In this document: in pieces, positions 1-64,000 of the stretch | Layout: the number at the start of each line of letters is the position of its first letter | Position numbering within the stretch: the first letter of the stretch is position 1 | NCBI GenBank assembly: GCA_007695285.1 | Contig: REEC01000117.1 | Span: 62,001 to 126,000 of the forward strand | Length of the DNA stretch: 64,000 nucleotides | Source: Spirochaetaceae bacterium | GTDB lineage: Bacteria; Spirochaetota; Spirochaetia; DSM-27196; PXBQ01 | Direction: 5' to 3' | Translations under genes and position numbers: made by a program | Notes under the pieces: generated by a model | The model's database searches: none | What the model saw: only the letters and a program-made list of their open reading frames with translations | What the model was told of the DNA's origin: nothing

Positions 1-147
1 GATCGGCATGACTCCCGGGAACGTCACCTCACCGGGCTGCGCGGCATCGTCGATGACGCGCGGAGCTTCCTTCGCACCACCCGCAAAAACGAGCGATGCG
101 GAGAGGATGAGCACCAGGAAAACGGACAATAGGATTCGTTTTCTCAT
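1..147 (-). CDS. N-terminus of an exported solute-binding protein (partial)
   Basis: The 49 visible codons start at ATG 147, with an AAGGAG ribosome site a few bases upstream, and run off the left edge. The product begins with two basic residues, a hydrophobic stretch, and then VFAGGAKEAP. This looks like a signal peptidase I site and resembles the start of many spirochaete ABC-transporter solute-binding proteins. There is no lipobox cysteine, so it is probably secreted to the periplasm rather than lipidated. The following text (PGEVTFPGVMPI) resembles the opening of family 1 extracellular solute-binding proteins, but too little is present to name a substrate. Upstream (148-308) I see no convincing promoter, only a small inverted repeat CCTAC/GTAGG at 256-271. 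Confidence 0.6.
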   Translation of the reverse strand, partial: MRKRILLSVFLVLILSASLVFAGGAKEAPRVIDDAAQPGEVTFPGVMPI

Positions 148-307
148 CAGATATCTCCTTTCAAACTATACATGGCTCCAGCCTAACACGGTGATACCGG
201 ATGTGACAATACTTTTTTTTTCGTTCGGGCTGTTGTTCTTTCGGCAAGGAATGTTCCTACATCAACGTAGGCCCAAATCGATAAAACGACATGAAGATAT
301 TGAACCG

Positions 308-356
308 GAAAAAAAGAGGGAACCGACAGCGTGAATGCGTCGATTCCCCTTTTCTT
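308..356 (-). terminator. Rho-independent terminator of the hydrogenase operon
   Basis: Read on the minus strand, an imperfect hairpin (GGGGAA..CGAC..GC pairing with GC..GTCG..TTCCC around a short loop) is followed by CTCTTTTTTT. It lies about 50 nt past the hydA stop codon and ends the hydC-hydA transcript before the solute-binding-protein gene. Confidence 0.65.
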
Positions 357-402
357 TTGTCTCGAGTTTCAACCGGGGCCGAAGCACCGGTACGCGGCGG
401 TG

Positions 403-2175
403 TTACCGCTGGTAGATCGGGCGCGCGGTATACGACGTATGCAGGTACTTGTGCGACACCTCGCTCAACGGTCCCTGCAGGAACTCGTCGTACAATGCTT
501 TCACGGCGGGGTTGTGGTGCGAGCACCGCAGCTTCGACGTATCGTCGTCGGCGTAGATACCTTTGATCCTCTTCCGGCGGATCTCGTCTGTCGCGCCGTA
601 CGGTTGGCCGCCGCCGCCGATGCAGCCGCCACGGCACGCCATTACTTCGATGAAGTGATACGGGAGCGGATCGCCGTTCTTCTCGGCCTCTTTGACTTTG
701 TTCAATACCGTTTCGACGTTACAGATCGAGTGAGCGACCGCGACGCGGACTTCGGTACCCTGTATATCGATCGCCGCTTCCTTGACGCCTTCGAGTCCGC
801 GCACCGCGGTAAACTCGATTTTATCCGCGTCGGCGCCGGTGACAAGGTAGTACGCGGTGCGGAGCGCGGCCTCCATTACGCCGCCGGACGCGCCAAAAAT
901 CGTGCCGGCACCGGTGTAGATCCCGAGCGCGGGGTCGGCTTCCTCATCGTCCAGGCTCAAAAAGTCGATTCCCGCCGACTTGATCATGCGCGCGAGTTCA
1001 CGGCTCGTGATCGAAACGTCGATGTCTTGCGTCCCCGACGAGAACATCTCTTTCGCGCGCGAGATCTCGTACTTCTTCGACGTGCACGGCATGACCGAGA
1101 CGTGGAAGATGTCTTTGGCGTCGATGCCTTTCTTCTGCGCGTAAAACGTGTTGACGAGCGCACCGAGCATCATCTGCGGCGACTTCGCGGTCGAAAAGTT
1201 CGGAATCATCTCCGAGTAGTACTTCTCCATGAAGTCGACCCAGGAAGGACAACACGACGTGATCAACGGCAACGGACCTTTCTTATGCACAAACCGCTCG
1301 AGAAACTCACTGCCCTCTTCCATAATCGTCAGGTCGGCGGCAAAGTTTGTGTCGAATACGGTCTCGAAGCCGAGTCGCCGGAGCGCCGCGTAGATCTTCC
1401 CGGTCACGACCGTGCCGGGGTCGAGTCCAAACGCCTCTCCGAGCGCGACGCGGACCGCGGGCGCGATCTGCACGACGCAGTGTTTTGTCGGGTCGCGAAG
1501 CGCGTCGAGCACCTTCCTGGTCTCGTCGTTCTCAAAGATCGCTCCGACCGGGCAGTGCGCCGAACACTGGCCACACTTGATACACGGGCTATCGTTCAAA
1601 AGGATGTCGCCCGCCGGAGCCATCCGCGTCTGATCACCACGCCCGATGAACTCGAGCGCCCAGACGTCCTGCATTTCTTGGCACACCTTGACGCACCGAC
1701 CGCACGCGACACATTTCTCGGGGTTCAAGACGATCGACGGCGTCGAGGTGTCCTCGGGCAACTCGCGGACTTTCTGCTCAAACGACACCTCACGGATCCC
1801 GAAGTCCGCCGCGAGCGTCTGCAGCTCGCAGTTTCCGTTGCGCGCACACCGCAAACAGTCGTTTGGGTGCGTCGAGAGGATCATTTGGATCACGGTTCGG
1901 CGGATCCCGTGCAGCTCCGAGTCGTGCGTGATGACCTTCATCCCATCGGTCACGTTTGTCGCGCACGCGCGCAGCATTTTCGGTGACCCTTCTATTTTTA
2001 CGACGCAGATTCCACACGCGGCCCACGCGGGGAGATCGGGATGGTAACACAAAACGGGAATCTTCACGCCGGCCTCGATCGCCGCCTTCTTGATCGATGT
2101 CCCTTCCGGGACGGTAACAGGTATTCCGTTTATCTCACACGTGACGGTCTTGACTTCCAAAGCTACGGTACTCAT
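403..2175 (-). CDS. hydA: [FeFe]-hydrogenase catalytic subunit HydA, NAD-linked (group A3-like)
   Basis: This is the catalytic subunit of a cytoplasmic multimeric [FeFe] hydrogenase that reduces protons or oxidises H2 using ferredoxin and NADH. At 590 aa it carries, in order: a plant-type [2Fe-2S] domain (C43, C54, C57, C71), a His/Cys [4Fe-4S] site (H103, C107, C110, C116), and two bacterial [4Fe-4S] clusters (C155-C165 and C198-C208). The H-cluster motifs follow: TSCCPSW (306-312), MPCTSKKYE (362-370) and MACRGGCIGGGGQP (from 512). All cluster ligands are present, so it should be active. The start has GAGGAG upstream, 17 nt after hydB. Together with HydB and HydC it forms the bifurcating-type trimer known from Thermotoga and others. 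Bifurcation itself is inferred from the subunit set. The maturases HydEFG are not in this window. Confidence 0.95.
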   Translation of the reverse strand: MSTVALEVKTVTCEINGIPVTVPEGTSIKKAAIEAGVKIPVLCYHPDLPAWAACGICVVKIEGSPKMLRACATNVTDGMKVITHDSELHGIRRTVIQMILSTHPNDCLRCARNGNCELQTLAADFGIREVSFEQKVRELPEDTSTPSIVLNPEKCVACGRCVKVCQEMQDVWALEFIGRGDQTRMAPAGDILLNDSPCIKCGQCSAHCPVGAIFENDETRKVLDALRDPTKHCVVQIAPAVRVALGEAFGLDPGTVVTGKIYAALRRLGFETVFDTNFAADLTIMEEGSEFLERFVHKKGPLPLITSCCPSWVDFMEKYYSEMIPNFSTAKSPQMMLGALVNTFYAQKKGIDAKDIFHVSVMPCTSKKYEISRAKEMFSSGTQDIDVSITSRELARMIKSAGIDFLSLDDEEADPALGIYTGAGTIFGASGGVMEAALRTAYYLVTGADADKIEFTAVRGLEGVKEAAIDIQGTEVRVAVAHSICNVETVLNKVKEAEKNGDPLPYHFIEVMACRGGCIGGGGQPYGATDEIRRKRIKGIYADDDTSKLRCSHHNPAVKALYDEFLQGPLSEVSHKYLHTSYTARPIYQR

Positions 2176-2192
2176 TTATTGGCTCCTCACGC

Positions 2193-3980
2193 CTATCGCC
2201 GTTCGACGGCGCCGAATTTACACACCGAGTAACACTCGCCGCACTTGATGCACTTGGGTTGATCTATCACGTGCGGTTGACGACGTTCGCCCGCGATGCA
2301 GTTGACGGGACAGTTGCGCGCGCAGAGCGTACATCCGATACATTTGTCCGGCAGAATGAAGAACGTAAGAAGATCCTTACACTTCCCCGCGGGACACTGC
2401 TTATCGTCGATGTGCGCCATGTACTCGTCCTTGAAGTACCGCAACGTCGAGAGAATCGGGTTCGGTGCGGTTTGTCCGAGCCCGCAGAGCGATGCCTTCT
2501 GCATCGCGAAACCGATCTCCTCCATTTTTGTGATGTCTTCTACCGTTCCGTTTCCGCGCGAGATCTTGTCCAGAATCGTGTGCAGCTTCCGTCCGCCGAT
2601 TCGACACGGAGCGCACTTCCCGCACGACTCCTCGACGGTGAACTCGAGGTAGAACTTCGCGACGTCGACCATGCAGTCGTCTTCGTCCATCACGATCATA
2701 CCACCCGAACCCATGATCGAACCGAGCTCACGAAGATGCTCGAAGTCGATCGCCACATCGATGTACTCAGCGGTAATGACACCACCGGACGGGCCACCGG
2801 TCTGAACACCTTTGAACGCCTTTCCGTCGGGAATCCCGCCTCCGATGTTGTAAATAATGTCGCGGAGGGGAGTACCCATCGGAACCTCGACGAGACCGGA
2901 GTTGTTGATCTTTCCGGTCAGCGCGAATACTTTTGTGCCCTTCGACTTGTCGGTTCCGATCTTCCCGAACCACTCGCCGCCACGCGTAATGATCACCGGC
3001 ACGTTTGCCCACGTCTCGACGTTGTTGATTACGGTCGGCTTATTCCAGAGCCCTTTCTCCGAGGGGAACGGCGGCCGTGGTTTCGGCATTCCGCGTTCGC
3101 CTTCGATCGACGCGAGCAGCGCGGTCTCTTCGCCGCACACAAACGCGCCCGCACCGAGTCGAATCTCGATATCGAACGAGAACTCGGTACCGAGGATGTT
3201 GTCGCCGAGAAGCCCAAGCTCTTTTGCCTGCTTGATCGCGGTCTCGAGCCGGCCGATCGCCAGAGGGTACTCGGCACGAATATAAATGAAGCCATGGTCG
3301 GATCCGATCGTGTAGCCCGCGATCGCCATCGCCTCGAGAACCGAGTGCGGATCACCCTCGAGGATACTCCGGTCCATATACGCACCGGGGTCGCCCTCGT
3401 CGGCGTTGCACACGACGTACTTCTTGTCACCGGGAACTTTGCGCGTCGCGTCCCACTTCAGGTGCGTCGGGTATCCTGCACCGCCGCGGCCGCGCAGCCC
3501 GGACGTTTTGAGCTCCGCGATCACGTCCTCGGGCGACATCTCGAACAAGACTTTTTCGAGCGCCGCGTACCCGTCACGCGCGATATACTCCTCGATGTTC
3601 TCCGGGTCGATCGAGCCGCAATTCCGCAACACGACGCGGACCTGCTTCTGGTAGAACTGAATGTCGTCGATCCGCGCGTGCTCTTTACTCTCCGCGGACT
3701 TGTACAGAAGCCTCTCGACCGGACGTCCCTTGATAATGTGCTCACGGATCAACTCGGACGCGTCGTCGGGCGTCACGTTCACGTAAAACGCTTCTTCGGG
3801 AAGGATCTTGACGATCGGCCCTTGTTCGCAGAACCCGAAACAACCCGTCTTGACTATCTGAACGTCGTCGTGCAGATGGTTATGCTCGGCCTCGTGCACG
3901 AGCGCGCGGTAGATCTCCTCGGCTTTGTTGGACATACACCCGGTTCCGCCGCACACCAGGATAAAATTCTTGAACGCCAT
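2193..3980 (-). CDS. hydB: Hydrogenase NADH/FMN subunit HydB (NuoF-like)
   Basis: This 595-aa protein is the flavin subunit where NAD(H) binds and electrons are split between NAD+ and ferredoxin. An N-terminal thioredoxin-like [2Fe-2S] domain has C10, C15, C47 and C51. A NuoF core follows, with the FMN/NADH glycine-rich stretches GLRGRGGAGYPT and GAGAFVCGEETAL, and then the [4Fe-4S] ligands ESCGKCAPCRIG. The C-terminus adds two ferredoxin-type clusters (CIGCTLCARNCP and CIKCGECYSVC), which distinguish HydB from complex I NuoF. It starts at ATG with GGGAGAATCG upstream and is flanked by the cysteine-free homologue (43 nt upstream) and hydA (17 nt downstream). Confidence 0.95.
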   Translation of the reverse strand: MAFKNFILVCGGTGCMSNKAEEIYRALVHEAEHNHLHDDVQIVKTGCFGFCEQGPIVKILPEEAFYVNVTPDDASELIREHIIKGRPVERLLYKSAESKEHARIDDIQFYQKQVRVVLRNCGSIDPENIEEYIARDGYAALEKVLFEMSPEDVIAELKTSGLRGRGGAGYPTHLKWDATRKVPGDKKYVVCNADEGDPGAYMDRSILEGDPHSVLEAMAIAGYTIGSDHGFIYIRAEYPLAIGRLETAIKQAKELGLLGDNILGTEFSFDIEIRLGAGAFVCGEETALLASIEGERGMPKPRPPFPSEKGLWNKPTVINNVETWANVPVIITRGGEWFGKIGTDKSKGTKVFALTGKINNSGLVEVPMGTPLRDIIYNIGGGIPDGKAFKGVQTGGPSGGVITAEYIDVAIDFEHLRELGSIMGSGGMIVMDEDDCMVDVAKFYLEFTVEESCGKCAPCRIGGRKLHTILDKISRGNGTVEDITKMEEIGFAMQKASLCGLGQTAPNPILSTLRYFKDEYMAHIDDKQCPAGKCKDLLTFFILPDKCIGCTLCARNCPVNCIAGERRQPHVIDQPKCIKCGECYSVCKFGAVERR

Positions 3981-4023
3981 TCGATTCTCCCATTTCGAAC
4001 CGTTTGCAGCACGGCCCGGTTGT

Positions 4024-4419
4024 TTATTGTTTCTCGACGATGTCCGCGGCCGGGCGATCGTAGATGTGCTCGTCGACCAGCGTCTTTCCCAGAATGTGCT
4101 CGCGGATGATCCGTCGCGCGATTTCGCCGGTCACCTTGCCGTAAATCACGTGCGGCATTCCGCCCATCTTCACCTCGACGGTCGGTTCCGCGTGGTCCAA
4201 CCCGAGGCTTCCGGTCTGCCTCACCGAAACGTTCCGCAGGTCGTGCTGTTGCAGCTCGTCGATAAACGCGTCGAGCGTTTGTTTCGCGCCCGCGGCGATT
4301 CCGCTGGTACCCATGCCGACGATGATCTGTATGTTTTTTGTGTCGGGATCGCGCATGTCGAGGTCACGCCGTTTCGACTCCCGAAGTTTCCTCAAATCAT
4401 CAAGCGTCATCTTTGCCAT
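4024..4419 (-). CDS. Thioredoxin-like ferredoxin homologue without cysteines
   Basis: This 131-aa protein has the shape of the small thioredoxin-like [2Fe-2S] ferredoxins found in hydrogenase operons (HndB/HydD-type: VGMGT-x-GIAAG near residue 34, then TG-x-x-GL-x, then PTVEV and VIYGKVT). All four expected cluster cysteines are absent: the first motif reads GTSGIAAG and the second TGSLGLD, and the whole protein has no cysteine. It therefore cannot hold the usual cluster and may be a structural or regulatory subunit. It lies between the orphan ATPase and hydB with short gaps and has a GGGG ribosome site. The fold is recognised from motifs; the role is unknown. Confidence 0.8.
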   Translation of the reverse strand: MAKMTLDDLRKLRESKRRDLDMRDPDTKNIQIIVGMGTSGIAAGAKQTLDAFIDELQQHDLRNVSVRQTGSLGLDHAEPTVEVKMGGMPHVIYGKVTGEIARRIIREHILGKTLVDEHIYDRPAADIVEKQ

Positions 4420-4470
4420 TTCATCCCCTTTGCATACATGCGCATGCTCATCGTTCCTGTCGTGTCGTGT

Positions 4471-5025
4471 TCAATCGAGTCCGGGAGAAACACCGGACTC
4501 GAGACTCTCCAAAAATTGCCCGAGCATCACCACCGATTCGAGACTCTCGAGCTCACCGAGAGCGTCGATCAGCTCCGAACGCGAGACCACGTACGTCGCA
4601 CCGTCACGCCGAGTTCGCCGTATCACGGCCTCGTACGGTCGATCGAAGCACATCAGGCTGCGTACGGTCCGAGCGACATCTCCGATCGGCGGCGTGTCGA
4701 GGTTTCGGGCGTCAAGAACGAACGACACCGTGGTACCGAACCCCAGCCGACTCGACAGTACGAACTCGCCGCCGGTTTGATCAGCGGTCTGTTTGACAAA
4801 CGGTAACCCGAGCCCAACGCGGCGTCCGGGGTGTTTCTCACCGTCGGTATAGAACGGATCAAGTACCTTCTGCTGCGTTTCGGCGGTCATGCCCGGACCG
4901 TCGTCGGTCACCGTTACGGCGATCGTGTCGGGCGACTCGATTATCTCGACCGATATCGTCGATGCTCCGGCTTCTACGGAGTTCTGAAACACGTCGAGGA
5001 TGTAGTCGCAGACCGTGTAATGCAC
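4471..5025 (-). CDS. Orphan GHKL-type ATPase in the hydrogenase operon
   Basis: This 184-aa protein starts at GTG 5025, 21 nt after hydC. It is almost entirely a histidine-kinase-type ATP-binding domain: N-box DVFQNSVEAGA at residues 12-22, G1 box DDGPGM, and G2 box GLGLPF. There is no dimerisation/phospho-acceptor histidine domain and no sensor domain, so it is not a classical kinase. A C-terminal tail of about 75 aa is of unknown fold. Proteins of this kind sit between the hydC-like and hydB-like genes in other anaerobes' NAD-linked [FeFe] hydrogenase operons. By analogy with anti-sigma or switch kinases it could phosphorylate a partner protein, but this is inference. Confidence 0.8.
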   Translation of the reverse strand: MHYTVCDYILDVFQNSVEAGASTISVEIIESPDTIAVTVTDDGPGMTAETQQKVLDPFYTDGEKHPGRRVGLGLPFVKQTADQTGGEFVLSSRLGFGTTVSFVLDARNLDTPPIGDVARTVRSLMCFDRPYEAVIRRTRRDGATYVVSRSELIDALGELESLESVVMLGQFLESLESGVSPGLD

Positions 5026-5046
5026 CGTTCCGGCTCGTCCCGCCGT

Positions 5047-5532
5047 CTACGCGTCGCGGTGCTTCGCGACGATACCCGCCAACTCTTTCTTGTTCACTTT
5101 GCCGTATACTTCGCCGTTCACCGTCAAGACAGGCGCGAGCCCGCAACATCCCACGCAACGCACAGATTCCAGCGAGAACTCGCCATCCTCGGTCACCGAG
5201 TTGACGCCGATTCCGAGAAGTTGCTCGATCTCGGCGATCAGGTCGCCGGCGCCCTTGAGGTAACACGCGGTGCCCATACACACCGACATCTGATTGCGGC
5301 CGGGTTTGCTCAGCTTGAAGTAGTGGTAGAACGTAATCACGCCGTAGATTCGCGCCAGAGGAACGTCCATGTATCGCGCCAAAGCAAGGGCGGCTTCCCG
5401 CGGTACGTATCCGTACACACCCTGCATCTTGTGAAGGATCATGATCAAGTTGCCCGGCCTATCCCGCCACTCATCGACAAACTCGATGAGCTCGGCGGGC
5501 AACTCCGACCGTGCGTCAGTCGCTACCGACAT
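5047..5532 (-). CDS. hydC: Hydrogenase subunit HydC (NuoE-like [2Fe-2S] protein)
   Basis: This 161-aa thioredoxin-like [2Fe-2S] subunit passes electrons between HydB and the rest of the hydrogenase. The cluster ligands are C85 and C90 (CMGTAC) and C126 and C130 (CVGCCGLAP). The helical N-terminal region (LHKMQGVYGYVP and YGVITFYHYF) is typical of NuoE/HydC. It is the first gene of the operon, with AGGAG before ATG 5532 and a sigma70-type promoter at 5575-5603. The divergent neighbour is rex, which makes NADH-responsive control likely. Confidence 0.93.
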   Translation of the reverse strand: MSVATDARSELPAELIEFVDEWRDRPGNLIMILHKMQGVYGYVPREAALALARYMDVPLARIYGVITFYHYFKLSKPGRNQMSVCMGTACYLKGAGDLIAEIEQLLGIGVNSVTEDGEFSLESVRCVGCCGLAPVLTVNGEVYGKVNKKELAGIVAKHRDA

Positions 5533-5574
5533 TCAGTACTCCTGTGATAATGGTCTCTTGTGGATTTCAATCGG

Positions 5575-5603
5575 AGTGTATCGTGTTTAAAAAAAACATT
5601 CAA
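5575..5603 (-). promoter_or_regulatory. Promoter of the hydC-hydA operon
   Basis: On the minus strand TTGAAT (5603-5598) and TACACT (5580-5575) are separated by 17 nt. Transcription would start about 35 nt before hydC. The spacer contains the palindrome TGTTTAAAAAAAACA, where a repressor would block polymerase. Confidence 0.6.
5584..5598. promoter_or_regulatory. Candidate Rex operator
   Basis: TGTTT and AAACA form a perfect inverted repeat around five A residues, inside the hydC promoter and between hydC and rex. Known Rex sites are TTGTTAA-type inverted repeats of about 18 bp. This one shares the A/T-rich TGTT..AACA logic but is odd in length, so assignment to Rex rests mainly on location. 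A further pair TTCAAC (5599-5604) / GTTGAA (5623-5628) lies alongside. Confidence 0.4.
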
Positions 5604-5636
5604 CTACGCCTGCAAAGTTGCGGTTGAATTTTTTAG

Positions 5637-5665
5637 TTGAACCTATATCTTTTTAATGATACAAT
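5637..5665 (+). promoter_or_regulatory. Promoter of the rex operon
   Basis: TTGAAC (5637-5642) and TACAAT (5660-5665) are separated by exactly 17 nt, a near-consensus sigma70 promoter. The predicted start near 5672 gives a leader of about 44 nt before rex. Confidence 0.65.
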
Positions 5666-5715
5666 CTGCTTAATATTGCGATTCATGTATTTTATTTGTA
5701 TTTTGGTAGGGTACT

Positions 5716-6435
5716 ATGGAAGAGCCACGTGACCCCAAAGGCAATTCTTTGAATCGAGCGACGATACTTCGCCTTGCGCGGTACCTGCGAGTACTCCACA
5801 AACTCAAAGGACTCGGTTTTGTGAAGGTTTTCTCGAACAATCTCGGCGACTCGGTCGGAGTGACGCCGGCGGTGGTCCGTAAAGACTTCTCGCTTCTGGC
5901 GATCGGTGGCAACAAACGTGGCGGCTACACCGTCGACGTGTTGATCGAACGGCTCGAGGCGATTCTGGGGAAAGAGGAGAGTCACGACGTCGTCGTCGTC
6001 GGATGCGGACGAATCGGTTCAGCGCTTCTGGAGTACAGCGAGTTTACGCGCGACGGGATTCGCGTCGTCGCGGGACTCGATGCGGATCCCGACAAAGTGT
6101 CACCGGACGCCCGTATCCCGATCTACCCCATCGATCAACTGGCCGAAGTGGCGGAGAGACACGGCGTGACCGTCGGGATCGTCACGGTACCCGATGCGGC
6201 CGCGTTGCAGGTGTTTCGCGCGATGCTCGACGCCGGCATCCGCGGCTTTTTGAACTTCACGGCGGTCGAGCTCAAGTGCCAGTCGGTGTGCGACTTCGAC
6301 TCATGCGCCACACGGTGCGTCGTGCAGAACGTGAATATCGGGCTCGAGATAGAGAACCTGTTTTATCTCTTGAAAATGAACCCAAAATCCGAGCTCGCCG
6401 GCACGCCTGAGACGTCGGCCGTCCCGCGCGCATGA
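5716..6435 (+). CDS. rex: Redox-sensing transcriptional repressor Rex
   Basis: This 239-aa DNA-binding repressor releases its operators when the NADH/NAD+ ratio rises. The N-terminal winged helix spans about residues 12-80 and includes the conserved SVGVTPAVVRKDFS stretch. A Rossmann NAD(H)-binding domain follows, with VVGCGRIGSAL at about residues 95-105, and the conserved NFTAVEL near the dimer interface. It starts at ATG 5716 after GGTAGGG. It is divergent from the hydrogenase operon, sharing a 183-bp intergenic region, and overlaps the next gene by ATGA. The direct target is probably hydC-hydA, possibly with autoregulation. Confidence 0.93.
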   Translation: MEEPRDPKGNSLNRATILRLARYLRVLHKLKGLGFVKVFSNNLGDSVGVTPAVVRKDFSLLAIGGNKRGGYTVDVLIERLEAILGKEESHDVVVVGCGRIGSALLEYSEFTRDGIRVVAGLDADPDKVSPDARIPIYPIDQLAEVAERHGVTVGIVTVPDAAALQVFRAMLDAGIRGFLNFTAVELKCQSVCDFDSCATRCVVQNVNIGLEIENLFYLLKMNPKSELAGTPETSAVPRA

Positions 6436-7367
6436 ACCCGATACCGATCAACGCGGACGATCCACCTCCGTTCGTGCTCGAGCTAATTTACCGTCTGAAA
6501 ATCAAGGACGTCATGACGTCGAATCTCATCACTGCTTCGAAGACCGATACTCTGCGTTCGGTTCAAGTGACGATGAAAGAAAACTCGATCACGGGGATCC
6601 CAGTGACAGCCGGGAAGCGACTTCTCGGAATCGTGAGCATGGACGACATCATCCAGGCGCTCGACGCAGGATACATCGAAGAGAAGATCGAGCAGCACAT
6701 GACAAAAAACCTGATCGTTCTCGAAGACGACATGCCGCTTTCGTTCGGGATCTCGTACATGGAAAAGTACGACTTCGGCCGCTTCCCCGTACTGAATAAA
6801 TCCAAGGAACTCGTCGGCATCATCACGAGTCGGGACGTGATCGTCGCGCTTCTGATCGAGATCAACAAAGAGATCGAAAAACTCGAGCAATCCGCTCAGA
6901 ACGATCGACCGCCGGAGACCGGCGGACAGGTCTCACGGGCTTACCGAGTCAGACGGTTCGATTTCGAGACCGCGGGAAAGGCGTCGGCTGAGATCAAAAA
7001 AACCGCGAAGGACCGCGGAATGCCCCCGGCCGACGCACGACGAGTCGCGGTCGCGGCGTACGAACTCGAGATGAACCAGGTCCTCCACTCGAACGGAGGC
7101 ACAATCACATTTACGGTATCAGGAGACCGCTTGACGATCGTCGCCGCGGACACGGGGCCCGGCATCGAGAACGTCGACGCAGCGCTCGAAGAAGGATTTT
7201 CGACCGCAACCGACTGGATTCGTTCGTTAGGATTCGGCGCGGGCATGGGCCTGCCGAACGCGCGCAGGGTATCGGATGAGTTTTCCGTCTCATCGAGCGC
7301 GGCAGGAACGACCGTCACGAGTATTTTTCATTTTCCAAGCCCGGAGGGTACACATGAAACTGAGTGA
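6432..7367 (+). CDS. CBS-pair protein fused to an anti-sigma-type ATPase domain
   Basis: This 311-aa protein overlaps rex by 4 nt. Residues about 22-150 are two CBS motifs (KDVMTSNLITA... and QHMTKNLIVLE...), a module that usually binds adenine nucleotides or SAM. Residues about 168-300 are a GHKL ATPase of the anti-sigma-factor/serine-kinase type, with an N-box around AAYELEMNQVLHSNGG, DTGPGI, and a G2 loop near GAGMGLPN. There is no membrane segment and no phospho-acceptor histidine. The architecture suggests a kinase or switch protein controlled by adenylate charge. It is the second orphan ATPase linked to this hydrogenase locus. Targets are unknown. Confidence 0.8.
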   Translation: MNPIPINADDPPPFVLELIYRLKIKDVMTSNLITASKTDTLRSVQVTMKENSITGIPVTAGKRLLGIVSMDDIIQALDAGYIEEKIEQHMTKNLIVLEDDMPLSFGISYMEKYDFGRFPVLNKSKELVGIITSRDVIVALLIEINKEIEKLEQSAQNDRPPETGGQVSRAYRVRRFDFETAGKASAEIKKTAKDRGMPPADARRVAVAAYELEMNQVLHSNGGTITFTVSGDRLTIVAADTGPGIENVDAALEEGFSTATDWIRSLGFGAGMGLPNARRVSDEFSVSSSAAGTTVTSIFHFPSPEGTHETE

Positions 7368-7686
7368 GATCATCGAAGCGTGTAAATTTACCGCGGTACA
7401 CGACGAATACGACGACCATGACGTCGGTGACGCGTATACGTCCGACCTTCTGAGCGACGTCATGGCGCACGCGCCGGACGGGTCGGCTCTGATCACGATC
7501 CAGGCGCACAAGAACACCGTCGCGGTCGCGGCTCTCGCGGGTGTCGTCGCGATCGTCATCTGCAACGAGCGACCGATCCCGGACGATATGATCGTCGCGG
7601 CACGAGACGAGAGGATAGCGCTCTTGACGACCGGAGAGAACCAATACACGGTGTCGGGTCGAATCTACACGCTGCTCGCGGAATGA
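7354..7686 (+). CDS. DRTGG-domain protein
   Basis: This 110-aa protein starts at ATG 7354, preceded by GGAGGG, and overlaps the upstream gene by 14 nt. It is a stand-alone DRTGG-like domain: a MKLSEIIEA start, a YTSDLLSDVMAHA motif, then ALITIQAH and a hydrophobic VAVAALAGVVAIVICN strand-turn region. DRTGG domains occur with CBS domains and in phosphotransacetylase-type proteins; their ligand is not firmly known. Position between the CBS/ATPase and PHP genes, with overlapping starts, points to one translation-coupled unit. Confidence 0.75.
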   Translation: MKLSEIIEACKFTAVHDEYDDHDVGDAYTSDLLSDVMAHAPDGSALITIQAHKNTVAVAALAGVVAIVICNERPIPDDMIVAARDERIALLTTGENQYTVSGRIYTLLAE

Positions 7687-8402
7687 CCGTACGCGCCGAT
7701 CTGCACGTGCATTCGTGTCTGAGTCCGTGCGGCGACCTCGAGAACTCGCCTGCCGCGATCGCACGGACCGCCGCGTCGATCGGATTAGATATCGTCGGAC
7801 TGTGCGATCACAACACTGCGTTGAACTGTCCGGCGTTTTTCGATGCGTGCCGGCGCGAAGGCATCGTCGGCGTGTACGGGCTCGAGGTCTCGACGCGCGA
7901 AGAGATTCACGTTCTCTGCCTCTTCGAGGCTCCCGACGACGCGGTCGCGTTCGGCGCCGATCTCTACCCGTTGCTCGCGGAGTTCCCGCACGACCCCGTC
8001 CGCTTCGGCGATCAAGTGATCGTCGACGTCGACGAGGTGATTCTCGGCGAACTCGAAAAGAGCCTCTTCGGAGCGATCGACCTGCCGCTGAGCGATATCG
8101 TCGCACAAACGCTCGAGCGCGGCGGTCTGGCGATTCCCGCGCACATCGATCGCACCGCGCACTCGATCGGATCGCAGATCGGGTTCCTGCCTGACGAGCC
8201 GTTCACGGCGGTCGAGGTCACGCGCGACGCGTGCGAGATCCAAACGGGTCGATTCACAAGGATCACGAACTCCGACGCGCATTTTCTCGCGGATGTCGGG
8301 GCACGGCACTTCACGTTCGAGGCCCGTTCCGCGTCGTTCGCCGCGCTCGCGCGCGCGCTCCGCGACGACCGTGTCTCGATGGAGTTCGCTCCGAGCAGCT
8401 AA
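7683..8402 (+). CDS. PHP-domain metal-dependent phosphoesterase
   Basis: This 239-aa protein has PHP metal-binding motifs DLHVHS (residues 6-11), GLCDHN, PAHID and NSDAH, so a multi-metal phosphoesterase fold is well supported. It resembles the TrpH/YciV group, known to hydrolyse nucleoside 3',5'-bisphosphates or short oligonucleotides. The substrate here is unknown. ATGA overlap with the DRTGG gene makes it the last member of the rex operon. Its 3' end overlaps ftsK (convergent) by 4 nt, leaving no room for a classical terminator. Confidence 0.8.
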   Translation: MTVRADLHVHSCLSPCGDLENSPAAIARTAASIGLDIVGLCDHNTALNCPAFFDACRREGIVGVYGLEVSTREEIHVLCLFEAPDDAVAFGADLYPLLAEFPHDPVRFGDQVIVDVDEVILGELEKSLFGAIDLPLSDIVAQTLERGGLAIPAHIDRTAHSIGSQIGFLPDEPFTAVEVTRDACEIQTGRFTRITNSDAHFLADVGARHFTFEARSASFAALARALRDDRVSMEFAPSS

Positions 8403-10747
8403 ACGTTCTCCGGGATAGAGAGAATATCGCGCGGTTTGCTCCCGTTCTGCGGCCCGACGATCCCGACGCGCTCCATCTCTTCGACGAGACGCGCCGCGCG
8501 GTTGTACCCTATCTTAAGTCTGCGCTGCAGATACGAAGCGGACGCTTTTTTCGCCGTGACGACGATCTGAATCGCCTTTTCCATCAGCGGATCTTCAAGC
8601 TCTTCCTGGATGTAGGCTTCATCGTCGTCTTCTATAAAAATCTCGTCGTCAATGTACTCGGGCTCGCCGAGCGTTTTGACGTGCTCGACGACGCGTTCGA
8701 CCTCGTCCTCTGAGAGAAACGCTCCCTGAATCCGGAACGGGAACGGGTCCCACGCCGACGTGAACAGCATATCACCGCGTCCGAGCAGCTTCTCGGCGCC
8801 CATCGTGTCGAGGATGATCCGTGAGTCGACTTTGCTCGCGACCATGAACGCGATCCTCGACGGGATGTTCGCTTTGATCAAACCCGTGATCACGTCGGTC
8901 GAGGGACGTTGCGTCGCGAGAACGAGATGGATGCCGACCGCGCGCGACATCGCCGCGAGACGCGCTAACGTCGTCTCGAGCTCCTTGCCGCTCGTCGCCA
9001 TAAGGTCGGCGAACTCGTCGACAACCACGACGATGTACGGCAGCCGCTCCATCGCGAGGTTCTTCTTCTCGATCTTTAAGTTGAAAGACGTGATGTCACG
9101 GACCGCGAGCGCGTCGAGCAGCGTGTATCGGCGCTCCATTTCGTAGATGCAGTACTGGAGCGCCTGAAACGCGCGTTTTGGATCGGTGATCACCGGCGTC
9201 AGCAAGTGCGGAATGTCGTTGTAAAACTTGAGCTCGACGATTTTCGGATCGATCAGGATCATCTTCACTTCCTGAGGCGTCCGCCGGTACAGGATCGAAC
9301 AGATGATCGAGTTCACGCAAACCGATTTTCCCGAGCCGGTCGCACCGGCAATCAACAGATGTGGCGTTTTCGTGAGATCGATTATCTGCGCGTCGCCCGG
9401 AATATCCTTGCCGAGAGCGATCGGGATGTTGATCTGGTCGCGCTGGAACGTCGGATCGCCGACGAGTTCGCCGAACGACACGATGTTCCGTCTCTTGTTC
9501 GGTATTTCGATTCCAACCGCGTGTTTTCCGGGAATCGGCGCGACGATACGAACGCTCGACGCGGCCATCCTGAGCGCGATGTTGTCCGACAAGTTCGTGA
9601 TCCGCGCGAGTTTGACTCCCGGCGCCGGCAGGATCTCGAACATCGTGATCACGGGCCCCTTCCGGATTCCGGTAACCTCGGCCTGAATCTGAAACTCCTC
9701 GAGCGTCACGCGCAGGACTTCCGCGGCGGTTCGTGTGTCGTCATCGATCACCCAGTACTGACCGTCGGGGTACTCGTCGAGCAATCCATCGATCGGCACC
9801 GTGTACTTCTTCGCGCTTTTTCGGCCCGGCCTTTTGGCCGGCGGAGGAGCTATCGGCACGTCGTCGTCGATGCGATTCGCGTCGACCATCTCGGGTATTT
9901 CGAGCTCGTCGTCTACGTCGTCGTACCCGTCGTCTTCGTCTTCGTCTTCGAGCTGATCGTCCGCTTCGAGTTCAACCGCATAGTCGTAGTCCTCCTCGTC
10001 GTGATCGATGGGGACAAGTTCGATCGGCTCATCGTCAAACGCCGCAGGGTCATCGGTCAGGCGTCCGTCGGTGAAAAACACGCGATACTCGTCGTCCGCC
10101 TCGTCCGGGTCGTCATGCTCGTCGGTGGCGTCGCGCTTCTCGGCGGGGGACTCGAGCCACGCGTAATCGAACTCGGGTCCGGATTCCGGTGCAGGAAGCG
10201 ATAGCGGTGTCGCGTCGAGGGGATCGGACTCGAGCTCGTCAAGGTCTTCCTCATTGCGATCGGATCGCGATTCATCCGCGGTGATCCCGATCACGACGTA
10301 TACGATCGCAATCAGCTCAAGCGCGAGAGCCAAAACGAGCAGGAAGGCTCCACCACGCGCAGAGAAACTCGTGATGAAGAAACTCGTGATCGGCGATTGA
10401 GCGGCGGCCGGGTCGAACAGAATCCGAAGAAGAATTCCCAGCGTGAACAGCGGGAACACCGAGAGATTCGCCGCGACAATCGCGCCCGGAAGCCGATGCG
10501 GCATAAATGTAAGAGCCGCGAGTACCCCGAGATACGTCGGGAGCAGGAAAGCCGCACCGTGGAAACTTGCAAAGAGAAACCGGCCCGGCAAAGCGAGAAG
10601 AAGGATCACCGACGAACTCGGCACCGCGCCGAACCGAATATGAGCGCCAATGGACGCTGCCGTGACGATAGCCGCCGCGACCAGGACCCCACCAAGAATG
10701 TGGTGCGACGTCTCTCGATTTACTGGGTAGTACCGATCATGCTGCAC
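8399..10747 (-). CDS. ftsK: DNA translocase FtsK/SpoIIIE
   Basis: This 782-aa septal DNA pump resolves chromosomes at division. Several N-terminal membrane segments (about residues 15-160) are followed by a strongly acidic linker rich in D and E (about 170-290). The motor comes next, with Walker A GATGSGKS near residue 466 and Walker B VVVVDEFADL near 574. The C-terminal gamma winged helix (KKASASYLQRRLKIGYNRAA) reads KOPS-like sites. The start is GTG 10747, with AGGAG 8 nt upstream. It is last in a three-gene minus-strand run behind the lytic transglycosylase. Confidence 0.93.
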   Translation of the reverse strand: MQHDRYYPVNRETSHHILGGVLVAAAIVTAASIGAHIRFGAVPSSSVILLLALPGRFLFASFHGAAFLLPTYLGVLAALTFMPHRLPGAIVAANLSVFPLFTLGILLRILFDPAAAQSPITSFFITSFSARGGAFLLVLALALELIAIVYVVIGITADESRSDRNEEDLDELESDPLDATPLSLPAPESGPEFDYAWLESPAEKRDATDEHDDPDEADDEYRVFFTDGRLTDDPAAFDDEPIELVPIDHDEEDYDYAVELEADDQLEDEDEDDGYDDVDDELEIPEMVDANRIDDDVPIAPPPAKRPGRKSAKKYTVPIDGLLDEYPDGQYWVIDDDTRTAAEVLRVTLEEFQIQAEVTGIRKGPVITMFEILPAPGVKLARITNLSDNIALRMAASSVRIVAPIPGKHAVGIEIPNKRRNIVSFGELVGDPTFQRDQINIPIALGKDIPGDAQIIDLTKTPHLLIAGATGSGKSVCVNSIICSILYRRTPQEVKMILIDPKIVELKFYNDIPHLLTPVITDPKRAFQALQYCIYEMERRYTLLDALAVRDITSFNLKIEKKNLAMERLPYIVVVVDEFADLMATSGKELETTLARLAAMSRAVGIHLVLATQRPSTDVITGLIKANIPSRIAFMVASKVDSRIILDTMGAEKLLGRGDMLFTSAWDPFPFRIQGAFLSEDEVERVVEHVKTLGEPEYIDDEIFIEDDDEAYIQEELEDPLMEKAIQIVVTAKKASASYLQRRLKIGYNRAARLVEEMERVGIVGPQNGSKPRDILSIPENV

Positions 10748-10830
10748 GAGTCACTCTCCTACACCCATGCTTATCGGCGTAATGGATGTGCGTCTGAAGC
10801 CGCGCCGGATTCCGGGGGGCTGCTACATAA

Positions 10831-13104
10831 TCACCGGCCGACGACCGACGGGAAAATGCTCTCTACGGTTTGGCGAGTTTCGACACCCTCGTACAGCGAT
10901 GCGTAGTATGCGGCCGAGACGAGGATCTTGCGGATGTACCCGCGTGTCTCGGTGAAGGGGATCGACTCGTGGAAAAGCACGTCGGTAAACCCGGAACGAC
11001 TCGCCATCCACGACCGGACACGGCCCTGTCCGCCGTTATACGCGGCGAGCGCGTGCATCGGTCCCGGCAGATTCGTCATCAACCCGGATAGGTAGCGCGC
11101 GCCGATCGCCAGGTTTGTCTCGGGATCGGTCACGTCGAGACTCGTAATCCCCATTCTCGTCGCCATGTCTCGCGCGGTCGCCGGCATCAACTGCGACAAC
11201 CCGGTCGCTCCGACGCCCGACGCGATCGTCGGCGAGAACAGGCTTTCTTCGCGTATGAGCGCGTAGAAAACCGGCCGGGGTAACGACTCCGCCTCGGTGA
11301 ATCGGTCGATCAGCTCGCGGAACGCCCGCGGATACAGCAGCGTCGCGCTGCGCCGGTCGAGTTCCCCGGCAGGGCGAGCGGCCGCCGCGAGTCTAATCGA
11401 CTCGTAGTACTTGCCGCCGGCGGCGAGCAACTCGGCGATCTCGAAAACGGTTGATGCGCGCAGGGCCGAGCGATACCGGAACGCGTGCTCGTACAGTTCG
11501 TCGGGGAGTCCAAACGACAGAAATCCCCGGACAAAAACCTCGACGTCCCAGACGCCCGGCAGCTCCGATACGAGACGATCGGCCTCGATCGCCTCGTCGA
11601 CCGGATCGTGCTCGACCGGATCGTGGTCGGCCGGAGTCGGAACCCCGAGTTCGCCTGCCTCAAAATCGAGCAGCGAAACCGATCGGCCGAGCATGGCGGA
11701 GGCGGTGATCGTGTAGTACGGGCGATCGGTCTGCTGCGCCGCGTACTCGAGCAACGTTGTCCTGTCGCCCGCTGCCGCCGCGCCGGTGTGCCCCGACGCG
11801 ATTGCCTCGGAGAGAACGTACGCGACTTGAGCGCGAACCCCACTGCCCGGGAACGACTCGAGCGCGCGGTACACCGAAACGAGACCACCCCAGTCGCGAC
11901 CGGCGACGAGCCGTGCGATGAAGTCGTCGAACTCATTGTACAGCTGCGCCGGGTTCTCGATCGACGCGCCGTACTCGCGGATCGCGCGCGAGAAGACATC
12001 AGGGTTCAGGCGCGAGGCGGTCATGAGAAGGTATCGCGCTATCCGGGCGCGCTCGTCGGACGATGCGGCCGCGTGAGCGGCCTCGAGATATCGCAGCGAA
12101 TCGATGAACCGTCCGGCGACACGGTAGTGTCGGCCCGCGTGCTCGAGCGCGTAGACCGCCCGGTCGCCGGTTAGCTCGGAACTCAACCGCGAGAAAGCGT
12201 CTCCGCCCTGCCGCCAGTGGGCGGCGAACGAGTACGCGCGCGATAGATCCCGAAGAAGCGCGGGAGTCCGGAACTCCGGCCTTTCGATTACCGTCCCAAG
12301 AAGCTGCATCGCGTTGACCGCCGCGCCGGTACCGAGAGCGCGCTTGCCGTCGAGCAGCGCGCGTTCGACGTCGGAGAAACCGCGATCGAGCTCCTGCTGC
12401 GACACGAGGAACTGATGCACGCGGACGTGAACGTCGCCGACATCGTAGTCGCGAAACAGCTCAACGACGTGCCGACGCCAGAGGGGATCCCCGAGCCGAT
12501 ACGTCGCGACGGTCCGCCAAAGCTTGCGCTCGGCACTCTCGTCCCCCCACCGCGGCTCGCGGCCGTCACGCACGAGACTCGATACGACGGCTCGACCGGC
12601 GTGACGAGTCTCTTCCTCGTCGAGCGCCTCGATCACCGCCTGGTACCTTTCGAGGCGGTACAACGCTTCGATGTAAGCACCGCTCATCGTCGGGTCGTCA
12701 GGGTAGAGCCGCGTCGCGACACGCGCGCTCTCGAGCACGGAAACGAACGAACCGGATTCGAGCCCACGGCCGAGTATCGCGGCGTGCGAGAGACGACGCC
12801 ACGGTTCAGTGCCGTTTTGGGCCTCATGCCGGAGAAACGCCGCAGCGAGCCTGGGGCGCCCAAGTCGCTCGGCGTGAAGCGCGAGGTAGTACGCGGCACC
12901 GTCGCCGAGGTGCCGTACCTCGCCGATGTCATCGGACTCGATGTCGAAGCCGGCGAGAGCCGAAGCGGCGCCTGTCTCGAGTTCTCGCGTGAACTCGGCC
13001 ACAGGAACGCCCCACACCATCGTCGGTGGAATGTCGCGCGCGCACGCGGCGATAGCGGTTATCAGGAAAAGAACGGCGATTGTCTGTGGTTTAAGGTGGA
13101 TCAT
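10831..13104 (-). CDS. Soluble lytic murein transglycosylase-like lipoprotein
   Basis: This 757-aa exported protein has a lipoprotein signal (LITAIAAC) and is probably anchored in the periplasm or outer membrane. A long helical repeat region (about residues 50-580), like the superhelical U/L domains of Slt70, precedes a C-terminal SLT catalytic domain. Key motifs are ALIREESLF with the catalytic glutamate near residue 616, GATGLSQLMPATA, and LAAYNGGQGRV. It cleaves glycan strands of peptidoglycan to 1,6-anhydro products. Neighbours are the Hsp70-like membrane protein upstream (45 nt) and ftsK downstream (83 nt), consistent with a cell-envelope/division group. Confidence 0.88.
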   Translation of the reverse strand: MIHLKPQTIAVLFLITAIAACARDIPPTMVWGVPVAEFTRELETGAASALAGFDIESDDIGEVRHLGDGAAYYLALHAERLGRPRLAAAFLRHEAQNGTEPWRRLSHAAILGRGLESGSFVSVLESARVATRLYPDDPTMSGAYIEALYRLERYQAVIEALDEEETRHAGRAVVSSLVRDGREPRWGDESAERKLWRTVATYRLGDPLWRRHVVELFRDYDVGDVHVRVHQFLVSQQELDRGFSDVERALLDGKRALGTGAAVNAMQLLGTVIERPEFRTPALLRDLSRAYSFAAHWRQGGDAFSRLSSELTGDRAVYALEHAGRHYRVAGRFIDSLRYLEAAHAAASSDERARIARYLLMTASRLNPDVFSRAIREYGASIENPAQLYNEFDDFIARLVAGRDWGGLVSVYRALESFPGSGVRAQVAYVLSEAIASGHTGAAAAGDRTTLLEYAAQQTDRPYYTITASAMLGRSVSLLDFEAGELGVPTPADHDPVEHDPVDEAIEADRLVSELPGVWDVEVFVRGFLSFGLPDELYEHAFRYRSALRASTVFEIAELLAAGGKYYESIRLAAAARPAGELDRRSATLLYPRAFRELIDRFTEAESLPRPVFYALIREESLFSPTIASGVGATGLSQLMPATARDMATRMGITSLDVTDPETNLAIGARYLSGLMTNLPGPMHALAAYNGGQGRVRSWMASRSGFTDVLFHESIPFTETRGYIRKILVSAAYYASLYEGVETRQTVESIFPSVVGR

Positions 13105-13149
13105 AGCTTGAAGTGGATCATTGAAGGCACAAAGCGGCGCGGAAACGCT

Positions 13150-13908
13150 CTACAGCCGGCTCGTGATTCCGACGATTGCAGCCTCCGCGTAGGCAAAAAC
13201 GAGCCCAGCCGCTTCGAGCGGCTGCACGTCCGGCCCCTGCAGCAAGCGATACACAAGGTACGACAAGAGTCCGACCGCGGCCAACGCGAGCAGAACAAAT
13301 CCGACGACAAGAAACACGCCGGCCCGGCGAGGAACCGCGGGCTCGATGGGCCCACCGATTTCGAAGCTACGCGTGACGTGTGAATCCTCGTCGATCGGAT
13401 CGGACTCGGGTTCGAGCTCTGAGTCGAGTTCCGCCAGGTCTTCCAACGGATCCGCGAGGTCATCCGCGACGTCATCTGACTGCAATGCTCCGACGTCGGA
13501 CATCTCATCGTCCATACCGGCCTCGAAATCATCGATCTCGAAGTTCGGCATGTCGAAGTCGCTCCCACCGCCGAGAGTCTCGAGGCCGACCGAAAGAGAC
13601 TGCCGTTCGCCCGATGAACTGTCCGTCGCGGTTGCGCTCAGGTTACCGTCGGCGTCGATGCCGACGACGAGCGTGATATCGGCTTCGCCCTTGGTAGCCG
13701 GGTTTATCCCGTCGATCACGAGGCTCCCGACGTACTCGCCGCCGGCGGCTTCAGAGTCCAGGCCCTGGTAGAGGTCGATATGAACCTGAGTCTGACCGTC
13801 ACGAACCGTCGTAAGGACGAGTCTCTTTTTTTTGTCGGTCTCGTCGCGGTCGAGTATCGCGAAAAACGAACCGTCGGCTAATTTTATGCCGATCCGTGAA
13901 CCGCTCAC
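13150..13908 (-). CDS. Membrane-anchored Hsp70 substrate-binding-domain protein
   Basis: This 252-aa protein starts at GTG 13908 after GGAGGG. Residues about 5-105 closely follow the beta-sandwich substrate-binding domain of DnaK (GIKLADG..., HIDLYQG, LVIDGINPATKGEADI, then GIDADGNLSATATD). There is no Hsp70 ATPase domain and no helical lid. An acidic linker (about 110-185) and one transmembrane helix (about 197-219) follow, with a short C-terminal tail. It could present unfolded or extended peptides at the membrane without ATP control. The domain match is from motif reading; the function is unknown. It heads the slt-ftsK run. A TTGACA box lies at 13975-13970 on the minus strand. Confidence 0.75.
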   Translation of the reverse strand: MSGSRIGIKLADGSFFAILDRDETDKKKRLVLTTVRDGQTQVHIDLYQGLDSEAAGGEYVGSLVIDGINPATKGEADITLVVGIDADGNLSATATDSSSGERQSLSVGLETLGGGSDFDMPNFEIDDFEAGMDDEMSDVGALQSDDVADDLADPLEDLAELDSELEPESDPIDEDSHVTRSFEIGGPIEPAVPRRAGVFLVVGFVLLALAAVGLLSYLVYRLLQGPDVQPLEAAGLVFAYAEAAIVGITSRL

Positions 13909-14025
13909 CGGCGCCCTCCCTCATGCATAAAGCCCGTGCCCTATAAACCTATTTGAAATATCGGCAGGGTGTCAATCGGGGTTGAGACCGTGTACGCTGC
14001 CGTCGGCACTCGGCAACCAGGCAAC

Positions 14026-14054
14026 TTGACACCGTCGGATGGCGTCGGAATAAT
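14026..14054 (+). promoter_or_regulatory. Promoter abutting the start codon of the TPR/Mrr-like gene
   Basis: A perfect TTGACA (14026-14031), a 17-nt spacer and AATAAT (14049-14054) end only 5 nt before ATG 14060. The predicted mRNA would begin at or next to the start codon, and there is no ribosome site. Confidence 0.55.
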
Positions 14055-14059
14055 ACCGC

Positions 14060-15403
14060 ATGGGCCTGAACACCTTGGCCGTCGGCATCATCATAGTGAT
14101 CGGTGTAATTGTTTTGCCGGTCTTTTACCTCGTCGTGATTCGTGGTAGCGAGAAAAAACCACGACGCCGACACGACAAGGATGCCGCGGTAAAGGCGGCG
14201 AAAAGGACTCTTGCCCAAAACCCGCGCGATCATCGAGCGCTTCTCGTGCTCGCTGACGCCTTTTTTGACGAGAAATCGTGGGACACCGCGATGAAGACGT
14301 ACGGACTCTTGATCGACCTCTCGGCTACGGTGCCGGAAATCGATCAGTTTCACGTCAACCTCCGTTACGGACTCTGTTCGGTTCAGTTGAAGAACTACGC
14401 CGACGCGTACCAGGCGCTCGTGGTCGCGCGTACGTTCCGCCAAGACTCGTTTGAGCTAAACTATAATCTCGGTTTCCTCGAGTACAAGCGGAAGAACATT
14501 GAGAAGGCTTTACCGTACCTTCGTTCGGCGAACGAGATGCAGGAAGACCACATACCGACGCGCCGATACCTCGGCCTCGCGTACGCCCGTTTGAAGCGCT
14601 GGCACGATGCACTGCCTCTGCTCCGCAGCGCGATCGAAGCCGAGCCCGACGAGAAGGAAACGCTGTTCGTGCTCGCGCAGTGCTACCAGGAACTCGGCCA
14701 GAACGACCACGCCGCGCGAATCTTTACGCACCTCAGACCCGATCCGATCGTGGGCGCGCATGCGGCGCTGTTCGCGGGTACGATCCATCTCAAGGCGAAC
14801 AAGCTCGAGGTCGCCGAGATGGATTTCCAGCTCGGCCTTCGACACGAGAATATCCGGCCTGAGATCCGCCTCGAGTTGATGTACCGCCTCGCGGCGGTGC
14901 ACACTAAAAATCAGCAGATCGGGAAGGCGCTCCAGCTTCTCTCAAAAATTCGGGAACTCAACCCAAACTACAAAGACGTCTCGGCGCAAATCTCCCGCGG
15001 ACGCGAACTGAACGACAACCGGAACCTGCAGATTTTCCTGATGGCACCGACGTCCGACTTCGTCGCGCTCTGCCGAAAGGTCAGCGAGAACTACTTCGCG
15101 CAAGCGCAGACGAAGATCACCGATGTCTCGGTTCAACGCGCCGATATTGCCGATATTCTCACGGAAGTGAACACCGCAAAGTGGGAAGATACGGTGCTGT
15201 TTCGATATATCCGCACGAGCGGCCAGGTCGGCGAGCTTATGCTCCGCGACATGCACGCGCGGATCAAGGACGTGAAAGCCGGTCGGGGGTTCTGCCTCAC
15301 CGCGGGAGGGTTCAGCGAAGGCGCAAAGGCGTTTGTCGAGGCACGTTTGATCGATTTGATCGAGAAAGAAGACCTGCTCAAGATCCTCACGAAAACGGCG
15401 TAA
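14060..15403 (+). CDS. Membrane-anchored TPR protein with degenerate Mrr-like nuclease domain
   Basis: This 447-aa protein opens with a transmembrane helix (about residues 5-28) and a basic stretch, then TPR-like helical repeats (about 45-310). The C-terminal 115 aa resemble the Mrr/restriction-endonuclease-like fold (RTSGQVGE..RDM, then TAGGFSEGAKAFVEARLIDLI..DLL). The usual catalytic Q-x-K strand reads FRYIR here, so nuclease activity is doubtful. It may be a scaffold at the cytoplasmic face of the membrane. The 3' end overlaps rsmG (convergent) by 17 nt. It is divergent from the Hsp70-like membrane gene, which suggests shared regulation. The start is chosen by the membrane helix and the adjoining promoter. 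Confidence 0.72.
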   Translation: MGLNTLAVGIIIVIGVIVLPVFYLVVIRGSEKKPRRRHDKDAAVKAAKRTLAQNPRDHRALLVLADAFFDEKSWDTAMKTYGLLIDLSATVPEIDQFHVNLRYGLCSVQLKNYADAYQALVVARTFRQDSFELNYNLGFLEYKRKNIEKALPYLRSANEMQEDHIPTRRYLGLAYARLKRWHDALPLLRSAIEAEPDEKETLFVLAQCYQELGQNDHAARIFTHLRPDPIVGAHAALFAGTIHLKANKLEVAEMDFQLGLRHENIRPEIRLELMYRLAAVHTKNQQIGKALQLLSKIRELNPNYKDVSAQISRGRELNDNRNLQIFLMAPTSDFVALCRKVSENYFAQAQTKITDVSVQRADIADILTEVNTAKWEDTVLFRYIRTSGQVGELMLRDMHARIKDVKAGRGFCLTAGGFSEGAKAFVEARLIDLIEKEDLLKILTKTA

Positions 15404-16025
15404 AAAAAACCACGTTCCGTTCGGCGTCAAACGGCGGAGATACCGCGACAATCTCGAGGTCCGAAACCGGTAGCCCCGAAGCCGATAGACCCGAGAGTTC
15501 AGCGTCGATCGTCGTTCGCTTCGCTTTGTACGCCGCGACAAAGCCGTCCCGACGCGTAATCCGAGCCAGTCCTTCCACTACCCGCCGAGAAATCGGACGA
15601 AACGCGCGAAAAGTCACGACATCGAACGTTCGGTCGATCGACTCGAACTCGGACTCGAGCACCTCGACGTTCACGGCACCCGATACCGCGATCGCGTTCC
15701 GCAAGAATCCACACGCTCGACCCGATCGCTCGACGAGTACCACCCGCCACTCCGGAAATGCCGCGGCGAGCACAATACCCGGGAAACCCGCACCACTTCC
15801 AATGTCGACAAGATCGGTCGCTTTGCCCCCACGCCTTTCGCCGATCGTCCGCGCACCGGCCGCGCAGTCGAGAACATGGCGCACGAACAACTCCTCGCCG
15901 TTTGCGTCGACGAGCCTGAGGCGCGCGTTCCAAAGCTCGAGCTCTACGAGGTATTTTTCGAGCATGGCGATGCCGGCCTCGGGGATTCCGTACCGCGCCA
16001 ACTCGGCGCGTCTCGAGTCCGACAC
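15387..16025 (-). CDS. rsmG: 16S rRNA (guanine-527-N7)-methyltransferase RsmG
   Basis: This 212-aa SAM-dependent methyltransferase of the GidB family makes m7G527 in 16S rRNA. The SAM motif DIGSGAGFPG is clear (about residues 73-82), as are FVRHVLDC near the N-terminus and the FRAF and AYK segments of the family. It starts at GTG 16025, 3 nt after the mnmG stop, the classic gidA-gidB arrangement. Confidence 0.93.
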   Translation of the reverse strand: MSDSRRAELARYGIPEAGIAMLEKYLVELELWNARLRLVDANGEELFVRHVLDCAAGARTIGERRGGKATDLVDIGSGAGFPGIVLAAAFPEWRVVLVERSGRACGFLRNAIAVSGAVNVEVLESEFESIDRTFDVVTFRAFRPISRRVVEGLARITRRDGFVAAYKAKRTTIDAELSGLSASGLPVSDLEIVAVSPPFDAERNVVFFTPFS

Positions 16026-16028
16026 CGG

Positions 16029-17891
16029 CTACACCGCCCGCGCCGGGCGACGCCCGAGGACGACCATCAGCAACGCCAGATCCGAGTTTCGGACGCCGGA
16101 AATCCGCGACGCCTGTCCGATCGAGATAGGTTGGATCTTTTTGAACTTTTCACGAGCTTCGCTCGAGATCCCGTCGATTTGGTCGTACTCGAACCCTTCG
16201 GGGATCCGCATGTTCTCCATGCGCCGGAACCTGTCGACCTGACGATCCTGGCGCGCGACGTATCCTTCGTACTTGACGTCGAGCTCGACCTGCCGGATCC
16301 ACTCGACCGGACGGCCTCCGAGCCCTTCGGGCTCGAGCGCGACGAGATCGGCGAGTGTCGTCTCGGGGCTTTTCAGCGCTTGGTAAAACGACTTCCCCAA
16401 ATGCCGCGAGAGCGATTCCGGCGTGTGCGCGCAGTCGGTTTCGTTGAGATGGCGGTTGCGGAGCAACTCCTTCATCTCGGCGATCGACGATTGTTTCTCG
16501 AGAAATTTTCCCCACCGCTCCTGCGAGTGCAACCCGATCTCGAAACCGGTGCGGCAGAGGCGCGTGTCGCTCGAGTCGTGTCGCAACGAGAGGCGATGTT
16601 CGGCACGCGAGGTGAACATCCGGTACGGTTCTTTGGTCCCGAGCGTGACAAGGTCGTCGATCAGGACGCCGATATACGCCTCCGCGCGCGTGAGCACGAC
16701 GGGGGGCGCTTTCTGAAGTTTCCGGGCCGCGTTGATGCCCGCCATGAGGCCTTGAGCCGCGGCCTCTTCGTACCCTGAAGAGCCGTTCGTCTGGCCCGCG
16801 ACGAAAAGCCCCTCGACGATCTTCGACTCGAGCGCGGGAGTGAGCTGCATCGGATCCATGAAGTCGTACTCCACCGCGTATCCCGGACGCACGATTACCG
16901 CGTTTTCGAGTCCGGGTATCGTGCGGATAAAGGCTTCCTGCACGTCTTCGGGCATCGACGACGACAATCCGTTCAAGTACATCTCTTCGGTATCGAGCCC
17001 TTCGGGTTCTATGAAGACGTGGTGGCGGTCGCGATCGGGGAACTTCACGACTTTGTCCTCGATCGACGGGCAGTACCGCGCGCCGGCGCCGACGATCGTC
17101 CCCGAGTAAAGCGGCGATCGCCCCATGTTCTCGCGCAGAATGTCGTGCGTCGCGGTATTCGTGTACGTGATAAAGCACGGGAGCTTCGGCCGATCGACAC
17201 CGGTGTGCGAGAACGAGAACGGAACGATCTCGTCGTCGCCGAACTGCGTCTCGAGTTTGTCAAAATCCAGCGACCGACGCGATACCCGCGCGGGTGTGCC
17301 CGTCTTCATCCGGCCCATCGTGAACCCGAGTTCGCGCAGCGGCCGGTCGAGGCCGTGCGCCGCCGGCTCGCCGATTCGCCCCGCCGAGGTCGAGTACTCG
17401 CCGACGAAGATCTTCCCGTTCAGGAACGTCCCGGTCGTCAACACGACGACCGACGCCGAGAACCGCCGACCCCGCTCGGTCACGACGCCACAAATTCTGC
17501 GGCCCGAGGCGTCGAGAATGAAATCGACGACGGTGTCCTGAAAAAGGTCGAGATTCGGTTGTCTCTCGAGCGTCTTCTTCGCTGCGGTCTGGTACGCCGG
17601 TTTGTCGGCTTGGGCGCGTGGAGCCTGTACCGCCGGCCCGCGGCTCCGGTTGAGCACGCGGAACTGGATCATCGTCGCGTCGATCAAGCGTCCCATTTCG
17701 CCGCCGAGCGCGTCGATCTCTCTGACCATGTTTCCTTTCGCGAGCCCTCCGACTGCCGGGTTGCACGATAGTTTTCCGATGCAGTCGAGGTTCTGCGTGA
17801 TCATGAGCGTCCGGAATCCCAGCCGCGCGTTCACAAGCGCGGCCTCGATCCCGGCGTGTCCGCCGCCGATCACAATCGCGTCAAACTCCAT
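16029..17891 (-). CDS. mnmG: tRNA uridine-34 carboxymethylaminomethyl synthesis enzyme MnmG (GidA)
   Basis: This 620-aa FAD-dependent enzyme forms with MnmE the complex that installs the cmnm5 group on wobble U34 of tRNAs. The N-terminal dinucleotide fold is GGGHAGIEAA (about residues 9-18), and CNPAVGGLAKG and DGLDTEEMYLNG-like family stretches follow. The start ATG 17891 has TTGGAG 8 nt upstream. A weak promoter (TTGTAC, 18 nt, TACGCT, at 17952-17923) may add transcription in front of it. Order: mnmE, PilZ gene, mnmG, rsmG. Confidence 0.95.
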   Translation of the reverse strand: MEFDAIVIGGGHAGIEAALVNARLGFRTLMITQNLDCIGKLSCNPAVGGLAKGNMVREIDALGGEMGRLIDATMIQFRVLNRSRGPAVQAPRAQADKPAYQTAAKKTLERQPNLDLFQDTVVDFILDASGRRICGVVTERGRRFSASVVVLTTGTFLNGKIFVGEYSTSAGRIGEPAAHGLDRPLRELGFTMGRMKTGTPARVSRRSLDFDKLETQFGDDEIVPFSFSHTGVDRPKLPCFITYTNTATHDILRENMGRSPLYSGTIVGAGARYCPSIEDKVVKFPDRDRHHVFIEPEGLDTEEMYLNGLSSSMPEDVQEAFIRTIPGLENAVIVRPGYAVEYDFMDPMQLTPALESKIVEGLFVAGQTNGSSGYEEAAAQGLMAGINAARKLQKAPPVVLTRAEAYIGVLIDDLVTLGTKEPYRMFTSRAEHRLSLRHDSSDTRLCRTGFEIGLHSQERWGKFLEKQSSIAEMKELLRNRHLNETDCAHTPESLSRHLGKSFYQALKSPETTLADLVALEPEGLGGRPVEWIRQVELDVKYEGYVARQDRQVDRFRRMENMRIPEGFEYDQIDGISSEAREKFKKIQPISIGQASRISGVRNSDLALLMVVLGRRPARAV

Positions 17892-18009
17892 TTACATGAC
17901 TCCAATGGTTAAGTTTCTCCGGAGCGTATCACGGCAACCCCACGTGGTACAACTCGCGTGGCTCAAGACGCGCGAATCAAGACGTCGGGTGCACGATCCG
18001 CCGGCGCGT

Positions 18010-18372
18010 TCAGCCGTTGTAGAGGAAAGGAAGCTCGTCGATTATATCGCCTTCGTCGGGAGCGTTCAACTCGACAAGGCGGCGAAGGTGCGGTATCGAC
18101 TCGATATCGACCAGGACGAACCGGAACCCGAGATACTCGTACTCACGATGGATATACTCGGCGTCGGCGACGATCGTGAGGTCAGACCCCGGCAACGCGA
18201 TCGAAAGCGAGACCGTCGTCCCGAGCGGAAATGCATCGGAGTCGTCGGGGTTCACAAGAGCACCTTTCAACGAGAGGTTGATGACCGAAAACGCGACGAC
18301 GGTTCGGCCGTGTGTCGCTGTGCCGCGCGTCTCGAACTCTGCGCGCCTGAATCGTCGTTTTTCGCGTCCCAC
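18010..18372 (-). CDS. PilZ-domain protein, putative c-di-GMP receptor
   Basis: This 120-aa, essentially single-domain PilZ protein has the c-di-GMP-binding arginine motif REKRRFRR near the N-terminus and NLSLKGALV (the D/N-x-S-x-x-G motif) about 25 residues later. A beta-barrel pattern follows to YLGFRFV. I prefer GTG 18372, which has AGAGG 5 nt upstream. A TTG at 18417 would add 15 residues but has a poor ribosome site. It lies between mnmE and mnmG, an unexpected place for a c-di-GMP effector; its output is unknown. Confidence 0.8.
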   Translation of the reverse strand: MGREKRRFRRAEFETRGTATHGRTVVAFSVINLSLKGALVNPDDSDAFPLGTTVSLSIALPGSDLTIVADAEYIHREYEYLGFRFVLVDIESIPHLRRLVELNAPDEGDIIDELPFLYNG

Positions 18373-18423
18373 GCCTACCTCTGCGCCATTATCCGGTCGT
18401 CGGCCGACCGCTGTCAAGGCGAA

Positions 18424-19812
18424 CTACTTACCGACACAGAAGCCCGAGAACATCGCGTCGAGAATGTCGTCGGTGGTGACCTCGCCGGTGATTTCGCCGA
18501 GCGCCCGAATCGCTTCCTGAAGGTCGAGCGCGACCGCGTCGACGGGGACGCCGGCGTCGACTCCGACTTTCGTTTCGCGCAGCGCTGCGAGCGCGCGTTC
18601 GATCAGATCCTTCTGTCGCACCGAATCGATTACGGGCCGACCGTCGGCCACGCCGCGCTCAGGGGTGATCCTCGTGGCGATCGCCGCGCGCAACGCCTCG
18701 ACGTTTTCACCGGTCTCCGCACTGATCCCGATATACCCTGCCGGGCAGACGCGCGCATCCACCAAGTCGATCTTGTTCCACGCGACGACGCACGGAACAC
18801 GATCCGCGATCTGCTCGACGCGCCGCTCGTCGTCCGCGACAACCCCCTCGATTCCATCCACAACGTATACGACGAGGTCGGCAGCTCCAAGGATCGACTC
18901 GGACCGGCGAACTCCCTCCGTCTCGATGGTGTCCTCGCTCACACGGAGACCCGCGGTATCAAAAAGCCGGACGGGAACGCCGTCGATAATCGTCGTAGCC
19001 TCGATGTAGTCGCGAGTCGTGCCGGGCACGTCGGATACTATCGATCGGTCCTCGCGCACAAACAGGTTGAACAGCGACGACTTTCCGGCATTCGTTCGTC
19101 CGGCGATCGCGACTCTCACTCCTTCCTGGTACACGCGTCCGATACGGTACGTCGCGACGAGCGACTCAAGCCGCACGATCGTCTCGTCGATCACCTCGGG
19201 AGGAATCACGACTTCACCGGTATCCTCCTCGGGGTAATCGAGCTGAATCTCAACTCGCGCAAGAATATCGACCAGGCGCCCCTTGACCGAGTCGATCGCG
19301 CGTTCGATGCTTCCGCCCAGGCGGTTCATCGCGAGCGATCGTGCACGGTCGCTCCGCGCGCGGATAATCTCGTTGACCGCTTCGGCTCGCGTAAGATCGA
19401 GCTTTCCCGTAAGAAACGCACGCAGCGTGAACTCACCGGGTTCGGCGGGGCGGAACCCTGACGAGTACAGCGTCTCGAGAATCCGCTCGATCACCGGCAG
19501 GCTCCCGTGAGAGTTAATTTCTACCGAATCCTCGCCCGTGTAACTGTGCGGCGCACGGAACACGTTCACGAGGACTTCGTCGATCGTCCGACCGTCACGG
19601 TCCTGGAACCGTCCGTGCATGATCGTGTATCGAGGCGCGTCTCGGAGCTTCTCGGGACGCGAGAACAGAGGTGCGATCAGCTCGATCACGCGAGCGCCCG
19701 AGGCGCGAATCACCGCGACCGCGCTCTGCGCGTACGGAGTCGCGAGCGCCGCGATCGGATCGTGCACCCCGTCGGAATCCGCGTCTGCGGTCGTTTTTTC
19801 ATCGGTCGACAT
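18424..19812 (-). CDS. mnmE: tRNA modification GTPase MnmE (TrmE)
   Basis: This 462-aa protein is the GTPase partner of MnmG. The N-terminal tetrahydrofolate-binding domain (from HDPIAALATPYAQ) leads to the G domain with Walker A GRTNAGKSSLF, switch region SDVPGTTRDY, DTAG and NKID. The C-terminus ends in the functional FCVGK, including the essential cysteine. The start is placed at ATG 19812, since the family begins shortly before the IAALATP motif. Upstream in-frame codons run into the intergenic region and are less convincing. Confidence 0.93.
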   Translation of the reverse strand: MSTDEKTTADADSDGVHDPIAALATPYAQSAVAVIRASGARVIELIAPLFSRPEKLRDAPRYTIMHGRFQDRDGRTIDEVLVNVFRAPHSYTGEDSVEINSHGSLPVIERILETLYSSGFRPAEPGEFTLRAFLTGKLDLTRAEAVNEIIRARSDRARSLAMNRLGGSIERAIDSVKGRLVDILARVEIQLDYPEEDTGEVVIPPEVIDETIVRLESLVATYRIGRVYQEGVRVAIAGRTNAGKSSLFNLFVREDRSIVSDVPGTTRDYIEATTIIDGVPVRLFDTAGLRVSEDTIETEGVRRSESILGAADLVVYVVDGIEGVVADDERRVEQIADRVPCVVAWNKIDLVDARVCPAGYIGISAETGENVEALRAAIATRITPERGVADGRPVIDSVRQKDLIERALAALRETKVGVDAGVPVDAVALDLQEAIRALGEITGEVTTDDILDAMFSGFCVGK

Positions 19813-19969
19813 ACGACGGTATCTTTCCATAAACGCCGCGCGATGTCGACACCGACGATGGGTCGGCGATGGGTCGACGCCCGTGTGTATCGGCGTCCGT
19901 GTGTTGCCTTTTCGGGCGGAACGACGGTACAGTAGCGAGGACGACACCGATTAACCGCGGGAGACGATT

Positions 19970-20440
19970 ATGGAGACCACCGATCTTTCGGGGATGTCGC
20001 CGGAGGACGCACGTGAGTACGTTCTTCGGTGCGCCACACAGCTTCACTCGATCAAGCGCGAACGCGCGCAACTCCGAAAGAGTTTCGAGGAGTGGGAGCG
20101 ACGCGCGCGGCTGGCGCAAGAGGCGGGCAATACCGAGTTGTACAACGAAGCATTAGCGCAGTGCCGTGCGTTCACCGAGAAGCACGAGGCTCTCGGCGTC
20201 GAAGAGGCCGAACTCGCGCACGATGTCGCGATAATGAAAGAGAACCTTCGGAGCGTGAAGATCGCGGGCGAACGCACGATCGACCCTGATGCGCTACTCA
20301 GGAACCTCGAGTCGGTTGTCGGAGAGCACCACGCGCTCGAGAACGACATGAGAAGCGCGGAGCTCGACGTAGAGCTCGAAGCGTTGAAACGCAAGCTTGC
20401 CGAGGAAGAAACCCGGGCCCCGGAACAGGACGAGAAATGA
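19970..20440 (+). CDS. Coiled-coil protein of unknown function
   Basis: This 156-aa, highly charged, almost wholly helical protein has predicted coiled coil over about residues 13-147. There is no signal peptide and no membrane segment. It starts at ATG 19970 with GGGAGACG upstream and a weak promoter-like pair (TTGCCT, 18 nt, TACAGT ending at 19933). It overlaps the phosphodiesterase gene by 4 nt, so the two are co-translated. I do not recognise the family. Confidence 0.7.
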   Translation: METTDLSGMSPEDAREYVLRCATQLHSIKRERAQLRKSFEEWERRARLAQEAGNTELYNEALAQCRAFTEKHEALGVEEAELAHDVAIMKENLRSVKIAGERTIDPDALLRNLESVVGEHHALENDMRSAELDVELEALKRKLAEEETRAPEQDEK

Positions 20441-21234
20441 CGCGACGAAAGACGAGGTTACCGATTCTACCGACGTACGCTCGCCCTCTGGTGTTCGCGC
20501 ACCGCGGGGTGTCGACCCGGACGCCCGAAAACACGATAGCGGCGTTCGAGCTTGCTGTTCGGGAGGGAGTACCGGGCGTCGAACTCGACGTGCACCGAAC
20601 CGCCGACGGTAAGGTTGTCGTCACGCACGACGACTCGACCGGCAGAGTCGCGGACCGCGATTGTGTCGTCGCCGAGACGAGCGCGGCAGAACTGCGAACC
20701 CTGGATTTCGGCGCCAAGTTTGGGGGCGGTTTCGAGGGCCAGAGAATTCCCTTTCTCGATGAAGTGTTTGAAACGCTCGGTCCGACGACGTATCTCGACA
20801 TCGAGATGAAGTGCCGGTCGCGCGTTCCGACGGGCCTACAACAACAGGTAGCCGAGACGATCGCCCGCCACGGTGCTCAACACCGCTGCATCGTATCCTC
20901 CTTCAACCCGTACGCGTTGCGCTCGTTTCGTACGGTAAACACCGATGTCCCGATCGCCGTGATCTACTCGTCACACGACGGCGTGCCGCCGGTTCTCCGG
21001 CACGGTGCGGGTCGGTTCATCGTCGGAACCGACGCGCTCAAACCGCATCACCCGCGCGTCGGTCGTCTCTATCGGTTTGTGCTGGGAACGATCGAGGGCT
21101 ATCCGTTTCTGCCGTGGACGATCGACGATCGCGACGAGGCGCTTCGCGTTCTCGCGCACGGTGCCGAAGGCGTGATCACGAACGATCCACGCGCGATCCT
21201 CACCGAGACCGAGGTGCGGTGGAACCCGGCGTAA
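20437..21234 (+). CDS. Glycerophosphodiester phosphodiesterase
   Basis: This 265-aa protein of the GlpQ/UgpQ family hydrolyses glycerophosphodiesters to glycerol-3-phosphate and an alcohol. Family motifs are AHRGVSTRTPENT (catalytic His and metal-site Glu region), GVELDVHRTADG, VVTHDD, YLDIEMK, SSFNPYALRSF, and PWTIDD..GVITNDP near the end. No signal peptide is visible, so it is probably cytoplasmic (UgpQ-like). It is translationally coupled to the coiled-coil gene. Confidence 0.9.
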   Translation: MTRRKTRLPILPTYARPLVFAHRGVSTRTPENTIAAFELAVREGVPGVELDVHRTADGKVVVTHDDSTGRVADRDCVVAETSAAELRTLDFGAKFGGGFEGQRIPFLDEVFETLGPTTYLDIEMKCRSRVPTGLQQQVAETIARHGAQHRCIVSSFNPYALRSFRTVNTDVPIAVIYSSHDGVPPVLRHGAGRFIVGTDALKPHHPRVGRLYRFVLGTIEGYPFLPWTIDDRDEALRVLAHGAEGVITNDPRAILTETEVRWNPA

Positions 21235-21274
21235 GGCCGTCATACGATGAAGAAGTAGTCAACGGCACGGTCGA

Positions 21275-22615
21275 CTAAGGGAATGCGGCGACGATATCCT
21301 GTCCGAATCGGATGCCGATCGCGCGGAACGCGGCCGAGATCGCAGCGGAAGAACTCTGCCCCCGCGAGCGCTGAGTCGCCGAGACGCGCGACACCGTGAC
21401 CCCGGTTTCCAACTCGATCATCGACACTTCGCCACTCACCGTTACGACGAATCCGTTGTCTTCCTCAAACCCCGTGATCCTGACCGTACCAAATACCACG
21501 CGTTGCACGTCGGGATCGACCGCGGTCCGGAGAAACCGAGCCGCAGCCTCACCGGTGAGGCTGCGCGCCGGCCGCGCGTCAACCGTTCCAGGAGTCACGG
21601 TAAATCCCTCTCCAATAAGCAGCCGAGTCATAGCATTTGCGGTCGTATCGGTAGCGAGCGGATTCCCGGCAATGTCAGTCTCGACCACGGCGACGGACGT
21701 CCGGATCTCTCGGGCGCGCGATTCGATTATGTAGACGAAGGCAACGCGTTTCTCCGCCGCGACTCCACGAATACGCGCGACGACCGCGTCGTCGGTCTCG
21801 AGGCTGGTCACGGGTGCAATGAACGGAGACAGATCGAGAACCATCGTGACCGTCTCACGGCCAGGCGTCGTGAGCGCCGGAGGCACGAACTCAACGCGTC
21901 CCGCGGCGTCGGTTTGCAGCGAGGCGGTCCGGACCGCGGTTCTACCGTCGGGACGAGCGTCGCGATAGGCGACCGTTATCGGGGCCGAAACGAACGCTCC
22001 ACGGGGAGTCGAAACCTCAAGCACGAAAGCATCCTCGACCGGTCGACGTACGACGCCGATCAGATTGTCGGTCCGCTTTGTGAGGCTGATCTCCCGAATC
22101 GTGTCTTCGAGTACCGTTGCAAGGCGATCGACGACTTCGGCAGGAGCATTGTCGTCGATCGCGGCGCGAACAGCGCGTGCGTACGCCGAAATCGCTTCGA
22201 AGTACTCTCCGGCCGCCCGGTATTCGATCGCACGGATCTCGGCGTCGTGATACCGGCCGCGCGCCGCGGAGTCGGGAAGACTCACCGGATATAAAGCACC
22301 CGGCAGTGCGGCGGTCGCGACGGAGTGAGGATCGCGGTCAGACTCGATCTGCGGATCGTCGGCCGAGTCGTCGCCGCGTTCCGCGTCGAAGGAAGAGCTG
22401 GACTCGGGTTCCGCCGGTCGCTGATCATCGCTCGGATCATCGCTCGGCTCGGGTACTTCATGCGAAGGCCGCTCGTCGTGCACCGGATATCCATCGGGCG
22501 CGCGTTGCTCGCCGCGCGTCGGCGGTCCGGTGCCGCACGACGAAACCACGACGCCCACTGCGATCACGCCGATCGTAATGAGAAGAAAACGTCGTGAAAT
22601 ATCGCGTCCGGCCAT
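21275..22615 (-). CDS. Lipoprotein of unknown function
   Basis: This 446-aa protein starts at ATG 22615 with GGTAGAG upstream. The lipoprotein signal is MAGRDISRRFLLIT... with lipobox VSSC. A disordered, acid- and proline-rich linker (about residues 25-105) follows. A helical segment around YHDAEIRAIEYRAAGEYFEA comes next, then a beta-rich region and a C-terminal domain with RVVFGTVRITGFEEDNGFVVTVSGEVSMIE, reminiscent of LPP20/CsgG-type lipoprotein assembly modules. That resemblance is weak. It is preceded by a second LPP20-like lipoprotein 94 nt upstream. Confidence 0.7.
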   Translation of the reverse strand: MAGRDISRRFLLITIGVIAVGVVVSSCGTGPPTRGEQRAPDGYPVHDERPSHEVPEPSDDPSDDQRPAEPESSSSFDAERGDDSADDPQIESDRDPHSVATAALPGALYPVSLPDSAARGRYHDAEIRAIEYRAAGEYFEAISAYARAVRAAIDDNAPAEVVDRLATVLEDTIREISLTKRTDNLIGVVRRPVEDAFVLEVSTPRGAFVSAPITVAYRDARPDGRTAVRTASLQTDAAGRVEFVPPALTTPGRETVTMVLDLSPFIAPVTSLETDDAVVARIRGVAAEKRVAFVYIIESRAREIRTSVAVVETDIAGNPLATDTTANAMTRLLIGEGFTVTPGTVDARPARSLTGEAAARFLRTAVDPDVQRVVFGTVRITGFEEDNGFVVTVSGEVSMIELETGVTVSRVSATQRSRGQSSSAAISAAFRAIGIRFGQDIVAAFP

Positions 22616-22709
22616 GACTCTACCACCGATTACAGGTTCGTACGGCCAAACGAAGCGGCGGAACGGCAAACCGAGTGGTGCACACCCGGTTGCCGAGAGT
22701 CACTCACGA

Positions 22710-23363
22710 TCACATCCCCGCCGCGAACGCCTCTTTGACTCTGTCACGCACGGTCTGTTCATCCTCGCTAGTTGCCCGGTCTACGCTCTCGAGCGCTTCC
22801 CGTATCATCCGGTCGAGCGTCGTCCGAGGAATCTGGTACAGCACGAGATACGTGTACGCGTCTTCCTCGACCGATCCGTCGGGTCGATAGTATCGCATCT
22901 GGACCCAGTAATCGGCCGCGGGTACGTAACCGGAAAACTCCACGTCGGAGAAACTTTGAACGACTTGCTCCATGTACGTCTCGATCGCATCCATGTCACC
23001 CGCTGCGGCGCCCGCGAATCGGACCTGAACGCGGTTCCGGACGATTTGAGCGATCTGCGAAGCCGCGGTGAAGTTGCGCGTCCAAAGCTGAGCCCCGTCA
23101 AGGCTGCGCGCGCGCGGCGACTCGAACTTGAAAACGTAGTATCCGTCGAACTCAGAGAGTTGCTCCAGCTCTATTTGGTCGAGAAACACCCACTCGGGCA
23201 CATCGCGCCCGAAACGATAGTTCTTGTGATCGAGAATATCGGGCCGGCGAAGAATCGGCTCGGGCGCACTCGGCCTGGCGTCCGGCCCGGGCGCCGACGC
23301 GCACGCGGACAGAAGGACGGCTGCCAAACCACAAACAAGAACGAACCCTTTTGCTCTCTTCAC
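22710..23363 (-). CDS. LPP20-like lipoprotein
   Basis: This 217-aa lipoprotein has signal KRAKGFVLVCGLAAVLLSAC. I place the start at GTG 23363, which has GGAGG 5 nt upstream and leaves a compact signal; GTG 23387 would add eight residues. The mature part has DVPEWV and a helix-strand layout with repeated hydrophobic periods, resembling LPP20 family proteins that are common in spirochaete outer envelopes. No enzymatic motif is seen. The next gene in the same direction is also a lipoprotein. Confidence 0.68.
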   Translation of the reverse strand: MKRAKGFVLVCGLAAVLLSACASAPGPDARPSAPEPILRRPDILDHKNYRFGRDVPEWVFLDQIELEQLSEFDGYYVFKFESPRARSLDGAQLWTRNFTAASQIAQIVRNRVQVRFAGAAAGDMDAIETYMEQVVQSFSDVEFSGYVPAADYWVQMRYYRPDGSVEEDAYTYLVLYQIPRTTLDRMIREALESVDRATSEDEQTVRDRVKEAFAAGM

Positions 23364-23473
23364 TACTTCCTCCATTTGAGTACTCACCGCGGTTAGCCCA
23401 CGGGCGTTGTTATTGTAACGCGGCGAAGAGAAATTTTCTATCGATTTCCAAGCAGTTCTAGCGATAAAGGATC

Positions 23474-25435
23474 TTACTGAGTCGCCGGCATCGTCGGCGA
23501 CGTCGCGAAGCGTCGGCCCGTACGGTGCGCGACGATCGACCGCAGACGAACTTCGGTCTCGGTTGTCACGGCAACCACCAGACCCTCGAAACCTTCAGGC
23601 GATGTGCTATTGAGAACCATCTCATCGAGACGAAACTCCAGCTCCGGCGTTGCGTGCACGACCACGACGATCACCTGCCCTTCGGAATCGACATCGATCT
23701 CGACATCGTCACCGGAGGGGTTTTGATCCGGCGACGAGGCGTCATACACCGGGAAGCGCTCGATTGCGGCCTCGGCACGCCGTCCACCGGTCATGACCGG
23801 GAAGAACTCGAGTTCGAGTCCCGACGTGATACGTTCGAACTCCATCTCGATTGTGAGCGCCTCGTTGTCAAAGAAGAAAGGTTCAAACGACACGGCCGAT
23901 CCGGCGGGAATCACGAGCGAACCGGCTTCAACGCGCGCGTCGTCGACAACCAGCGCGCTCGACTCGAACCCTTCTGCGTACACGAAGTTCTCGCCGTACT
24001 GCGCGCGCATCGCGTTCGAGAAGACATCCGCGTCGGCAGCGGGCAGTTTATCCGCGTCACGGAAAAAAACGCCAAACTCATCGACGATCGCGACGATACC
24101 GTCCGCACCGCCGATCGTCGAAACCCCCGCGTTTGGTGTCCATCGACCCGCGCTTTCGTTCCGCTCGAGAGCGAGTGGTACGGTACCGTCCCCGACCGCG
24201 CGTCCGTTCGTGAACCACGAGTAGGGAGTTCCGTCTGCACCGGGTTTCACCGAGAGCACGAGACTCGACACGGCCCCCGTCTCTATCTGAAGAGGAACGA
24301 ACTCGCTGCGATACGCGACATCGAGGTACGACAACACAAACGCGCCGTGCATGTCGTCGCGAAGCAGGATCTCGAACTCGATCCTCGCCGATCCCGGCTC
24401 GTCACCGAGCGCGTGAAACACGCGTCGCGTGCCCTCGAACTCGTACGGAAGAAATCGAAGGTGGAGAGAAAACGGCGAGAGCACCCCATCGTCGAACGGA
24501 AGAACGAGCTCATCGAGCCGGATTCCGGACGAGCCGTCGAGGTAGTACCCGAACACCTCACCGTCTATCCTGACGCGCGGAGCACCGATCGCGACCCCAT
24601 TACGGGGAGCGCGCACCGACTTAACGCGATACCCGTCGTCGCGGAAGTTGCCACGAAGATGCAGAAGCGAGTAGTACGAGTCGCGCGGCGACAGTTCGAC
24701 CCCCGCCGCGTCGCGGTCTCGCTTCACGACGATCTCGCTCCGTTGCACGAGCACGGACGAAACCACGCTACCCGATTCCGGGACAAACGGGATCAACTCG
24801 ACCCGAATCGGATGTACGCCCTCTTCCGACGGTGACTTAACCTCGATTGTGTCGGCTCCCGTACTCACGTGCCCTTCGCCGATTACGCGACTGCCGGAGT
24901 ACCACCTCACGTACGGGTCCGATCCGGGTGGTACGTCAAGATGCGCTCGCACGATGCCGGCGGAGTCAGGATCCATGATCGGCGGATACGCCGATATCCC
25001 GGCGATCGCGTACCGACCGACGGCGTAGAAGAAACGCCGCTCGACGACTACAGTGTTTTCCTCCCCGTCAAGAATCGAGAATCGCACCGTGTACACGCCG
25101 TCGGGAAGTATCGGCAACTCGATCTCCGGCAGCTCACCCGAGCGCGACTCGGTCTCGAACTCGCTGTCGGCGATGATCTCGCCGTCCGCGTCGAACAGCT
25201 CGACGACGACGACGACCGTCGGGCTGCCGTCGGGATCCGGAGAGAACTGAAGCGACACGGGAATCGATGCACCGTGCGGAAGGATTTCTCCGTCATCGAG
25301 AGTGTGAATAGTCACGCGAGACGGCTCGCGCACGGGAGACATGAACAGCGACGTATCTCCGCATCCGATCACGATCACCGAAATGGATAAAACGAGAAAT
25401 ACTTCCATTTTTCGGCGCGCAATCCTTTTCCACAT
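23474..25435 (-). CDS. Large beta-rich lipoprotein
   Basis: This 653-aa surface or periplasmic lipoprotein has a signal with lipobox VIGC (about residue 25). The body is mostly beta-structure. An immunoglobulin-like segment (PVSLQFSPDPDG...GVYTVRFSILDGEE) occurs near residues 50-120. Later regions with RVKSVRAPRNG, LDELVLPFDDG, and FSLHLRFLPYEF resemble concanavalin/laminin-G-type sandwiches. There is no catalytic motif. ATG 25435 is chosen because it gives a well-formed signal; ATG 25408 is an alternative. It is the first gene of the three-lipoprotein group. Confidence 0.65.
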   Translation of the reverse strand: MWKRIARRKMEVFLVLSISVIVIGCGDTSLFMSPVREPSRVTIHTLDDGEILPHGASIPVSLQFSPDPDGSPTVVVVVELFDADGEIIADSEFETESRSGELPEIELPILPDGVYTVRFSILDGEENTVVVERRFFYAVGRYAIAGISAYPPIMDPDSAGIVRAHLDVPPGSDPYVRWYSGSRVIGEGHVSTGADTIEVKSPSEEGVHPIRVELIPFVPESGSVVSSVLVQRSEIVVKRDRDAAGVELSPRDSYYSLLHLRGNFRDDGYRVKSVRAPRNGVAIGAPRVRIDGEVFGYYLDGSSGIRLDELVLPFDDGVLSPFSLHLRFLPYEFEGTRRVFHALGDEPGSARIEFEILLRDDMHGAFVLSYLDVAYRSEFVPLQIETGAVSSLVLSVKPGADGTPYSWFTNGRAVGDGTVPLALERNESAGRWTPNAGVSTIGGADGIVAIVDEFGVFFRDADKLPAADADVFSNAMRAQYGENFVYAEGFESSALVVDDARVEAGSLVIPAGSAVSFEPFFFDNEALTIEMEFERITSGLELEFFPVMTGGRRAEAAIERFPVYDASSPDQNPSGDDVEIDVDSEGQVIVVVVHATPELEFRLDEMVLNSTSPEGFEGLVVAVTTETEVRLRSIVAHRTGRRFATSPTMPATQ

Positions 25436-25505
25436 ATACTCATAGCATACTACAAAACGCACGAAAAGCAACGACTTTTTTTTGGGGCGTTTTTGGGTGG
25501 AGAGA

Positions 25506-26759
25506 CTATTCTACGATCTGCGCCAGGTTCACGACCGTCTTGATTGCCCGAACCATCGCCGAGAGGGGAATCCACTCGTACCGGCCGTGGAAATTCTGTC
25601 CACCCGTGAACATGTTCGGCGTCGGAACGCCCAACTCGGTCAGCCGCGCGCCGTCGGTTCCACCACGGATCGAGTGCCGCACAGGTTCCATCCCGGTAGC
25701 GCGGATCGCTTTTTCGAGACTTCGCATGATCTCGGGTCTCTCGCTCAACCGATCCCTCATGTTCAGATACTGCCGACGCGTCGTCACGGTGACCTTTCCG
25801 CCGGGATGCGCGGCCTCAACCGCGCGCGCAAAGACCTCGAGCGCCGCGATCCGACGCTGCACGATCGAGTCCTCGAAGTCGCGCAGAATCAGATCGACGG
25901 TCGCGTGCCCGTAGTCGCCGTGCGCTTCCACCGGACAGTAGAACCCGTACCGTCCATCGGTGGCTTCGGGACTCTCGGCGCCCGGCAACATCGAGAGAAA
26001 CCGCCCCGCCATCGTAACCGCGTTCGCCATCCGGCCGCGCGCGTCGCCGGGGTGAATCACGTATCCCTCGAGCTCGATCCGCGCGGCGTACGCGGTGAAG
26101 CACTCGGCCTCGACCGTACCTTCAAGACTCCCGTCGAGCGTGTAGCAGTACGGCGACTTCAGTTCGTGAATCGGGAATCCATCCATGCCGCGACCGATTT
26201 CCTCGTCCGGGGTGAAGATGAGCTCGAGCGGCCGATGCGCGATCTCGGGGTGCTCGACAAGGTACGCGGCCGCGCTCATGATCTCCGCGATCCCGGCTTT
26301 GTCGTCCGCGCCGAGCAACGTGCGTCCGTCGGTCGTGATAATCGTATCGCCGATGTATCGGGTGAGAGTCGGATATACCTCGGGGTCGAGAGTGTGCCCG
26401 TCGCCGAGATCGATCGCTCCGCCGTCGTATGCCTTCCGGACGACGGGACGGACGTCCTCTCCGCTCGTGTCGGGCGCGGTATCGATGTGCGCCATCAACC
26501 CGATCGGCGCGGCATCGGCCTTGTCGCCGGTACCGGGTAGCCGCGCGATAATGAAACACCGGTCGTCGAAATAGATGTCACTCAATCCGATCGCCTCGAG
26601 CTCCTCGTGCAGCATTCGCGCGAGATCGAACTGAATCGCCGAGGACGGATTCGACATCGAGTGGCGGTCGGAAGTCGTGTGCACCCGGGCGTACCGGATA
26701 AACCTCTCGAGAACATCGCGTTCAAACCAGTCGCGATCACGGTCCATAGTGTGTTCCAT
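25506..26759 (-). CDS. pepT: Peptidase T (tripeptide aminopeptidase)
   Basis: This 417-aa M20-family di-zinc aminopeptidase releases N-terminal residues from tripeptides in the cytoplasm. Motifs: GLMAHIDTAPD (first metal His and Asp), GADDKAGIAE (bridging Asp), FTPDEEIGRGMD (general-base Glu pair), and IRGGTDGARL with GGQNFHGRYEW at the C-terminal metal site. ATG 26759 sits 6 nt after a consensus -10 box, so the message may be leaderless. A hairpin with arms AAAACGC/GCGTTTT lies past the stop but lacks a convincing U-tract. Confidence 0.92.
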   Translation of the reverse strand: MEHTMDRDRDWFERDVLERFIRYARVHTTSDRHSMSNPSSAIQFDLARMLHEELEAIGLSDIYFDDRCFIIARLPGTGDKADAAPIGLMAHIDTAPDTSGEDVRPVVRKAYDGGAIDLGDGHTLDPEVYPTLTRYIGDTIITTDGRTLLGADDKAGIAEIMSAAAYLVEHPEIAHRPLELIFTPDEEIGRGMDGFPIHELKSPYCYTLDGSLEGTVEAECFTAYAARIELEGYVIHPGDARGRMANAVTMAGRFLSMLPGAESPEATDGRYGFYCPVEAHGDYGHATVDLILRDFEDSIVQRRIAALEVFARAVEAAHPGGKVTVTTRRQYLNMRDRLSERPEIMRSLEKAIRATGMEPVRHSIRGGTDGARLTELGVPTPNMFTGGQNFHGRYEWIPLSAMVRAIKTVVNLAQIVE

Positions 26760-26765
26760 CGTGCG

Positions 26766-26794
26766 ATCATACCTTCGGTCGACCGCCGTGTCAA
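26766..26794 (-). promoter_or_regulatory. Promoter of pepT abutting its start codon
   Basis: On the minus strand a perfect TTGACA (26794-26789), 17 nt, and TATGAT (26771-26766) stand 6 nt before ATG 26759. This is one of the best sigma70 matches in the window, and it predicts a transcript starting at the initiation codon. Confidence 0.7.
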
Positions 26795-26876
26795 AGTGAT
26801 TTGTCAAAGCGAGTCCGGTATCGTGTCCGGTATGTGCCGATGTCTATCGTTGTCCGCCCGTTCGTTGTCCGGCCGT

Positions 26877-26905
26877 TTGATTTTGGGTCCGCGGGATCGT
26901 ATACT
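26877..26905 (+). promoter_or_regulatory. Promoter of glnE abutting its start codon
   Basis: TTGATT (26877-26882), 17 nt, and TATACT (26900-26905) stand 7 nt before ATG 26913. There is no ribosome site between, again suggesting a leaderless message. It is back-to-back with the pepT promoter. Confidence 0.55.
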
Positions 26906-26912
26906 CACGGCA

Positions 26913-29900
26913 ATGGACACGATCGATCCGGTTCCGGTCCGGTTGGAACAGATCTTCTCGGAACGGTACCTCGCGGCGTACACGGCCGAAGAGAAGGCGT
27001 CTCACGCAGAAGAACTCGCGCGGTTATCACCGGACACCCCGTACAGCGTCGTCACGCGCGAGCTCGAGACGCCCGGAGGCGTCCACGTCACGATCGTCGG
27101 ATACGACGTTCACTCGCTGTTCACGATCGTCACAGGCGTTCTCTCGGCAACCGGGATGAACATCGTCTCAGGCAGCGTCCACACGGGGCGTACCGCCGGC
27201 ACGCCACAGCGCCTGATCATAGACACCTTTGTCGGACGGTTGCGCGACGGAGTCCCGTACTCTCAGTGGTGCGAGACGTTCGAGACGAAGTTCGGCGCCG
27301 TGTATCGTTTTCTGCGCGACGACACGGAATCGTCGCGGGAGCACGCGCGTCGGCTCATCACCGAAGAGGTCGCAGCCGCGGTTTCTCTGCACGCTCCCTC
27401 GAGTTCGGGTGCTTTGATGCCGGTCACGATCGAAATCGACGGCACCTGCGCCGAGTTCACGCGCATCTCCGTCGTCGCCGAGGACACACCGTTCTTTCTG
27501 TACTCGCTCAGTGTCGCGCTCGCGATCCGACAGATCTCGATCGAGAACGTGCAGATCGAAACGCGCGGCGCGGTCATTCACGATACGTTCGATCTCGTTG
27601 ATCGATCCGGCCGTGCGATCACGCACGCCCCGCTGCTCGACCGTATCAAACTCTCGATTTTGTTCACGAAGCAGTTCACTTTTTTTCTCGACCGCGCGCC
27701 CGACCCGTACAACGCGATCGTCAGGTTTGAGCAGCTTGTGCAGGACATCACCGACGAGACCGACGGCACTGCGGTCCGCGACGTACTCGTGAGCCCGGTT
27801 CTCCAGAAGGAGCTCGCGGTCCTCCTCGGTACGAGTTCGTTTATCTGGGAAGACTTCATCCGACTTCAGCACGAAAACATTATCCCGTTGTTAGGATCGA
27901 TCGAGGCCGAACGCCGACTCAGTCTCGACGAGGCGGAGGTCGAAGACGAGCTGACGCGACGGCTCGAATCCACGAACAGCGTCGACGAAAAGAGCGAGGT
28001 GTTGAACGCATTCAAGGACCGCGAGTCGTTCCTGATCGATCTCGATCATATCCTTGTCGAGAACCAGGACTTCTACTTTTTGAGCCGACGGCTCACGGCG
28101 CTCGCCGATGCGGTCGTCCGCGCTGCCGCGCGGATTGCGTACGAGTCTCACGTTCAGTCGTTCGGAACCCCGCGGACCGCTGCGGGCCTTCCGGTCGACT
28201 GGGCCGTTTTCGGGCTCGGGAAACTCGGCGGGTCGGCGCTCGGGTACGCGTCGGATATCGAGCTTCTGTTCGTGTACGGCGACGCAGGCGAGACCGACGG
28301 GAGCCCCGACGGCAACCACACAATCGCGAACAGGGACTTTTTCGACCGCATGTGGCGCGCCGCGACGATGATGATCCACGCGCGAAGGGAGGGCATCTTC
28401 CGCGTCGATCTTCGCCTGAGGCCACACGGTCTCGACGGTCCTGCCGCGTGCCGGCTCGAGAGCTTCATCGAGTACTACCGCGCCGGCGGCCCCGCGCACT
28501 CGGTCGAGAGGCTCGCACTCGTGAGGCTGCGGCACATCGCGGGCGATGAGACATTCGGCCGTCGCGTCGTGCGCGTTCGCGACGAACTCCTGTACTCGGG
28601 CGACGCGATCAAGATTCCCGAGGTCCGCGAACTCAGATTGACACAGATCGCGTCGAAGACCGAACCGGACCGAGTCAACGCCAAGTTCAGCCCGGGAGCG
28701 CTGGTCGATCTCGAGTACAACGTTCAGATCCTCCAGATCACACACGGAAAGGAACACGAGTCGCTCAGGACACCGGGCATTCACGACGCGTTGCGCGGTC
28801 TTTCGGAGATCGGTACGATTGCGCCCAGCGAGACGGAGAGCATGATCGACGCGTACCGTTTTCTCAGGCGCGTGATCAACGGGCTGCGGATGCTGCGCGG
28901 AAACGCGGAGGATCTCTTTTTGCCCGAGTTCGACACTCTCGAGTATCGACACTTGGCGCGTCGAAGCGGGTACGAAGACTCGCCGGGTTTGAGCGCATCG
29001 CAGAAGTTGAGAGTCGAGTTTGAGACGTACACCGCGTGGATCCGAACCTTCGTCGAACGGCACCTCGGTCGAGACGCGATTCCCGGGAAACGAACGGTGA
29101 GCGTCGCAGACCTCGTTCTCTCGGACGCGACGCCCGCCGACGACGCGGCTTCCACGATCGCCGGTGCGGGATTCGTTGATCCCGACCGCGCGATCGTGAA
29201 CATCCGTTCGCTGGCCGCCGGCACGGTTGTCGATTTGTTCGCCCGGCTTATGGTGCTCGCGTGGGACGAACTCCGCACGTGCGCGGATCCCGACATGGCG
29301 CTCAACAACTGGGAGCAGTACGTTCGACGCATCGACGACCGCGCCGCGCACTATTCGGAACTCCTGTCGCAACCGCGCCGGCTCGAGTTGCTGTTCACTA
29401 TCTTCGCGAGTAGCCAGTTCCTGTCGGACACGGTAATCCGCGATCCGGCGATCTACTCGTGGATCACCGATCCGGTCGTCGTCGCGGGCGAACGTGGGTA
29501 TGCCGAGTTGTACACCGAGTTATCGCGCGTATCGGGCGAGACTGAGAATCGTACCGAATGGTTGAATGCGATCAGACGATTCAGAAAACGCGAGATCGTG
29601 CGGATCGGGACGCGCGACATCTGCCTTGGCGTCGAGATGCGCACGATAGTGTCCGAGATCACGGCTGTTGCACGCGCAATCCTTCAGGCCGCGCTCGACC
29701 GGGTTTGGGCCGAGATCCCCGATCAGGCGCATCAGGCCGAAAAGTTCTGCCTCCTTGCGTTCGGGAAACTCGGCGCCGGAGAGCTGAACTACTCGTCGGA
29801 CATCGACATCGTCGCCGTGTACCGACCCGAAGGCGAGAACAAGAGTGACGCCGAGCAGATGCTGTACACACGAGTCCTGAAGACCGTGGTACGAGATCTG

Positions 29901-30638
29901 ACCGACTTCACGATCGAGGGCCGCGCATACCGAGTCGATCTCAGACTCAGACCGTACGGCGCAGCCGGCGGCACGGTGTTTTCGCTTCCTGCGATAACGG
30001 CGTACTACGCGGGCGATGCCTCGCTCTGGGAGTATCAAGCCCTGATCAAGCTCGCCCCGGTCGCGGGCGCGTTCGACGTGGGCACCGAGTTCCTGGGCGC
30101 GGTCCGAACGGAGTTTCTCGCGCGCTCCGAACCCGCGCAAATTCGCGCGAGCATAAAAGAGATGCGCGAGGTCGCGATTCAACACTATCTGCGGCCTAAC
30201 GCGGGGCCCGACGTCAAGAACGGCGAAGGAGGGATTCGTGACATCGAGTTCCTCATCCAGGGCCTTCAGTTCCTGCTCGCACCGACACACCCCGGCGTCC
30301 TGATCGGGAACACGCTCGATGCGATCACTCGGCTCGAAGAGGCGGGCGCGCTCGCTCACGACATCGCGGACGAGGTCGCCACGGATTACGAGTTCCTGCG
30401 TCGCATCGAGCATTTTCTTCAGCTGTACGACGACAAACAGCGCCACGCGCTCCCGACCGTCGAAGAAGACCGAGAAAAACTCGCACGCTGTGTTTCCGGC
30501 CGAGACGCCGCGGGGTTCTACTCGCGTCTCGAGACCGTAACGGCACGCACTCGACGGCGATTCCGCGAGTTCCTCGACGGCGCTGCGTATTTTTCGACCG
30601 AAAGGGATGTTCCGACCGATTTTACGCCCTTGATGTAG
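26913..30638 (+). CDS. glnE: Glutamine synthetase adenylyltransferase GlnE with N-terminal ACT domains
   Basis: This 1241-aa protein is much longer than usual GlnE (about 950 aa). It contains the two GlnE nucleotidyltransferase domains: GKLGGSALGYASDIELLFVY near residue 430 (deadenylylating half) and GKLGAGELNYSSDIDIVAVY near residue 950 (adenylylating half), each with GlnE helical bundles. The extra N-terminus has two ACT-like repeats (about residues 57-110 and 184-232: VTIVGYDVHSLFTIVTGVL... and ISVVAEDTPFFLYSLS...), like those that sense glutamine in GlnD. It switches GlnA on and off by AMP transfer. glnA is directly downstream (152 nt) with its own promoter. Start ATG 26913 is set by the promoter and the onset of conserved sequence. 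Confidence 0.88.
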   Translation: MDTIDPVPVRLEQIFSERYLAAYTAEEKASHAEELARLSPDTPYSVVTRELETPGGVHVTIVGYDVHSLFTIVTGVLSATGMNIVSGSVHTGRTAGTPQRLIIDTFVGRLRDGVPYSQWCETFETKFGAVYRFLRDDTESSREHARRLITEEVAAAVSLHAPSSSGALMPVTIEIDGTCAEFTRISVVAEDTPFFLYSLSVALAIRQISIENVQIETRGAVIHDTFDLVDRSGRAITHAPLLDRIKLSILFTKQFTFFLDRAPDPYNAIVRFEQLVQDITDETDGTAVRDVLVSPVLQKELAVLLGTSSFIWEDFIRLQHENIIPLLGSIEAERRLSLDEAEVEDELTRRLESTNSVDEKSEVLNAFKDRESFLIDLDHILVENQDFYFLSRRLTALADAVVRAAARIAYESHVQSFGTPRTAAGLPVDWAVFGLGKLGGSALGYASDIELLFVYGDAGETDGSPDGNHTIANRDFFDRMWRAATMMIHARREGIFRVDLRLRPHGLDGPAACRLESFIEYYRAGGPAHSVERLALVRLRHIAGDETFGRRVVRVRDELLYSGDAIKIPEVRELRLTQIASKTEPDRVNAKFSPGALVDLEYNVQILQITHGKEHESLRTPGIHDALRGLSEIGTIAPSETESMIDAYRFLRRVINGLRMLRGNAEDLFLPEFDTLEYRHLARRSGYEDSPGLSASQKLRVEFETYTAWIRTFVERHLGRDAIPGKRTVSVADLVLSDATPADDAASTIAGAGFVDPDRAIVNIRSLAAGTVVDLFARLMVLAWDELRTCADPDMALNNWEQYVRRIDDRAAHYSELLSQPRRLELLFTIFASSQFLSDTVIRDPAIYSWITDPVVVAGERGYAELYTELSRVSGETENRTEWLNAIRRFRKREIVRIGTRDICLGVEMRTIVSEITAVARAILQAALDRVWAEIPDQAHQAEKFCLLAFGKLGAGELNYSSDIDIVAVYRPEGENKSDAEQMLYTRVLKTVVRDLTDFTIEGRAYRVDLRLRPYGAAGGTVFSLPAITAYYAGDASLWEYQALIKLAPVAGAFDVGTEFLGAVRTEFLARSEPAQIRASIKEMREVAIQHYLRPNAGPDVKNGEGGIRDIEFLIQGLQFLLAPTHPGVLIGNTLDAITRLEEAGALAHDIADEVATDYEFLRRIEHFLQLYDDKQRHALPTVEEDREKLARCVSGRDAAGFYSRLETVTARTRRRFREFLDGAAYFSTERDVPTDFTPLM

Positions 30639-30659
30639 CATTCGTATAAATTTCTTACA

Positions 30660-30674
30660 ATTTTGTCGCAAAAT
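30660..30674. promoter_or_regulatory. Palindrome upstream of the glnA promoter
   Basis: ATTTTG-TCG-CAAAAT is a perfect inverted repeat ending 3 nt before the glnA -35 box, a plausible operator or activator site for nitrogen control. It does not match a motif I can name. As RNA it would be too weak for a terminator of glnE. Confidence 0.4.
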
Positions 30675-30677
30675 CAC

Positions 30678-30706
30678 TTGATACCTACAGAAAAGGTCGG
30701 TATACT
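30678..30706 (+). promoter_or_regulatory. Promoter of glnA
   Basis: TTGATA (30678-30683), 17 nt, and TATACT (30701-30706) form a near-consensus sigma70 promoter. The leader of about 78 nt contains a short GAGGC/GCCTC hairpin (about 30754-30768) before the AGGAG ribosome site. Confidence 0.7.
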
Positions 30707-30790
30707 CCATTCGACACACGCTGACGGGGGGACTCGGAATACGGTGTGGACGAGGCGGTGCCTCATCAAAGACTTATCGAAGGAGAAAAT

Positions 30791-32215
30791 ATGGGAAGTA
30801 ACATGACTCCCAAGGATGTTCTCTCTCTGATCGAGAGAGAAAAAGTACAGGTTGTAGATTTCCGTTTCATGGATTTCCCCGGGATGTGGCAGCATTTTTC
30901 GATTCCGGTGACCGTGTTCGACGAATCGCTCTTCACTGACGGACTCGGCTTCGACGGCTCGAGTATCCGCGGTTGGCAGGCCATCAACGAGTCCGATATG
31001 TTGGTGCGCCCGGTTGCGGAGTCCGCTTTCATCGATCCGTTCTCAGCGTACAAGACCCTCGTACTGATCTGTAACATCTGCGACCCGATCAGCGGCGAGG
31101 ACTACACGCGTGACCCACGGAACATCGCGCGTAAGACCGAAAAGTACCTGCAGGCTCTCGGCATCGCGGACACCGCGTTTTTTGGCCCCGAAGCCGAGTT
31201 CTTCGTGTTCGACGATATCCGCTTCGACCAGAACGAACACTCGGGATACTATTTCCTCGACTCGGCCGAAGGACGATGGAATACCGGCCGCGACGAAGGT
31301 CCTAACCTCGGGTACAAACCACGGTACAAGGAAGGGTACTTCCCGGTTCCGCCGACCGACAGCCTCCAAGATCTCCGGACGGAGATGATGTTGCATATGG
31401 AAGACATTGGAATCCCGGTTGAGGCGCAGCACCACGAGGTCGCGACGGGGGGCCAGTCCGAGATCGACATGCGCTTCGGGCCACTCGTCACGATGGCCGA
31501 CAACATCCTCAAGTACAAGTACGTCGTAAAAAACACCGCGCGCAAACACAACAAGACCGTCACGTTCATGCCGAAGCCGTTGTTCGCGGATAACGGAAGC
31601 GGAATGCACGTGCACATGTCGTTCTGGAAAGACGGTAAAAACCAGTTCTACGGCGACGGATACGCGGGCCTCTCGGAAACCGCGTTGTACGCGATCGGCG
31701 GAATCCTAAAACACGCCCCATCGATCCTCGCGTTCACGAACCCGACGACAAACAGCTACAAGCGGCTCGTCCCCGGATACGAGGCCCCGGTCAACCTCGC
31801 GTACTCGTCGCGCAACCGTTCCGCCGCGGTCCGTATACCGATGTACTCGGCGTCCGAAAAGGCGAAACGCTTCGAGTTCCGCTGCCCCGACCCGAGCTGT
31901 AACCCGTATCTCGCGTTCTCCGCGATGGTTATGGCCGCGGTCGACGGTATCCAGAACAAGATCCACCCGGGTGACCCTCTCGACAAGAACATCTACGACC
32001 TGCCGCCGCAAGAGGCCGCAAAGGTCAAAAAGACTCCGGGTTCTCTGCGCGCCGCGCTCGAAGCGCTCAGCGAGGACCACGACTTCCTGCTGAAGGGCGA
32101 CGTTTTCACCGAAGACGTGGTCGAAACGTGGGTCGATTACAAACTCACAAACGAGGTCGCCGCGATCGACCTTCGCCCACACCCGTGGGAGTTCGCGATG
32201 TACTACGACGCGTGA
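30791..32215 (+). CDS. glnA: Glutamine synthetase type I
   Basis: This 474-aa GSI enzyme makes glutamine from glutamate, ammonia and ATP. It starts at ATG 30791 with AGGAG 7 nt upstream. Hallmarks are [10 protein letters not shown] and GFDGSSI in the N-domain, [12 protein letters not shown] (metal site), [27 protein letters not shown] (ATP/metal), [17 protein letters not shown], and NRSAAVRIP. Tyr about 402 in KNIYDLPP is the adenylylation site of the GSI-beta class, matching the adjacent glnE. A strong terminator follows 55 nt after the stop. Confidence 0.96.
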
Positions 32216-32270
32216 CGGTAGAGGTGCGCGGGTAGACATAACGGTAGAGGTAAAAAACAATCACGTAGAT

Positions 32271-32307
32271 CGCCGCCGGAGAAGTCCGGCGGCGTTTTTT
32301 TTTTTTT
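32271..32307 (+). terminator. Rho-independent terminator of glnA
   Basis: A perfect 10-bp stem (CGCCGCCGGA/TCCGGCGGCG) with a GAAG loop is followed by 13 T residues. The insertion sequence begins 13 nt further on. Confidence 0.92.
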
Positions 32308-32320
32308 GGAACTGTTAGGA

Positions 32321-32344
32321 ACTGTTACGAACCTTGTAAAAAAA
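32321..32344 (+). repeat. Left terminal inverted repeat of the IS
   Basis: 24 bases identical to the reverse complement of 33746-33769; pairing stops at base 25 (A against G). Confidence 0.9.
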
Positions 32345-32380
32345 AGAGGTCAATTTCCGAGAATCCGCTGCGCTCGTGAA

Positions 32381-32440
32381 GCACGGAGAAAAAGCCGTGC
32401 GTAGTAGATAGCAAAAGCATCTGCTTTTTCGTCCGCTATC
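32381..32440 (+). promoter_or_regulatory. Hairpins in the transposase leader
   Basis: GCACGG/CCGTGC (32381-32400) and a nested hairpin GATAGC..AAAAGC-ATCT-GCTTTT..GCTATC (32407-32440) precede the transposase ribosome site GAGGAGG. Such leaders in insertion sequences often block translation of transcripts entering from outside; that role is inferred here. Confidence 0.4.
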
Positions 32441-32460
32441 ACTCGTGAGGAGGATCTCTG

Positions 32461-33660
32461 ATGGCACGCACGCACTCTCTTCTCCCGTCGCTCCCGATCG
32501 GCAGCAGCTCCGATGCCGAGAACACGCCGTTTCACCCCCCGTTCTGCCCGAACCCCTGCTGCCTGTACCACCACGCGCCGCCGCCGGAGGACGAGCTGTG
32601 GTGGCGCGATCACGGACGGTATCGCACCAAAATAGCCGGGCGGATCCGGCGCCTTCGCTGCCGCCGCTGCGGGAGAACCTTCTCCGAGCGGACTTTCTCC
32701 ACCGCGTACTACATTAAAGTGCAGATCAACCTCGTCGCCGCTCTTCTGTGTCTCGTCGGCGGGATGAGCCTGCGCGCGATCGCGCGCGGGCTCGGCTGCT
32801 CGATGGGAAGCCTCTCCAACCGCTTCGCTCGTATGGGCCGGCAGGCGGCGGCGATGCACGCGGAGCTCGCCGCCACGGTGAGTCTCGCCGAGGACCTGTG
32901 CGCCGATGGGTTTGTCGACTTCACCGTCAGCCAGTACTTTCCCGACGTCACCACGGTCCTCGTCGGCTCGCGCTCTCAGATGATCTACTCCCTCGATCAC
33001 GGCTTCCTGCGCCGACGCGGGAGAATGACCGCTCGCCAAAGGCGGCGCAGGGCGAGACTCGAGAGGCTTTTCCGCGCAGCGCGCTCGGCGGAGAAAAACA
33101 CCTTCGCGTGCGCGCTCGCCGAGACTCTCGAGCGAAACTGGAACCCCGCCCGCCCGTTAATCCTTGATACCGACAAGAACCCCCTCTACCCGCGGGCTCT
33201 TGCGGCTCTCGCGAAGGAGATCCCTGCGATCGGCGACCCAAAGAGATTCCACCACCGGGTGACCTCCGGTGAGGCACCACGTACGCACGCGAACCATCTG
33301 TTCCCGGTGAACTACATCGACCGGCAGATCAGGCTGAACCTTGCCGCGCACCGCAGGCAGACGGTGTGTTTCGCTCGCAACACCGCGGCGACGCTCGACC
33401 GGACGGTGTTGCTCATGTGTTACCACAACTACAACAAAGCTCACCGCATCGTCGACACCCGCCCGACTCCTTCGGCTCACGCGGTGGTCGCCGGAGTCGA
33501 CGAGCAGGCGATCATCGGGTGGTGGCGGAGGTTTTTCCTCTCGCGGACGTTCTTCACCCACACCTCGCTCAGCGGCTTCCTGCGTTCGGTGTGGCTGCGG
33601 ACCAACGAGACGCCGCTGTCGAAGGCGCCGGACTACCTGCCGAAGTATGCTTTCGCGTGA
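32461..33660 (+). CDS. IS transposase with N-terminal zinc ribbon
   Basis: This 399-aa protein starts at ATG 32461 with GAGGAGG upstream. An N-terminal Cys-rich DNA-binding region (CPNPCC... and CRRCGRTFSERT) is followed by a helix-turn-helix-like stretch (MSLRAIARGLGCSMGSLSNRFARMG). A catalytic RNase H-like core has candidate acidic residues in DGFVDF and LILDTDKN. The C-terminal YIDRQIRLNLAAHRRQTVCFARN segment resembles the E-R-x-x-R-x-x-x-R..R-x-T-x-x-F-S pattern of IS1-type transposases. Family assignment is tentative, but the inverted repeats around it make transposase identity secure. It is intact, with no frameshift. Confidence 0.82.
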   Translation: MARTHSLLPSLPIGSSSDAENTPFHPPFCPNPCCLYHHAPPPEDELWWRDHGRYRTKIAGRIRRLRCRRCGRTFSERTFSTAYYIKVQINLVAALLCLVGGMSLRAIARGLGCSMGSLSNRFARMGRQAAAMHAELAATVSLAEDLCADGFVDFTVSQYFPDVTTVLVGSRSQMIYSLDHGFLRRRGRMTARQRRRRARLERLFRAARSAEKNTFACALAETLERNWNPARPLILDTDKNPLYPRALAALAKEIPAIGDPKRFHHRVTSGEAPRTHANHLFPVNYIDRQIRLNLAAHRRQTVCFARNTAATLDRTVLLMCYHNYNKAHRIVDTRPTPSAHAVVAGVDEQAIIGWWRRFFLSRTFFTHTSLSGFLRSVWLRTNETPLSKAPDYLPKYAFA

Positions 33661-33745
33661 TCGGTGAGCGCACGACGGTGAGATCAGGCGGGAGAGAGTT
33701 CGCCCAACGGCCCGTACGCACGATGGCGGGCGACATCAGACGTGC

Positions 33746-33769
33746 TTTTTTTACAAGGTTCGTAACAGT
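33746..33769 (-). repeat. Right terminal inverted repeat of the IS
   Basis: 24 bases exactly complementary to the left end; the region between the transposase stop and this repeat (33661-33745) holds nothing recognisable. Confidence 0.9.
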
Positions 33770-33845
33770 ACCCAATTCTCCTGCTTTGCACGAGTCCGAT
33801 GTCACCATTGCATTTAACTCTCAGATCGCGGATATTTTATGAGTA

Positions 33846-34922
33846 GTGACACCAAAACAGAACCCGCTCGTCAAGCCGATAATCGCATCTCTCTCCGCAA
33901 TGGTATTCGCGCTTGCCTTTTCCGCGTGCGGAACCACGCCTCCCGCGCCCGACGACCAAACCGATCAGCAGCTCGCGGTACTCGAAGCCGAGAACGCGGC
34001 GCTCAAGGCCCAACTCGCGCGGACTCGTGAGACAGCACGCTCGGAGATCGAGCGTGTGACCGCCGAGCGCGAAACTCTCGCGCGTGAACTTCGCGCGCTC
34101 CAAACCGAGCTTCAAACCGTATCGAGTGACCACGAATCCGCCCGCGCACGGATAGCGCGGCTCGAGCGCGAGAACGCCGCGTTACAGGAGCTCATCGACG
34201 AACTCCGCCTCGTCATTCTGCTTCTGAGAGACATGAATCGCACGATCGAGCCACAACCCGACACCACCGAACCGCCCGAAGGCGCCGCGTTACCCGACAC
34301 TGTTGAGCCCGACGCGATAGAGACGCCCGACGTCACCGACTCGGACCCGGCGTCGCGCGATCCCGCGGAGTTCTATACCCGGGGCAAGCTTCTGCCGCCA
34401 AGGCTCGAGAGCTCACCACGATCTCCGATAGCGGGGATCGGTCTCGTCTCGGTACGCGATCCGGCGACGGACACGTTTCGGTACTACTCCGCGCGAGTCA
34501 ACCCGGAATCTGAGAATGCCTTGTACTTCGTGATCGAACAGAGTTCCCGCGGCGAGGCAACGCTCCGCGCGCAGATCCGGCGGACTCACGAAGCCGGTCC
34601 TGCGGTAACCGAGGCTATCGCGCTCCGTGATGCCGGCGGCGTTGTGCCGCTTCCGCTTATCGCCGCGACGCGCGTGACCGACGGCCGCCGGTGGGTCGAG
34701 ACGATCTCGTCGGCTCTCGACGAGTTCGAGAGAGTTGTTCACGCAATCGAAGACGAGAGCGCCGAGATGGTGTTCCACACGACGAGCCGCGACGGAACCG
34801 AGACCACTACGCGGCGGATCACGGCCCGTGAGCGCGAGGCGGCGATCACGGTGATCACCGCGTTCATCGAACTTGGAGGCCAGCTCGCTGCTATCCCGGC
34901 GGCAAGAACGCCGCGGGAATAG
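33846..34922 (+). CDS. Coiled-coil lipoprotein of unknown function
   Basis: This 358-aa lipoprotein starts at GTG 33846, with signal ending LAFSAC (cysteine near residue 28). A coiled coil (about residues 40-125, heptads such as LEAENAALKAQLART) is followed by a P/E/D-rich linker (about 135-175). A C-terminal beta-rich domain of about 170 aa follows, beginning near RSPIAGIGLVSVRDP. It probably spans from the membrane into the periplasm. The last 14 codons and the stop lie in the first unit of the palindromic tandem repeat, so the C-terminus may have been extended or replaced by it. The start is less certain: ATG 33900 is in frame but would leave a short signal. Confidence 0.68.
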   Translation: MTPKQNPLVKPIIASLSAMVFALAFSACGTTPPAPDDQTDQQLAVLEAENAALKAQLARTRETARSEIERVTAERETLARELRALQTELQTVSSDHESARARIARLERENAALQELIDELRLVILLLRDMNRTIEPQPDTTEPPEGAALPDTVEPDAIETPDVTDSDPASRDPAEFYTRGKLLPPRLESSPRSPIAGIGLVSVRDPATDTFRYYSARVNPESENALYFVIEQSSRGEATLRAQIRRTHEAGPAVTEAIALRDAGGVVPLPLIAATRVTDGRRWVETISSALDEFERVVHAIEDESAEMVFHTTSRDGTETTTRRITAREREAAITVITAFIELGGQLAAIPAARTPRE

Positions 34923-35043
34923 CAGCTGTGGAGGCCAAGTCGCGACTATCTCCGCGGCAAAAACGCCGCGCAGATAGCCGCTGTGGGTGGCCGGCTCGCA
35001 GTTATCCCCGCGGCTCGGTAGCCGCGGTGATAACCGCTGTGGG
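34878..35043. repeat. Three tandem palindromic repeat units of about 55 bp
   Basis: Units begin at GGCC 34878, 34933 and 34989 and end near CTGTGG. Each contains a long hairpin: GCTGCTAT..ATAGCAGC (34887-34926), CTATCT..GCGGC/GCCGC..AGATAG (34946-34977), and GTTATC..CCGCGGCT/AGCCGCGG..GATAAC (35001-35034). Bases differ between copies in both arms so that pairing is kept. Unit one overlaps the end of the upstream lipoprotein gene. No U-tract follows any stem. Confidence 0.8.
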
Positions 35044-35121
35044 AGGGGGCGACTCGCCGGTGAGTTCGCGGCGCAGGAGCGGGTGCCGGCGGCGCTCCGC
35101 GGCGCCGCTTGGCGGGGACGC
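35044..35121. other. GC-rich spacer after the palindromic repeats
   Basis: 78 bp between the repeats and the clpC stop. It contains GGAGCG/CGCTCC and other G+C-rich inverted segments but no open gene and no T-run. It may be a decayed further repeat unit or part of the clpC transcript end. Confidence 0.3.
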
Positions 35122-37641
35122 TTAGTTCTTGAGGTCTTCGCCGGCTCCGGCGCCGACCGCTACGCGGCTTTCTTTCTTTTGCGGTTTGTTCCGGAACGTC
35201 AACTTGCCGCCTTTCTCGCTGAGAATGATATGACTTCCTTCGCCGAAACGACCTTTGAGAATCAGCATCGAGAGGGGGTCCTCGATCTCTTTCTGAATCG
35301 TGCGACGAAGAGGACGCGCGCCGAACTTGGGATCGTACCCGGTGTCGATGATGTAGCGTTTTGCGCGGGTTGAGACCTCGAGGATGATCTCTTTCTCGGC
35401 GAGCCGCGTCTGAACGTCGGCGAGCAGGATATTGAGTATCCGCGAGATCTCGTCCTGAACGAGCGCGTGGAACACCACAATCTCGTCGGCGCGGTTGATG
35501 AACTCCGGCCGGAACAGCCGTCGCAGCTCATTCAAGGCTGAGCTCTTGATGTCACGATACTCCATGAGGTTCTCGTTCGGCTGGAATCCGACCATCGATT
35601 CGCGCGTGATCTCGCGCGCTCCGGCGTTGCTCGTCATGATGATAACGGTGTTCCGGAAGCTCACGGTGTGGCCGAGGTTGTCCTGGAGCTCACCTTCTTC
35701 AAGAACTTGCAGCAAGATGTTGAACACGTCGGGGTGAGCCTTCTCGATCTCGTCGAGCAGCACGACCGAGTACGGGCGACGACGGATCTTCTCGGTCAAG
35801 AGGCCACCTTCGTCGTACCCGATGTATCCCGGGGGCGCACCGACAAGACGCGACACGTTGTGCTTCTCCATGAAGTCGGACATGTCGATTCGAACAAGAG
35901 CGTCGTCGCTGCCGAACAGGAACTCCGCGAGCGTCTTTGCGAGAAGCGTCTTCCCGACCCCGGTCGGACCCATGAAGATAAACGAACCCATCGGCCGTCC
36001 GGGCGCGCTCAACCCGGTCCGCGAACGCCTGATCGCCGAAGCGACCGCGGCGATCGCATCGTCCTGGCCGATGACCTTCTTGTGCAACTCCTCTTCGACC
36101 CGCAGAAGCTTCTCGGACTCGCTCTGCGCGATTCGAGACAGAGGTATACCGGTAATCTCAGAGAGCACGTACTGGATGTCGTCCGCGTCGACGATGTTGT
36201 GCTCGGTTTTCAGCGTCACCTTCCACTCGGTTCGTATCGACTCGACACGCGCCTTGACGCGGCGAACCTCGTCGCGAATAGCCGCGGCGCGTTCGTAGTT
36301 CTGCGAGTTCACGAGAGAAATTTTCTCGGCGTTCAGTTTCTCTATCTCGTGTTCGAGTTCGGTGAGCTCGGTTGGACGCACGCTGTTGTGGATGCGTTTG
36401 CGCGATCCTGCCTCATCGATCAGATCGATCGCCTTGTCCGGCAGAAATCTTTCAGTGATGTACCGGCGAGACAGAACCGCCGACACCTCGATCGCGCCGG
36501 GCGTGTACGAAACGCTGTGATGGTCTTCGTACCGCGTCTTGATGCCTTTGAGAATCTCGATCGTCTCTTCGACCGTCGGCTCCTTTACGTAGATCGTCTG
36601 GAACCGGCGCTCGAGCGCGGCGTCTTTCTCGATGTACTTCTTGTACTCGTTCAGCGTCGTCGCGCCGATGCACTGAATCTCACCGCGCGACAGAGCGGGT
36701 TTGAGCATGTTTGACGCGTCGATTGCACCTTCGGCGCCGCCCGCGCCGATAATCGTGTGCAGCTCGTCGATGAAAAGAACGATATTTCCGGCGGTGATGA
36801 TCTCTTTCATCACGCGTTTGAGCCGTTCCTCGAACTCACCACGGTACTTCGTTCCGGCGATTAACGACGCGAGATCGAGCGTCATCACACGGCGGCCGAT
36901 CAGGACCTCGGGAGCCGTGCCGTCGACGATCCTCTGAGCGAGTCCTTCGACGATCGCGGTCTTTCCGACGCCGGGTTCTCCGATCAATACCGGGTTGTTT
37001 TTTGTGCGGCGCGCGAGAATCTGGATTACGCGTTCGATCTCGCGCTCGCGCCCGACAACCGGGTCGAGTTTGTTCTCTTGCGCGTACACGGTCAAATCGC
37101 GTGAAAACTCGTCGAGCGTCGGCGTGGTCTTCTTCTGCGTACCCGCAACGGGTTTTCTCTTTTGGGTCTGCCCGACACGCGCACCACCCGCTGAGACCGG
37201 GCCGCTTCCGCTGAGTTCGGCTATGATCTCTCGCAGCGTCTCAACCGTGATATTGAACCGCCCCAAATACTTCGCGGTCTCGCCGGCTTGTTCCCGCGCG
37301 CACGCGAGCAGCAAATGCTCGGTCCCGATGTAGTCGTGCCCGAGGGTTTTCGCTTCTTCGGCCGAGTCCTCGAGTACCTGTTTCCCACGCGCCGACGGGG
37401 GAACGTCGCCCAGGATGAAACCGGTACGCTTGCGTGGAACGGCCTTTTCGATCTCTGCGAGCATTTCCGAAGCATCGATCAGCGCTTTCTCCAACGCCTT
37501 GAACCCGAGCCCTCCGCCTTCCTTGAGCAACGCGAGAACTATATGCTCGGGCAGTAACTGATCCGAGTGAAACCGTTTGGCTTCGTCCTGGGCCAAAATC
37601 GTAAGGACTTTCTGAGCCCGCTGTGTCAAACCTTTAAACAT
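35122..37641 (-). CDS. clpC: ATP-dependent unfoldase ClpC
   Basis: This 839-aa AAA+ chaperone of the ClpC type feeds ClpP. Two Clp-N repeats lie in residues 1-145. The first ATPase has Walker A GEPGVGKT at 221-228. A UVR-containing middle segment ([19 protein letters not shown]) is followed by the second ATPase with GPTGVGKT. In McsAB-bearing bacteria the N-domain binds phospho-arginine on substrates. The start ATG has GGAGG upstream. It is last in the mcsA-mcsB-clpC operon; clpP is not in this window. Confidence 0.95.
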
Positions 37642-37650
37642 AGAGCCTCC

Positions 37651-38703
37651 TCAGCTCGCGGACTCGAGCCGACTACGAATAAGCTCCGCCCGATGCTGGT
37701 CAATTTCATTATCGTCGTCGGTTTTCCGACCGTGAGTGCAGGACAGTCTGATATGCGCGTTTTGTGTCCTGAATAGAAGCGCCGTAACTGCAGACAAGGA
37801 AACCCCTCCCAAAATACCGACAGCGGCTCCGAAACGGAGCCACGACAAGAGGCGAACCGCCTCATCGCTCGACACGACACGTGCGTAGCGGAGAATTCCG
37901 TACGCTCGATAAACATTATCTTCAATCCGGCTCCCAAGCGTATCCATCATTTCCTGGCGAGCCCTTCGCTCATAATGTACCAATTGTTGGGCCGCTCCTT
38001 CAAGTTTTTCGACGATTTCTTCCTCACCGACGCCGATTGTTCTCGAATTCGAGAGATGGAACATGCCGCCGAGCACAGGATGCTCGTTCGGACCGTACGG
38101 TGCGATACGAAACCCGGAGTCGTCGAACTGCCGCGAAACCTCTTCCATTTTCGACGACTCGGCGAGCCCGGGCAGGTGGACAAGAACCGATGCCCGCATG
38201 CCGGTGCCGCAGTTTGTTACTTCGGTCGTGAGATACCCGAGATCGAGCGCGACAGCGTACTGGAGCTCGTTATCGAGAATTCCGTCGAGCGACTCGGCGG
38301 TCTCGAGACACCTTTTCACCGCGAATCCGGGCCTGATCGACGAGATTCGTAAGTGATCGATGTCGAAAAGCGACACCGAGAGCGACTCGTCGTCGCGGAC
38401 CAACAAAGCCCCGTCTGAATCGGTGAATTCGGAGTCGATCAGGCGTTTTTCGACAAGAATTTCGGCTTCGAGCGCAGAGACGCGCGCGATCTCGACAAAC
38501 GTGAACACGTCGGGAACCGCCGCGATTATGTGTTCCACCTGTTTACGAACCGCAATCTTGCCGGGCCGATCGAGGCGCGGAGGGAACGGATGCCCGACGA
38601 TGTTCCTCGCGAGGCGAACACGGCTCGACACGACGACGTCGTCGTCCTGGCCCGCCGAGGAAAACCAGCTTTCCCCACACGTCACACCGTTGAAGTTTAA
38701 CAT
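37651..38703 (-). CDS. mcsB: Protein-arginine kinase McsB
   Basis: This 350-aa phosphagen-kinase-fold enzyme marks proteins with phospho-arginine for ClpC-ClpP. Family features are VVVSSRVRLARNIVGHPFP near residue 25 and TNCGTGMRASVLVHLPGL near residue 165. The canonical family signature there is CP[ST]N-x-GT. In this protein the cysteine-proline is Glu-Val (EVTNCGTG), and a cysteine appears four positions later. The late arginine-rich region for phospho-arginine binding (SAVTALLFRTQNAHIRLS) is present. It is 7 nt after mcsA and 9 nt before clpC. Confidence 0.9.
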   Translation of the reverse strand: MLNFNGVTCGESWFSSAGQDDDVVVSSRVRLARNIVGHPFPPRLDRPGKIAVRKQVEHIIAAVPDVFTFVEIARVSALEAEILVEKRLIDSEFTDSDGALLVRDDESLSVSLFDIDHLRISSIRPGFAVKRCLETAESLDGILDNELQYAVALDLGYLTTEVTNCGTGMRASVLVHLPGLAESSKMEEVSRQFDDSGFRIAPYGPNEHPVLGGMFHLSNSRTIGVGEEEIVEKLEGAAQQLVHYERRARQEMMDTLGSRIEDNVYRAYGILRYARVVSSDEAVRLLSWLRFGAAVGILGGVSLSAVTALLFRTQNAHIRLSCTHGRKTDDDNEIDQHRAELIRSRLESAS

Positions 38704-38710
38704 TTATGAC

Positions 38711-39199
38711 TCATTCGTGTTCCAGTCCTCTCAACTCGTCGCGGATTTTCGCGGCTTCTTCATACTTCTCACCCGAAAGCGCCTCGGTCAAGCGGGTTCT
38801 CAGCGCCTGTTTGTCGACAAAAATAGTCTTAAACGTCGCGAGTCGTTCGGGAACTTTGCCACGGTGGTGCGGCGTCGCGCGCGTGCGCCGGAGCAAACCC
38901 GCGATGTGCGTCTTGAACGCGCCGTAACACGCCGGGCACCCGACCTGCCCGGTTCGTCTGAGATCCCGGATCGTCGTTCCGCACTCGGGGCACTGGTCAA
39001 CGACCTCACCAAAAACCCCGACCGGTGATAGCACGCCGGACACGATGTCGTTGACATCGGGTGGGATGTCCTTCCGTCGTGTCTCTATCCCGAGTTCATC
39101 GGCGCACGAGCCGCAGAGTTTCACCTCCCGGCTATTCTTCCCGATCATCTGCTTCACTCGAATCTCAACGGCACGCATGCCGCACATATCGCATTTCAT
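38711..39199 (-). CDS. mcsA: McsA, zinc-binding activator of McsB
   Basis: This 162-aa protein has four CXXC pairs (CDMC, CGSC, CPEC, CPAC) for zinc and a C-terminal UVR motif (LSGEKYEEAAKIRDELRGLE). It activates McsB kinase. It is first in the operon with a -10 box 9 nt before ATG. There is no ctsR gene beside it, so control must differ from the ctsR-mcsA-mcsB-clpC operons of Firmicutes. Confidence 0.9.
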   Translation of the reverse strand: MKCDMCGMRAVEIRVKQMIGKNSREVKLCGSCADELGIETRRKDIPPDVNDIVSGVLSPVGVFGEVVDQCPECGTTIRDLRRTGQVGCPACYGAFKTHIAGLLRRTRATPHHRGKVPERLATFKTIFVDKQALRTRLTEALSGEKYEEAAKIRDELRGLEHE

Positions 39200-39208
39200 A
39201 CTACCTGT

Positions 39209-39236
39209 AGTGTACTCGTTTTCGCCGCAAATTCAA
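39209..39236 (-). promoter_or_regulatory. Promoter of mcsA-mcsB-clpC
   Basis: On the minus strand TTGAAT (39236-39231), 16 nt, and TACACT (39214-39209). The start codon at 39199 is 9 nt further, with AGGTAG between, so the leader would be only a few bases. No CtsR-type heptamer repeat (GGTCAAA) is present. Confidence 0.55.
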
Positions 39237-39266
39237 AGTTGTCGGCGGCTCGGTCGACTGGCCGGC

Positions 39267-40604
39267 TCAATGACGACGTAAAACCTCAAGAGGCCGGATC
39301 ATCGCAGCTCGTCGGGCAGGGAAAAACGCGGCAATTGTCGAGGCGGAAATCGTGATGCCTGCGGCGATCGCGAGCGCGTCGGCTCGGACCGTTATGGGGA
39401 TAGTCTCAAGGTAGAACTCCTGGTTAAAGATGCTGATTCCCGCGTCGTTTGACAAAGGCGCCCCGAGAAACCGGACCGTCGATACGCCGACGTTGAGTAC
39501 CCACTCGATCGCCCGCAGAATCTCGTTCACGTTGACCGTGATTATCAACCCAACCGAGAGACCGAGAGCCGCGCCGAACACGCCGATCGTGAACCCCGCG
39601 AACACAAACGAGGTTCGTATCGTCGCGGGAGAGACTCCGGTGCTCTTGAGATAGCCGATCTCCTGTTGCTTTTCGAGCACAAGCAGAACGAGACTCGAGG
39701 AAATCGTGATCGCCGCGACGAAAACGATCAAAAACATGATGAACGCGAGTAGGTTTTTTGTGGTAACAAACGACACGAATCGGGAACGTTCGAGTTCAAA
39801 CCACGTAAAGACGCGCCACTCCGCACCGAGCGCCGTCTGAATGCTCCCGACGATTCGTTCGGCGTCGCCACGGTCGGAGAACGCCGTGCGCGAGAAGAGC
39901 GGATTCGGCAATGCCTTCGGGTCTGCAACCTTCACTCCGATACTGTATCGGCCCGACTCGGGCGCCAGAATCTCGACCCCGCGTGAGATCGGGATTATCG
40001 CCCAGAGGCGGTCGAGATCCTGATAGCCGGTCGAGAAAACGCCGGTTACGACGAACGTGCCGACGCGGGGAAGAAACCCACCGTTCACGGTTCGAACCGT
40101 CAGCAGTCGGACAGGATCGCCAGGCGAGACGTCGAGCCGTGAAGCGATCTCGCGTCCGAGCACGATCGAGTTCGGCGCGCCAAGATCGAAAGCCCCGTCG
40201 AGCAGCTCGAGGTACCGCCGAAACCCCGGATCATGAACCCAAACGTCCGGATCGAGCGCCCGAATCGTCGCCCCGGCTCGGCCCGCGTCGGTATACAACA
40301 GTCCGAACCCGCTGCGTTCGGCCGAGGCGTTTTGAACGGCCGGAATCGAGGCAACCGTCGTCGCAGCCGACGAGAGTTGTTCCAACGTCATCGAGTGCCG
40401 CGCGATTGCTTGAATGTGGTACGTTCCGGTCTCGAAGAATCGGGTCGTGATCCCTTCAATCATCCCGTCCGCTACGTGGATGACGACAACGAGCGGTACG
40501 AGACTCAACGCGATACCGATAATCGCCGCGGTTGCACGGTTACCGTGTTTTCCGGCGCCGAAAAGAAAACGGCGCGCGAGCAGAAACTCGCGTTCTGCGA
40601 TCAC
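39267..40604 (-). CDS. lolE: LolC/LolE-type lipoprotein-release permease (second)
   Basis: This 445-aa permease has the MacB/FtsX layout: an N-terminal membrane helix, a large periplasmic domain (about residues 50-285), and three C-terminal helices (from LLAFIMFLIVFVAA to the end) with the FtsX stretch EKQQEIGYLKSTGVSP. With LolC and LolD it would extract lipoproteins from the inner membrane. I place the start at GTG 40604, one base after the lolD stop, with AGGAG inside the end of lolD. Which of the two permeases is C or E is by convention only. Confidence 0.85.
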   Translation of the reverse strand: MIAEREFLLARRFLFGAGKHGNRATAAIIGIALSLVPLVVVIHVADGMIEGITTRFFETGTYHIQAIARHSMTLEQLSSAATTVASIPAVQNASAERSGFGLLYTDAGRAGATIRALDPDVWVHDPGFRRYLELLDGAFDLGAPNSIVLGREIASRLDVSPGDPVRLLTVRTVNGGFLPRVGTFVVTGVFSTGYQDLDRLWAIIPISRGVEILAPESGRYSIGVKVADPKALPNPLFSRTAFSDRGDAERIVGSIQTALGAEWRVFTWFELERSRFVSFVTTKNLLAFIMFLIVFVAAITISSSLVLLVLEKQQEIGYLKSTGVSPATIRTSFVFAGFTIGVFGAALGLSVGLIITVNVNEILRAIEWVLNVGVSTVRFLGAPLSNDAGISIFNQEFYLETIPITVRADALAIAAGITISASTIAAFFPARRAAMIRPLEVLRRH

Positions 40605-40605
40605 C

Positions 40606-41280
40606 TCACAACTCCTCGACTGTCCGGCGCGCGATGTGAAACCGACGGTCACCCTTGTTTGTGAGTTCCGGGTCGTGCGTAACGAGGATCAGCGTCTTGC
40701 CGTACTTGCGGGCGAGTGAAAACAAAACGTCTTCGACGACGCGAGAGTTTCTCTCGTCGAGATTTCCGGTCGGCTCATCGGCGAGGATTATCTCGGGATC
40801 GTTGACCAACGCCCGGGCAACCGCGACGCGCTGCCGCTCGCCGCCCGATAGCTCGTGCGGGAAGTGCCCGGCACGGTCGGCGAGGCCGACGTCGGTCAGC
40901 AATCGAATCGCCTTGCCGCGAGCGTCACGTTTCGCGACACCGGCCATGTAACTCGGCAACATGACGTTCTCTTCGGCGGTGAACTCCTTCAATAAGTAAT
41001 GGAACTGAAACACGAGGCCGATCACTCGTGATCGATAATCGGTGAGTTCCTTCTCGGAGAGATGCGACACGCGGCGTCCGGCGCATTGGATTTCCCCGCT
41101 GCTCGGAAAATCAAGCCCCGCGATCAGGTTCAACAACGTGCTCTTGCCCGATCCACTCTCACCGGTCACGACGGCGACGGTCGCGACTTCGAGGCTCAAA
41201 GACACATCCTCGAGAATACACAAGGTCTCGGCACCGGAGCGAAAGCTCTTCGCGAGCTGGGTGATCTCCAGAATACTCAT
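40606..41280 (-). CDS. lolD: LolD-type ABC transporter ATPase
   Basis: This 224-aa ATPase energises the permease pair. Walker A is GESGSGKST (about residues 40-48), signature LSGGERQRVAVARAL, Walker B IILADEPTGNLD, and H-loop VTHDPEL. All catalytic motifs are intact. It starts at ATG 41280, directly behind lolC with a 2-nt gap, and is followed by lolE after 1 nt. Confidence 0.9.
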   Translation of the reverse strand: MSILEITQLAKSFRSGAETLCILEDVSLSLEVATVAVVTGESGSGKSTLLNLIAGLDFPSSGEIQCAGRRVSHLSEKELTDYRSRVIGLVFQFHYLLKEFTAEENVMLPSYMAGVAKRDARGKAIRLLTDVGLADRAGHFPHELSGGERQRVAVARALVNDPEIILADEPTGNLDERNSRVVEDVLFSLARKYGKTLILVTHDPELTNKGDRRFHIARRTVEEL

Positions 41281-41282
41281 CG

Positions 41283-42587
41283 TCACTCGTCCCTCAGAAC
41301 TTCGGCGGGTTTGATCCTCGCAACGTACGAGGAGGCGGCCACCGCGGCGAGCGCGGCAGAGAGAACCGCGAATGAGAATACTCCGAATGCCTCGGAAAAC
41401 CATACATGGCTCGGAATCTGCTCGATATAAAAAAACTGCGGCGAAAAAACGGCGAACTCCGCGGTCGTCCCCACGGCACCGAGCGTCGCATCGATGAGAC
41501 GCAGAACCATGTTTACGCTCGCCTCGAATATCAGAAAGACGCCGTTGATGTTGTACGCGAGCAGGACTCCGAGAACCAATCCGAGAGTTCCGCCGACAAG
41601 ACCGATCCACACGCCCTCGAACACAAACACGAGGCGGACCGCCGACGGCCTCGCACCGAGAGCTTTGAGAATCGCGATCTCCTCGGTTCTCTCGATCACG
41701 CTACGGCGCAAAGCGTGGTGAATATTCACGCCGACGACGACAAAAATCAGCCCGAGCAAAAACGTCATCATCGTTTTTTCCATTCTCAGCGCCGCAAAAA
41801 TCGACCGGTTGTACTCGCGCCACGAGCCGACGTGCGCCTCGATCGCACGATCGCTCAAGAATCTCTCGATTCGGTGGATCGCTTCGCGGTCGTTGTATCG
41901 ATTCTCGAGCTTGATCCCCCACTCTATCGGCTCGTCACGCACGAACTCGTCGTCGATCGCGGCGAATGCCCATGCCCTGTCGTAATCTAAAAACCCGGTC
42001 CGGAATGTCCCGGCGACGCGGCGCTGTATCTCGCGTGGCCGCGCGCCCGTGCCCGATATCGTGACGAATGACACCTCGTCGCCGACGCGCAGCCCAAGGA
42101 AACGCGCAAGCTCGTGTCCGAGCACGACCGCGTCGTCCTCGAACGAAAACTCGCCGGTACTGATACTCAACTGTTCCGATAACCCACGGTCACGGACGAG
42201 CGCGTCGTGCGGGACCGCGCGGATCAAGACCCCCGCGGGTTCTCCGAAGAATCCACGCGCGATGCTCTGGACGTCCCGGTAAGGCAACACCGAAACGATG
42301 CCGGGCATCGACCGGATTTCTTCCCGCACGGTCTCATCGCTCACGGGCGCGATTCGCACGTGGTGCGAGCCGACTTCGAGGATGTTCGTGATCGTCCCGA
42401 GCTGGAAACCGTTCATCACGCCAATCACCGTGATCAACGTTATGACCCCAACGGCGAGTCCACCGACCGAGAGCAGCGCCGCGGTATGCCCCTTCTCTCG
42501 CCGGCGCGTCCGAAAGTGTCGCCGCGAGATAAAAAAAACCCAGTCGGGCCATCGCGCCCGACTTCCGTGCGATGGTCTGCTCAGCAT
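41283..42587 (-). CDS. lolC: LolC/LolE-type lipoprotein-release permease (first)
   Basis: This 434-aa membrane protein has one N-terminal helix (after HTAALLSVGGLAVG), a periplasmic domain (about residues 70-270), and three C-terminal helices beginning at MMTFLLGLIFVVVGVNI. The cytoplasmic coupling segment VIERTEEIAILKALGARPS is typical of FtsX/LolC. ATG 42587 overlaps the previous stop (TGATG), so translation is coupled. Confidence 0.87.
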   Translation of the reverse strand: MLSRPSHGSRARWPDWVFFISRRHFRTRRREKGHTAALLSVGGLAVGVITLITVIGVMNGFQLGTITNILEVGSHHVRIAPVSDETVREEIRSMPGIVSVLPYRDVQSIARGFFGEPAGVLIRAVPHDALVRDRGLSEQLSISTGEFSFEDDAVVLGHELARFLGLRVGDEVSFVTISGTGARPREIQRRVAGTFRTGFLDYDRAWAFAAIDDEFVRDEPIEWGIKLENRYNDREAIHRIERFLSDRAIEAHVGSWREYNRSIFAALRMEKTMMTFLLGLIFVVVGVNIHHALRRSVIERTEEIAILKALGARPSAVRLVFVFEGVWIGLVGGTLGLVLGVLLAYNINGVFLIFEASVNMVLRLIDATLGAVGTTAEFAVFSPQFFYIEQIPSHVWFSEAFGVFSFAVLSAALAAVAASSYVARIKPAEVLRDE

Positions 42588-43741
42588 CACTGGACCTCTC
42601 GCACGCGGATAATCTCGCCGTCGCGAACGACTTCCTCACGAATGCGACGATCTCCATCAAAGAATATTCGTTGAACAAGCTCGCCCTCGCGGTAACGATC
42701 TTCGCGGCGGGTCCCGTCGTCGAGAGCGACCTCGATCACGACCGGTCGGCCGTCCTCGGTCAGCTCGCGCCGCACGAGTCGGTCACCGTCGTACTCGAAC
42801 AGCTCGATGCGTGTCCGCGTGCCGGTCAGGGTCGTTATCCGTTCGGGCCGCCCGTGTTCGTCGAAGGCGCGCGTACTCGACGACACGACCACCGTGCCGA
42901 CGGTCATTCTGTCTTCAACGAGACGCCCCGCCTCGTCGTACCACCGCTCCTCGACCGACCCGGCCTCAATGTCCTCGTCGCGGACGTACGCCGTCGTCTC
43001 GGTCCCCGGATGGTACGAGTACGTTGTCTTGCCGACCCGTGCGTCCGAGACCCTCTGTTCGCGGACAGTGACGCGCCCGCGATCGTCGAAGCGAGAAAGC
43101 TCGTATCGCGAACCGACCGTATGCCGCTCCTCTACGACGCGGCCGTCGGTGACACCGAATTCCGACACGCGCTCGGTGCCGTCGGCATGAGTCCTCACGA
43201 TGCGGCGGAGCGACCCGTCCGCGCGGTACACGTACTCGTCGTGCGAGTTCACCTCGCCGTCGGCGTCGAGCGACGTCGCAGCGACGAGACGACCATCACG
43301 ATACGCGTACATCGTAACCGACTCGAGAACCACGGCGCCGTCCGCATCCGCGGTCTCCGGGTCGACGGGACGCGACACCTCTTCGCGCGTGATCCGTCCG
43401 GCCGCGTCGAATTCGCGGCTGATCAACTCGACTCCGATCCGCGTAACGGTCTCCGAGCGGGGACGCCCACGATCGTCAAAGAACACCTGAGTCCGTCGGT
43501 TCTCGGTACCGTCGTGCGTCAGGACGCGAAGCTCGTGCTCACGCGTTCTCGTGACGGCGAGCACGTACTCGTGCGCCTCGACAGCGTCGCGACGGATCTC
43601 CTCGAGCTCGAGCCCGATCGCGTTCGACCTATAAAAACGCGTCGTGGCCGAGGCGTCTGCGTCATTCGACTGCGGATGGACCGCACCCGCCATGAAGGCT
43701 ATGAGAAAAACGAGCATGATTGACCGGAACGTAATGCGCAT
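42587..43741 (-). CDS. Exported protein with YD/RHS-like strand repeats
   Basis: This 384-aa protein has a signal peptide (MRITFRSIMLVFLIAFMAGA) and then about 15 repeating segments of the type YDxxGRxxxExxx (for example FDERGRVTVREQ-like, WYDEAGRLVED, FDEHGRPERIT). These resemble YD/RHS or MORN-like beta-hairpin repeats, so an elongated beta structure is likely. It overlaps ftsY (TGATG) and lolC, so it is made with them. By position it could be a lipoprotein-sorting partner (a LolA-like role) or an envelope protein. No LolA motif is visible, so this is only a guess from context. Confidence 0.7.
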   Translation of the reverse strand: MRITFRSIMLVFLIAFMAGAVHPQSNDADASATTRFYRSNAIGLELEEIRRDAVEAHEYVLAVTRTREHELRVLTHDGTENRRTQVFFDDRGRPRSETVTRIGVELISREFDAAGRITREEVSRPVDPETADADGAVVLESVTMYAYRDGRLVAATSLDADGEVNSHDEYVYRADGSLRRIVRTHADGTERVSEFGVTDGRVVEERHTVGSRYELSRFDDRGRVTVREQRVSDARVGKTTYSYHPGTETTAYVRDEDIEAGSVEERWYDEAGRLVEDRMTVGTVVVSSSTRAFDEHGRPERITTLTGTRTRIELFEYDGDRLVRRELTEDGRPVVIEVALDDGTRREDRYREGELVQRIFFDGDRRIREEVVRDGEIIRVREVQ

Positions 43742-44607
43742 CACTCTCCCAAGATATCGGCGAGATACTCATCGGTCGAGAATACGTCAAGATCGCCGTA
43801 CTTTTCGCCACGACCGAGAAACGCCACCGGTATGCCAAGGTTTCGACAGATCTGAACGAGGATTCCACCTTTCGCGGTCGAGTCGTACTTCGCGAGCACG
43901 ACCGCGTCTATGCCGACCGCCGAGTGGAATATCTCAGCCTGCTGGTAGGCGTTCTGTCCCGTCGTTCCGTCGATCACGAGAAGCTTTTTGTAGTTACAGT
44001 TCGCCGCCTGAGTCGCGACGATTCGGTCGATCTTCGTGAGTTCCGCGACGAGATTCGCTTTGGTGTGCATGCGGCCCGCGGTGTCAGCAACAACCAACCG
44101 GTCGCCGCGTGAGCGTGCGCTCACGAGTGCGTCGTACACGACGGCGGCGGGATCGGCTCCGGGGCCCTGTGCGACGACGCGGACGCCGAGCCGCTCACCG
44201 TGGCGACTCAACTGATCGACCGCTGCCGCGCGAAAAGTGTCGCCCGCCGCGAGCACGATTCCCATGTCGCCGTACGTCGTTCGATAGTACTCGGTAAGTT
44301 TCGCGATCGTCGTCGTCTTCCCGACGCCGTTCACGCCGAGAATCAGGAAAACGTTTGTCGTTTCGGCGCTGAAAAGATCTCCCGCCTCGACGAGAAACCC
44401 GCCGAGAACCCGCCTGATCTCGTCGATAACCGACATCCTGTCGTGATGCGCACGATCGGAACGCAACCCATCGACGAGCTCGACCACGGTCTTTGCGCCG
44501 ATATCCGCCTCGATCAGCAGATCCTCGAGTTCGTCGAACACCTCATCGTCGACGCGCCCTCCGGAAAACAACGCGCGCAGTTTCTCTCCAAAACCCTTTT
44601 TTTTCAT
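43741..44607 (-). CDS. ftsY: Signal recognition particle receptor FtsY
   Basis: This 288-aa SRP-GTPase docks ribosome-SRP complexes at the membrane. A short N domain (about residues 1-75) is followed by the G domain with GVNGVGKTTT, the insertion-box AAGDTFRAAAVDQL, DTAGR, TKYD-like AKYDSTAKGG and GRGEKYGDL. It lacks the long acidic A domain of E. coli FtsY, as in many bacteria. ATG 44607 has GAGG upstream; ATG 44619 is a possible start four codons earlier. Confidence 0.93.
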   Translation of the reverse strand: MKKKGFGEKLRALFSGGRVDDEVFDELEDLLIEADIGAKTVVELVDGLRSDRAHHDRMSVIDEIRRVLGGFLVEAGDLFSAETTNVFLILGVNGVGKTTTIAKLTEYYRTTYGDMGIVLAAGDTFRAAAVDQLSRHGERLGVRVVAQGPGADPAAVVYDALVSARSRGDRLVVADTAGRMHTKANLVAELTKIDRIVATQAANCNYKKLLVIDGTTGQNAYQQAEIFHSAVGIDAVVLAKYDSTAKGGILVQICRNLGIPVAFLGRGEKYGDLDVFSTDEYLADILGE

Positions 44608-44622
44608 CTCGCCTCGCATGTC

Positions 44623-46056
44623 TTACTCAAAATGATACGCTTCTCCGACTGAGATATACCGGACAAGATCCCGCACCGCGCGAAACAACAATGCCCCACT
44701 GACCCCAACCGAAACCCATCCGCCGTAATACGCGGTGAGCCCGGTACGCGCTATGTCTTCTCGCCCGGAAATCGTCTGAATGCCCTCGGTCGCGGAGAAC
44801 ACCGTGAGATTGTCACGGTACACGCCGAACAACACGATAGGCACGGGAACCGAGAGCACAAAATGGCCGAGAGACCGGTAAAAAGCGTTCCGGCGGTCTG
44901 TCAGCCGTTGCTCGGCGTCGAAATCGTCGATCGTGAGAGCGCGCGAAATCGTCGCGGGCGAGTCGGGGGTAAGAAGAAACTGCGAATCGCGATACCCTTC
45001 GTTCGTGAGCCGGATATGGTCGACTTTCCACGGCGTCGGGATCGCGATCGGCGTCACACCGACGTACACCGCGTTTTGGTATACCGACGCGCCAGGAGGA
45101 ATCGACTCGATCGTGACCGGATCCGCCGCGACGGTGGGATACTCGAGATCGAGAACGAGCTTTTCACGGTGGTGGAGCGTGACGGTCCGAACGACGGCCG
45201 GTGAGCCGTGATTCACGATTCTCACGGTATGCGAGCCGGTTTCGAGAAACCGTACCGTCGTGTCCCCGTATCCGACGTGCCGATCGTTCAGAAAAATCCG
45301 TACCGACCGGTCGCCGGTCCGCACCGCGATGTCGCCCCAGTCACGACCGGCCACGAAATCGGCGAGTCGGTCAGCGATATCGGCGACGGCATCCTCTATC
45401 TCGGTCGGCAACACGACGTCGTACTCGGAAGCCACGACCTTGCCGGCAAGCGTCGAGTACGCCGTGGCGTCCACAAAGACGTACTCACCGAGCATCTCGA
45501 TCGTACCGAACACGATCAGGTCGAGGTCGTGCTCGCGGCTCGTTCGCTCGGGAAACACGACGGCCGGCAACAGCCCCGACTCGCCTTGAACCATCCGAAT
45601 CGGCTTTGTCGAGGGAATCTCGACGTCATCCGAACTCATCTCTTCGAGAAACGCGATTCGCTCGCGCGCCGCGCGTATGTCTTCCCGAGCCGCGGAGCGG
45701 GTCCGCTCGCGCGCGGCTTCGTCGCCGGTTCCGAAATACGCGCCGTCGCGGCGCTGAACCGCGTCGGTCAGCCGCCGCCCCTCGCGGACGATCTCGGCAT
45801 CGATCAACGAGCGCGCGTACGTTTCGCGTTCGGCCGGCGTAATCGCATGCGCATTGATCTCCGATAACCGCTCGCGCAGAAGAAGAGGAACCGAGCGCCC
45901 CAAGAACGCGAACTCGCTCGCGGCCCCGTCGACATCGAAAACTCCGAAGCCTATCCGCCAAAACTCACGCGCGTCGCGGACGGTCACGGTGCCCGCGTCC
46001 GCGTAGACCGGGAGAAGCGATACAACGGCAAACGCAAGTACGGCGGTTTTACGCAT
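44623..46056 (-). CDS. Exported PEGA-domain protein
   Basis: This 477-aa protein has a signal peptide (MRKTAVLAFAVVSLLPVYADA) and a mixed N-terminal half with helices rich in R and E (about residues 100-150). Two PEGA-like beta domains follow, about residues 245-295 (VRIFLNDRHVGYGDTTVRFL) and 305-355 (IPPGASVYQNAVYVGVTP). One or two hydrophobic helices lie near the C-terminus. PEGA domains usually sit on cell-surface or S-layer-type proteins. It overlaps the cheY-like gene by 8 nt and precedes ftsY by 15 nt. Confidence 0.75.
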   Translation of the reverse strand: MRKTAVLAFAVVSLLPVYADAGTVTVRDAREFWRIGFGVFDVDGAASEFAFLGRSVPLLLRERLSEINAHAITPAERETYARSLIDAEIVREGRRLTDAVQRRDGAYFGTGDEAARERTRSAAREDIRAARERIAFLEEMSSDDVEIPSTKPIRMVQGESGLLPAVVFPERTSREHDLDLIVFGTIEMLGEYVFVDATAYSTLAGKVVASEYDVVLPTEIEDAVADIADRLADFVAGRDWGDIAVRTGDRSVRIFLNDRHVGYGDTTVRFLETGSHTVRIVNHGSPAVVRTVTLHHREKLVLDLEYPTVAADPVTIESIPPGASVYQNAVYVGVTPIAIPTPWKVDHIRLTNEGYRDSQFLLTPDSPATISRALTIDDFDAEQRLTDRRNAFYRSLGHFVLSVPVPIVLFGVYRDNLTVFSATEGIQTISGREDIARTGLTAYYGGWVSVGVSGALLFRAVRDLVRYISVGEAYHFE

Positions 46057-46420
46057 TCCGTTTCACTGCTTTCGTGATTGCCGATGCAATTCGTTCTTTT
46101 CTGAATGGTTTCACGACAAAATCTCGTGCACCGAGTTTGATCGCCTTCACGATCATCTCCTGTTCACCAAGAGCGCTGCACATGACGACGCACGCGGTCG
46201 GATCGAGCAGCATGAGCTTCTTCAACGCGGTGATTCCGTCCATCACCGGCATAGCGATGTCGAGCAATACCACGTCGGGCTTGTCATCCGTGTATCGGAT
46301 CAACGCCTCCCATCCGTTTCGCGCCTCCGAGGTCACGACGAAACCGGCCTCTTCAACGGCCTCGCGAATCGCGATCCTCATAAACGTCAGGTCGTCGACG
46401 ATCAACACCCGAACGGACAT
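46049..46420 (-). CDS. CheY-like single-domain response regulator
   Basis: This 123-aa receiver domain only has acidic pocket DD in VLIVDDLTFMR, phospho-acceptor Asp in VVLLDIAMPVMDG, the conserved Ser/Thr position in MCSALG, and Lys in FVVKPF. ATG 46420 follows the prfB stop by 2 nt with GGGGTAAGG upstream. It has no output domain and no kinase gene beside it. It could act in chemotaxis or as a phospho-relay element. Confidence 0.88.
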   Translation of the reverse strand: MSVRVLIVDDLTFMRIAIREAVEEAGFVVTSEARNGWEALIRYTDDKPDVVLLDIAMPVMDGITALKKLMLLDPTACVVMCSALGEQEMIVKAIKLGARDFVVKPFRKERIASAITKAVKRNA

Positions 46421-46422
46421 CC

Positions 46423-47527
46423 TTACCCCGCTTGCCACGACACGCGCAGGTATTCTTCGATGAACTCATCGATCCTACCGTCCATCACGGCGTCGATATT
46501 ACCGGTCTCTTTTTTCGTTCGGTGATCCTTGACCATTGTGTACGGATGGAACACGTACGACCGGATCTGGTTTCCCCACGATATGTCTTTCTTCTCGGCA
46601 GCCTTGCTTTGCGCTTCCTTGTCCTGCTCTTCCTTGTAATGCTGGTACAGGCGCGACTTCAGCATCTTCATCGCGGTTGCGCGATTCTTGTGTTGACTGC
46701 GTTCGTTCTGGCACTGTACGACGATTCCCGTCGCGAGGTGAGTCAAACGTATCGCGGAATCGGTCGTGTTGACGTGCTGCCCTCCGGCACCGCCGGAGCG
46801 GTACGTGTCCACGCGAAGGTCCTCGGGTTTGATCTCGACGTCGATGTCGTCGTCGACAACCGGCGAACAGTACACCGAAGCGAACGATGTGTGCCGGCGC
46901 CCGGCCGAGTCGAACGGAGAGATCCTCACGAGTCGATGGACGCCGGTCTCGGGCAGCAGGAACCCGAACGCGTACGAACCTGAAACCTCGAGCGTGACCG
47001 ACTTGATGCCGCCTTCGGCTTCCTGGATGTCGAGCATCGCGGACTTGTAGCCGCGCCGCTCGATCCATCGCGAATACATCCGCAGCAACATCGAGACCCA
47101 GTCGCACGCTTCGGTCCCTCCTGCTCCGGAATGGATCGTGAGGTACGCGCCGCCCGCGTCAAATTCGCCGCTCAATAACTCGAGAAAACGGAGTTTTTCG
47201 TACCGTTCGGATAGATCCTCGAGCGCTTCCTGAATCTCGTCGGTCACCCCGACGTCTCCTTCCTCGACCGCGAGCTTGAACAGTTCGTCGGCATCGGAGA
47301 GATCGTTCACGAGTTCCACCCAGGGATCATGTTTATCGCGTAGTGTCTTCAACTCGGTCATGACGGCCTCGGCGCGATCTTTGTCGTTCCAGAACTCCGG
47401 ATTTGCGGTCTGCGCCTCGAGATCGTTGATGCGGCTCTTCAACGCATCGGAGTCAAAGATGCCCCCATGTTTCGAGAATTTTTTTCTTCGTCGTTTCGAG
47501 CGGTGTTCTCAACTCATCGATGTTCAT
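46423..47527 (-). CDS. prfB: Peptide chain release factor 2 with programmed +1 frameshift
   Basis: RF2 recognises UGA and UAA. The reading starts at ATG 47527 (MNIDELRTPLE...) with GGAGGG upstream, and 24 codons later meets an in-frame TGA at 47455-47453. The context GGGGG-CAT-CTT-TGA-C is the classic autoregulatory frameshift site. A +1 shift at CTT continues as DSDALKSRINDLEAQ to the stop at 46423, giving 367 aa. The domain 2/3 motifs are normal: the release motif GGAGGQHVN and the codon-recognition tripeptide region near SPF. It is first in the operon with cheY-like, PEGA, ftsY and lol genes. Confidence 0.95.
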
Positions 47528-47626
47528 GCGCCCTCCCACTGTTTTGGCCTGTTCCCGTAGTATACTTATTCCCCGGCTGCGTTCCAAGGCTTGTTGCGAG
47601 CAATCGATTCACCGATAATGGAATGT

Positions 47627-48832
47627 ATGAAACGTTGGAAGATCGGCTCGGCAATCGTGATCATTCTGTTACTTGCGTCGGCGTCACTGCTCGCTGATGA
47701 GGGCGTGTTTGTGACGGGGATCCGGATCGCGACGCGCGACCCGGAGGTGCGCATCACGTGGCGCGACGCCCCCGGCTACGACGGCACGTACCGTGTCTAC
47801 CGCCATACTGCAAGGATAGATCGAGAGAGCTTCCCGGATGCCGTTTTCGTCGGTACGGTCCAACCCGGCATCGAGGCGTTTCTCGACAGACCGCCGACCC
47901 CCGGGTTCTTCTACTACGCGGTAACGGCACACGACGCCGACGACACGCCGGTCACCGAGTACATTGCCTTTCAGAACGTTTCATCGCAGCCGGTCGAGAT
48001 CACGTCCACCGCGAGTCTCGAGCAGATCGCGGCTGAGGTCACGTCGATCACCGCGACTCCCGGCACGAACGCGATCACCGTAAACCTCGTCGCGACACGA
48101 GCAGACCGCGAGATCGTCGTGTATCGGTCGATTCAACCGTTCCACGGCCTCGAAAGCCTACAGGAAGCCACGCGTATCGCGACTGTCACGGGAGCCCGCG
48201 TTGAGATCCGGGACATTGGGATCCCGGGAGTCCCGTACTACTACGCCGCGTTCGACGCCGCGCTCGTCGCGGCCGGTAGAATCGCTTCGGTAGCCGGAGG
48301 GGACGTGATGGCCGAGTCCGTCGAGATACCGTTGCCGGCCGCCGCCGCGCGCGTCGCTCCGCAACCGACGGGACCGCGCGACCGCCCACTTCCGCTTCTA
48401 AGAATCACCCACGATGCACGAGGCCTGAGCGCGCTACCCGAACGCCGTGAGCTCGACCGTGTTACGCTCGCGGCCGTACGGTCGCTACTCGCATCGGCTC
48501 CTGACATCCAACGGCCCGAGCGTTCACCGGAGATCCTCGAGATTGATCGCATCAGAACCAATCAGGGAATCGACGGTGCGATTCACTCGATCGTCACGGG
48601 GCCACTCGCGAACGGACGTTGGGACGAGGCCGCCAAGTTGTTGAGAAACGTCCGGGCGGCTGCGTTCGAGTTTGAGACGCTGGCGCGCATCGCGTTTTAC
48701 AGAGGACAAGCGTTGTTTTTCGCGGGAAACACCCGCGAGGCTTTTTTCGAGTTTCTCACGGCCGAAGAGGCGCTGCGCGAGCGTGCGACACCGTGGATCG
48801 AAGCAACGCTCTCCAAGAGCGCGATCGATTAA
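47627..48832 (+). CDS. Exported protein with fibronectin-III-like domains
   Basis: This 401-aa protein has a signal peptide (MKRWKIGSAIVIILLLASASLLA). Two Fn3-like beta segments lie in the first half (EVRITWRDAPGYDGTYRVYRHT...GFFYYAVTAHDA, then ITVNLVATRADREIVVYRS...VPYYYAAF). A proline-rich linker (about residues 235-260) and a helical C-terminal region with TPR-like character (AKLLRNVRAAAFEFETLARIAFYRGQ) follow. ATG 47627 is used; ATG 47618 is three codons earlier. It is monocistronic and convergent with the small gene at 48843. Confidence 0.68.
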   Translation: MKRWKIGSAIVIILLLASASLLADEGVFVTGIRIATRDPEVRITWRDAPGYDGTYRVYRHTARIDRESFPDAVFVGTVQPGIEAFLDRPPTPGFFYYAVTAHDADDTPVTEYIAFQNVSSQPVEITSTASLEQIAAEVTSITATPGTNAITVNLVATRADREIVVYRSIQPFHGLESLQEATRIATVTGARVEIRDIGIPGVPYYYAAFDAALVAAGRIASVAGGDVMAESVEIPLPAAAARVAPQPTGPRDRPLPLLRITHDARGLSALPERRELDRVTLAAVRSLLASAPDIQRPERSPEILEIDRIRTNQGIDGAIHSIVTGPLANGRWDEAAKLLRNVRAAAFEFETLARIAFYRGQALFFAGNTREAFFEFLTAEEALRERATPWIEATLSKSAID

Positions 48833-48842
48833 CGGCGTCGCC

Positions 48843-49139
48843 CTACCCTTTGATTTTCTCGCCCGAGGTCGGCCGCTCGACGCCGTAGAACATGAACAGC
48901 TCGGATTGGATCCAGATGAAGTTTGAGTTCTCGGTCGGGACAAGGAATCTCGCGGAGTCGACCTCGTCACCGTCTTTGGTGAACACCGTGACTTTCTCGA
49001 CCGCGAGAACGGGGTACACCGTCTCGGGATCGAAAAGTTTCGCCATGCTGATGTAGTTCGAAGACATATGCGGGAAAAAATCCCGGAATGCTTTCTTCAG
49101 GTCCTCTTTGACTTTGACGTAAAAAATCCCGGTCGTCAT
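48843..49139 (-). CDS. Small conserved-looking protein of unknown function
   Basis: This 98-aa soluble protein starts at ATG 49139 with GGAGG 7 nt upstream. Its pattern (FYVKVKEDLKKAFRDFFPHM...VEKVTVFTKDGDEVDSARFLVPT...IWIQSELFMFYG) suggests one compact alpha/beta domain. There is no signal peptide and no known motif. It lies 31 nt after the GH57 gene at the end of the rnf operon. Confidence 0.65.
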   Translation of the reverse strand: MTTGIFYVKVKEDLKKAFRDFFPHMSSNYISMAKLFDPETVYPVLAVEKVTVFTKDGDEVDSARFLVPTENSNFIWIQSELFMFYGVERPTSGEKIKG

Positions 49140-49170
49140 GATTCCTCCGTTTCGTGGGAACGACACATTT

Positions 49171-51168
49171 TCATACTCTTTCGATTCGGACGTCAACCGT
49201 AGCCCTCCACGATGCGCCGGGCTCGATCGCGAGCGACCACCGCGGCAAAAGACAAGACGACTGATACTCGGTTCCGAGCCCGTCCGACGTACGATACACC
49301 GTTTCGACCGGAAGACTCCAGAGCTCGGCCGGCACCGAAAACTTCAGAGCTATCGTCGTCTTGGTATTCAGGTCGAGAAATCGTACTGCGTCGACATCGG
49401 TCTCGCTGGTGCGCGTCGGGCCGATCTCGGTCTCGGCCTCCCCTTTTGCGACGTACAGCCTCAAGACATCGACTTCTCGCGATACAGCGCTCAGGTTGAT
49501 TTCGGATCCAAAAACGGTAAAAAGCGCGTTCTCAGAACGATTCGTTATCGTGTACGCAACCGAAAGCCCACCCTTTTTGAACGAGTACTTCTTGGCAATC
49601 TCTACCGGGTCCCGACGCGAATCGTGTTCGACGAACGAACTCGCCGTGAGCGCGACTTCGCGGTTCTCGCGCTTGTAATCGGTGACGGTGTACCGCGTAT
49701 CGAGAAAACCACCCGCTTCGCGATACTTCATCACGTCGAAATCGGCGATCGTCGCGTCCTTCTCAAAAAAATGGTCGATGAACGCGGATCGCCGGTACGT
49801 GTCGTACCCGAGAGCCCCCACGTCTTCGGTATGGTACGGCTCAGGGTGGCGTGCCATCGTATCGAGGAAGTTCCACGAGATCGGTAGATAGTCGAGCTCG
49901 AACAGAGCGCCCCCTTCCGAGTGAACGTACGCGTTCATGTCGTGGCCCTGATACAGATACTCTTGAACACCGTCCATGTCAAAATCGATCGCGATGACAG
50001 ATGGGATGAAAATACCCCGTTCGCGCGTGACTTTCTCGGCTTCGATCAGACTCGAGTAGACGCTCTTGCGCAAGGCGTTCCGGTAGATTCCGCCCGGGCG
50101 ACCGTGCCAATACGCGTGGTGACACTGCCCCCGCCACAACTCTTCGCGAGCCGCGAGTTTACGATACTTGTCGCCACGAACCTGGTTCACGAGCACGTGC
50201 GTGTACTGCATCTTCGCGTACATCAGGTTGCTCTCCGGGTACTTCACGAGAAAATGACGGAAAAACCCACTCGGAACCGGTTTGCACTGTTTGGACGACT
50301 TCGATTTCGGGTTCATCCCGTACGGTTCCGCCCAACTCTGCATCGCCGCGTACGAGGTCGTCGGGAAGTACGTGCGCCGCCGCGGAACAAACGAGCGCAG
50401 ATACCGCGGAGGAAGCACCGGCTGCAGCCACTCGGAGTTGTCACGGATTTTGGTGAGAATTTCGGTGAGCCACGACTGATCGTAACAGCCGTCGTGCCCG
50501 TTCCGACCGTCAAGCGACTCGCCCTCGATCATGAGCGACACGACACGATCGCCTCGTTCGGTGGCGGCGGATCGAAGTTTCTCGATTACGTCATCGGGAG
50601 AGATCCGCGGTGCGCCCGAACGCAGGACGTTACAGACCGGAAAGACCGTCAGAATGCGTCCCTGGTCCTCGGTCAAACACGGGCGGTACATGTCTCCGCC
50701 CGAGAGGCCACCCGCTGTGAAATGATGATCGTCGAGGAAGATGTAGTCGATTCCGCTTGTGCTGTACGTCGACGCGAACGTCGGCTCCCAGACGTACTCG
50801 GTGACCCATGCGCCGCGCGGGCGCCGTCCGAACTGCTTGCGGAGAAACGTCGTCATGCGTTCGATTTGGCCAAGTCGGTCTTGACGAGGGATCAACGCGA
50901 GTACCGGGTCGTAAAACGCACCACCGAGAAGTTCAACCTGCCGCCGCGACGCCATCTCCGAGAGTACGTCGATGAACTCCGAGTGCTTTTTTTCGAGCCA
51001 CTGCAGAAGAACGCCGGAGAAATGCAGCGTCAGCGCCACTTCCGGGAAGTTATACAGCGTCTTGAGAAACGGCTTATAACACGTCTGATACGATTCTTCT
51101 ATTTCGTCGTCGCGGGCACCAAGTGGCTGGCTGTTATTCGTTCCGAATATCAGTTTGACTTTTTTCAT
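49171..51168 (-). CDS. GH57 family alpha-glucanotransferase/amylase-like protein
   Basis: This 665-aa protein has the length and layout of archaeal-type 4-alpha-glucanotransferases: a (beta/alpha)7 catalytic barrel followed by beta domains (DUF1925/1926-like). The nucleophile glutamate E124 is in VTEYVWEP, matching E123 of the Thermococcus litoralis enzyme. The general-acid Asp (D214 there, in DDGEKF) aligns with E215 in MIEGESLDG here, so activity may be altered. It would act on glycogen or malto-oligosaccharides in the cytoplasm. It overlaps rnfB by 35 nt, so it is co-expressed with the Rnf pump. Confidence 0.8.
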   Translation of the reverse strand: MKKVKLIFGTNNSQPLGARDDEIEESYQTCYKPFLKTLYNFPEVALTLHFSGVLLQWLEKKHSEFIDVLSEMASRRQVELLGGAFYDPVLALIPRQDRLGQIERMTTFLRKQFGRRPRGAWVTEYVWEPTFASTYSTSGIDYIFLDDHHFTAGGLSGGDMYRPCLTEDQGRILTVFPVCNVLRSGAPRISPDDVIEKLRSAATERGDRVVSLMIEGESLDGRNGHDGCYDQSWLTEILTKIRDNSEWLQPVLPPRYLRSFVPRRRTYFPTTSYAAMQSWAEPYGMNPKSKSSKQCKPVPSGFFRHFLVKYPESNLMYAKMQYTHVLVNQVRGDKYRKLAAREELWRGQCHHAYWHGRPGGIYRNALRKSVYSSLIEAEKVTRERGIFIPSVIAIDFDMDGVQEYLYQGHDMNAYVHSEGGALFELDYLPISWNFLDTMARHPEPYHTEDVGALGYDTYRRSAFIDHFFEKDATIADFDVMKYREAGGFLDTRYTVTDYKRENREVALTASSFVEHDSRRDPVEIAKKYSFKKGGLSVAYTITNRSENALFTVFGSEINLSAVSREVDVLRLYVAKGEAETEIGPTRTSETDVDAVRFLDLNTKTTIALKFSVPAELWSLPVETVYRTSDGLGTEYQSSCLLPRWSLAIEPGASWRATVDVRIERV

Positions 51169-52069
51169 CCACTTCCCGTTCAGGACGATCCTCTACGGCG
51201 ACTGCCTTCGATTGGTTCTTTGAGTTCGACTTGGAAGATTGTACTTCCGCTCGGCCGAATTGTAAATCACCCGAGCCCGGAATGATACACTTTGGAGGAC
51301 ATTTCTCGACCGCGGCGTCGCGTGGCCCCTTTTTGTCATAATCGATCGTCGAAAGGAAGTTCGTTATCTCGAATCCACCCTCCGGACTTCGTTTCGCGCA
51401 GATGCTACAGCCGATACACCCCACTTTGCAGTGTTTCCGGACGACTTTCGGTGGGTCGGTATTGTTGCACGCGACGATTACGTCCGCGTCGTACGGCACC
51501 CACTTCATGACGTTCGTCGGGCAGACCTCGATGCACTTTCCGCACGAGATACAAACGTCCTTATCGACGCGAACCTTGCCCTCGGCGTCGTAACCGATCG
51601 CGTCGACCGGGCAGACGCGGATGCAGCTCCCGAGCTGAAGGCACGATTGTTTGCACACCTTGTCGCCGCCGTACAGAAGGTGCAGTGCGTTGCAGTCCTG
51701 GATACCCGAGTACTCAAACTCATACGTGCTGACGTCTCTGCCGCCGCGGCAGTGGACTTGCGTGACCATCCGCTTCGTGGGACTCTCGATCTCGACGCCC
51801 ATCACGCTCCCGATCTTCTCGACGACGGTCGGGCCACCGGGTGAACACAACGTGAGCGTTTGCTCGGACTCGTTTGCGATCGCCTCCGCGTACGCCGCGC
51901 AGCCGGCGTATCCACACGCACCGCAGTTGAGCCCCGGCAGGATCTCTTCGAGCTCGGCGACGCGCGAATCCTTCTGCACCGCGAGAACCTTCGACGCAAA
52001 CGCCAACCCTATCCCAAAAACGGCGCCGAGCGCGCCGACAATAAGTATTGCGAACAAGATCGTGAGCAT
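51134..52069 (-). CDS. rnfB: Rnf complex iron-sulfur subunit RnfB
   Basis: This 311-aa protein has an N-terminal membrane anchor (residues 1-27). A CGACGYAGCAAYAEA four-Cys cluster motif near residue 50 is followed by two ferredoxin-type clusters (CLQLGSCIRVCPVD and CISCGKCIEVCPTN). Further cysteines in the C-terminal half (HCKVGCIGCSICAK and CPPKCI) occur in RnfB of anaerobes. It accepts electrons from ferredoxin. The last 12 codons overlap the GH57 start. Confidence 0.93.
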   Translation of the reverse strand: MLTILFAILIVGALGAVFGIGLAFASKVLAVQKDSRVAELEEILPGLNCGACGYAGCAAYAEAIANESEQTLTLCSPGGPTVVEKIGSVMGVEIESPTKRMVTQVHCRGGRDVSTYEFEYSGIQDCNALHLLYGGDKVCKQSCLQLGSCIRVCPVDAIGYDAEGKVRVDKDVCISCGKCIEVCPTNVMKWVPYDADVIVACNNTDPPKVVRKHCKVGCIGCSICAKRSPEGGFEITNFLSTIDYDKKGPRDAAVEKCPPKCIIPGSGDLQFGRAEVQSSKSNSKNQSKAVAVEDRPEREVDEKSQTDIRNE

Positions 52070-52110
52070 AGCTCATCCTCCTCGAGAGAAAACCGTACCG
52101 CCGCGCGAAA

Positions 52111-52701
52111 TCACCCGATCAAATTCCGCAAAAGAGCGACGTCGAACGCCATAAACGCGAGAGCCATCAACCCGCCCGTGATGAACGCGATCGGCGTCCC
52201 GCGAAGGAACTTCGGCACCCACTCGGTATCGAGTTTTTCACGCAACGTCGACATGAGCAGGATCGCCAACAAAAACCCCACGCCCGCGGCAAAACCCGCG
52301 ACAAAGCTCTCGATTGCACCGTACTCGTTGCGCACCGCGATCAACGCGATACCGAGCACCGCGCAGTTCGTCGTGATGAGCGGCAGATATATTCCGAGTG
52401 CCTTGTAGAGAGGCGGGGAGATCTTCTGGATAACCATCTCGACGAGCTGAACCAGCCCGGCGATCACGAGAATGAACGTTATCGTTTGGAGAAACTCGAT
52501 CCCCAACGGGATGAGAACGACGTTGTGGATCATCCACGTGGTGAGAGACGCCAGCGACATCACGAACGTCACCGCGAAACCCATTCCAACCGCCGACTCG
52601 ACGTTCTTGGAAACCCCGATAAACGGGCAGAGTCCGAGAAACTGGTTCAAGATGATGTTATTGATGAAAACGAACGTGATGATAATCCCGATGTACGTCA
52701 T
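52111..52701 (-). CDS. rnfA: Rnf complex membrane subunit RnfA
   Basis: This 196-aa protein has six predicted membrane helices. It includes the NQFLGLCPFIGVSKNV stretch near the N-terminus and TNCAVLGIALI in the middle, each with a conserved cysteine thought to hold iron near the membrane centre. It is homologous to NqrE and pairs with RnfE as an inverted-topology dimer. It overlaps rnfE by 4 nt. Confidence 0.93.
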   Translation of the reverse strand: MTYIGIIITFVFINNIILNQFLGLCPFIGVSKNVESAVGMGFAVTFVMSLASLTTWMIHNVVLIPLGIEFLQTITFILVIAGLVQLVEMVIQKISPPLYKALGIYLPLITTNCAVLGIALIAVRNEYGAIESFVAGFAAGVGFLLAILLMSTLREKLDTEWVPKFLRGTPIAFITGGLMALAFMAFDVALLRNLIG

Positions 52702-53369
52702 GCCCGACCTCCGTCGCGCGTCGCCGTTCGTGTCGCCGCGGATCGTGCACGCGCGCGTACATCCTCGATGACGTTGAGAAGCCCTTTGAGGTACCCCATC
52801 ACGAGAAGCGCGCCCGCCGCGAGCGACATGATCCGGACCGGCTGTTCACTCAACCCCGGAATCACGAACGTTCCGTCGAAACCGCCGATCGGGAAAACCG
52901 TGATCGTCCCGTTGCCGAGGACCTCACGGATCAGAGCGATCACGACGAGCGCCAGTGTGAACCCCAGCCCCATCCCGATTCCGTCGAGAACCGACGACCC
53001 GACGGTATTCTTGGCCGCGAACGCCTCGGCCCGTCCCAGGATCACGCAGTTCACGACGATGAGTTGAACGAACACCCCAAGATTGCGCGAAAGCGCGGGC
53101 GCAAACGCCTGCATCGAGAGATCGACGACGGTGACAAAACTCGCGATGATCACGATGTACGCGGGGATCCGCACCTTCTCAGGGATAAAATCCTTGAGAA
53201 GTGAGACGAAAGTGTTCGAACACACCAGGACAAAAATCACGCCCGCGCCCATGCCCAACGCGTTCACGACTTGTGTCGAGACCGCGAGCGCGGGACACAG
53301 CCCGAGCATGATCACGAATATCGGATTCTCGCGGTAGACACCGCGAGTCAACGTAGTCATTGTACTCAT
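52698..53369 (-). CDS. rnfE: Rnf complex membrane subunit RnfE
   Basis: This 223-aa protein has six membrane helices. The motifs NPIFVIMLGLCPALAVSTQV and VNCVILGRAEAFA carry the paired cysteines, homologous to NqrD. It follows rnfG after 3 nt and has a basic C-terminal tail (RARARSAATRTATR). Confidence 0.92.
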   Translation of the reverse strand: MSTMTTLTRGVYRENPIFVIMLGLCPALAVSTQVVNALGMGAGVIFVLVCSNTFVSLLKDFIPEKVRIPAYIVIIASFVTVVDLSMQAFAPALSRNLGVFVQLIVVNCVILGRAEAFAAKNTVGSSVLDGIGMGLGFTLALVVIALIREVLGNGTITVFPIGGFDGTFVIPGLSEQPVRIMSLAAGALLVMGYLKGLLNVIEDVRARARSAATRTATRDGGRA

Positions 53370-53372
53370 GGA

Positions 53373-53945
53373 TCACTCCATCTTCCGAACAAAATCGGAC
53401 GCCGTCTCGATCGCGCGCGCGACACCGACGAACGTCATCGTCGCGCCGGAAACCGCGTCGGCGTCCGACGCGTCGAGTTGATCTTTTCGCGTCGGAACGG
53501 GTCGATCTCCACCGGTCCCGACAAACTTGTCCATGTATCCCGGCGCCTCTGCCTTCTTCCCAAGCCCCGGCGTCTCGAGGTTCTCCATCAACGTCGCGGC
53601 AAATACGGTGCCGTCGTCCCGCGAACCGACGAGCACCGCCATGTCGCCACCGTATCCGTCACCGATCACGCGGACGATGTACCCGTATAAGTCATCGTTC
53701 TCAAAAACCGGGAAAACCGCGCGAACAGCTCTGTGATCGTCGACCGGCATCACTTCGCCAACGCGTCGATGCTCGGCGATCCGGGAAAGCGCCTCGGCGA
53801 GCTCGCGTTCGCGGTTTCGGACGATAATCGGCGCGGTCACCGCGTTCACGAGCGCCAAAACGATTGCCGCGACGGTACAGATAATCGCGAGCCGCCCGCC
53901 GATTTCAAGCAGATTCCTCGCACCGTTCTTCCGAGGGTCACTCAT
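53373..53945 (-). CDS. rnfG: Rnf complex FMN subunit RnfG
   Basis: This 190-aa protein has one N-terminal membrane helix (about residues 15-38) and a periplasmic FMN-binding domain. The flavinylation motif SGAT-M-T (in DAVSGATMTFVG) near residue 170 carries the threonine that is linked to FMN by phosphodiester. GYGGDMAVLVG and LETPGLGKKAE are family stretches. A flavin transferase (ApbE) gene is not in this window. It overlaps rnfD by 8 nt. Confidence 0.92.
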   Translation of the reverse strand: MSDPRKNGARNLLEIGGRLAIICTVAAIVLALVNAVTAPIIVRNRERELAEALSRIAEHRRVGEVMPVDDHRAVRAVFPVFENDDLYGYIVRVIGDGYGGDMAVLVGSRDDGTVFAATLMENLETPGLGKKAEAPGYMDKFVGTGGDRPVPTRKDQLDASDADAVSGATMTFVGVARAIETASDFVRKME

Positions 53946-55044
53946 TTTTCGCCCTCACAACGCCGAATCGTTTCGGGCCGGTATACCTGTTGATCAATGG
54001 AACGAAAACGTTCATGACGATAATCGCGAGTGATGCGCCTTCCGGGAACGAACCGAAAAATCGAATCAAAAACGTCAACAGACCCGCGCCCACGCCGTAC
54101 ACGATCATCCCTCGTGCAGTTATCGGTGAAGTGACGATGTCGGTCGCCATGAAAAACACGGCGAGGATGAAACCGCCCGTTGTGACGTGAAAAAGAATGT
54201 CGCCGGCGAAGTACCCGGCCCCGTACGGCGTCCCGCCGAACACCCAGACAAGCACGGCGAACGATCCAAAGTACGAGGTCGGAATCTCCCAGGTGATTAT
54301 CCGGCGCGCGATGAGATACACCGACCCGAGCAGAAGCAGCATCGCCGAGACCTCGCCGATGCTGCCGGGAATATTTCCGATGAACGGGTCGATGTACCCG
54401 CCGGGAAGGTGCGCTCCAAATGGATTCAGGACGTTCGTATTGAGCCATGACGTCACGTTGACGTCGGCGACGCTTCGCGGGAACCCGATCGAGTCGAGAT
54501 ATCGGACGGGATTCAGGATCGGAACCGGCGATTCGACGACACCCGACTTCACGGCGCTCAGCATTGTCGCGCCGGTTACGCCGTCGAGCCCGGTGAGTGT
54601 CCGCGGCATACTCCAGTTTGTCATGTGCCCGGTCCACGAAAAAAAAACGAAGACGCGGCCGGCAAGAGCCGGATTCATCCAGTTACTGCCGAGCCCACCA
54701 AAGCTCCACTTCACAACCGCAATCGCGAACGCAGACGCGACGACAGGGATGTAGAGAGGAACCGCAGGCGGCATATTCATCCCGACCAGCAACCCGGTGA
54801 GAAACGCCGATCCGTCGGAGAGAGACCGTCGGTTGAACGCGAGTCCGATGAGAAACTCGACAGCAAGCGCCGAAAGCGTCGCGGCGGCAAGCACGCGAGC
54901 CGCGGTGAACCCGAAAACGTACACACCCCACGCGGCGGCGGGCGCCAGACACGCGGAGACGGCCCACATGACGTTCGCTGTCGACGCGGCGTCGTGGTAC
55001 TGAGGCGAGCTCGTAACGACCAGCTTGTGCTCCGCGGTACTCAC
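53938..55044 (-). CDS. rnfD: Rnf complex FMN-binding membrane subunit RnfD
   Basis: This 368-aa membrane protein, homologous to NqrB, has about ten helices. The flavinylation motif is TGATMLSAVKSG (SGAT-type Thr) near residue 170. The start is GTG 55044, overlapping the rnfC stop (GTGA) with AAGGGGGG just upstream. Longer in-frame readings extend into rnfC and are rejected. It is involved in ion translocation, Na+ or H+; which ion cannot be told from sequence by eye. Confidence 0.9.
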   Translation of the reverse strand: MSTAEHKLVVTSSPQYHDAASTANVMWAVSACLAPAAAWGVYVFGFTAARVLAAATLSALAVEFLIGLAFNRRSLSDGSAFLTGLLVGMNMPPAVPLYIPVVASAFAIAVVKWSFGGLGSNWMNPALAGRVFVFFSWTGHMTNWSMPRTLTGLDGVTGATMLSAVKSGVVESPVPILNPVRYLDSIGFPRSVADVNVTSWLNTNVLNPFGAHLPGGYIDPFIGNIPGSIGEVSAMLLLLGSVYLIARRIITWEIPTSYFGSFAVLVWVFGGTPYGAGYFAGDILFHVTTGGFILAVFFMATDIVTSPITARGMIVYGVGAGLLTFLIRFFGSFPEGASLAIIVMNVFVPLINRYTGPKRFGVVRAKNE

Positions 55045-56372
55045 TTGCCCCCCTTCTTTTTCCGAGCCATTCGTTTCCCAATCCTGAGGCCCTGAACCAA
55101 CGGAATGTGCGCCGGGCACGAGTACGCACAGCAGCCACACTCACGACAATCCATCAGACCACCGTCGACCGCGCGCGCGTACTCGGCGTGTTCGATCAGC
55201 TTGTATAGAGACGTCGGTTGCAGGCCGATCGGGCACGCGCGCACACACCGTCCGCACTGAATACACGGAGTCTGTGGCGCGGCGTGAATCTCGCGACTCG
55301 TCAACGCGAGAATGCCCGAGGTGCCTTTTGTGACCGGTGTATCGAGGTCATACACCGTGAAACCCATCATCGGTCCACCTGCGACGATCTTCGCGGGTAT
55401 TCTGGAAAAACCGCCGCACTCTTCGATCAAATCGCCGAACGATGTGCCGATACGGGCTTTCAAATTCGCGGGATTCCGAATCGCACCACCCGTGACGGTG
55501 ACGACACGCTCGATGACGGGCTTTCCGTGCGCGACCGCTTCGTACATCGCAAAGAGCGTCCCCACGTTCGACGCGACCGCCCCTACGTCGATCGGGAGCC
55601 CACCGGACGGGACTTCACGACCGGTGATCGCCTTGATCAACTGCTTCTCGTCTCCCTGCGGATACTTCAACTTGAGGGGAACAACGCGGTACGGAAGCCG
55701 CTGTGCGCGGATCACTTTCTCGATCGCGCGCGCGGCGTCCATCTTGTTCGTCTCGATACCGATCACGACGTTCTTCGGCTTCAGGATGCGCTCGGCGATA
55801 CGAAGACCTTCGACAACGCCTTCGGCACGCTCGAGCATCAGCCGGTGATCGGCCGAGAGGTACGGCTCGCACTCGGTTCCGTTCAAAATAAGGTACTCGG
55901 CGACCGCACCCTTCGGGAGCGAGTACTTCACGTGCGTCGGGAACGTCGCACCGCCCATGCCGACAACACCCATCTCGGTGACCACCGACAACAGTTCCTC
56001 GGGGCTCTTGCCGGACCAGTCCTCGTGCTCGCTTTCCTTTCCGAGACGATCGAACTCACCGGTCAACTCGATCGCAATCGCGGCGGTGCGGACACCGTTC
56101 GGAAGCGTGATCTCGTCTATCGATTTCACGATTCCAGGGATCGGCGAGTGAATCTGAGCCGAAACGAAACCCGCGGCTTTCCCGATCAACATACCTTCGC
56201 GGACGGTGTCGCCGGGTTTCACGAGCGCTTCGGCCGGCGCCCCGATGTGTTGCTGTAACGGTACACGGCAGAGAGACGGTATCGCGGCGTTCCAGAGTTG
56301 CTTTGCGCGCGTGTGTTCTTTTCTCTCGTATGGATGTATGCCCCCCTTCGGGAACGACTTTGTCAGTGTCAT
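55041..56372 (-). CDS. rnfC: Rnf complex NADH-binding subunit RnfC
   Basis: This 443-aa peripheral subunit oxidises or reduces NAD(H). The N-terminal GGIHPYERKEHTR and a biotinyl-lipoyl-like beta domain (to about residue 95) are followed by a NuoF-like fold with GMGGATFPTHVK. Two [4Fe-4S] motifs lie at the C-terminus (CIQCGRCVRACPIG and CRECGCCAYSCPAH). It overlaps the upstream membrane-protein gene by 4 nt. Confidence 0.94.
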   Translation of the reverse strand: MTLTKSFPKGGIHPYERKEHTRAKQLWNAAIPSLCRVPLQQHIGAPAEALVKPGDTVREGMLIGKAAGFVSAQIHSPIPGIVKSIDEITLPNGVRTAAIAIELTGEFDRLGKESEHEDWSGKSPEELLSVVTEMGVVGMGGATFPTHVKYSLPKGAVAEYLILNGTECEPYLSADHRLMLERAEGVVEGLRIAERILKPKNVVIGIETNKMDAARAIEKVIRAQRLPYRVVPLKLKYPQGDEKQLIKAITGREVPSGGLPIDVGAVASNVGTLFAMYEAVAHGKPVIERVVTVTGGAIRNPANLKARIGTSFGDLIEECGGFSRIPAKIVAGGPMMGFTVYDLDTPVTKGTSGILALTSREIHAAPQTPCIQCGRCVRACPIGLQPTSLYKLIEHAEYARAVDGGLMDCRECGCCAYSCPAHIPLVQGLRIGKRMARKKKGGK

Positions 56373-57961
56373 GCGGCTTGTCTCTTTCTCCTCACTGTTG
56401 AACCTTCGATCCGAACTCGAACGTGAGAAACCATTCCGAAGCTCCCGGCCGGAAACGGCGAGAAGAGCAGGATCATCAGCGCAGTATGGCTTATTTGATG
56501 TGAACGCGGCCAGTATATAGTGGGCGATTGGCGGACAACAACCCCGTTCGGAGTGTTTTGGTCAAGAAAGATGTCGTGCATCCCACGGTCGCGGGTGAGC
56601 ACCGACGCGAGCCAGGCATCGTCGTACACGATCGGTGTGTACTCGGTACGTTCGACACTTTCACCTCGGCGTTCGTACAACGGCACCGTCACCGCATCGC
56701 CGGCGGTCGGAACACCGAACGTCCGCGCGTACATGAACCCGTCGTGGAATGCGCGATGAGCGAGGTAATCGGCAAGATCCGGAAGCGCGTCCGCAGGACG
56801 GTACCGCGCGAGAGCGCCGATTCCGGAAAAGCTGAGCTCAGACGCGGCGGCATACGAGACTGGTTGCGGAAACGCGACCGTGCGAGACGGTAAAATGAAC
56901 CCGTGAGCGAGCGGCGTCGCAACGAGAACCAAAAAGATCGCAGCGACGGCCGCGCCGGACAGACCCGAAACGGGTCGTGCGTACCGCGTACCGGTCAGAA
57001 TCGGCACGGGCGCGAAGACTCGGTGTTCCTCGTTATGTAACTTGCGCTCAATCAAGACGGCGACGACGACCGAGACCGCGATCAAACCGATAATCGGCGG
57101 AATAACCGACACGACCGCCGCCGGAGATCGACTCGCGACGTAACCGACGACCGCCGGGAGCGCAACCGCCGCGTAGACGTATCGTGCGCCGCGACCGTCG
57201 GGCGCGGCGCGTCGGCCGTACCGGATCCGGTGCTCGAGAGCGGGGAATCCACGGTCGATGACAAGAGCCCAGGCAAAGAACGCAACCCCGACGAGCACGA
57301 ACGTGTACGCCCCACCCATGAACACGGCGGCAAGACACGGAATCCCGCCGAAACCTATGAATACCCGTCGCCGGACACCACCGACCGCAAGCGCGATCAG
57401 CATCAGAGCGAACGCTCCGGCGTACACGACACCGTCGTCAAAACTCCACTCGACGAGAAACCACTTGGTCGTGACGCCGCTCAGCGCACGACGAATGTTC
57501 TGATGCACTCTGAACGGATGATCGTCGGTCGCGACATAGTACACCGCGTGCGTCTGCACCCCATCGTACGCGGTGAAAAACATCGGAAGCCCGCGGAGAT
57601 ACGGATCGTAGCGCGGATCGTGCGGTGAGAACCGTTTGGGAAGGTCGGCGACCGTGATTCGCGCAAGCGCCCCGAAATCGTTGTACGTCGCGTACGTCGA
57701 ACTCGGCGCGCGGACGTCGTCGTACCCGACCAGCGTGAGCCTTTCGAGAACATCGGATTCGGAGTGGTCACCGGCGACCAGCAGCATCGCGTATCCCGAC
57801 CAGAGTTGTTTCTCTGCGCGCGCGGCAGGAGCGAGAAACGGAACGACCACCGCCGCAAAAAAGAAAATCCCACCGACGGCGAGAATGACGATTCGACGCG
57901 CTACCCTTTTTTTCACCATAGCCTGATAGTGCTCACCGGAGCGGAACGATTTTTTTGTCAC
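56369..57961 (-). CDS. Polytopic membrane protein upstream of rnfC
   Basis: This protein of up to 530 aa has an N-terminal membrane helix (about residues 22-48) and a periplasmic region (about 50-165). A block of six to eight helices (about 170-370) and a second soluble region of about 150 aa at the C-terminus follow. I find no catalytic motif. Start options are GTG 57961, which overlaps the PAP2 stop (GTGA), and ATG 57919; the first is used because of coupling. It sits between PAP2 and rnfC with overlaps on both sides, so it may assist Rnf assembly or signalling, but this is inference from position only. Confidence 0.7.
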   Translation of the reverse strand: MTKKSFRSGEHYQAMVKKRVARRIVILAVGGIFFFAAVVVPFLAPAARAEKQLWSGYAMLLVAGDHSESDVLERLTLVGYDDVRAPSSTYATYNDFGALARITVADLPKRFSPHDPRYDPYLRGLPMFFTAYDGVQTHAVYYVATDDHPFRVHQNIRRALSGVTTKWFLVEWSFDDGVVYAGAFALMLIALAVGGVRRRVFIGFGGIPCLAAVFMGGAYTFVLVGVAFFAWALVIDRGFPALEHRIRYGRRAAPDGRGARYVYAAVALPAVVGYVASRSPAAVVSVIPPIIGLIAVSVVVAVLIERKLHNEEHRVFAPVPILTGTRYARPVSGLSGAAVAAIFLVLVATPLAHGFILPSRTVAFPQPVSYAAASELSFSGIGALARYRPADALPDLADYLAHRAFHDGFMYARTFGVPTAGDAVTVPLYERRGESVERTEYTPIVYDDAWLASVLTRDRGMHDIFLDQNTPNGVVVRQSPTIYWPRSHQISHTALMILLFSPFPAGSFGMVSHVRVRIEGSTVRRKRQAA

Positions 57962-58437
57962 AAGATGCTGAATGCGACGGCGATAAAGAACCCCAACAAC
58001 ACGCCGATCGAGACTTCGGTCGGCGTATGACCGTTGACCTCTTTCACGGGCCGGAACCGAACGCCGAAACGCTCGGATAACTCCTGTCCGAGCGAGTTCA
58101 TCGCGTGCGCCTGATCACCCGCTGCTCGACGCACACCGAGTGCATCCCGGATGATGAGTATCCCATAAAACAACGCGAGTGTGAACAACGGCGTGTTGAT
58201 CCCGTGGCGGAACCCGATCGAGGTCGCAAGCGCCGTGACGAGCGCTGAGTGGCTCGACGGCATCCCTCCGGTCTTCCAGAAAATCGTAGTCATCAACTCG
58301 CGCGACGACCGGTGTCGCGCACGAATCGCGTCTATGAGCGACTTCAGGAGTTGCGCGATAAACCAACTGAAGAAGGCCGAGAGAAAAATCCTGTTGCCGA
58401 GCATCCCGAAGAGTTGGTTCCATGCGTGCGAGCCCAT
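57958..58437 (-). CDS. Divergent PAP2-family membrane protein (YuiD-like)
   Basis: This 159-aa membrane protein has the divergent PAP2 signature TGGMPSSHSALVTALATSIG and a late GHTPTEVSIGVLLG helix. Relatives are poorly characterised; an acid-phosphatase-like or lipid-phosphatase role is assumed. The start is ATG 58437 (MGSHAWNQL); longer readings add a basic, unrelated extension. The promoter-like TTGACA/CAAACT pair lies just before it. It is the first gene of the rnf transcript. Confidence 0.8.
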   Translation of the reverse strand: MGSHAWNQLFGMLGNRIFLSAFFSWFIAQLLKSLIDAIRARHRSSRELMTTIFWKTGGMPSSHSALVTALATSIGFRHGINTPLFTLALFYGILIIRDALGVRRAAGDQAHAMNSLGQELSERFGVRFRPVKEVNGHTPTEVSIGVLLGFFIAVAFSIL

Positions 58438-58446
58438 AGCCGCCAC

Positions 58447-58475
58447 AGTTTGGGGCGGTAATGTGCGTTTGTCAA
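58447..58475 (-). promoter_or_regulatory. Candidate promoter of the PAP2-rnf operon
   Basis: On the minus strand a perfect TTGACA (58475-58470), 17 nt, and a weak CAAACT (58452-58447) end 9 nt before ATG 58437. The poor -10 lowers confidence. Confidence 0.4.
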
Positions 58476-58555
58476 GGCCGCGTTTTTCTGCCGACACCTC
58501 GACAAACCGCACGATACGCCGTACAGTGGCCGCAACACCGGTAAAAAGGGTTCTC

Positions 58556-60208
58556 ATGTTCCGCACCTTCCTTGGTCCGACTGTTTCGGTTTCGACGCTC
58601 CTGCTTTCGACGATTGCGATCGCTTTCGGAGTCGTGCCGGCGGTTCTCGCGCAGGACCGCGCGTACGAAACCACTGTCCCGGAGATCTCGGTCCGTTACT
58701 ACGGTGAGACGGGATGCGCGCACTGCGACGTGTTCGAGACGATCACGGTCCCGCGGCTCGAGGGCGAGTTCGACGTCGCGATCACCGTCGAGTCGTTCGA
58801 TATCTTCCGCCCGGACGCCCGGCGCGATGTAGCGGATCTGCTCGAATCACTCGGACAGGAGTACAGAATCTTTCCGGTTCTGGTTATCGGCAACAATGCG
58901 TATCAGGGGAATCGTGCGATCGAAGAAAACTTTGCCCGCGAGCTGGAACACATCGTCGAAACGGGCGAGTTTCTACCGGCGCACCGGTCATCGGGCACAG
59001 AACACGATCCGGAGCGCGTGGCGTCGCCCGAGACAGCCGCAGGACCGGTTGAAACACCGGTTTTCCGATACTTCTGGGCCGAGGGCTGCCCCGCGTGCGC
59101 GCGCGCCGCGCCTTTTGTCGACGAGATCGAGACCCGATTCCCCGAGATACCCGTCGAGCGATACGAGGTTTCAGGCGATCGTCGCAATCTGCTGTTGTAC
59201 GTCGAAACCGCGGCGCAGCACGGCATTCAAGCGGCGTCCGTTCCGGCGTTTTTCCTCGGCGATCGACACTGGCTCGGTTTCAACGCGACGATCGAGACCA
59301 CGATCCGCGCGACGATCGCCGAAACGGCGGCGAATACGCGCGCGCGTACCGCGACTACGGTGTCACAACCGGACGGACCACTCGCTATCACACTGCCCGT
59401 GATCGGTCGGGTTGACGTCGACGCGTTGCCGGCGTTCGTCGTAACGGCCGCGATCGCGTTCGTCGACGGCTTCAACCCGTGCTCGCTCTGGGTCCTGACG
59501 TTCCTGATCGGTCTGATCGTTCGAACCGGCTCGCGCGTACGCACGATCGGCGTCGGGTTGGTCTTTCTTGTCGTGACCGCCGGCGTTTACGGGTTGTTCA
59601 TGCTCGGTGTCTTCACGGTACTCGGTCGGGTTGCCGGGCTGTTCGCGGTTCGAATGGTCGTCGCGTTGCTCGCGATTTCGATGGGTCTGATCAATGCAAA
59701 AGACTACTTCGCGTTCAAACGCGGCCCGTCGCTCACGATCTCCGACCGATTCCACGCACCGATCGCGCGTCTGGGTCGTTCGATTTTCGAGAAGAGCGGC
59801 TCGCCGATCGCCGTCGTGCTCGTGACGACGGTGTTTGCGTTCGGGATCGCCGTTGTCGAACTGCCGTGCACCGCCGGGTTCCCGGTTATCTGGGCGCAGT
59901 ACGTCGCGTCGATCGGCGCCGCGGGCGCGGCGTTCGCGACGCTGTTTGGGTTATACCTGCTCGTGTACCTTTCGATCGAGATTATCGTGGTCGCCGTCGC
60001 GGTCGTTACGATGAACCGAGTCGCTTTCGGCGAGCGACGCGCGCGTTTGATCAAACTCGTCGGCGGCACCGTGATGATCGCGCTCGGTCTCGCGTATCTC
60101 CTCTTTCCCGACGCGACGCACACAATGGCCGGCGTCGCGCTCGTATTTGCGGTCGCGGCGGCCGCCGCCGCTGCTATCCACCTCGTTTTCAGGCGTTCGA
60201 TCGCGTAA
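58556..60208 (+). CDS. Two thioredoxin-like domains fused to a CcdA/DsbD-like membrane domain
   Basis: This 550-aa protein starts at ATG 58556 with AAAGGG upstream and a signal peptide to about residue 32 (AVLAQD). The first thioredoxin/glutaredoxin-like domain has C54-AH-C57, and the second C178-PA-C181. A membrane domain of about seven helices (from about 290) contains the two isolated cysteines C309 (FNPCSLWVL) and C438 (ELPCTAGFP) typical of CcdA/DsbD. It should carry reducing equivalents from cytoplasmic thioredoxin across the membrane to periplasmic disulfides. The fused order (two soluble domains first) differs from E. coli DsbD. Confidence 0.85.
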   Translation: MFRTFLGPTVSVSTLLLSTIAIAFGVVPAVLAQDRAYETTVPEISVRYYGETGCAHCDVFETITVPRLEGEFDVAITVESFDIFRPDARRDVADLLESLGQEYRIFPVLVIGNNAYQGNRAIEENFARELEHIVETGEFLPAHRSSGTEHDPERVASPETAAGPVETPVFRYFWAEGCPACARAAPFVDEIETRFPEIPVERYEVSGDRRNLLLYVETAAQHGIQAASVPAFFLGDRHWLGFNATIETTIRATIAETAANTRARTATTVSQPDGPLAITLPVIGRVDVDALPAFVVTAAIAFVDGFNPCSLWVLTFLIGLIVRTGSRVRTIGVGLVFLVVTAGVYGLFMLGVFTVLGRVAGLFAVRMVVALLAISMGLINAKDYFAFKRGPSLTISDRFHAPIARLGRSIFEKSGSPIAVVLVTTVFAFGIAVVELPCTAGFPVIWAQYVASIGAAGAAFATLFGLYLLVYLSIEIIVVAVAVVTMNRVAFGERRARLIKLVGGTVMIALGLAYLLFPDATHTMAGVALVFAVAAAAAAAIHLVFRRSIA

Positions 60209-60253
60209 CCGGTATGGTCGAAATCGCGTCAAACCGGTACAGTAGCTCTCCAT

Positions 60254-61432
60254 ATGGACGCTCTTAACGTTGCAGTAATCGGGTGCGGAGTGATTGGACG
60301 CGTGCACGCGTGGTCGCTCGCGGCTCTTGCGGGTGCAAATCCCACCCTTCTGGTCGATATACGCCGCGACCGGGCCGAACGGCTCGCGGCCGATCTCGTC
60401 TCGGCTTTTCCGGGGCTCGCGAAGCCGAGCATAGCGGTCTCGGCCGACGCGGTTTGGGGACGCGCGGACATCGACGCCGTGACGATCGCGCTGCCGCACT
60501 ACGAACACCGTGAACCGTTTGAGAACGCGGTCGAAGCGCGGAAAGCCGTGATCTGCGAAAAACCGTACGCGACGTCGATGCAGGACCTGATCCGGATGCG
60601 CGCCGCCGCCGACGCGGCAACGGTCCCGACGATGGGCGTTTTTCAGCACCGCTACTCGCCACTCGCGCGATTCATCCACCGGTCGATCCGCTCGGGCAGC
60701 CTCGGACGCGTTCAAAAAGTCGAGATCGACTTTGCGTGTCGCCGCGACGAGTCGTACTACGACTCAGAGCAGTGGCGCGGTGTGTGGAAGACCGAAGGGG
60801 GATCGCTCCTGATCAACCAGGCGATCCACACGATCGACCTCGCGATCTTTTTTCTCGGTGACCCGGCGTGGGTCTCCGGTCGCGTCGAACGGCGGTGGGT
60901 CCCGAACATCGAGACCGAAGACTGGGCCGATGGATCGTTCGGATACGAACCGGGTTGCCCGTGGCTCGGCCCCGAGGCTGTCGTCTCATTGCACGCCGAG
61001 AACCGGCTCGACGCCGGATGGCAGCCACGCATGGTCATCACGACGGACGCCGGCAGCATCGAACTCAACGGTAGCGACACAGTCACGTCGTGCTCCGTCG
61101 GTGACGCCGACTGGATGAAGGCGCTCGACGCATCGTGCCGGGAGGATCTGCGTCTGCCGGCTCTGCCGGGCAAATCAGACTACTCGGACCTGCACACCGC
61201 GCAGTTCCGCGACTTCATCGCGTGGGTTCACGCTACGCGGAACGGCTCCGGTCCGGAATCCGCAGACCCGTACGAGCCGTGGGTAGGATTTTCCGGCGGC
61301 TCGATCACGAACGAACTCGTACTCGCGTTCTACACTTCGGCGGCGAAGGCCGCGCGCGTCATACTGCCGCTCGAGCGCGAGCAGTACCCGATCGAAATGA
61401 CCGCGCGCCTCGCGAACGTCGTCTCCGAGTAA
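60254..61432 (+). CDS. Gfo/Idh/MocA-family oxidoreductase
   Basis: This 392-aa NAD(P)-dependent sugar or polyol dehydrogenase-like enzyme has an N-terminal Rossmann fold VAVIGCGVIGRVHAWSL and the family motif CEKPYATS near residue 97. QHRYSP and GGSLLINQAIHTIDLAIFFLG carry the substrate-site His/Asp. The substrate cannot be told. ATG 60254 lies about 10 nt after a TACAGT -10-like box (60238-60243), with no ribosome site. It is probably monocistronic. Confidence 0.85.
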   Translation: MDALNVAVIGCGVIGRVHAWSLAALAGANPTLLVDIRRDRAERLAADLVSAFPGLAKPSIAVSADAVWGRADIDAVTIALPHYEHREPFENAVEARKAVICEKPYATSMQDLIRMRAAADAATVPTMGVFQHRYSPLARFIHRSIRSGSLGRVQKVEIDFACRRDESYYDSEQWRGVWKTEGGSLLINQAIHTIDLAIFFLGDPAWVSGRVERRWVPNIETEDWADGSFGYEPGCPWLGPEAVVSLHAENRLDAGWQPRMVITTDAGSIELNGSDTVTSCSVGDADWMKALDASCREDLRLPALPGKSDYSDLHTAQFRDFIAWVHATRNGSGPESADPYEPWVGFSGGSITNELVLAFYTSAAKAARVILPLEREQYPIEMTARLANVVSE

Positions 61433-61488
61433 AACCGCAAAGCCGATCACCGCGGCGACGGCCGGGTCGGAGGGTACCGATAGAGAGG

Positions 61489-63114
61489 TTACTCTGCGGG
61501 GCCGCGTAGAAAGTCCCCACCCGCAAGCAAAATGGGATCCGTAAACTGCGCGTGCCCGTGGATCAAACGGCACGCGCGCGCGATCGCGCGCGGTGAGGTG
61601 AGATTTGCATCGGAAATCGATAACAACGCCGAATCGACACCGGCGGCTCGCTTGGTAAGCAGACGAGCCACCAGAGAGCGCTTCACGCTTGGACCGAACT
61701 TAACACGCACCTTTTTTTTGCCGATCAGATCGCGCGCGTACTCGATCGCGTCGTGCAACCCGCCGAGTTCGTCGACAAGACCGACCGAAAGTGCGTCGTT
61801 CCCGAGCCAGACGCGTCCTTCGCCGAGTTTGTCGATCTGTTCAGGGGTCTTTCCGCGGAACTCGGCGACACGCGAGAGAAACTCCCGGTACAGACCGTCG
61901 ACGACTCGATCCGTTTCGGCGATTTCCTCGGGCCGCATCGCGCGCAGCGCCGAGCCGAAGTCGGCGTACTCACCGTGTTTGACCGTGTCGGTCGTGATCC
62001 CGTGTCGCGCGAGCAGTTTCGCGATGTTCATGAACAGCGTGACCACGCCGATCGAACCCGTGATACTCGTCGGAAGTGCAAAAAGTCTCCGGCCCGTCAT
62101 CGCGATCCAGTACCCGCCGCTGCCCGCGACCGGTCCCATCGAAACGACGACCGGCTTCTTCTCCGCGAGCCGCGACAGCTCGTTCACGATGTTCTCGCTC
62201 GCGACGGCCGATCCACCGCCCGAGTTGATCCGAAACACGACGGCCTTGGCGCGCTTGTCGTCGCGCACCGCGCGGATCGCCGCGGTGAACGAGCGGTCGC
62301 CGATCGCTTGTCCGAGAAGCGGGTCGCGCCGATTCTCGCCGTCGACGACGGCACCCTCGAAAACGAGCACGCGGAGACGGGCACCCTTCCCATAGAAACC
62401 TCTCACCTTTTTGAGCGGCGTCTCTTTCCACCGATCGGTCTTCCAACCGGCGACTATACCGTCGACCGTCGCGAGGACGTCGACGAGAGCTTCGGCCTCG
62501 GCCTCTTTGGCGAGAACCACCCTGCCGGCGATCATCTGCTCGATCTGCGTCGCGGTGAGAACGCCGGACTCGACGACCGACTGCTTCATCGCGTCGACGA
62601 CACCGGCGAGCAGCGCGTCGAGCTGCTCGCGGTTGTACTCGTCGTACCGGTCGGTCCGGAACGGGTCGCGCGCGCTCTTGTACCGTCCGCGTCTGATAAC
62701 CTCGACGTCGATATCGAGCTTCTCGAGAAGCTTACGGAAAAACATCCCCGTGCGTGCAATGCCGAGAAAGGACACGGTTCCGAGCGGATGAAGAACTCGA
62801 CGCGTGCACGCCGAGGCGAGATACCACTCGGGCGCACCGTACTCGGGCGCGTAAAACACGACTTCCTTGCCGGCCGCGACGATTCGGAGCAAACCGTCCC
62901 TGATCTCGTGAAGCGCGCCGAACGCGGGCGCCGAAAACCGGTCGCCCCGTGCGACGAGAACACGTCGAATCGACCGCGTCGATGCGATCCGCTCGACCCG
63001 CTCAAGGTAGTGATCGAGCCGGAATGACTTGTCGAGCGAGACACCGAGCGGCCCTGTCGTTTGCGCCCCGATCTCCCGATACGTTCCGTTCAAATCGATC
63101 CGCGCGTAGCGCAT
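61489..63114 (-). CDS. sppA: Signal peptide peptidase SppA (protease IV type)
   Basis: This 541-aa serine/lysine protease digests cleaved signal peptides. It is a tandem SppA of the long (67-kDa) class. The catalytic Lys is in GRYKSARDPF near residue 145, and the catalytic Ser in VAGSGGYW near residue 329. ATG 63114 has GGGGAGG 5 nt upstream. Unlike E. coli SppA there is no clear N-terminal membrane helix, so it may be soluble or peripheral. The sensor kinase ends 38 nt before it. Confidence 0.88.
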   Translation of the reverse strand: MRYARIDLNGTYREIGAQTTGPLGVSLDKSFRLDHYLERVERIASTRSIRRVLVARGDRFSAPAFGALHEIRDGLLRIVAAGKEVVFYAPEYGAPEWYLASACTRRVLHPLGTVSFLGIARTGMFFRKLLEKLDIDVEVIRRGRYKSARDPFRTDRYDEYNREQLDALLAGVVDAMKQSVVESGVLTATQIEQMIAGRVVLAKEAEAEALVDVLATVDGIVAGWKTDRWKETPLKKVRGFYGKGARLRVLVFEGAVVDGENRRDPLLGQAIGDRSFTAAIRAVRDDKRAKAVVFRINSGGGSAVASENIVNELSRLAEKKPVVVSMGPVAGSGGYWIAMTGRRLFALPTSITGSIGVVTLFMNIAKLLARHGITTDTVKHGEYADFGSALRAMRPEEIAETDRVVDGLYREFLSRVAEFRGKTPEQIDKLGEGRVWLGNDALSVGLVDELGGLHDAIEYARDLIGKKKVRVKFGPSVKRSLVARLLTKRAAGVDSALLSISDANLTSPRAIARACRLIHGHAQFTDPILLAGGDFLRGPAE

Positions 63115-63152
63115 AGTACCTCCCCGACTGTCGTACCACCCGAACCGGCTCG

Positions 63153-64000
63153 TCACGCCGAAAACGGAAACTCGACGGTTACCGAGACACCGTCGTCCGA
63201 CTCGACCGTGATCGATCCGTAGATCTGCTCGACGAGCGCCTTGATCAGCGTCATCCCGGTGCTCGTCGCGTTATCGAACGAGATATCGGCCGGGAACCCG
63301 ACACCGTCGTCGGCGACTGTCAACCGGCACGTCGTATCACGGACGGAAAACTCCACCCGGACGTCACCGCGCGTCTCTCCGGGATACGCGTACTTCACGA
63401 CATTCGTCAGCAGTTCGTTCACGATCAGCGCAATCGGGATCGCCCGGCGGGTATCGAGTTTGAGTTCAGCCAGTTCTGCCGTCAGCTTCAGGCGTCCGGG
63501 CAACTCGTCGCCGCCGAGAACCGCGTCGGCGACGTCCCGGAGGAACGCGCCGATCTCTACCGCGGAGTGACCGTCCGAGTCGCTGAGCCGGTCGTACATC
63601 AACGACATCGCGTATATACGAGACCGCGCGTCGGAAAACACGCGTCGCGCGGTCTCGTCGTGCAGCTTGTCGATCTCGATGCCGATCAAACTCGCGACGA
63701 TGTTGAGGCTGTTTTTGACGCGATGCTGCAGCTCGTTCATGAGAGTGCTTTTTTCGCGAACGAGAGTGGTCAACACCTGTTCGTTCATCTGCATCTGTCG
63801 TTCCGCGCGGCGCCGGTGCGTGACGTCGCGGACAAACTCGACGATACCGGTCACGGCTCCGGTCTGTTCGTCGACCATCGGGTACGAGAATAGCTCGAGC
63901 CACTCGACGTCGGTTCCCGGTACGCCCGGGACGACCACGGACTCGGTGCGCCCGCTCCTCATGCACCGGACCGTCGGGCACGGATCGCAGATGCGATCGC
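63153..64000 (-). CDS. Sensor histidine kinase, PAS and HisKA_2 type (partial)
   Basis: The reading frame is open to the right edge, so the N-terminus is missing. The visible part begins with a Cys-rich PAS segment (CDPCPTVRC) and the PAS/PAC end (VEFVRDVTHRRRAE), then the phospho-acceptor helix NELQHRVKNSLNIVASLIG of the HisKA_2/HWE-like class. The ATPase domain follows, with LIVNELLTNVVKYAY, DDGVGFP and TGMTLIKALVEQ. The CxxC in the PAS part could be redox- or metal-sensitive. No response-regulator gene is visible beside it. Confidence 0.88.
   Translation of the reverse strand, partial: DRICDPCPTVRCMRSGRTESVVVPGVPGTDVEWLELFSYPMVDEQTGAVTGIVEFVRDVTHRRRAERQMQMNEQVLTTLVREKSTLMNELQHRVKNSLNIVASLIGIEIDKLHDETARRVFSDARSRIYAMSLMYDRLSDSDGHSAVEIGAFLRDVADAVLGGDELPGRLKLTAELAELKLDTRRAIPIALIVNELLTNVVKYAYPGETRGDVRVEFSVRDTTCRLTVADDGVGFPADISFDNATSTGMTLIKALVEQIYGSITVESDDGVSVTVEFPFSA

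Follow-up and report, generated by a model that had tools for sequence, protein, structure and literature searches.

Peptide binding by Hsp70 proteins is usually considered together with ATP cycling. The substrate-binding domain (SBD) of DnaK (C-terminal half of PF00012; structures 1dkx and 4r5l) is an eight-stranded beta-sandwich with the cleft residues Gln433, Val436, Ile401 and Ile438, which are common to DnaK and the protein family described here. In contrast to DnaK, however, the family has no nucleotide-binding domain (NBD), no interdomain linker and no lid, the residues of its NBD clamp are lost, its arch residues are altered (L/M404 to A, and A429 to V or A), and it is anchored in the membrane. 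For an Hsp70 SBD specialised on one proline-centred motif there is a precedent in HscA, which binds LPPVK of IscU according to the available part of PMC8215388, though HscA retains both ATPase and lid, unlike the protein encoded in our window (the whole 64,000-nucleotide stretch of DNA analysed). Single-pass cell-wall proteins with a LysM domain (PF01476) are similar to most relatives of this protein, in which LysM likewise comes after a transmembrane (TM) helix and a stretch that is charged or rich in Pro and Ala; the window protein itself differs in having no LysM, and its probable cytoplasmic domain is an Hsp70 SBD. In the open-licence literature searched, as far as the available parts of these papers go, neither this family nor any bacterial ATPase-less Hsp70 SBD of such kind was found described.

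The gene at 13150..13908 lies on the minus strand and is a complete open reading frame of 252 codons (252 aa) with a GTG start, and a ribosome-binding-like GAGGGAGGG is found a little 5' of this start, which is at the same place in relatives. The range given in the first-pass annotation is correct, and the strand, which was absent there, is minus. Residues 4-108 (13585..13899, minus strand; DnaK about 397-502) form the predicted Hsp70 substrate-binding beta-sandwich, as judged by Pfam, AF2, Foldseek, VIA and PDB sequence matches. They are followed by an acidic, probably disordered linker at residues 109-196 (13321..13584, minus), with 29 D/E against 3 K/R in 91 residues and a pLDDT of about 50-60, which contains a motif centred on MPNF at residues 117-126 (13531..13560, minus), the window copy of a hydrophobic-P-[DEN]-F motif that many linkers of the family share. 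Residues 197-223 (13240..13320, minus) are a TM helix by hydropathy (mean 2.82 over 19 residues) and by the AF2 helix (pLDDT about 93). A scan also picked up a sigma-70-like site and terminator-like hairpins within the gene; one such hairpin with a T-run, at 13206-13224 (minus) in the last codons before the downstream gene slt, may be an attenuator, or chance.

The identity of the N-terminal part is supported by several kinds of comparison. Residues 6-109 align with positions 394-498 of the 599 in the Pfam HSP70 profile at 44.4 bits (cut-off 20.6; E 9.3e-12), and the PDB sequences that match best are SBDs from DnaK and from mitochondrial Hsp70, with E about 1e-12. In an AF2 model built with 33 family sequences, residues 1-110 form eight strands with a pLDDT of about 95; the top Foldseek match of the model is the DnaK SBD 4ezp (E 4.5e-10), and VIA superposes it on 4r5l with Z 17.1 and 1.5 A over 109 aligned residues, level with several other Hsp70 SBDs. 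In the viral fold library the named matches at E up to 0.001 are viral Hsp70s, and a match in PHROGs is to an Hsp70-like profile with no assigned function. The NBD is absent, the N-terminus corresponding to about position 394 of DnaK by the Pfam match, and so is the helical lid (SBD-alpha), as AF2 predicts no helix from residue 112 to the TM helix at 197. Among the features of an Hsp70 the protein thus has the SBD-beta sandwich and neither the NBD nor the lid, and the NBD-clamp residues are not conserved in its family. The first-pass annotation, which had proposed a DnaK-like peptide-binding sandwich in about the first 105 residues, tied through an acidic linker to a TM helix without an ATPase, is borne out by the profile search and the superposition alike.

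What that annotation missed is that most relatives do not end after the TM helix. Typical relatives have the same start and run on after the helix, through a segment rich in Pro/Ala or in charges, to a C-terminal LysM domain. Among the 51 members read, 37 have LysM, 11 are complete without it and three run off their locus, so that by the family profile LysM is found in 37 of 48 complete members; Pfam LysM scored above its cut-off in seven of the eight relatives scanned first, and in a Treponema pallidum-like protein (L116). Since most relatives continue into LysM, the ancestral form of the protein probably spans the envelope. The complete members without LysM are the window protein, its close relative L037, G130, G203, G253, G286, G096 and those of all four Borrelia genomes; G130, G203 and G253 share the order of the window genome, and G286 and G096 belong to family f9. 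Because G293 (L057), also of this order, retains the domain, LysM was likely lost inside the order, and because the window lineage and Borrelia do without it, wall anchoring seems dispensable. The window protein therefore resembles its family in its clade-typical SBD-beta, in its acidic linker with one TM helix and in its place upstream of slt, and departs from it in having no LysM. As for topology, 34 of the 47 members counted have more positive charges at the N-terminal flank of the helix, six have more at the C-terminal flank, and in seven the two are equal; by this rule of thumb the charge bias fits a cytoplasmic SBD and an outer LysM. In the rows scanned, no single Pfam or NCBIfam model spans the protein from end to end. 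In PHROGs, lysis, tail and unnamed profiles match the C-terminus of one LysM relative.

The distribution of this architecture across spirochaetes was then obtained with the family alignment. It matched 83 of the 296 Spirochaetota genomes under a cut-off of E 1e-18, and five were dropped, four as Hsp70-length frames of 589-617 aa (G005, G066, G089 and G094) and one as a match on the TM/LysM side only (G047), leaving 78 of 296, plus Borrelia; this number is a floor, because Borrelia (four of the four genomes looked at) and G253 score below the cut-off yet hold the gene at the same place. The Borrelia SBD matches the family profile with E 1e-7 to 2e-10, and its AF2 model has an SBD pLDDT over 90 and is superposed by VIA on DnaK 4r5g with Z 12.9 and 2.0 A over 103 residues. 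This gene immediately precedes the BB0259-type slt, presumably at the position of BB0260; it has the SBD fold, the TM helix and the neighbours of the family, and differs in having no LysM, a diverged cleft and no match to Pfam at all. The T. pallidum-like genome has the SBD-TM-LysM gene just before slt and mnmG, as in the family, and its Hsp70 part is found with the family profile, Pfam finding LysM only. The T. pallidum member is probably TP0042/TPASS_0042, with the locus number taken from gene order, and this probable counterpart is annotated as LysM only in the available part of PMC4403809. An interaction map links the nearby TP0046-TP0048 region to motility, and not the TP0042-like gene, in the part of PMC2386257 at hand.

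The presence of the SBD-TM gene tracks flagella only loosely. FliF is present in 77 of the 78 family genomes, and many flagellated Spirochaetota do not have the gene. A flagella-only distribution is weakly supported, as the 12 FliF-less genomes of the class with neither the family gene nor slt all belong to f13, a single family that perhaps reflects one loss, and FliF is found in 274 of 296 genomes regardless. The single genome where FliF was missed, G063, has only a 29-codon end of fliF, though with five flagellin matches.

The first-pass annotation had itself named an origin from a neighbouring dnaK copy that was truncated recently as one finding that would overturn it, and this origin can be ruled out. 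In the same genome (G000, 283 contigs) the window is part of contig C142, and the genes for the full DnaK and for another Hsp70 are on C203 and C140, respectively. A scan of named genomes, queried with the window protein alone and thus reaching close relatives only, gave a single close relative, in a Spirochaetaceae MAG (L037), where the gene has 253 codons and 84% identity. Moreover, the family is spread over the phylum, and in a tree of 52 SBD sequences (32 of the family, 10 second Hsp70s and 10 DnaKs; 117 columns) a branch with support 100/99 separates its members, including the window, T. pallidum-like and Borrelia rows, from all other sequences, certain rows being long and the inner order unsure. 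A decaying dnaK fragment or an assembly artefact, to which the missing LysM part in the window might point, has accordingly a next to negligible probability, given a gene of almost equal length in another assembly, the well supported branch and the conserved gene order. As for the second Hsp70 (L002), it has a 698-codon frame, and its SBD fits the family profile better than the SBD of DnaK does (E 6e-19 against 3e-14). Borrelia also has a second Hsp70 (L117, 9792-11252, minus; L118, 9577-11073, minus; likewise in L119 and L120), which at about 490 aa stops soon after SBD-beta, is thus apparently lidless, and has its gene near the SBD-TM gene, with a few genes in between.

The gene had also been said to head a peptidoglycan/division operon. 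In fact it is located directly upstream of slt (10831..13104, minus), which encodes a lytic transglycosylase, and then of ftsK (8399..10747, minus), the third gene on the strand, with FtsK_SpoIIIE at 4.9e-65 and FtsK_gamma at 3.1e-28; so the arrangement stands. The lytic enzyme belongs to the flagellar BB0259 type, however (NF047373 BB0259_flg_lyt, 461 bits against a cut-off of 234; Pfam SLT domain 2e-25), and division is hence only part of the context of this putative operon. BB0259 is reported to be a peptidoglycan-lytic enzyme for the assembly of periplasmic flagella, and BB0260 is not mentioned in the available part of this account (PMC8517470). The window order, from the SBD-TM gene to slt to ftsK, is found in many relatives. 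An NF047373 match at E 1e-60 is present in 66 of the 78 family genomes, and in 57 of these 66 it begins at most 1.1 kb downstream on the same strand; as for the other nine, the two matches are on different contigs in seven (G142, G293, G268, G269, G252, G191 and G221), and on one contig, far apart, in G049 and G006 of family f5. Three f5 loci were read, where the neighbours are others and the gene order is not kept, and in G295 and G278 slt is present without the family gene beside it. On the other side of the window gene, a divergent gene (14060..15403, plus) encodes a TPR-repeat protein with a hydrophobic stretch at the N-terminus and a Mrr_cat-like C-terminus (Pfam 26.4 bits, cut-off 21); it is a neighbour in relatives too, often divergent beside the family gene, Borrelia included, and is a possible partner.

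Whether the cleft or the surface facing the ATPase is kept was compared on DnaK numbering. Ten cleft-contact positions were taken from the available part of PMC4408060, leaving out 402, 424 and 430, which are rarer in its contact table, and the clamp positions K414, N415 and D481 (K/R414, N415, N/D481) from that of PMC8215388; conservation was scored on 40 non-redundant members (of 49) against 5000 random position sets. The cleft set scores 0.538 compared with 0.438 for all positions, a value reached by 1.5% of random sets, with the reservations that the invariance of Gln39 had been noticed in family rows beforehand, so that the test is not wholly blind, and that the cleft positions are partly core or buried, so that the fold itself may account for their conservation. 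For the clamp set the score is 0.404, reached by 64% of random sets; the others are, for the two lid-latch positions, 0.432 and, for positions 440 and 484 on the signal path from substrate to ATPase, 0.566, reached by 12.5%. For 10 spirochaete DnaKs the values are 0.577 for the cleft and 0.661 for the clamp with an all-position mean of 0.592. In the window protein Gln39 corresponds to DnaK 433 and Val42 to DnaK 436. Gln at 433 is kept in 37 of the 40 members, the three exceptions being the Borrelia rows, and since it also appears, from the sequence read by eye, to be lost in G253, the cleft is not fixed everywhere. Position 414 is acidic (E or D) in 30 of the 40 members, with K in none of the listed letters, and the window protein has R, D and D at 414, 415 and 481. 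The family also has letters of its own, namely L403, A404, D405, Y/F409 and L426, where the spirochaete DnaKs have T, L/M and F at 403, 404 and 426 against L, A and L. This pattern supports, rather than proves, the idea that the family may have relaxed the face turned to the ATPase and kept the face holding the peptide, as if for another ligand.

Herein we propose, as a tentative reading to which we give a little under an even chance, that the protein is a non-cycling, fixed peptide-docking adaptor made from an Hsp70 SBD-beta, placed at the membrane, tied to peptidoglycan in its ancestral form, and working for the wall-opening enzyme encoded next to it. Peptide binding by the family SBD is what the fold and the conservation of the cleft point to, and the cytoplasmic side, the partner and the link to wall opening are likewise inferred. 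The SBD-beta would have shed ATPase and lid; sitting in the cytoplasm on its disordered acidic tether, it would use the old Hsp70 cleft to grip, with no ATP cycle, a short peptide in extended form from a partner in the cytoplasm or the inner membrane, and the single TM helix would keep it at the inner membrane. In the ancestral form a periplasmic LysM would grip the peptidoglycan and thereby tie the cytoplasmic peptide to a spot of the cell wall, and this tether might mark or permit local opening of the wall for periplasmic flagella or division, as the neighbouring slt suggests. A bolder form, which we regard as doubtful though worth stating, is a trans-envelope docking system, where the motorless Hsp70 clamp would read one short flagellar or division motif in the cytoplasm, the one TM helix and LysM would together fix the protein bearing it at a chosen spot of peptidoglycan, and the co-inherited slt would open the wall there.

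Other explanations have to be weighed against the fixed adaptor. The open SBD might be a membrane-bound holdase which catches hydrophobic stretches of preproteins, for example that of the slt product from the next gene, or which passes clients to DnaK; SBD-beta of DnaK does bind extended hydrophobic segments (PMC8215388, in part), and both the conserved cleft and the tight linkage to one cell-wall enzyme would agree with it. However, the conservation in the family-specific letters L403, A404 and L426 is easier to square with a single ligand than with many, a LysM anchor would be strange in such a role, and with the NBD clamp residues lost no coupling to the DnaK motor is expected, so we consider a holdase unlikely. 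Rather unlikely as well is that the SBD is a mere folded spacer or self-association module in a structural wall-membrane linker, with its cleft idle: LysM, TM helix and disordered linkers suit a structural tie, and the cleft has drifted in Borrelia and seemingly in G253, but elsewhere cleft positions are conserved above random sets where the DnaK clamp surface is not.

Alternatively, the working part may be the linker motif, which would mimic or bind a division or motility partner, or serve as a ligand of the SBD in cis or trans. The 49 linkers together hold 43 copies of the pattern hydrophobic-P-[DEN]-[FYM], and their shuffled versions 2.4 +/- 1.6 (maximum 9 in 1000 rounds); the count is to be read with the caution that the motif was picked from the same data, that the rows are related and that repeats inflate it. 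Such repeats are seen in L034 and other members of family f6, whose acidic linkers of about 155-530 residues have repeated LPDF or MPDF cores, with up to nine copies of the motif in L034. Neither FtsK nor Slt nor the TPR neighbour is enriched in the motif, which counts in favour too; sharing with FtsK is not convincing, with 3 copies in 12 FtsK linkers where 0.85 are expected and 500 shuffles reach 6. The C-termini of FtsZ in these genomes (DLEIPTVIR, DLDIPTVLR and similar) look alike, and the proline-centred ligand of HscA offers a parallel, yet mimicry of FtsZ amounts to a short resemblance only. Against a central role of the motif, a copy immediately after the SBD is found in only 14 of 51 members; moreover, the SBD has a net charge of -1 to -15 across the family and the motif is acidic too, so that self-binding is disfavoured. 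In the AF2 model the motif is not ordered in the cleft in cis, at a low confidence that neither supports nor excludes such binding. Altogether we hold this explanation to be improbable.

From an evolutionary point of view, an old and widespread family has kept the peptide-binding half of Hsp70 alone, fixed at the membrane and, for the majority of its members, apparently at the wall as well, which suggests that a part of a chaperone has been turned into a permanent adaptor between cytoplasm and cell wall. The family covers proteins of the syphilis- and Lyme-type spirochaetes that are half or wholly unannotated by Pfam, and it provides a candidate for how the spirochaete cytoplasm may signal where the wall opens for periplasmic flagella or division.

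Follow-up and report, generated by a model that had tools for sequence, protein, structure and literature searches.

The 3' ends of clpC and of a convergent lipoprotein-like gene are separated, in this Spirochaetaceae genome, by three long hairpins in tandem, and the question that the locus raises is whether these are a repeat family, a by-product of replication or an end for the transcripts that run into them. The window is the whole stretch of DNA analysed (64,000 nucleotides, positions 62,001 to 126,000 of contig REEC01000117.1), and the features concerned are the following.

33846-34922, plus strand: lipoprotein-like gene of 358 amino acids, its N-terminal half coiled-coil, convergent to clpC
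34881-34922, plus strand: part of unit 1 that reads as the lipoprotein's C-terminal extension with its TAG stop
34874-34928, no strand assigned: unit 1, with its stem-loop at 34887-34926; the 5' part and the stem encode the last residues and the stop of the lipoprotein
34929-34983, no strand assigned: unit 2, with its stem-loop at 34942-34981
34985-35039, no strand assigned: unit 3, with its stem-loop at 34998-35037
35040-35121, no strand assigned: GC-rich spacer, from the array to the clpC stop
35122-37641, minus strand: clpC, 839 amino acids, its 3' side toward the array, with mcsB and mcsA upstream

In the same window, positions 32461-33660 encode a 399-amino-acid zinc-ribbon and helix-turn-helix protein weakly similar to ISL3 and IS1 transposases (NCBIfam E 2e-6, below the cut-off; no Pfam match), with one paralogue, 40% identical, elsewhere in the genome (C84), and judging from sequence it is possibly an undescribed insertion-sequence transposase.

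A sequence-only reading had described three units of 55-56 bp, each forming a long hairpin, and this was confirmed: three tandem, diverged copies lie at 34874-35039, with starts spaced by 55 and 56, each containing a 17-pair stem and a loop of 4-6 nt, and gaps of 15 and 16 nt separate the hairpins (the stem was defined as alignment columns 10-26 pairing with columns 33-49, giving 51 stem cells over the three units). Against unit 1, identity is 80% for unit 2 and 73% for unit 3, and mean column identity across the three is 86% in a gap-free alignment of 51 columns; the cores (GCGGC/GCCGC and TAT/ATA) are invariant and the spacers GGCC and GCTG conserved. Units 1 and 2 compare better in direct than in inverted orientation and unit 3 equally well in either, while a fourth unit within the spacer at 35040-35121 was not significant (9-24% of shuffles equalled the best alignments). 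An assembly artefact is unlikely, as the units diverge by 20-27% and the array is internal to a 134-kb contig.

Every unit folds independently on both strands, with folding z values for units 1, 2 and 3 of -3.6, -3.2 and -2.3 on the plus strand and -4.7, -5.4 and -4.2 on the minus strand. Hairpins as strong as these numbered 19 in the 626 kb of the genome surveyed, three of them being the array units, and no other cluster of three neighbouring strong hairpins was present within those 626 kb. A separate palindrome in the same genome (L144:5110-5154), AACGCCTTTGGCGTTCCAGTCTTTGACCGAAACGCCAGAGGCGTT, is composed of two smaller palindromes and is unrelated to the array.

The earlier reading also held that both arms of the stem change together, listing GCTAT/ATAGC, CTATC/GATAG and TTATC/GATAA; the joint change stands and the list proved close to, if not identical with, what the alignment gives, namely doubly changed and still paired columns at 12/47 (G-C to T-A), 14/45 (C-G to T-A) and 19/40 (C-G to T-A), distributed one per unit. 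With the number of changes per arm held fixed and the arms changing independently, the simulated P for as many Watson-Crick cells, for these three sequences, was about 0.001 under uniform and 0.003 under transition-biased changes, and less strict column shuffles reached the score of the array in 17-19 of 500 cases. The observation is accurate and non-random, and selection on stem pairing, judged from three copies, is plausible.

The main rival explanation is that the array is a functionless palindromic minisatellite, in which a single hairpin arose, replication slippage copied it two more times, and template switching, not selection, maintains the pairing. Template switching has been documented creating and mending stems without selection (PMC8794818) and mutations in E. 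coli concentrate at quasipalindromes (PMC7202029), and the confinement of the array to one genomic locus and its lack in relatives (see below) would fit as well. A template switch, however, should also mend the positions next to those that it restores, whereas unrepaired mismatches lie close by the compensated pairs, and half of the leftover plus-strand mismatches become G-U on the clpC strand. Isolated compensated pairs of this kind do not look like mended tracts, though there are three copies only, and so we regard this explanation as doubtful while still a serious one. The invariant cores, conserved spacers and tandem dyads between convergent genes would also suit a group of DNA sites at which a dimeric or nucleoid protein (gyrase, an IHF-like protein or a repressor) acts on convergent supercoiling, but the base changes are compensated, which pairing accounts for better than duplex recognition does, and the lack of a second genomic copy would be unusual for a nucleoid protein site, making this explanation improbable.

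The two strands do not pair equally well. On the plus strand 45 of the 51 stem cells are Watson-Crick, while in minus-strand RNA, the sense of the clpC mRNA, 48 of 51 pair with G-U included, because three plus-strand A-C mismatches turn into G-U. The better minus-strand pairing suggests that it is the clpC transcript that matters, although the preference amounts to three wobble pairs out of three, for which the chance expectation is 1 in 8. The array lies where the 3' ends of the two genes meet across a gap of 199 bp, unit 3 beginning 82 nt past the clpC stop codon on the minus strand, and so the expectation that the units would be placed at gene ends, between convergent genes, was borne out.

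None of the three hairpins is followed by a T-run on either strand, as had been noted before, and the array thus has the GC-rich hairpin of an intrinsic terminator with the U-tract missing. The organism appears to use ordinary T-run terminators: in the same window a perfect 10-pair hairpin at 32271-32294, followed by ten T, lies just 3' of glnA, and therefore the array is a different kind of end. U-less GC-rich 3'-end hairpins have been ascribed to Rho termination downstream, after which exonucleases trim the RNA as far as a stabilising hairpin (PMC13289151), and for another spirochaete, Borrelia burgdorferi, there is an experimental map of Rho-dependent termination (PMC10319736). The present genome encodes rho, and pyrimidine-C dinucleotides past the array on the minus strand reach 0.205 against a window mean of 0.143, although this may just reflect antisense coding sequence.

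Is the unit found anywhere else? A genome search by blastn, covariance model and 3-mismatch pattern gave no second copy above chance, the array locus being the only match. In 60 relatives and a phylum sample of 393 genomes the matches were weak (per-genome E 0.003-0.5), at the level that chance predicts for so many genomes; the one exception, a blastn match of E 0.0009, lies within coding sequence of G005, and the weak matches inspected were mostly coding sequence without matching tandem stems. One of them, in L020, is the ordinary T-run terminator separating purE from a gene convergent to it. The unit was not found in viral contigs, phages or plasmids, it scores nowhere above the gathering threshold in Rfam 15, and no other strain bearing the array was found. 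The sequence-only reading had recognised no known repeat family, and there is no repeat family for the unit in the data searched; it had also proposed that uniqueness to this locus, together with loss of the covariation in related strains, would count against it, and the first of these holds, the unit being restricted to one locus.

These searches bear on the possibility that a mobile palindromic element (REP/BIME, REPIN, a Rickettsia-type palindromic element or a MITE) landed at the gene end. Such elements prefer convergent 3' ends, may supply stop codons and occur inside genes (PMC3733652), and the location of the array, downstream of convergent genes, is that of REP/BIME elements; yet the many dispersed copies that define REP/BIME are absent from the genome and the phylum sample, neither end of the palindrome carries a GTAG or CGTC tag (there is no CGTC, and GTAG occurs only within the loop of unit 3), and the Y1 (RAYT) transposase domain PF01797 (Y1_Tnp) is absent from the genome, in a search that gave matches in 5 of 14 control genomes. 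The mobile-element explanation is already mostly refuted and we consider it very improbable. Three other candidates were rejected: an integron attC site (paired GTTRRRY and RYYYAAC boxes are absent in 34861-35125), a type III antitoxin repeat (the open reading frame list has no toxin-like gene downstream on either strand) and a replication terminus or skew switch (the sign of the GC skew is constant throughout the window).

How the array arose may be read from the lipoprotein gene and its relatives. Its stop, TAG at 34920-34922, falls within the 3' arm of unit 1, which agrees with the earlier claim that this unit supplies the stop and last codons, and about 13 C-terminal residues, QLAAIPAARTPRE, extend through unit 1 beyond the end of related proteins. 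The repeat starts in the Leu-Gly-Gly codons of the lipoprotein, and therefore the duplicated segment included the gene end. Among the clpC loci compared, which come from Spirochaetales genomes, nine relatives (L030, L031, L033, L035, L036, L037, L039, L044 and L078) had an ortholog-like lipoprotein, alike in its C-terminal half, facing clpC; sequence similarity reaches significance for L030 (E 1e-7) but is weak for L031, and kinship for the other seven rests on position and multiple alignment. The lipoproteins of the relatives end within a few residues of a conserved C-terminal motif, before the hairpin position, and their gaps to clpC are 0-107 bp as against 199 bp here, suggesting that a hairpin was inserted or grew at the old stop and then underwent two tandem duplications. 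From sequence, unit 1 thus appears to have taken over from the ancestral stop and lengthened the gene by about 13 codons.

Downstream of clpC in the relatives there was no match to the array, which is therefore dispensable for clpC expression in general, and the single U-less hairpins found there score about as composition predicts. In the nearest and sole same-genus genome, T3Sed10_257, a clpC fragment is 99% identical and the contig ends inside clpC. At the clpC end of L078 (about 8539-8562) the convergent lipoprotein gene closes with codons that themselves fold into a U-less hairpin of 10 pairs, possibly a simpler form of the same arrangement.

The explanation that we favour, by a little over an even chance, is a hairpin array, specific to the lineage and enlarged by tandem duplication, where two convergent genes meet, acting as a U-less 3'-end barrier or terminator, chiefly for the mRNA of clpC. 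One long GC-rich hairpin would have been duplicated in tandem, the unit taking in the final bases of the lipoprotein gene (TGGAGGCC), its hairpin having taken the place of the ancestral stop codon. RNA polymerase leaving clpC would then transcribe three strong U-less minus-strand hairpins, with termination, probably Rho-dependent, at or past them; the hairpins would block 3'-to-5' exonucleases and so give the clpC mRNA a defined, stable 3' end, and the array would curb antisense RNA entering the lipoprotein gene. The lipoprotein mRNA may be served likewise by units 2 and 3, while unit 1 on the plus strand would be hindered in folding by ribosomes terminating at the overlapping stop, which lies inside its stem. 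The fuller proposal, that a locus-specific module, selected for pairing in the clpC strand, sets the 3' end or stability of the mcsA-mcsB-clpC mRNA and arose by repeated gene-end duplication that captured the opposite stop, we hold to be unlikely in its entirety.

The array reveals no new repeat family. If functional, it would represent a clean in-place duplication of a U-less transcript-end barrier, in which paralogous hairpins diverge in a compensatory manner and rewrite the end of a neighbouring protein; its three natural variants would be suited to testing the effect of U-less hairpins on RNA and bear on whether selection or template switching keeps the pairing.

Among known systems, bidirectional intrinsic terminators also place a hairpin between convergent genes, but the array has no T-run on either side in a genome that has T-run terminators elsewhere. 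The palindromic elements of Rickettsia and Wolbachia likewise contribute codons to proteins; the array differs in being undispersed and in extending a C-terminal end only. Hairpin clusters without poly-U, proposed to be terminators (Gupta and Pal 2021, PMC8355165), similarly have adjacent hairpins shortly past the stop codon, but theirs have stems of 2-10 bp with spacers under 15 nt, and the array, with 17 pairs, 15-16 nt and homologous tandem copies, falls outside that definition. REP/BIME elements, which are mRNA 3'-end barriers, share with it U-less GC-rich palindromes that sit at convergent gene ends, are likely transcribed and are able to supply stops, and differ in that the array occupies a single locus, has longer units and carries neither transposase nor diagnostic tag. 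By the definitions tested it is a member of neither of these last two classes, and on this comparison it is best described as resembling a REP-type 3' barrier or a hairpin-cluster terminator in its working, most likely an ordinary transcript-end barrier with a single-locus history.
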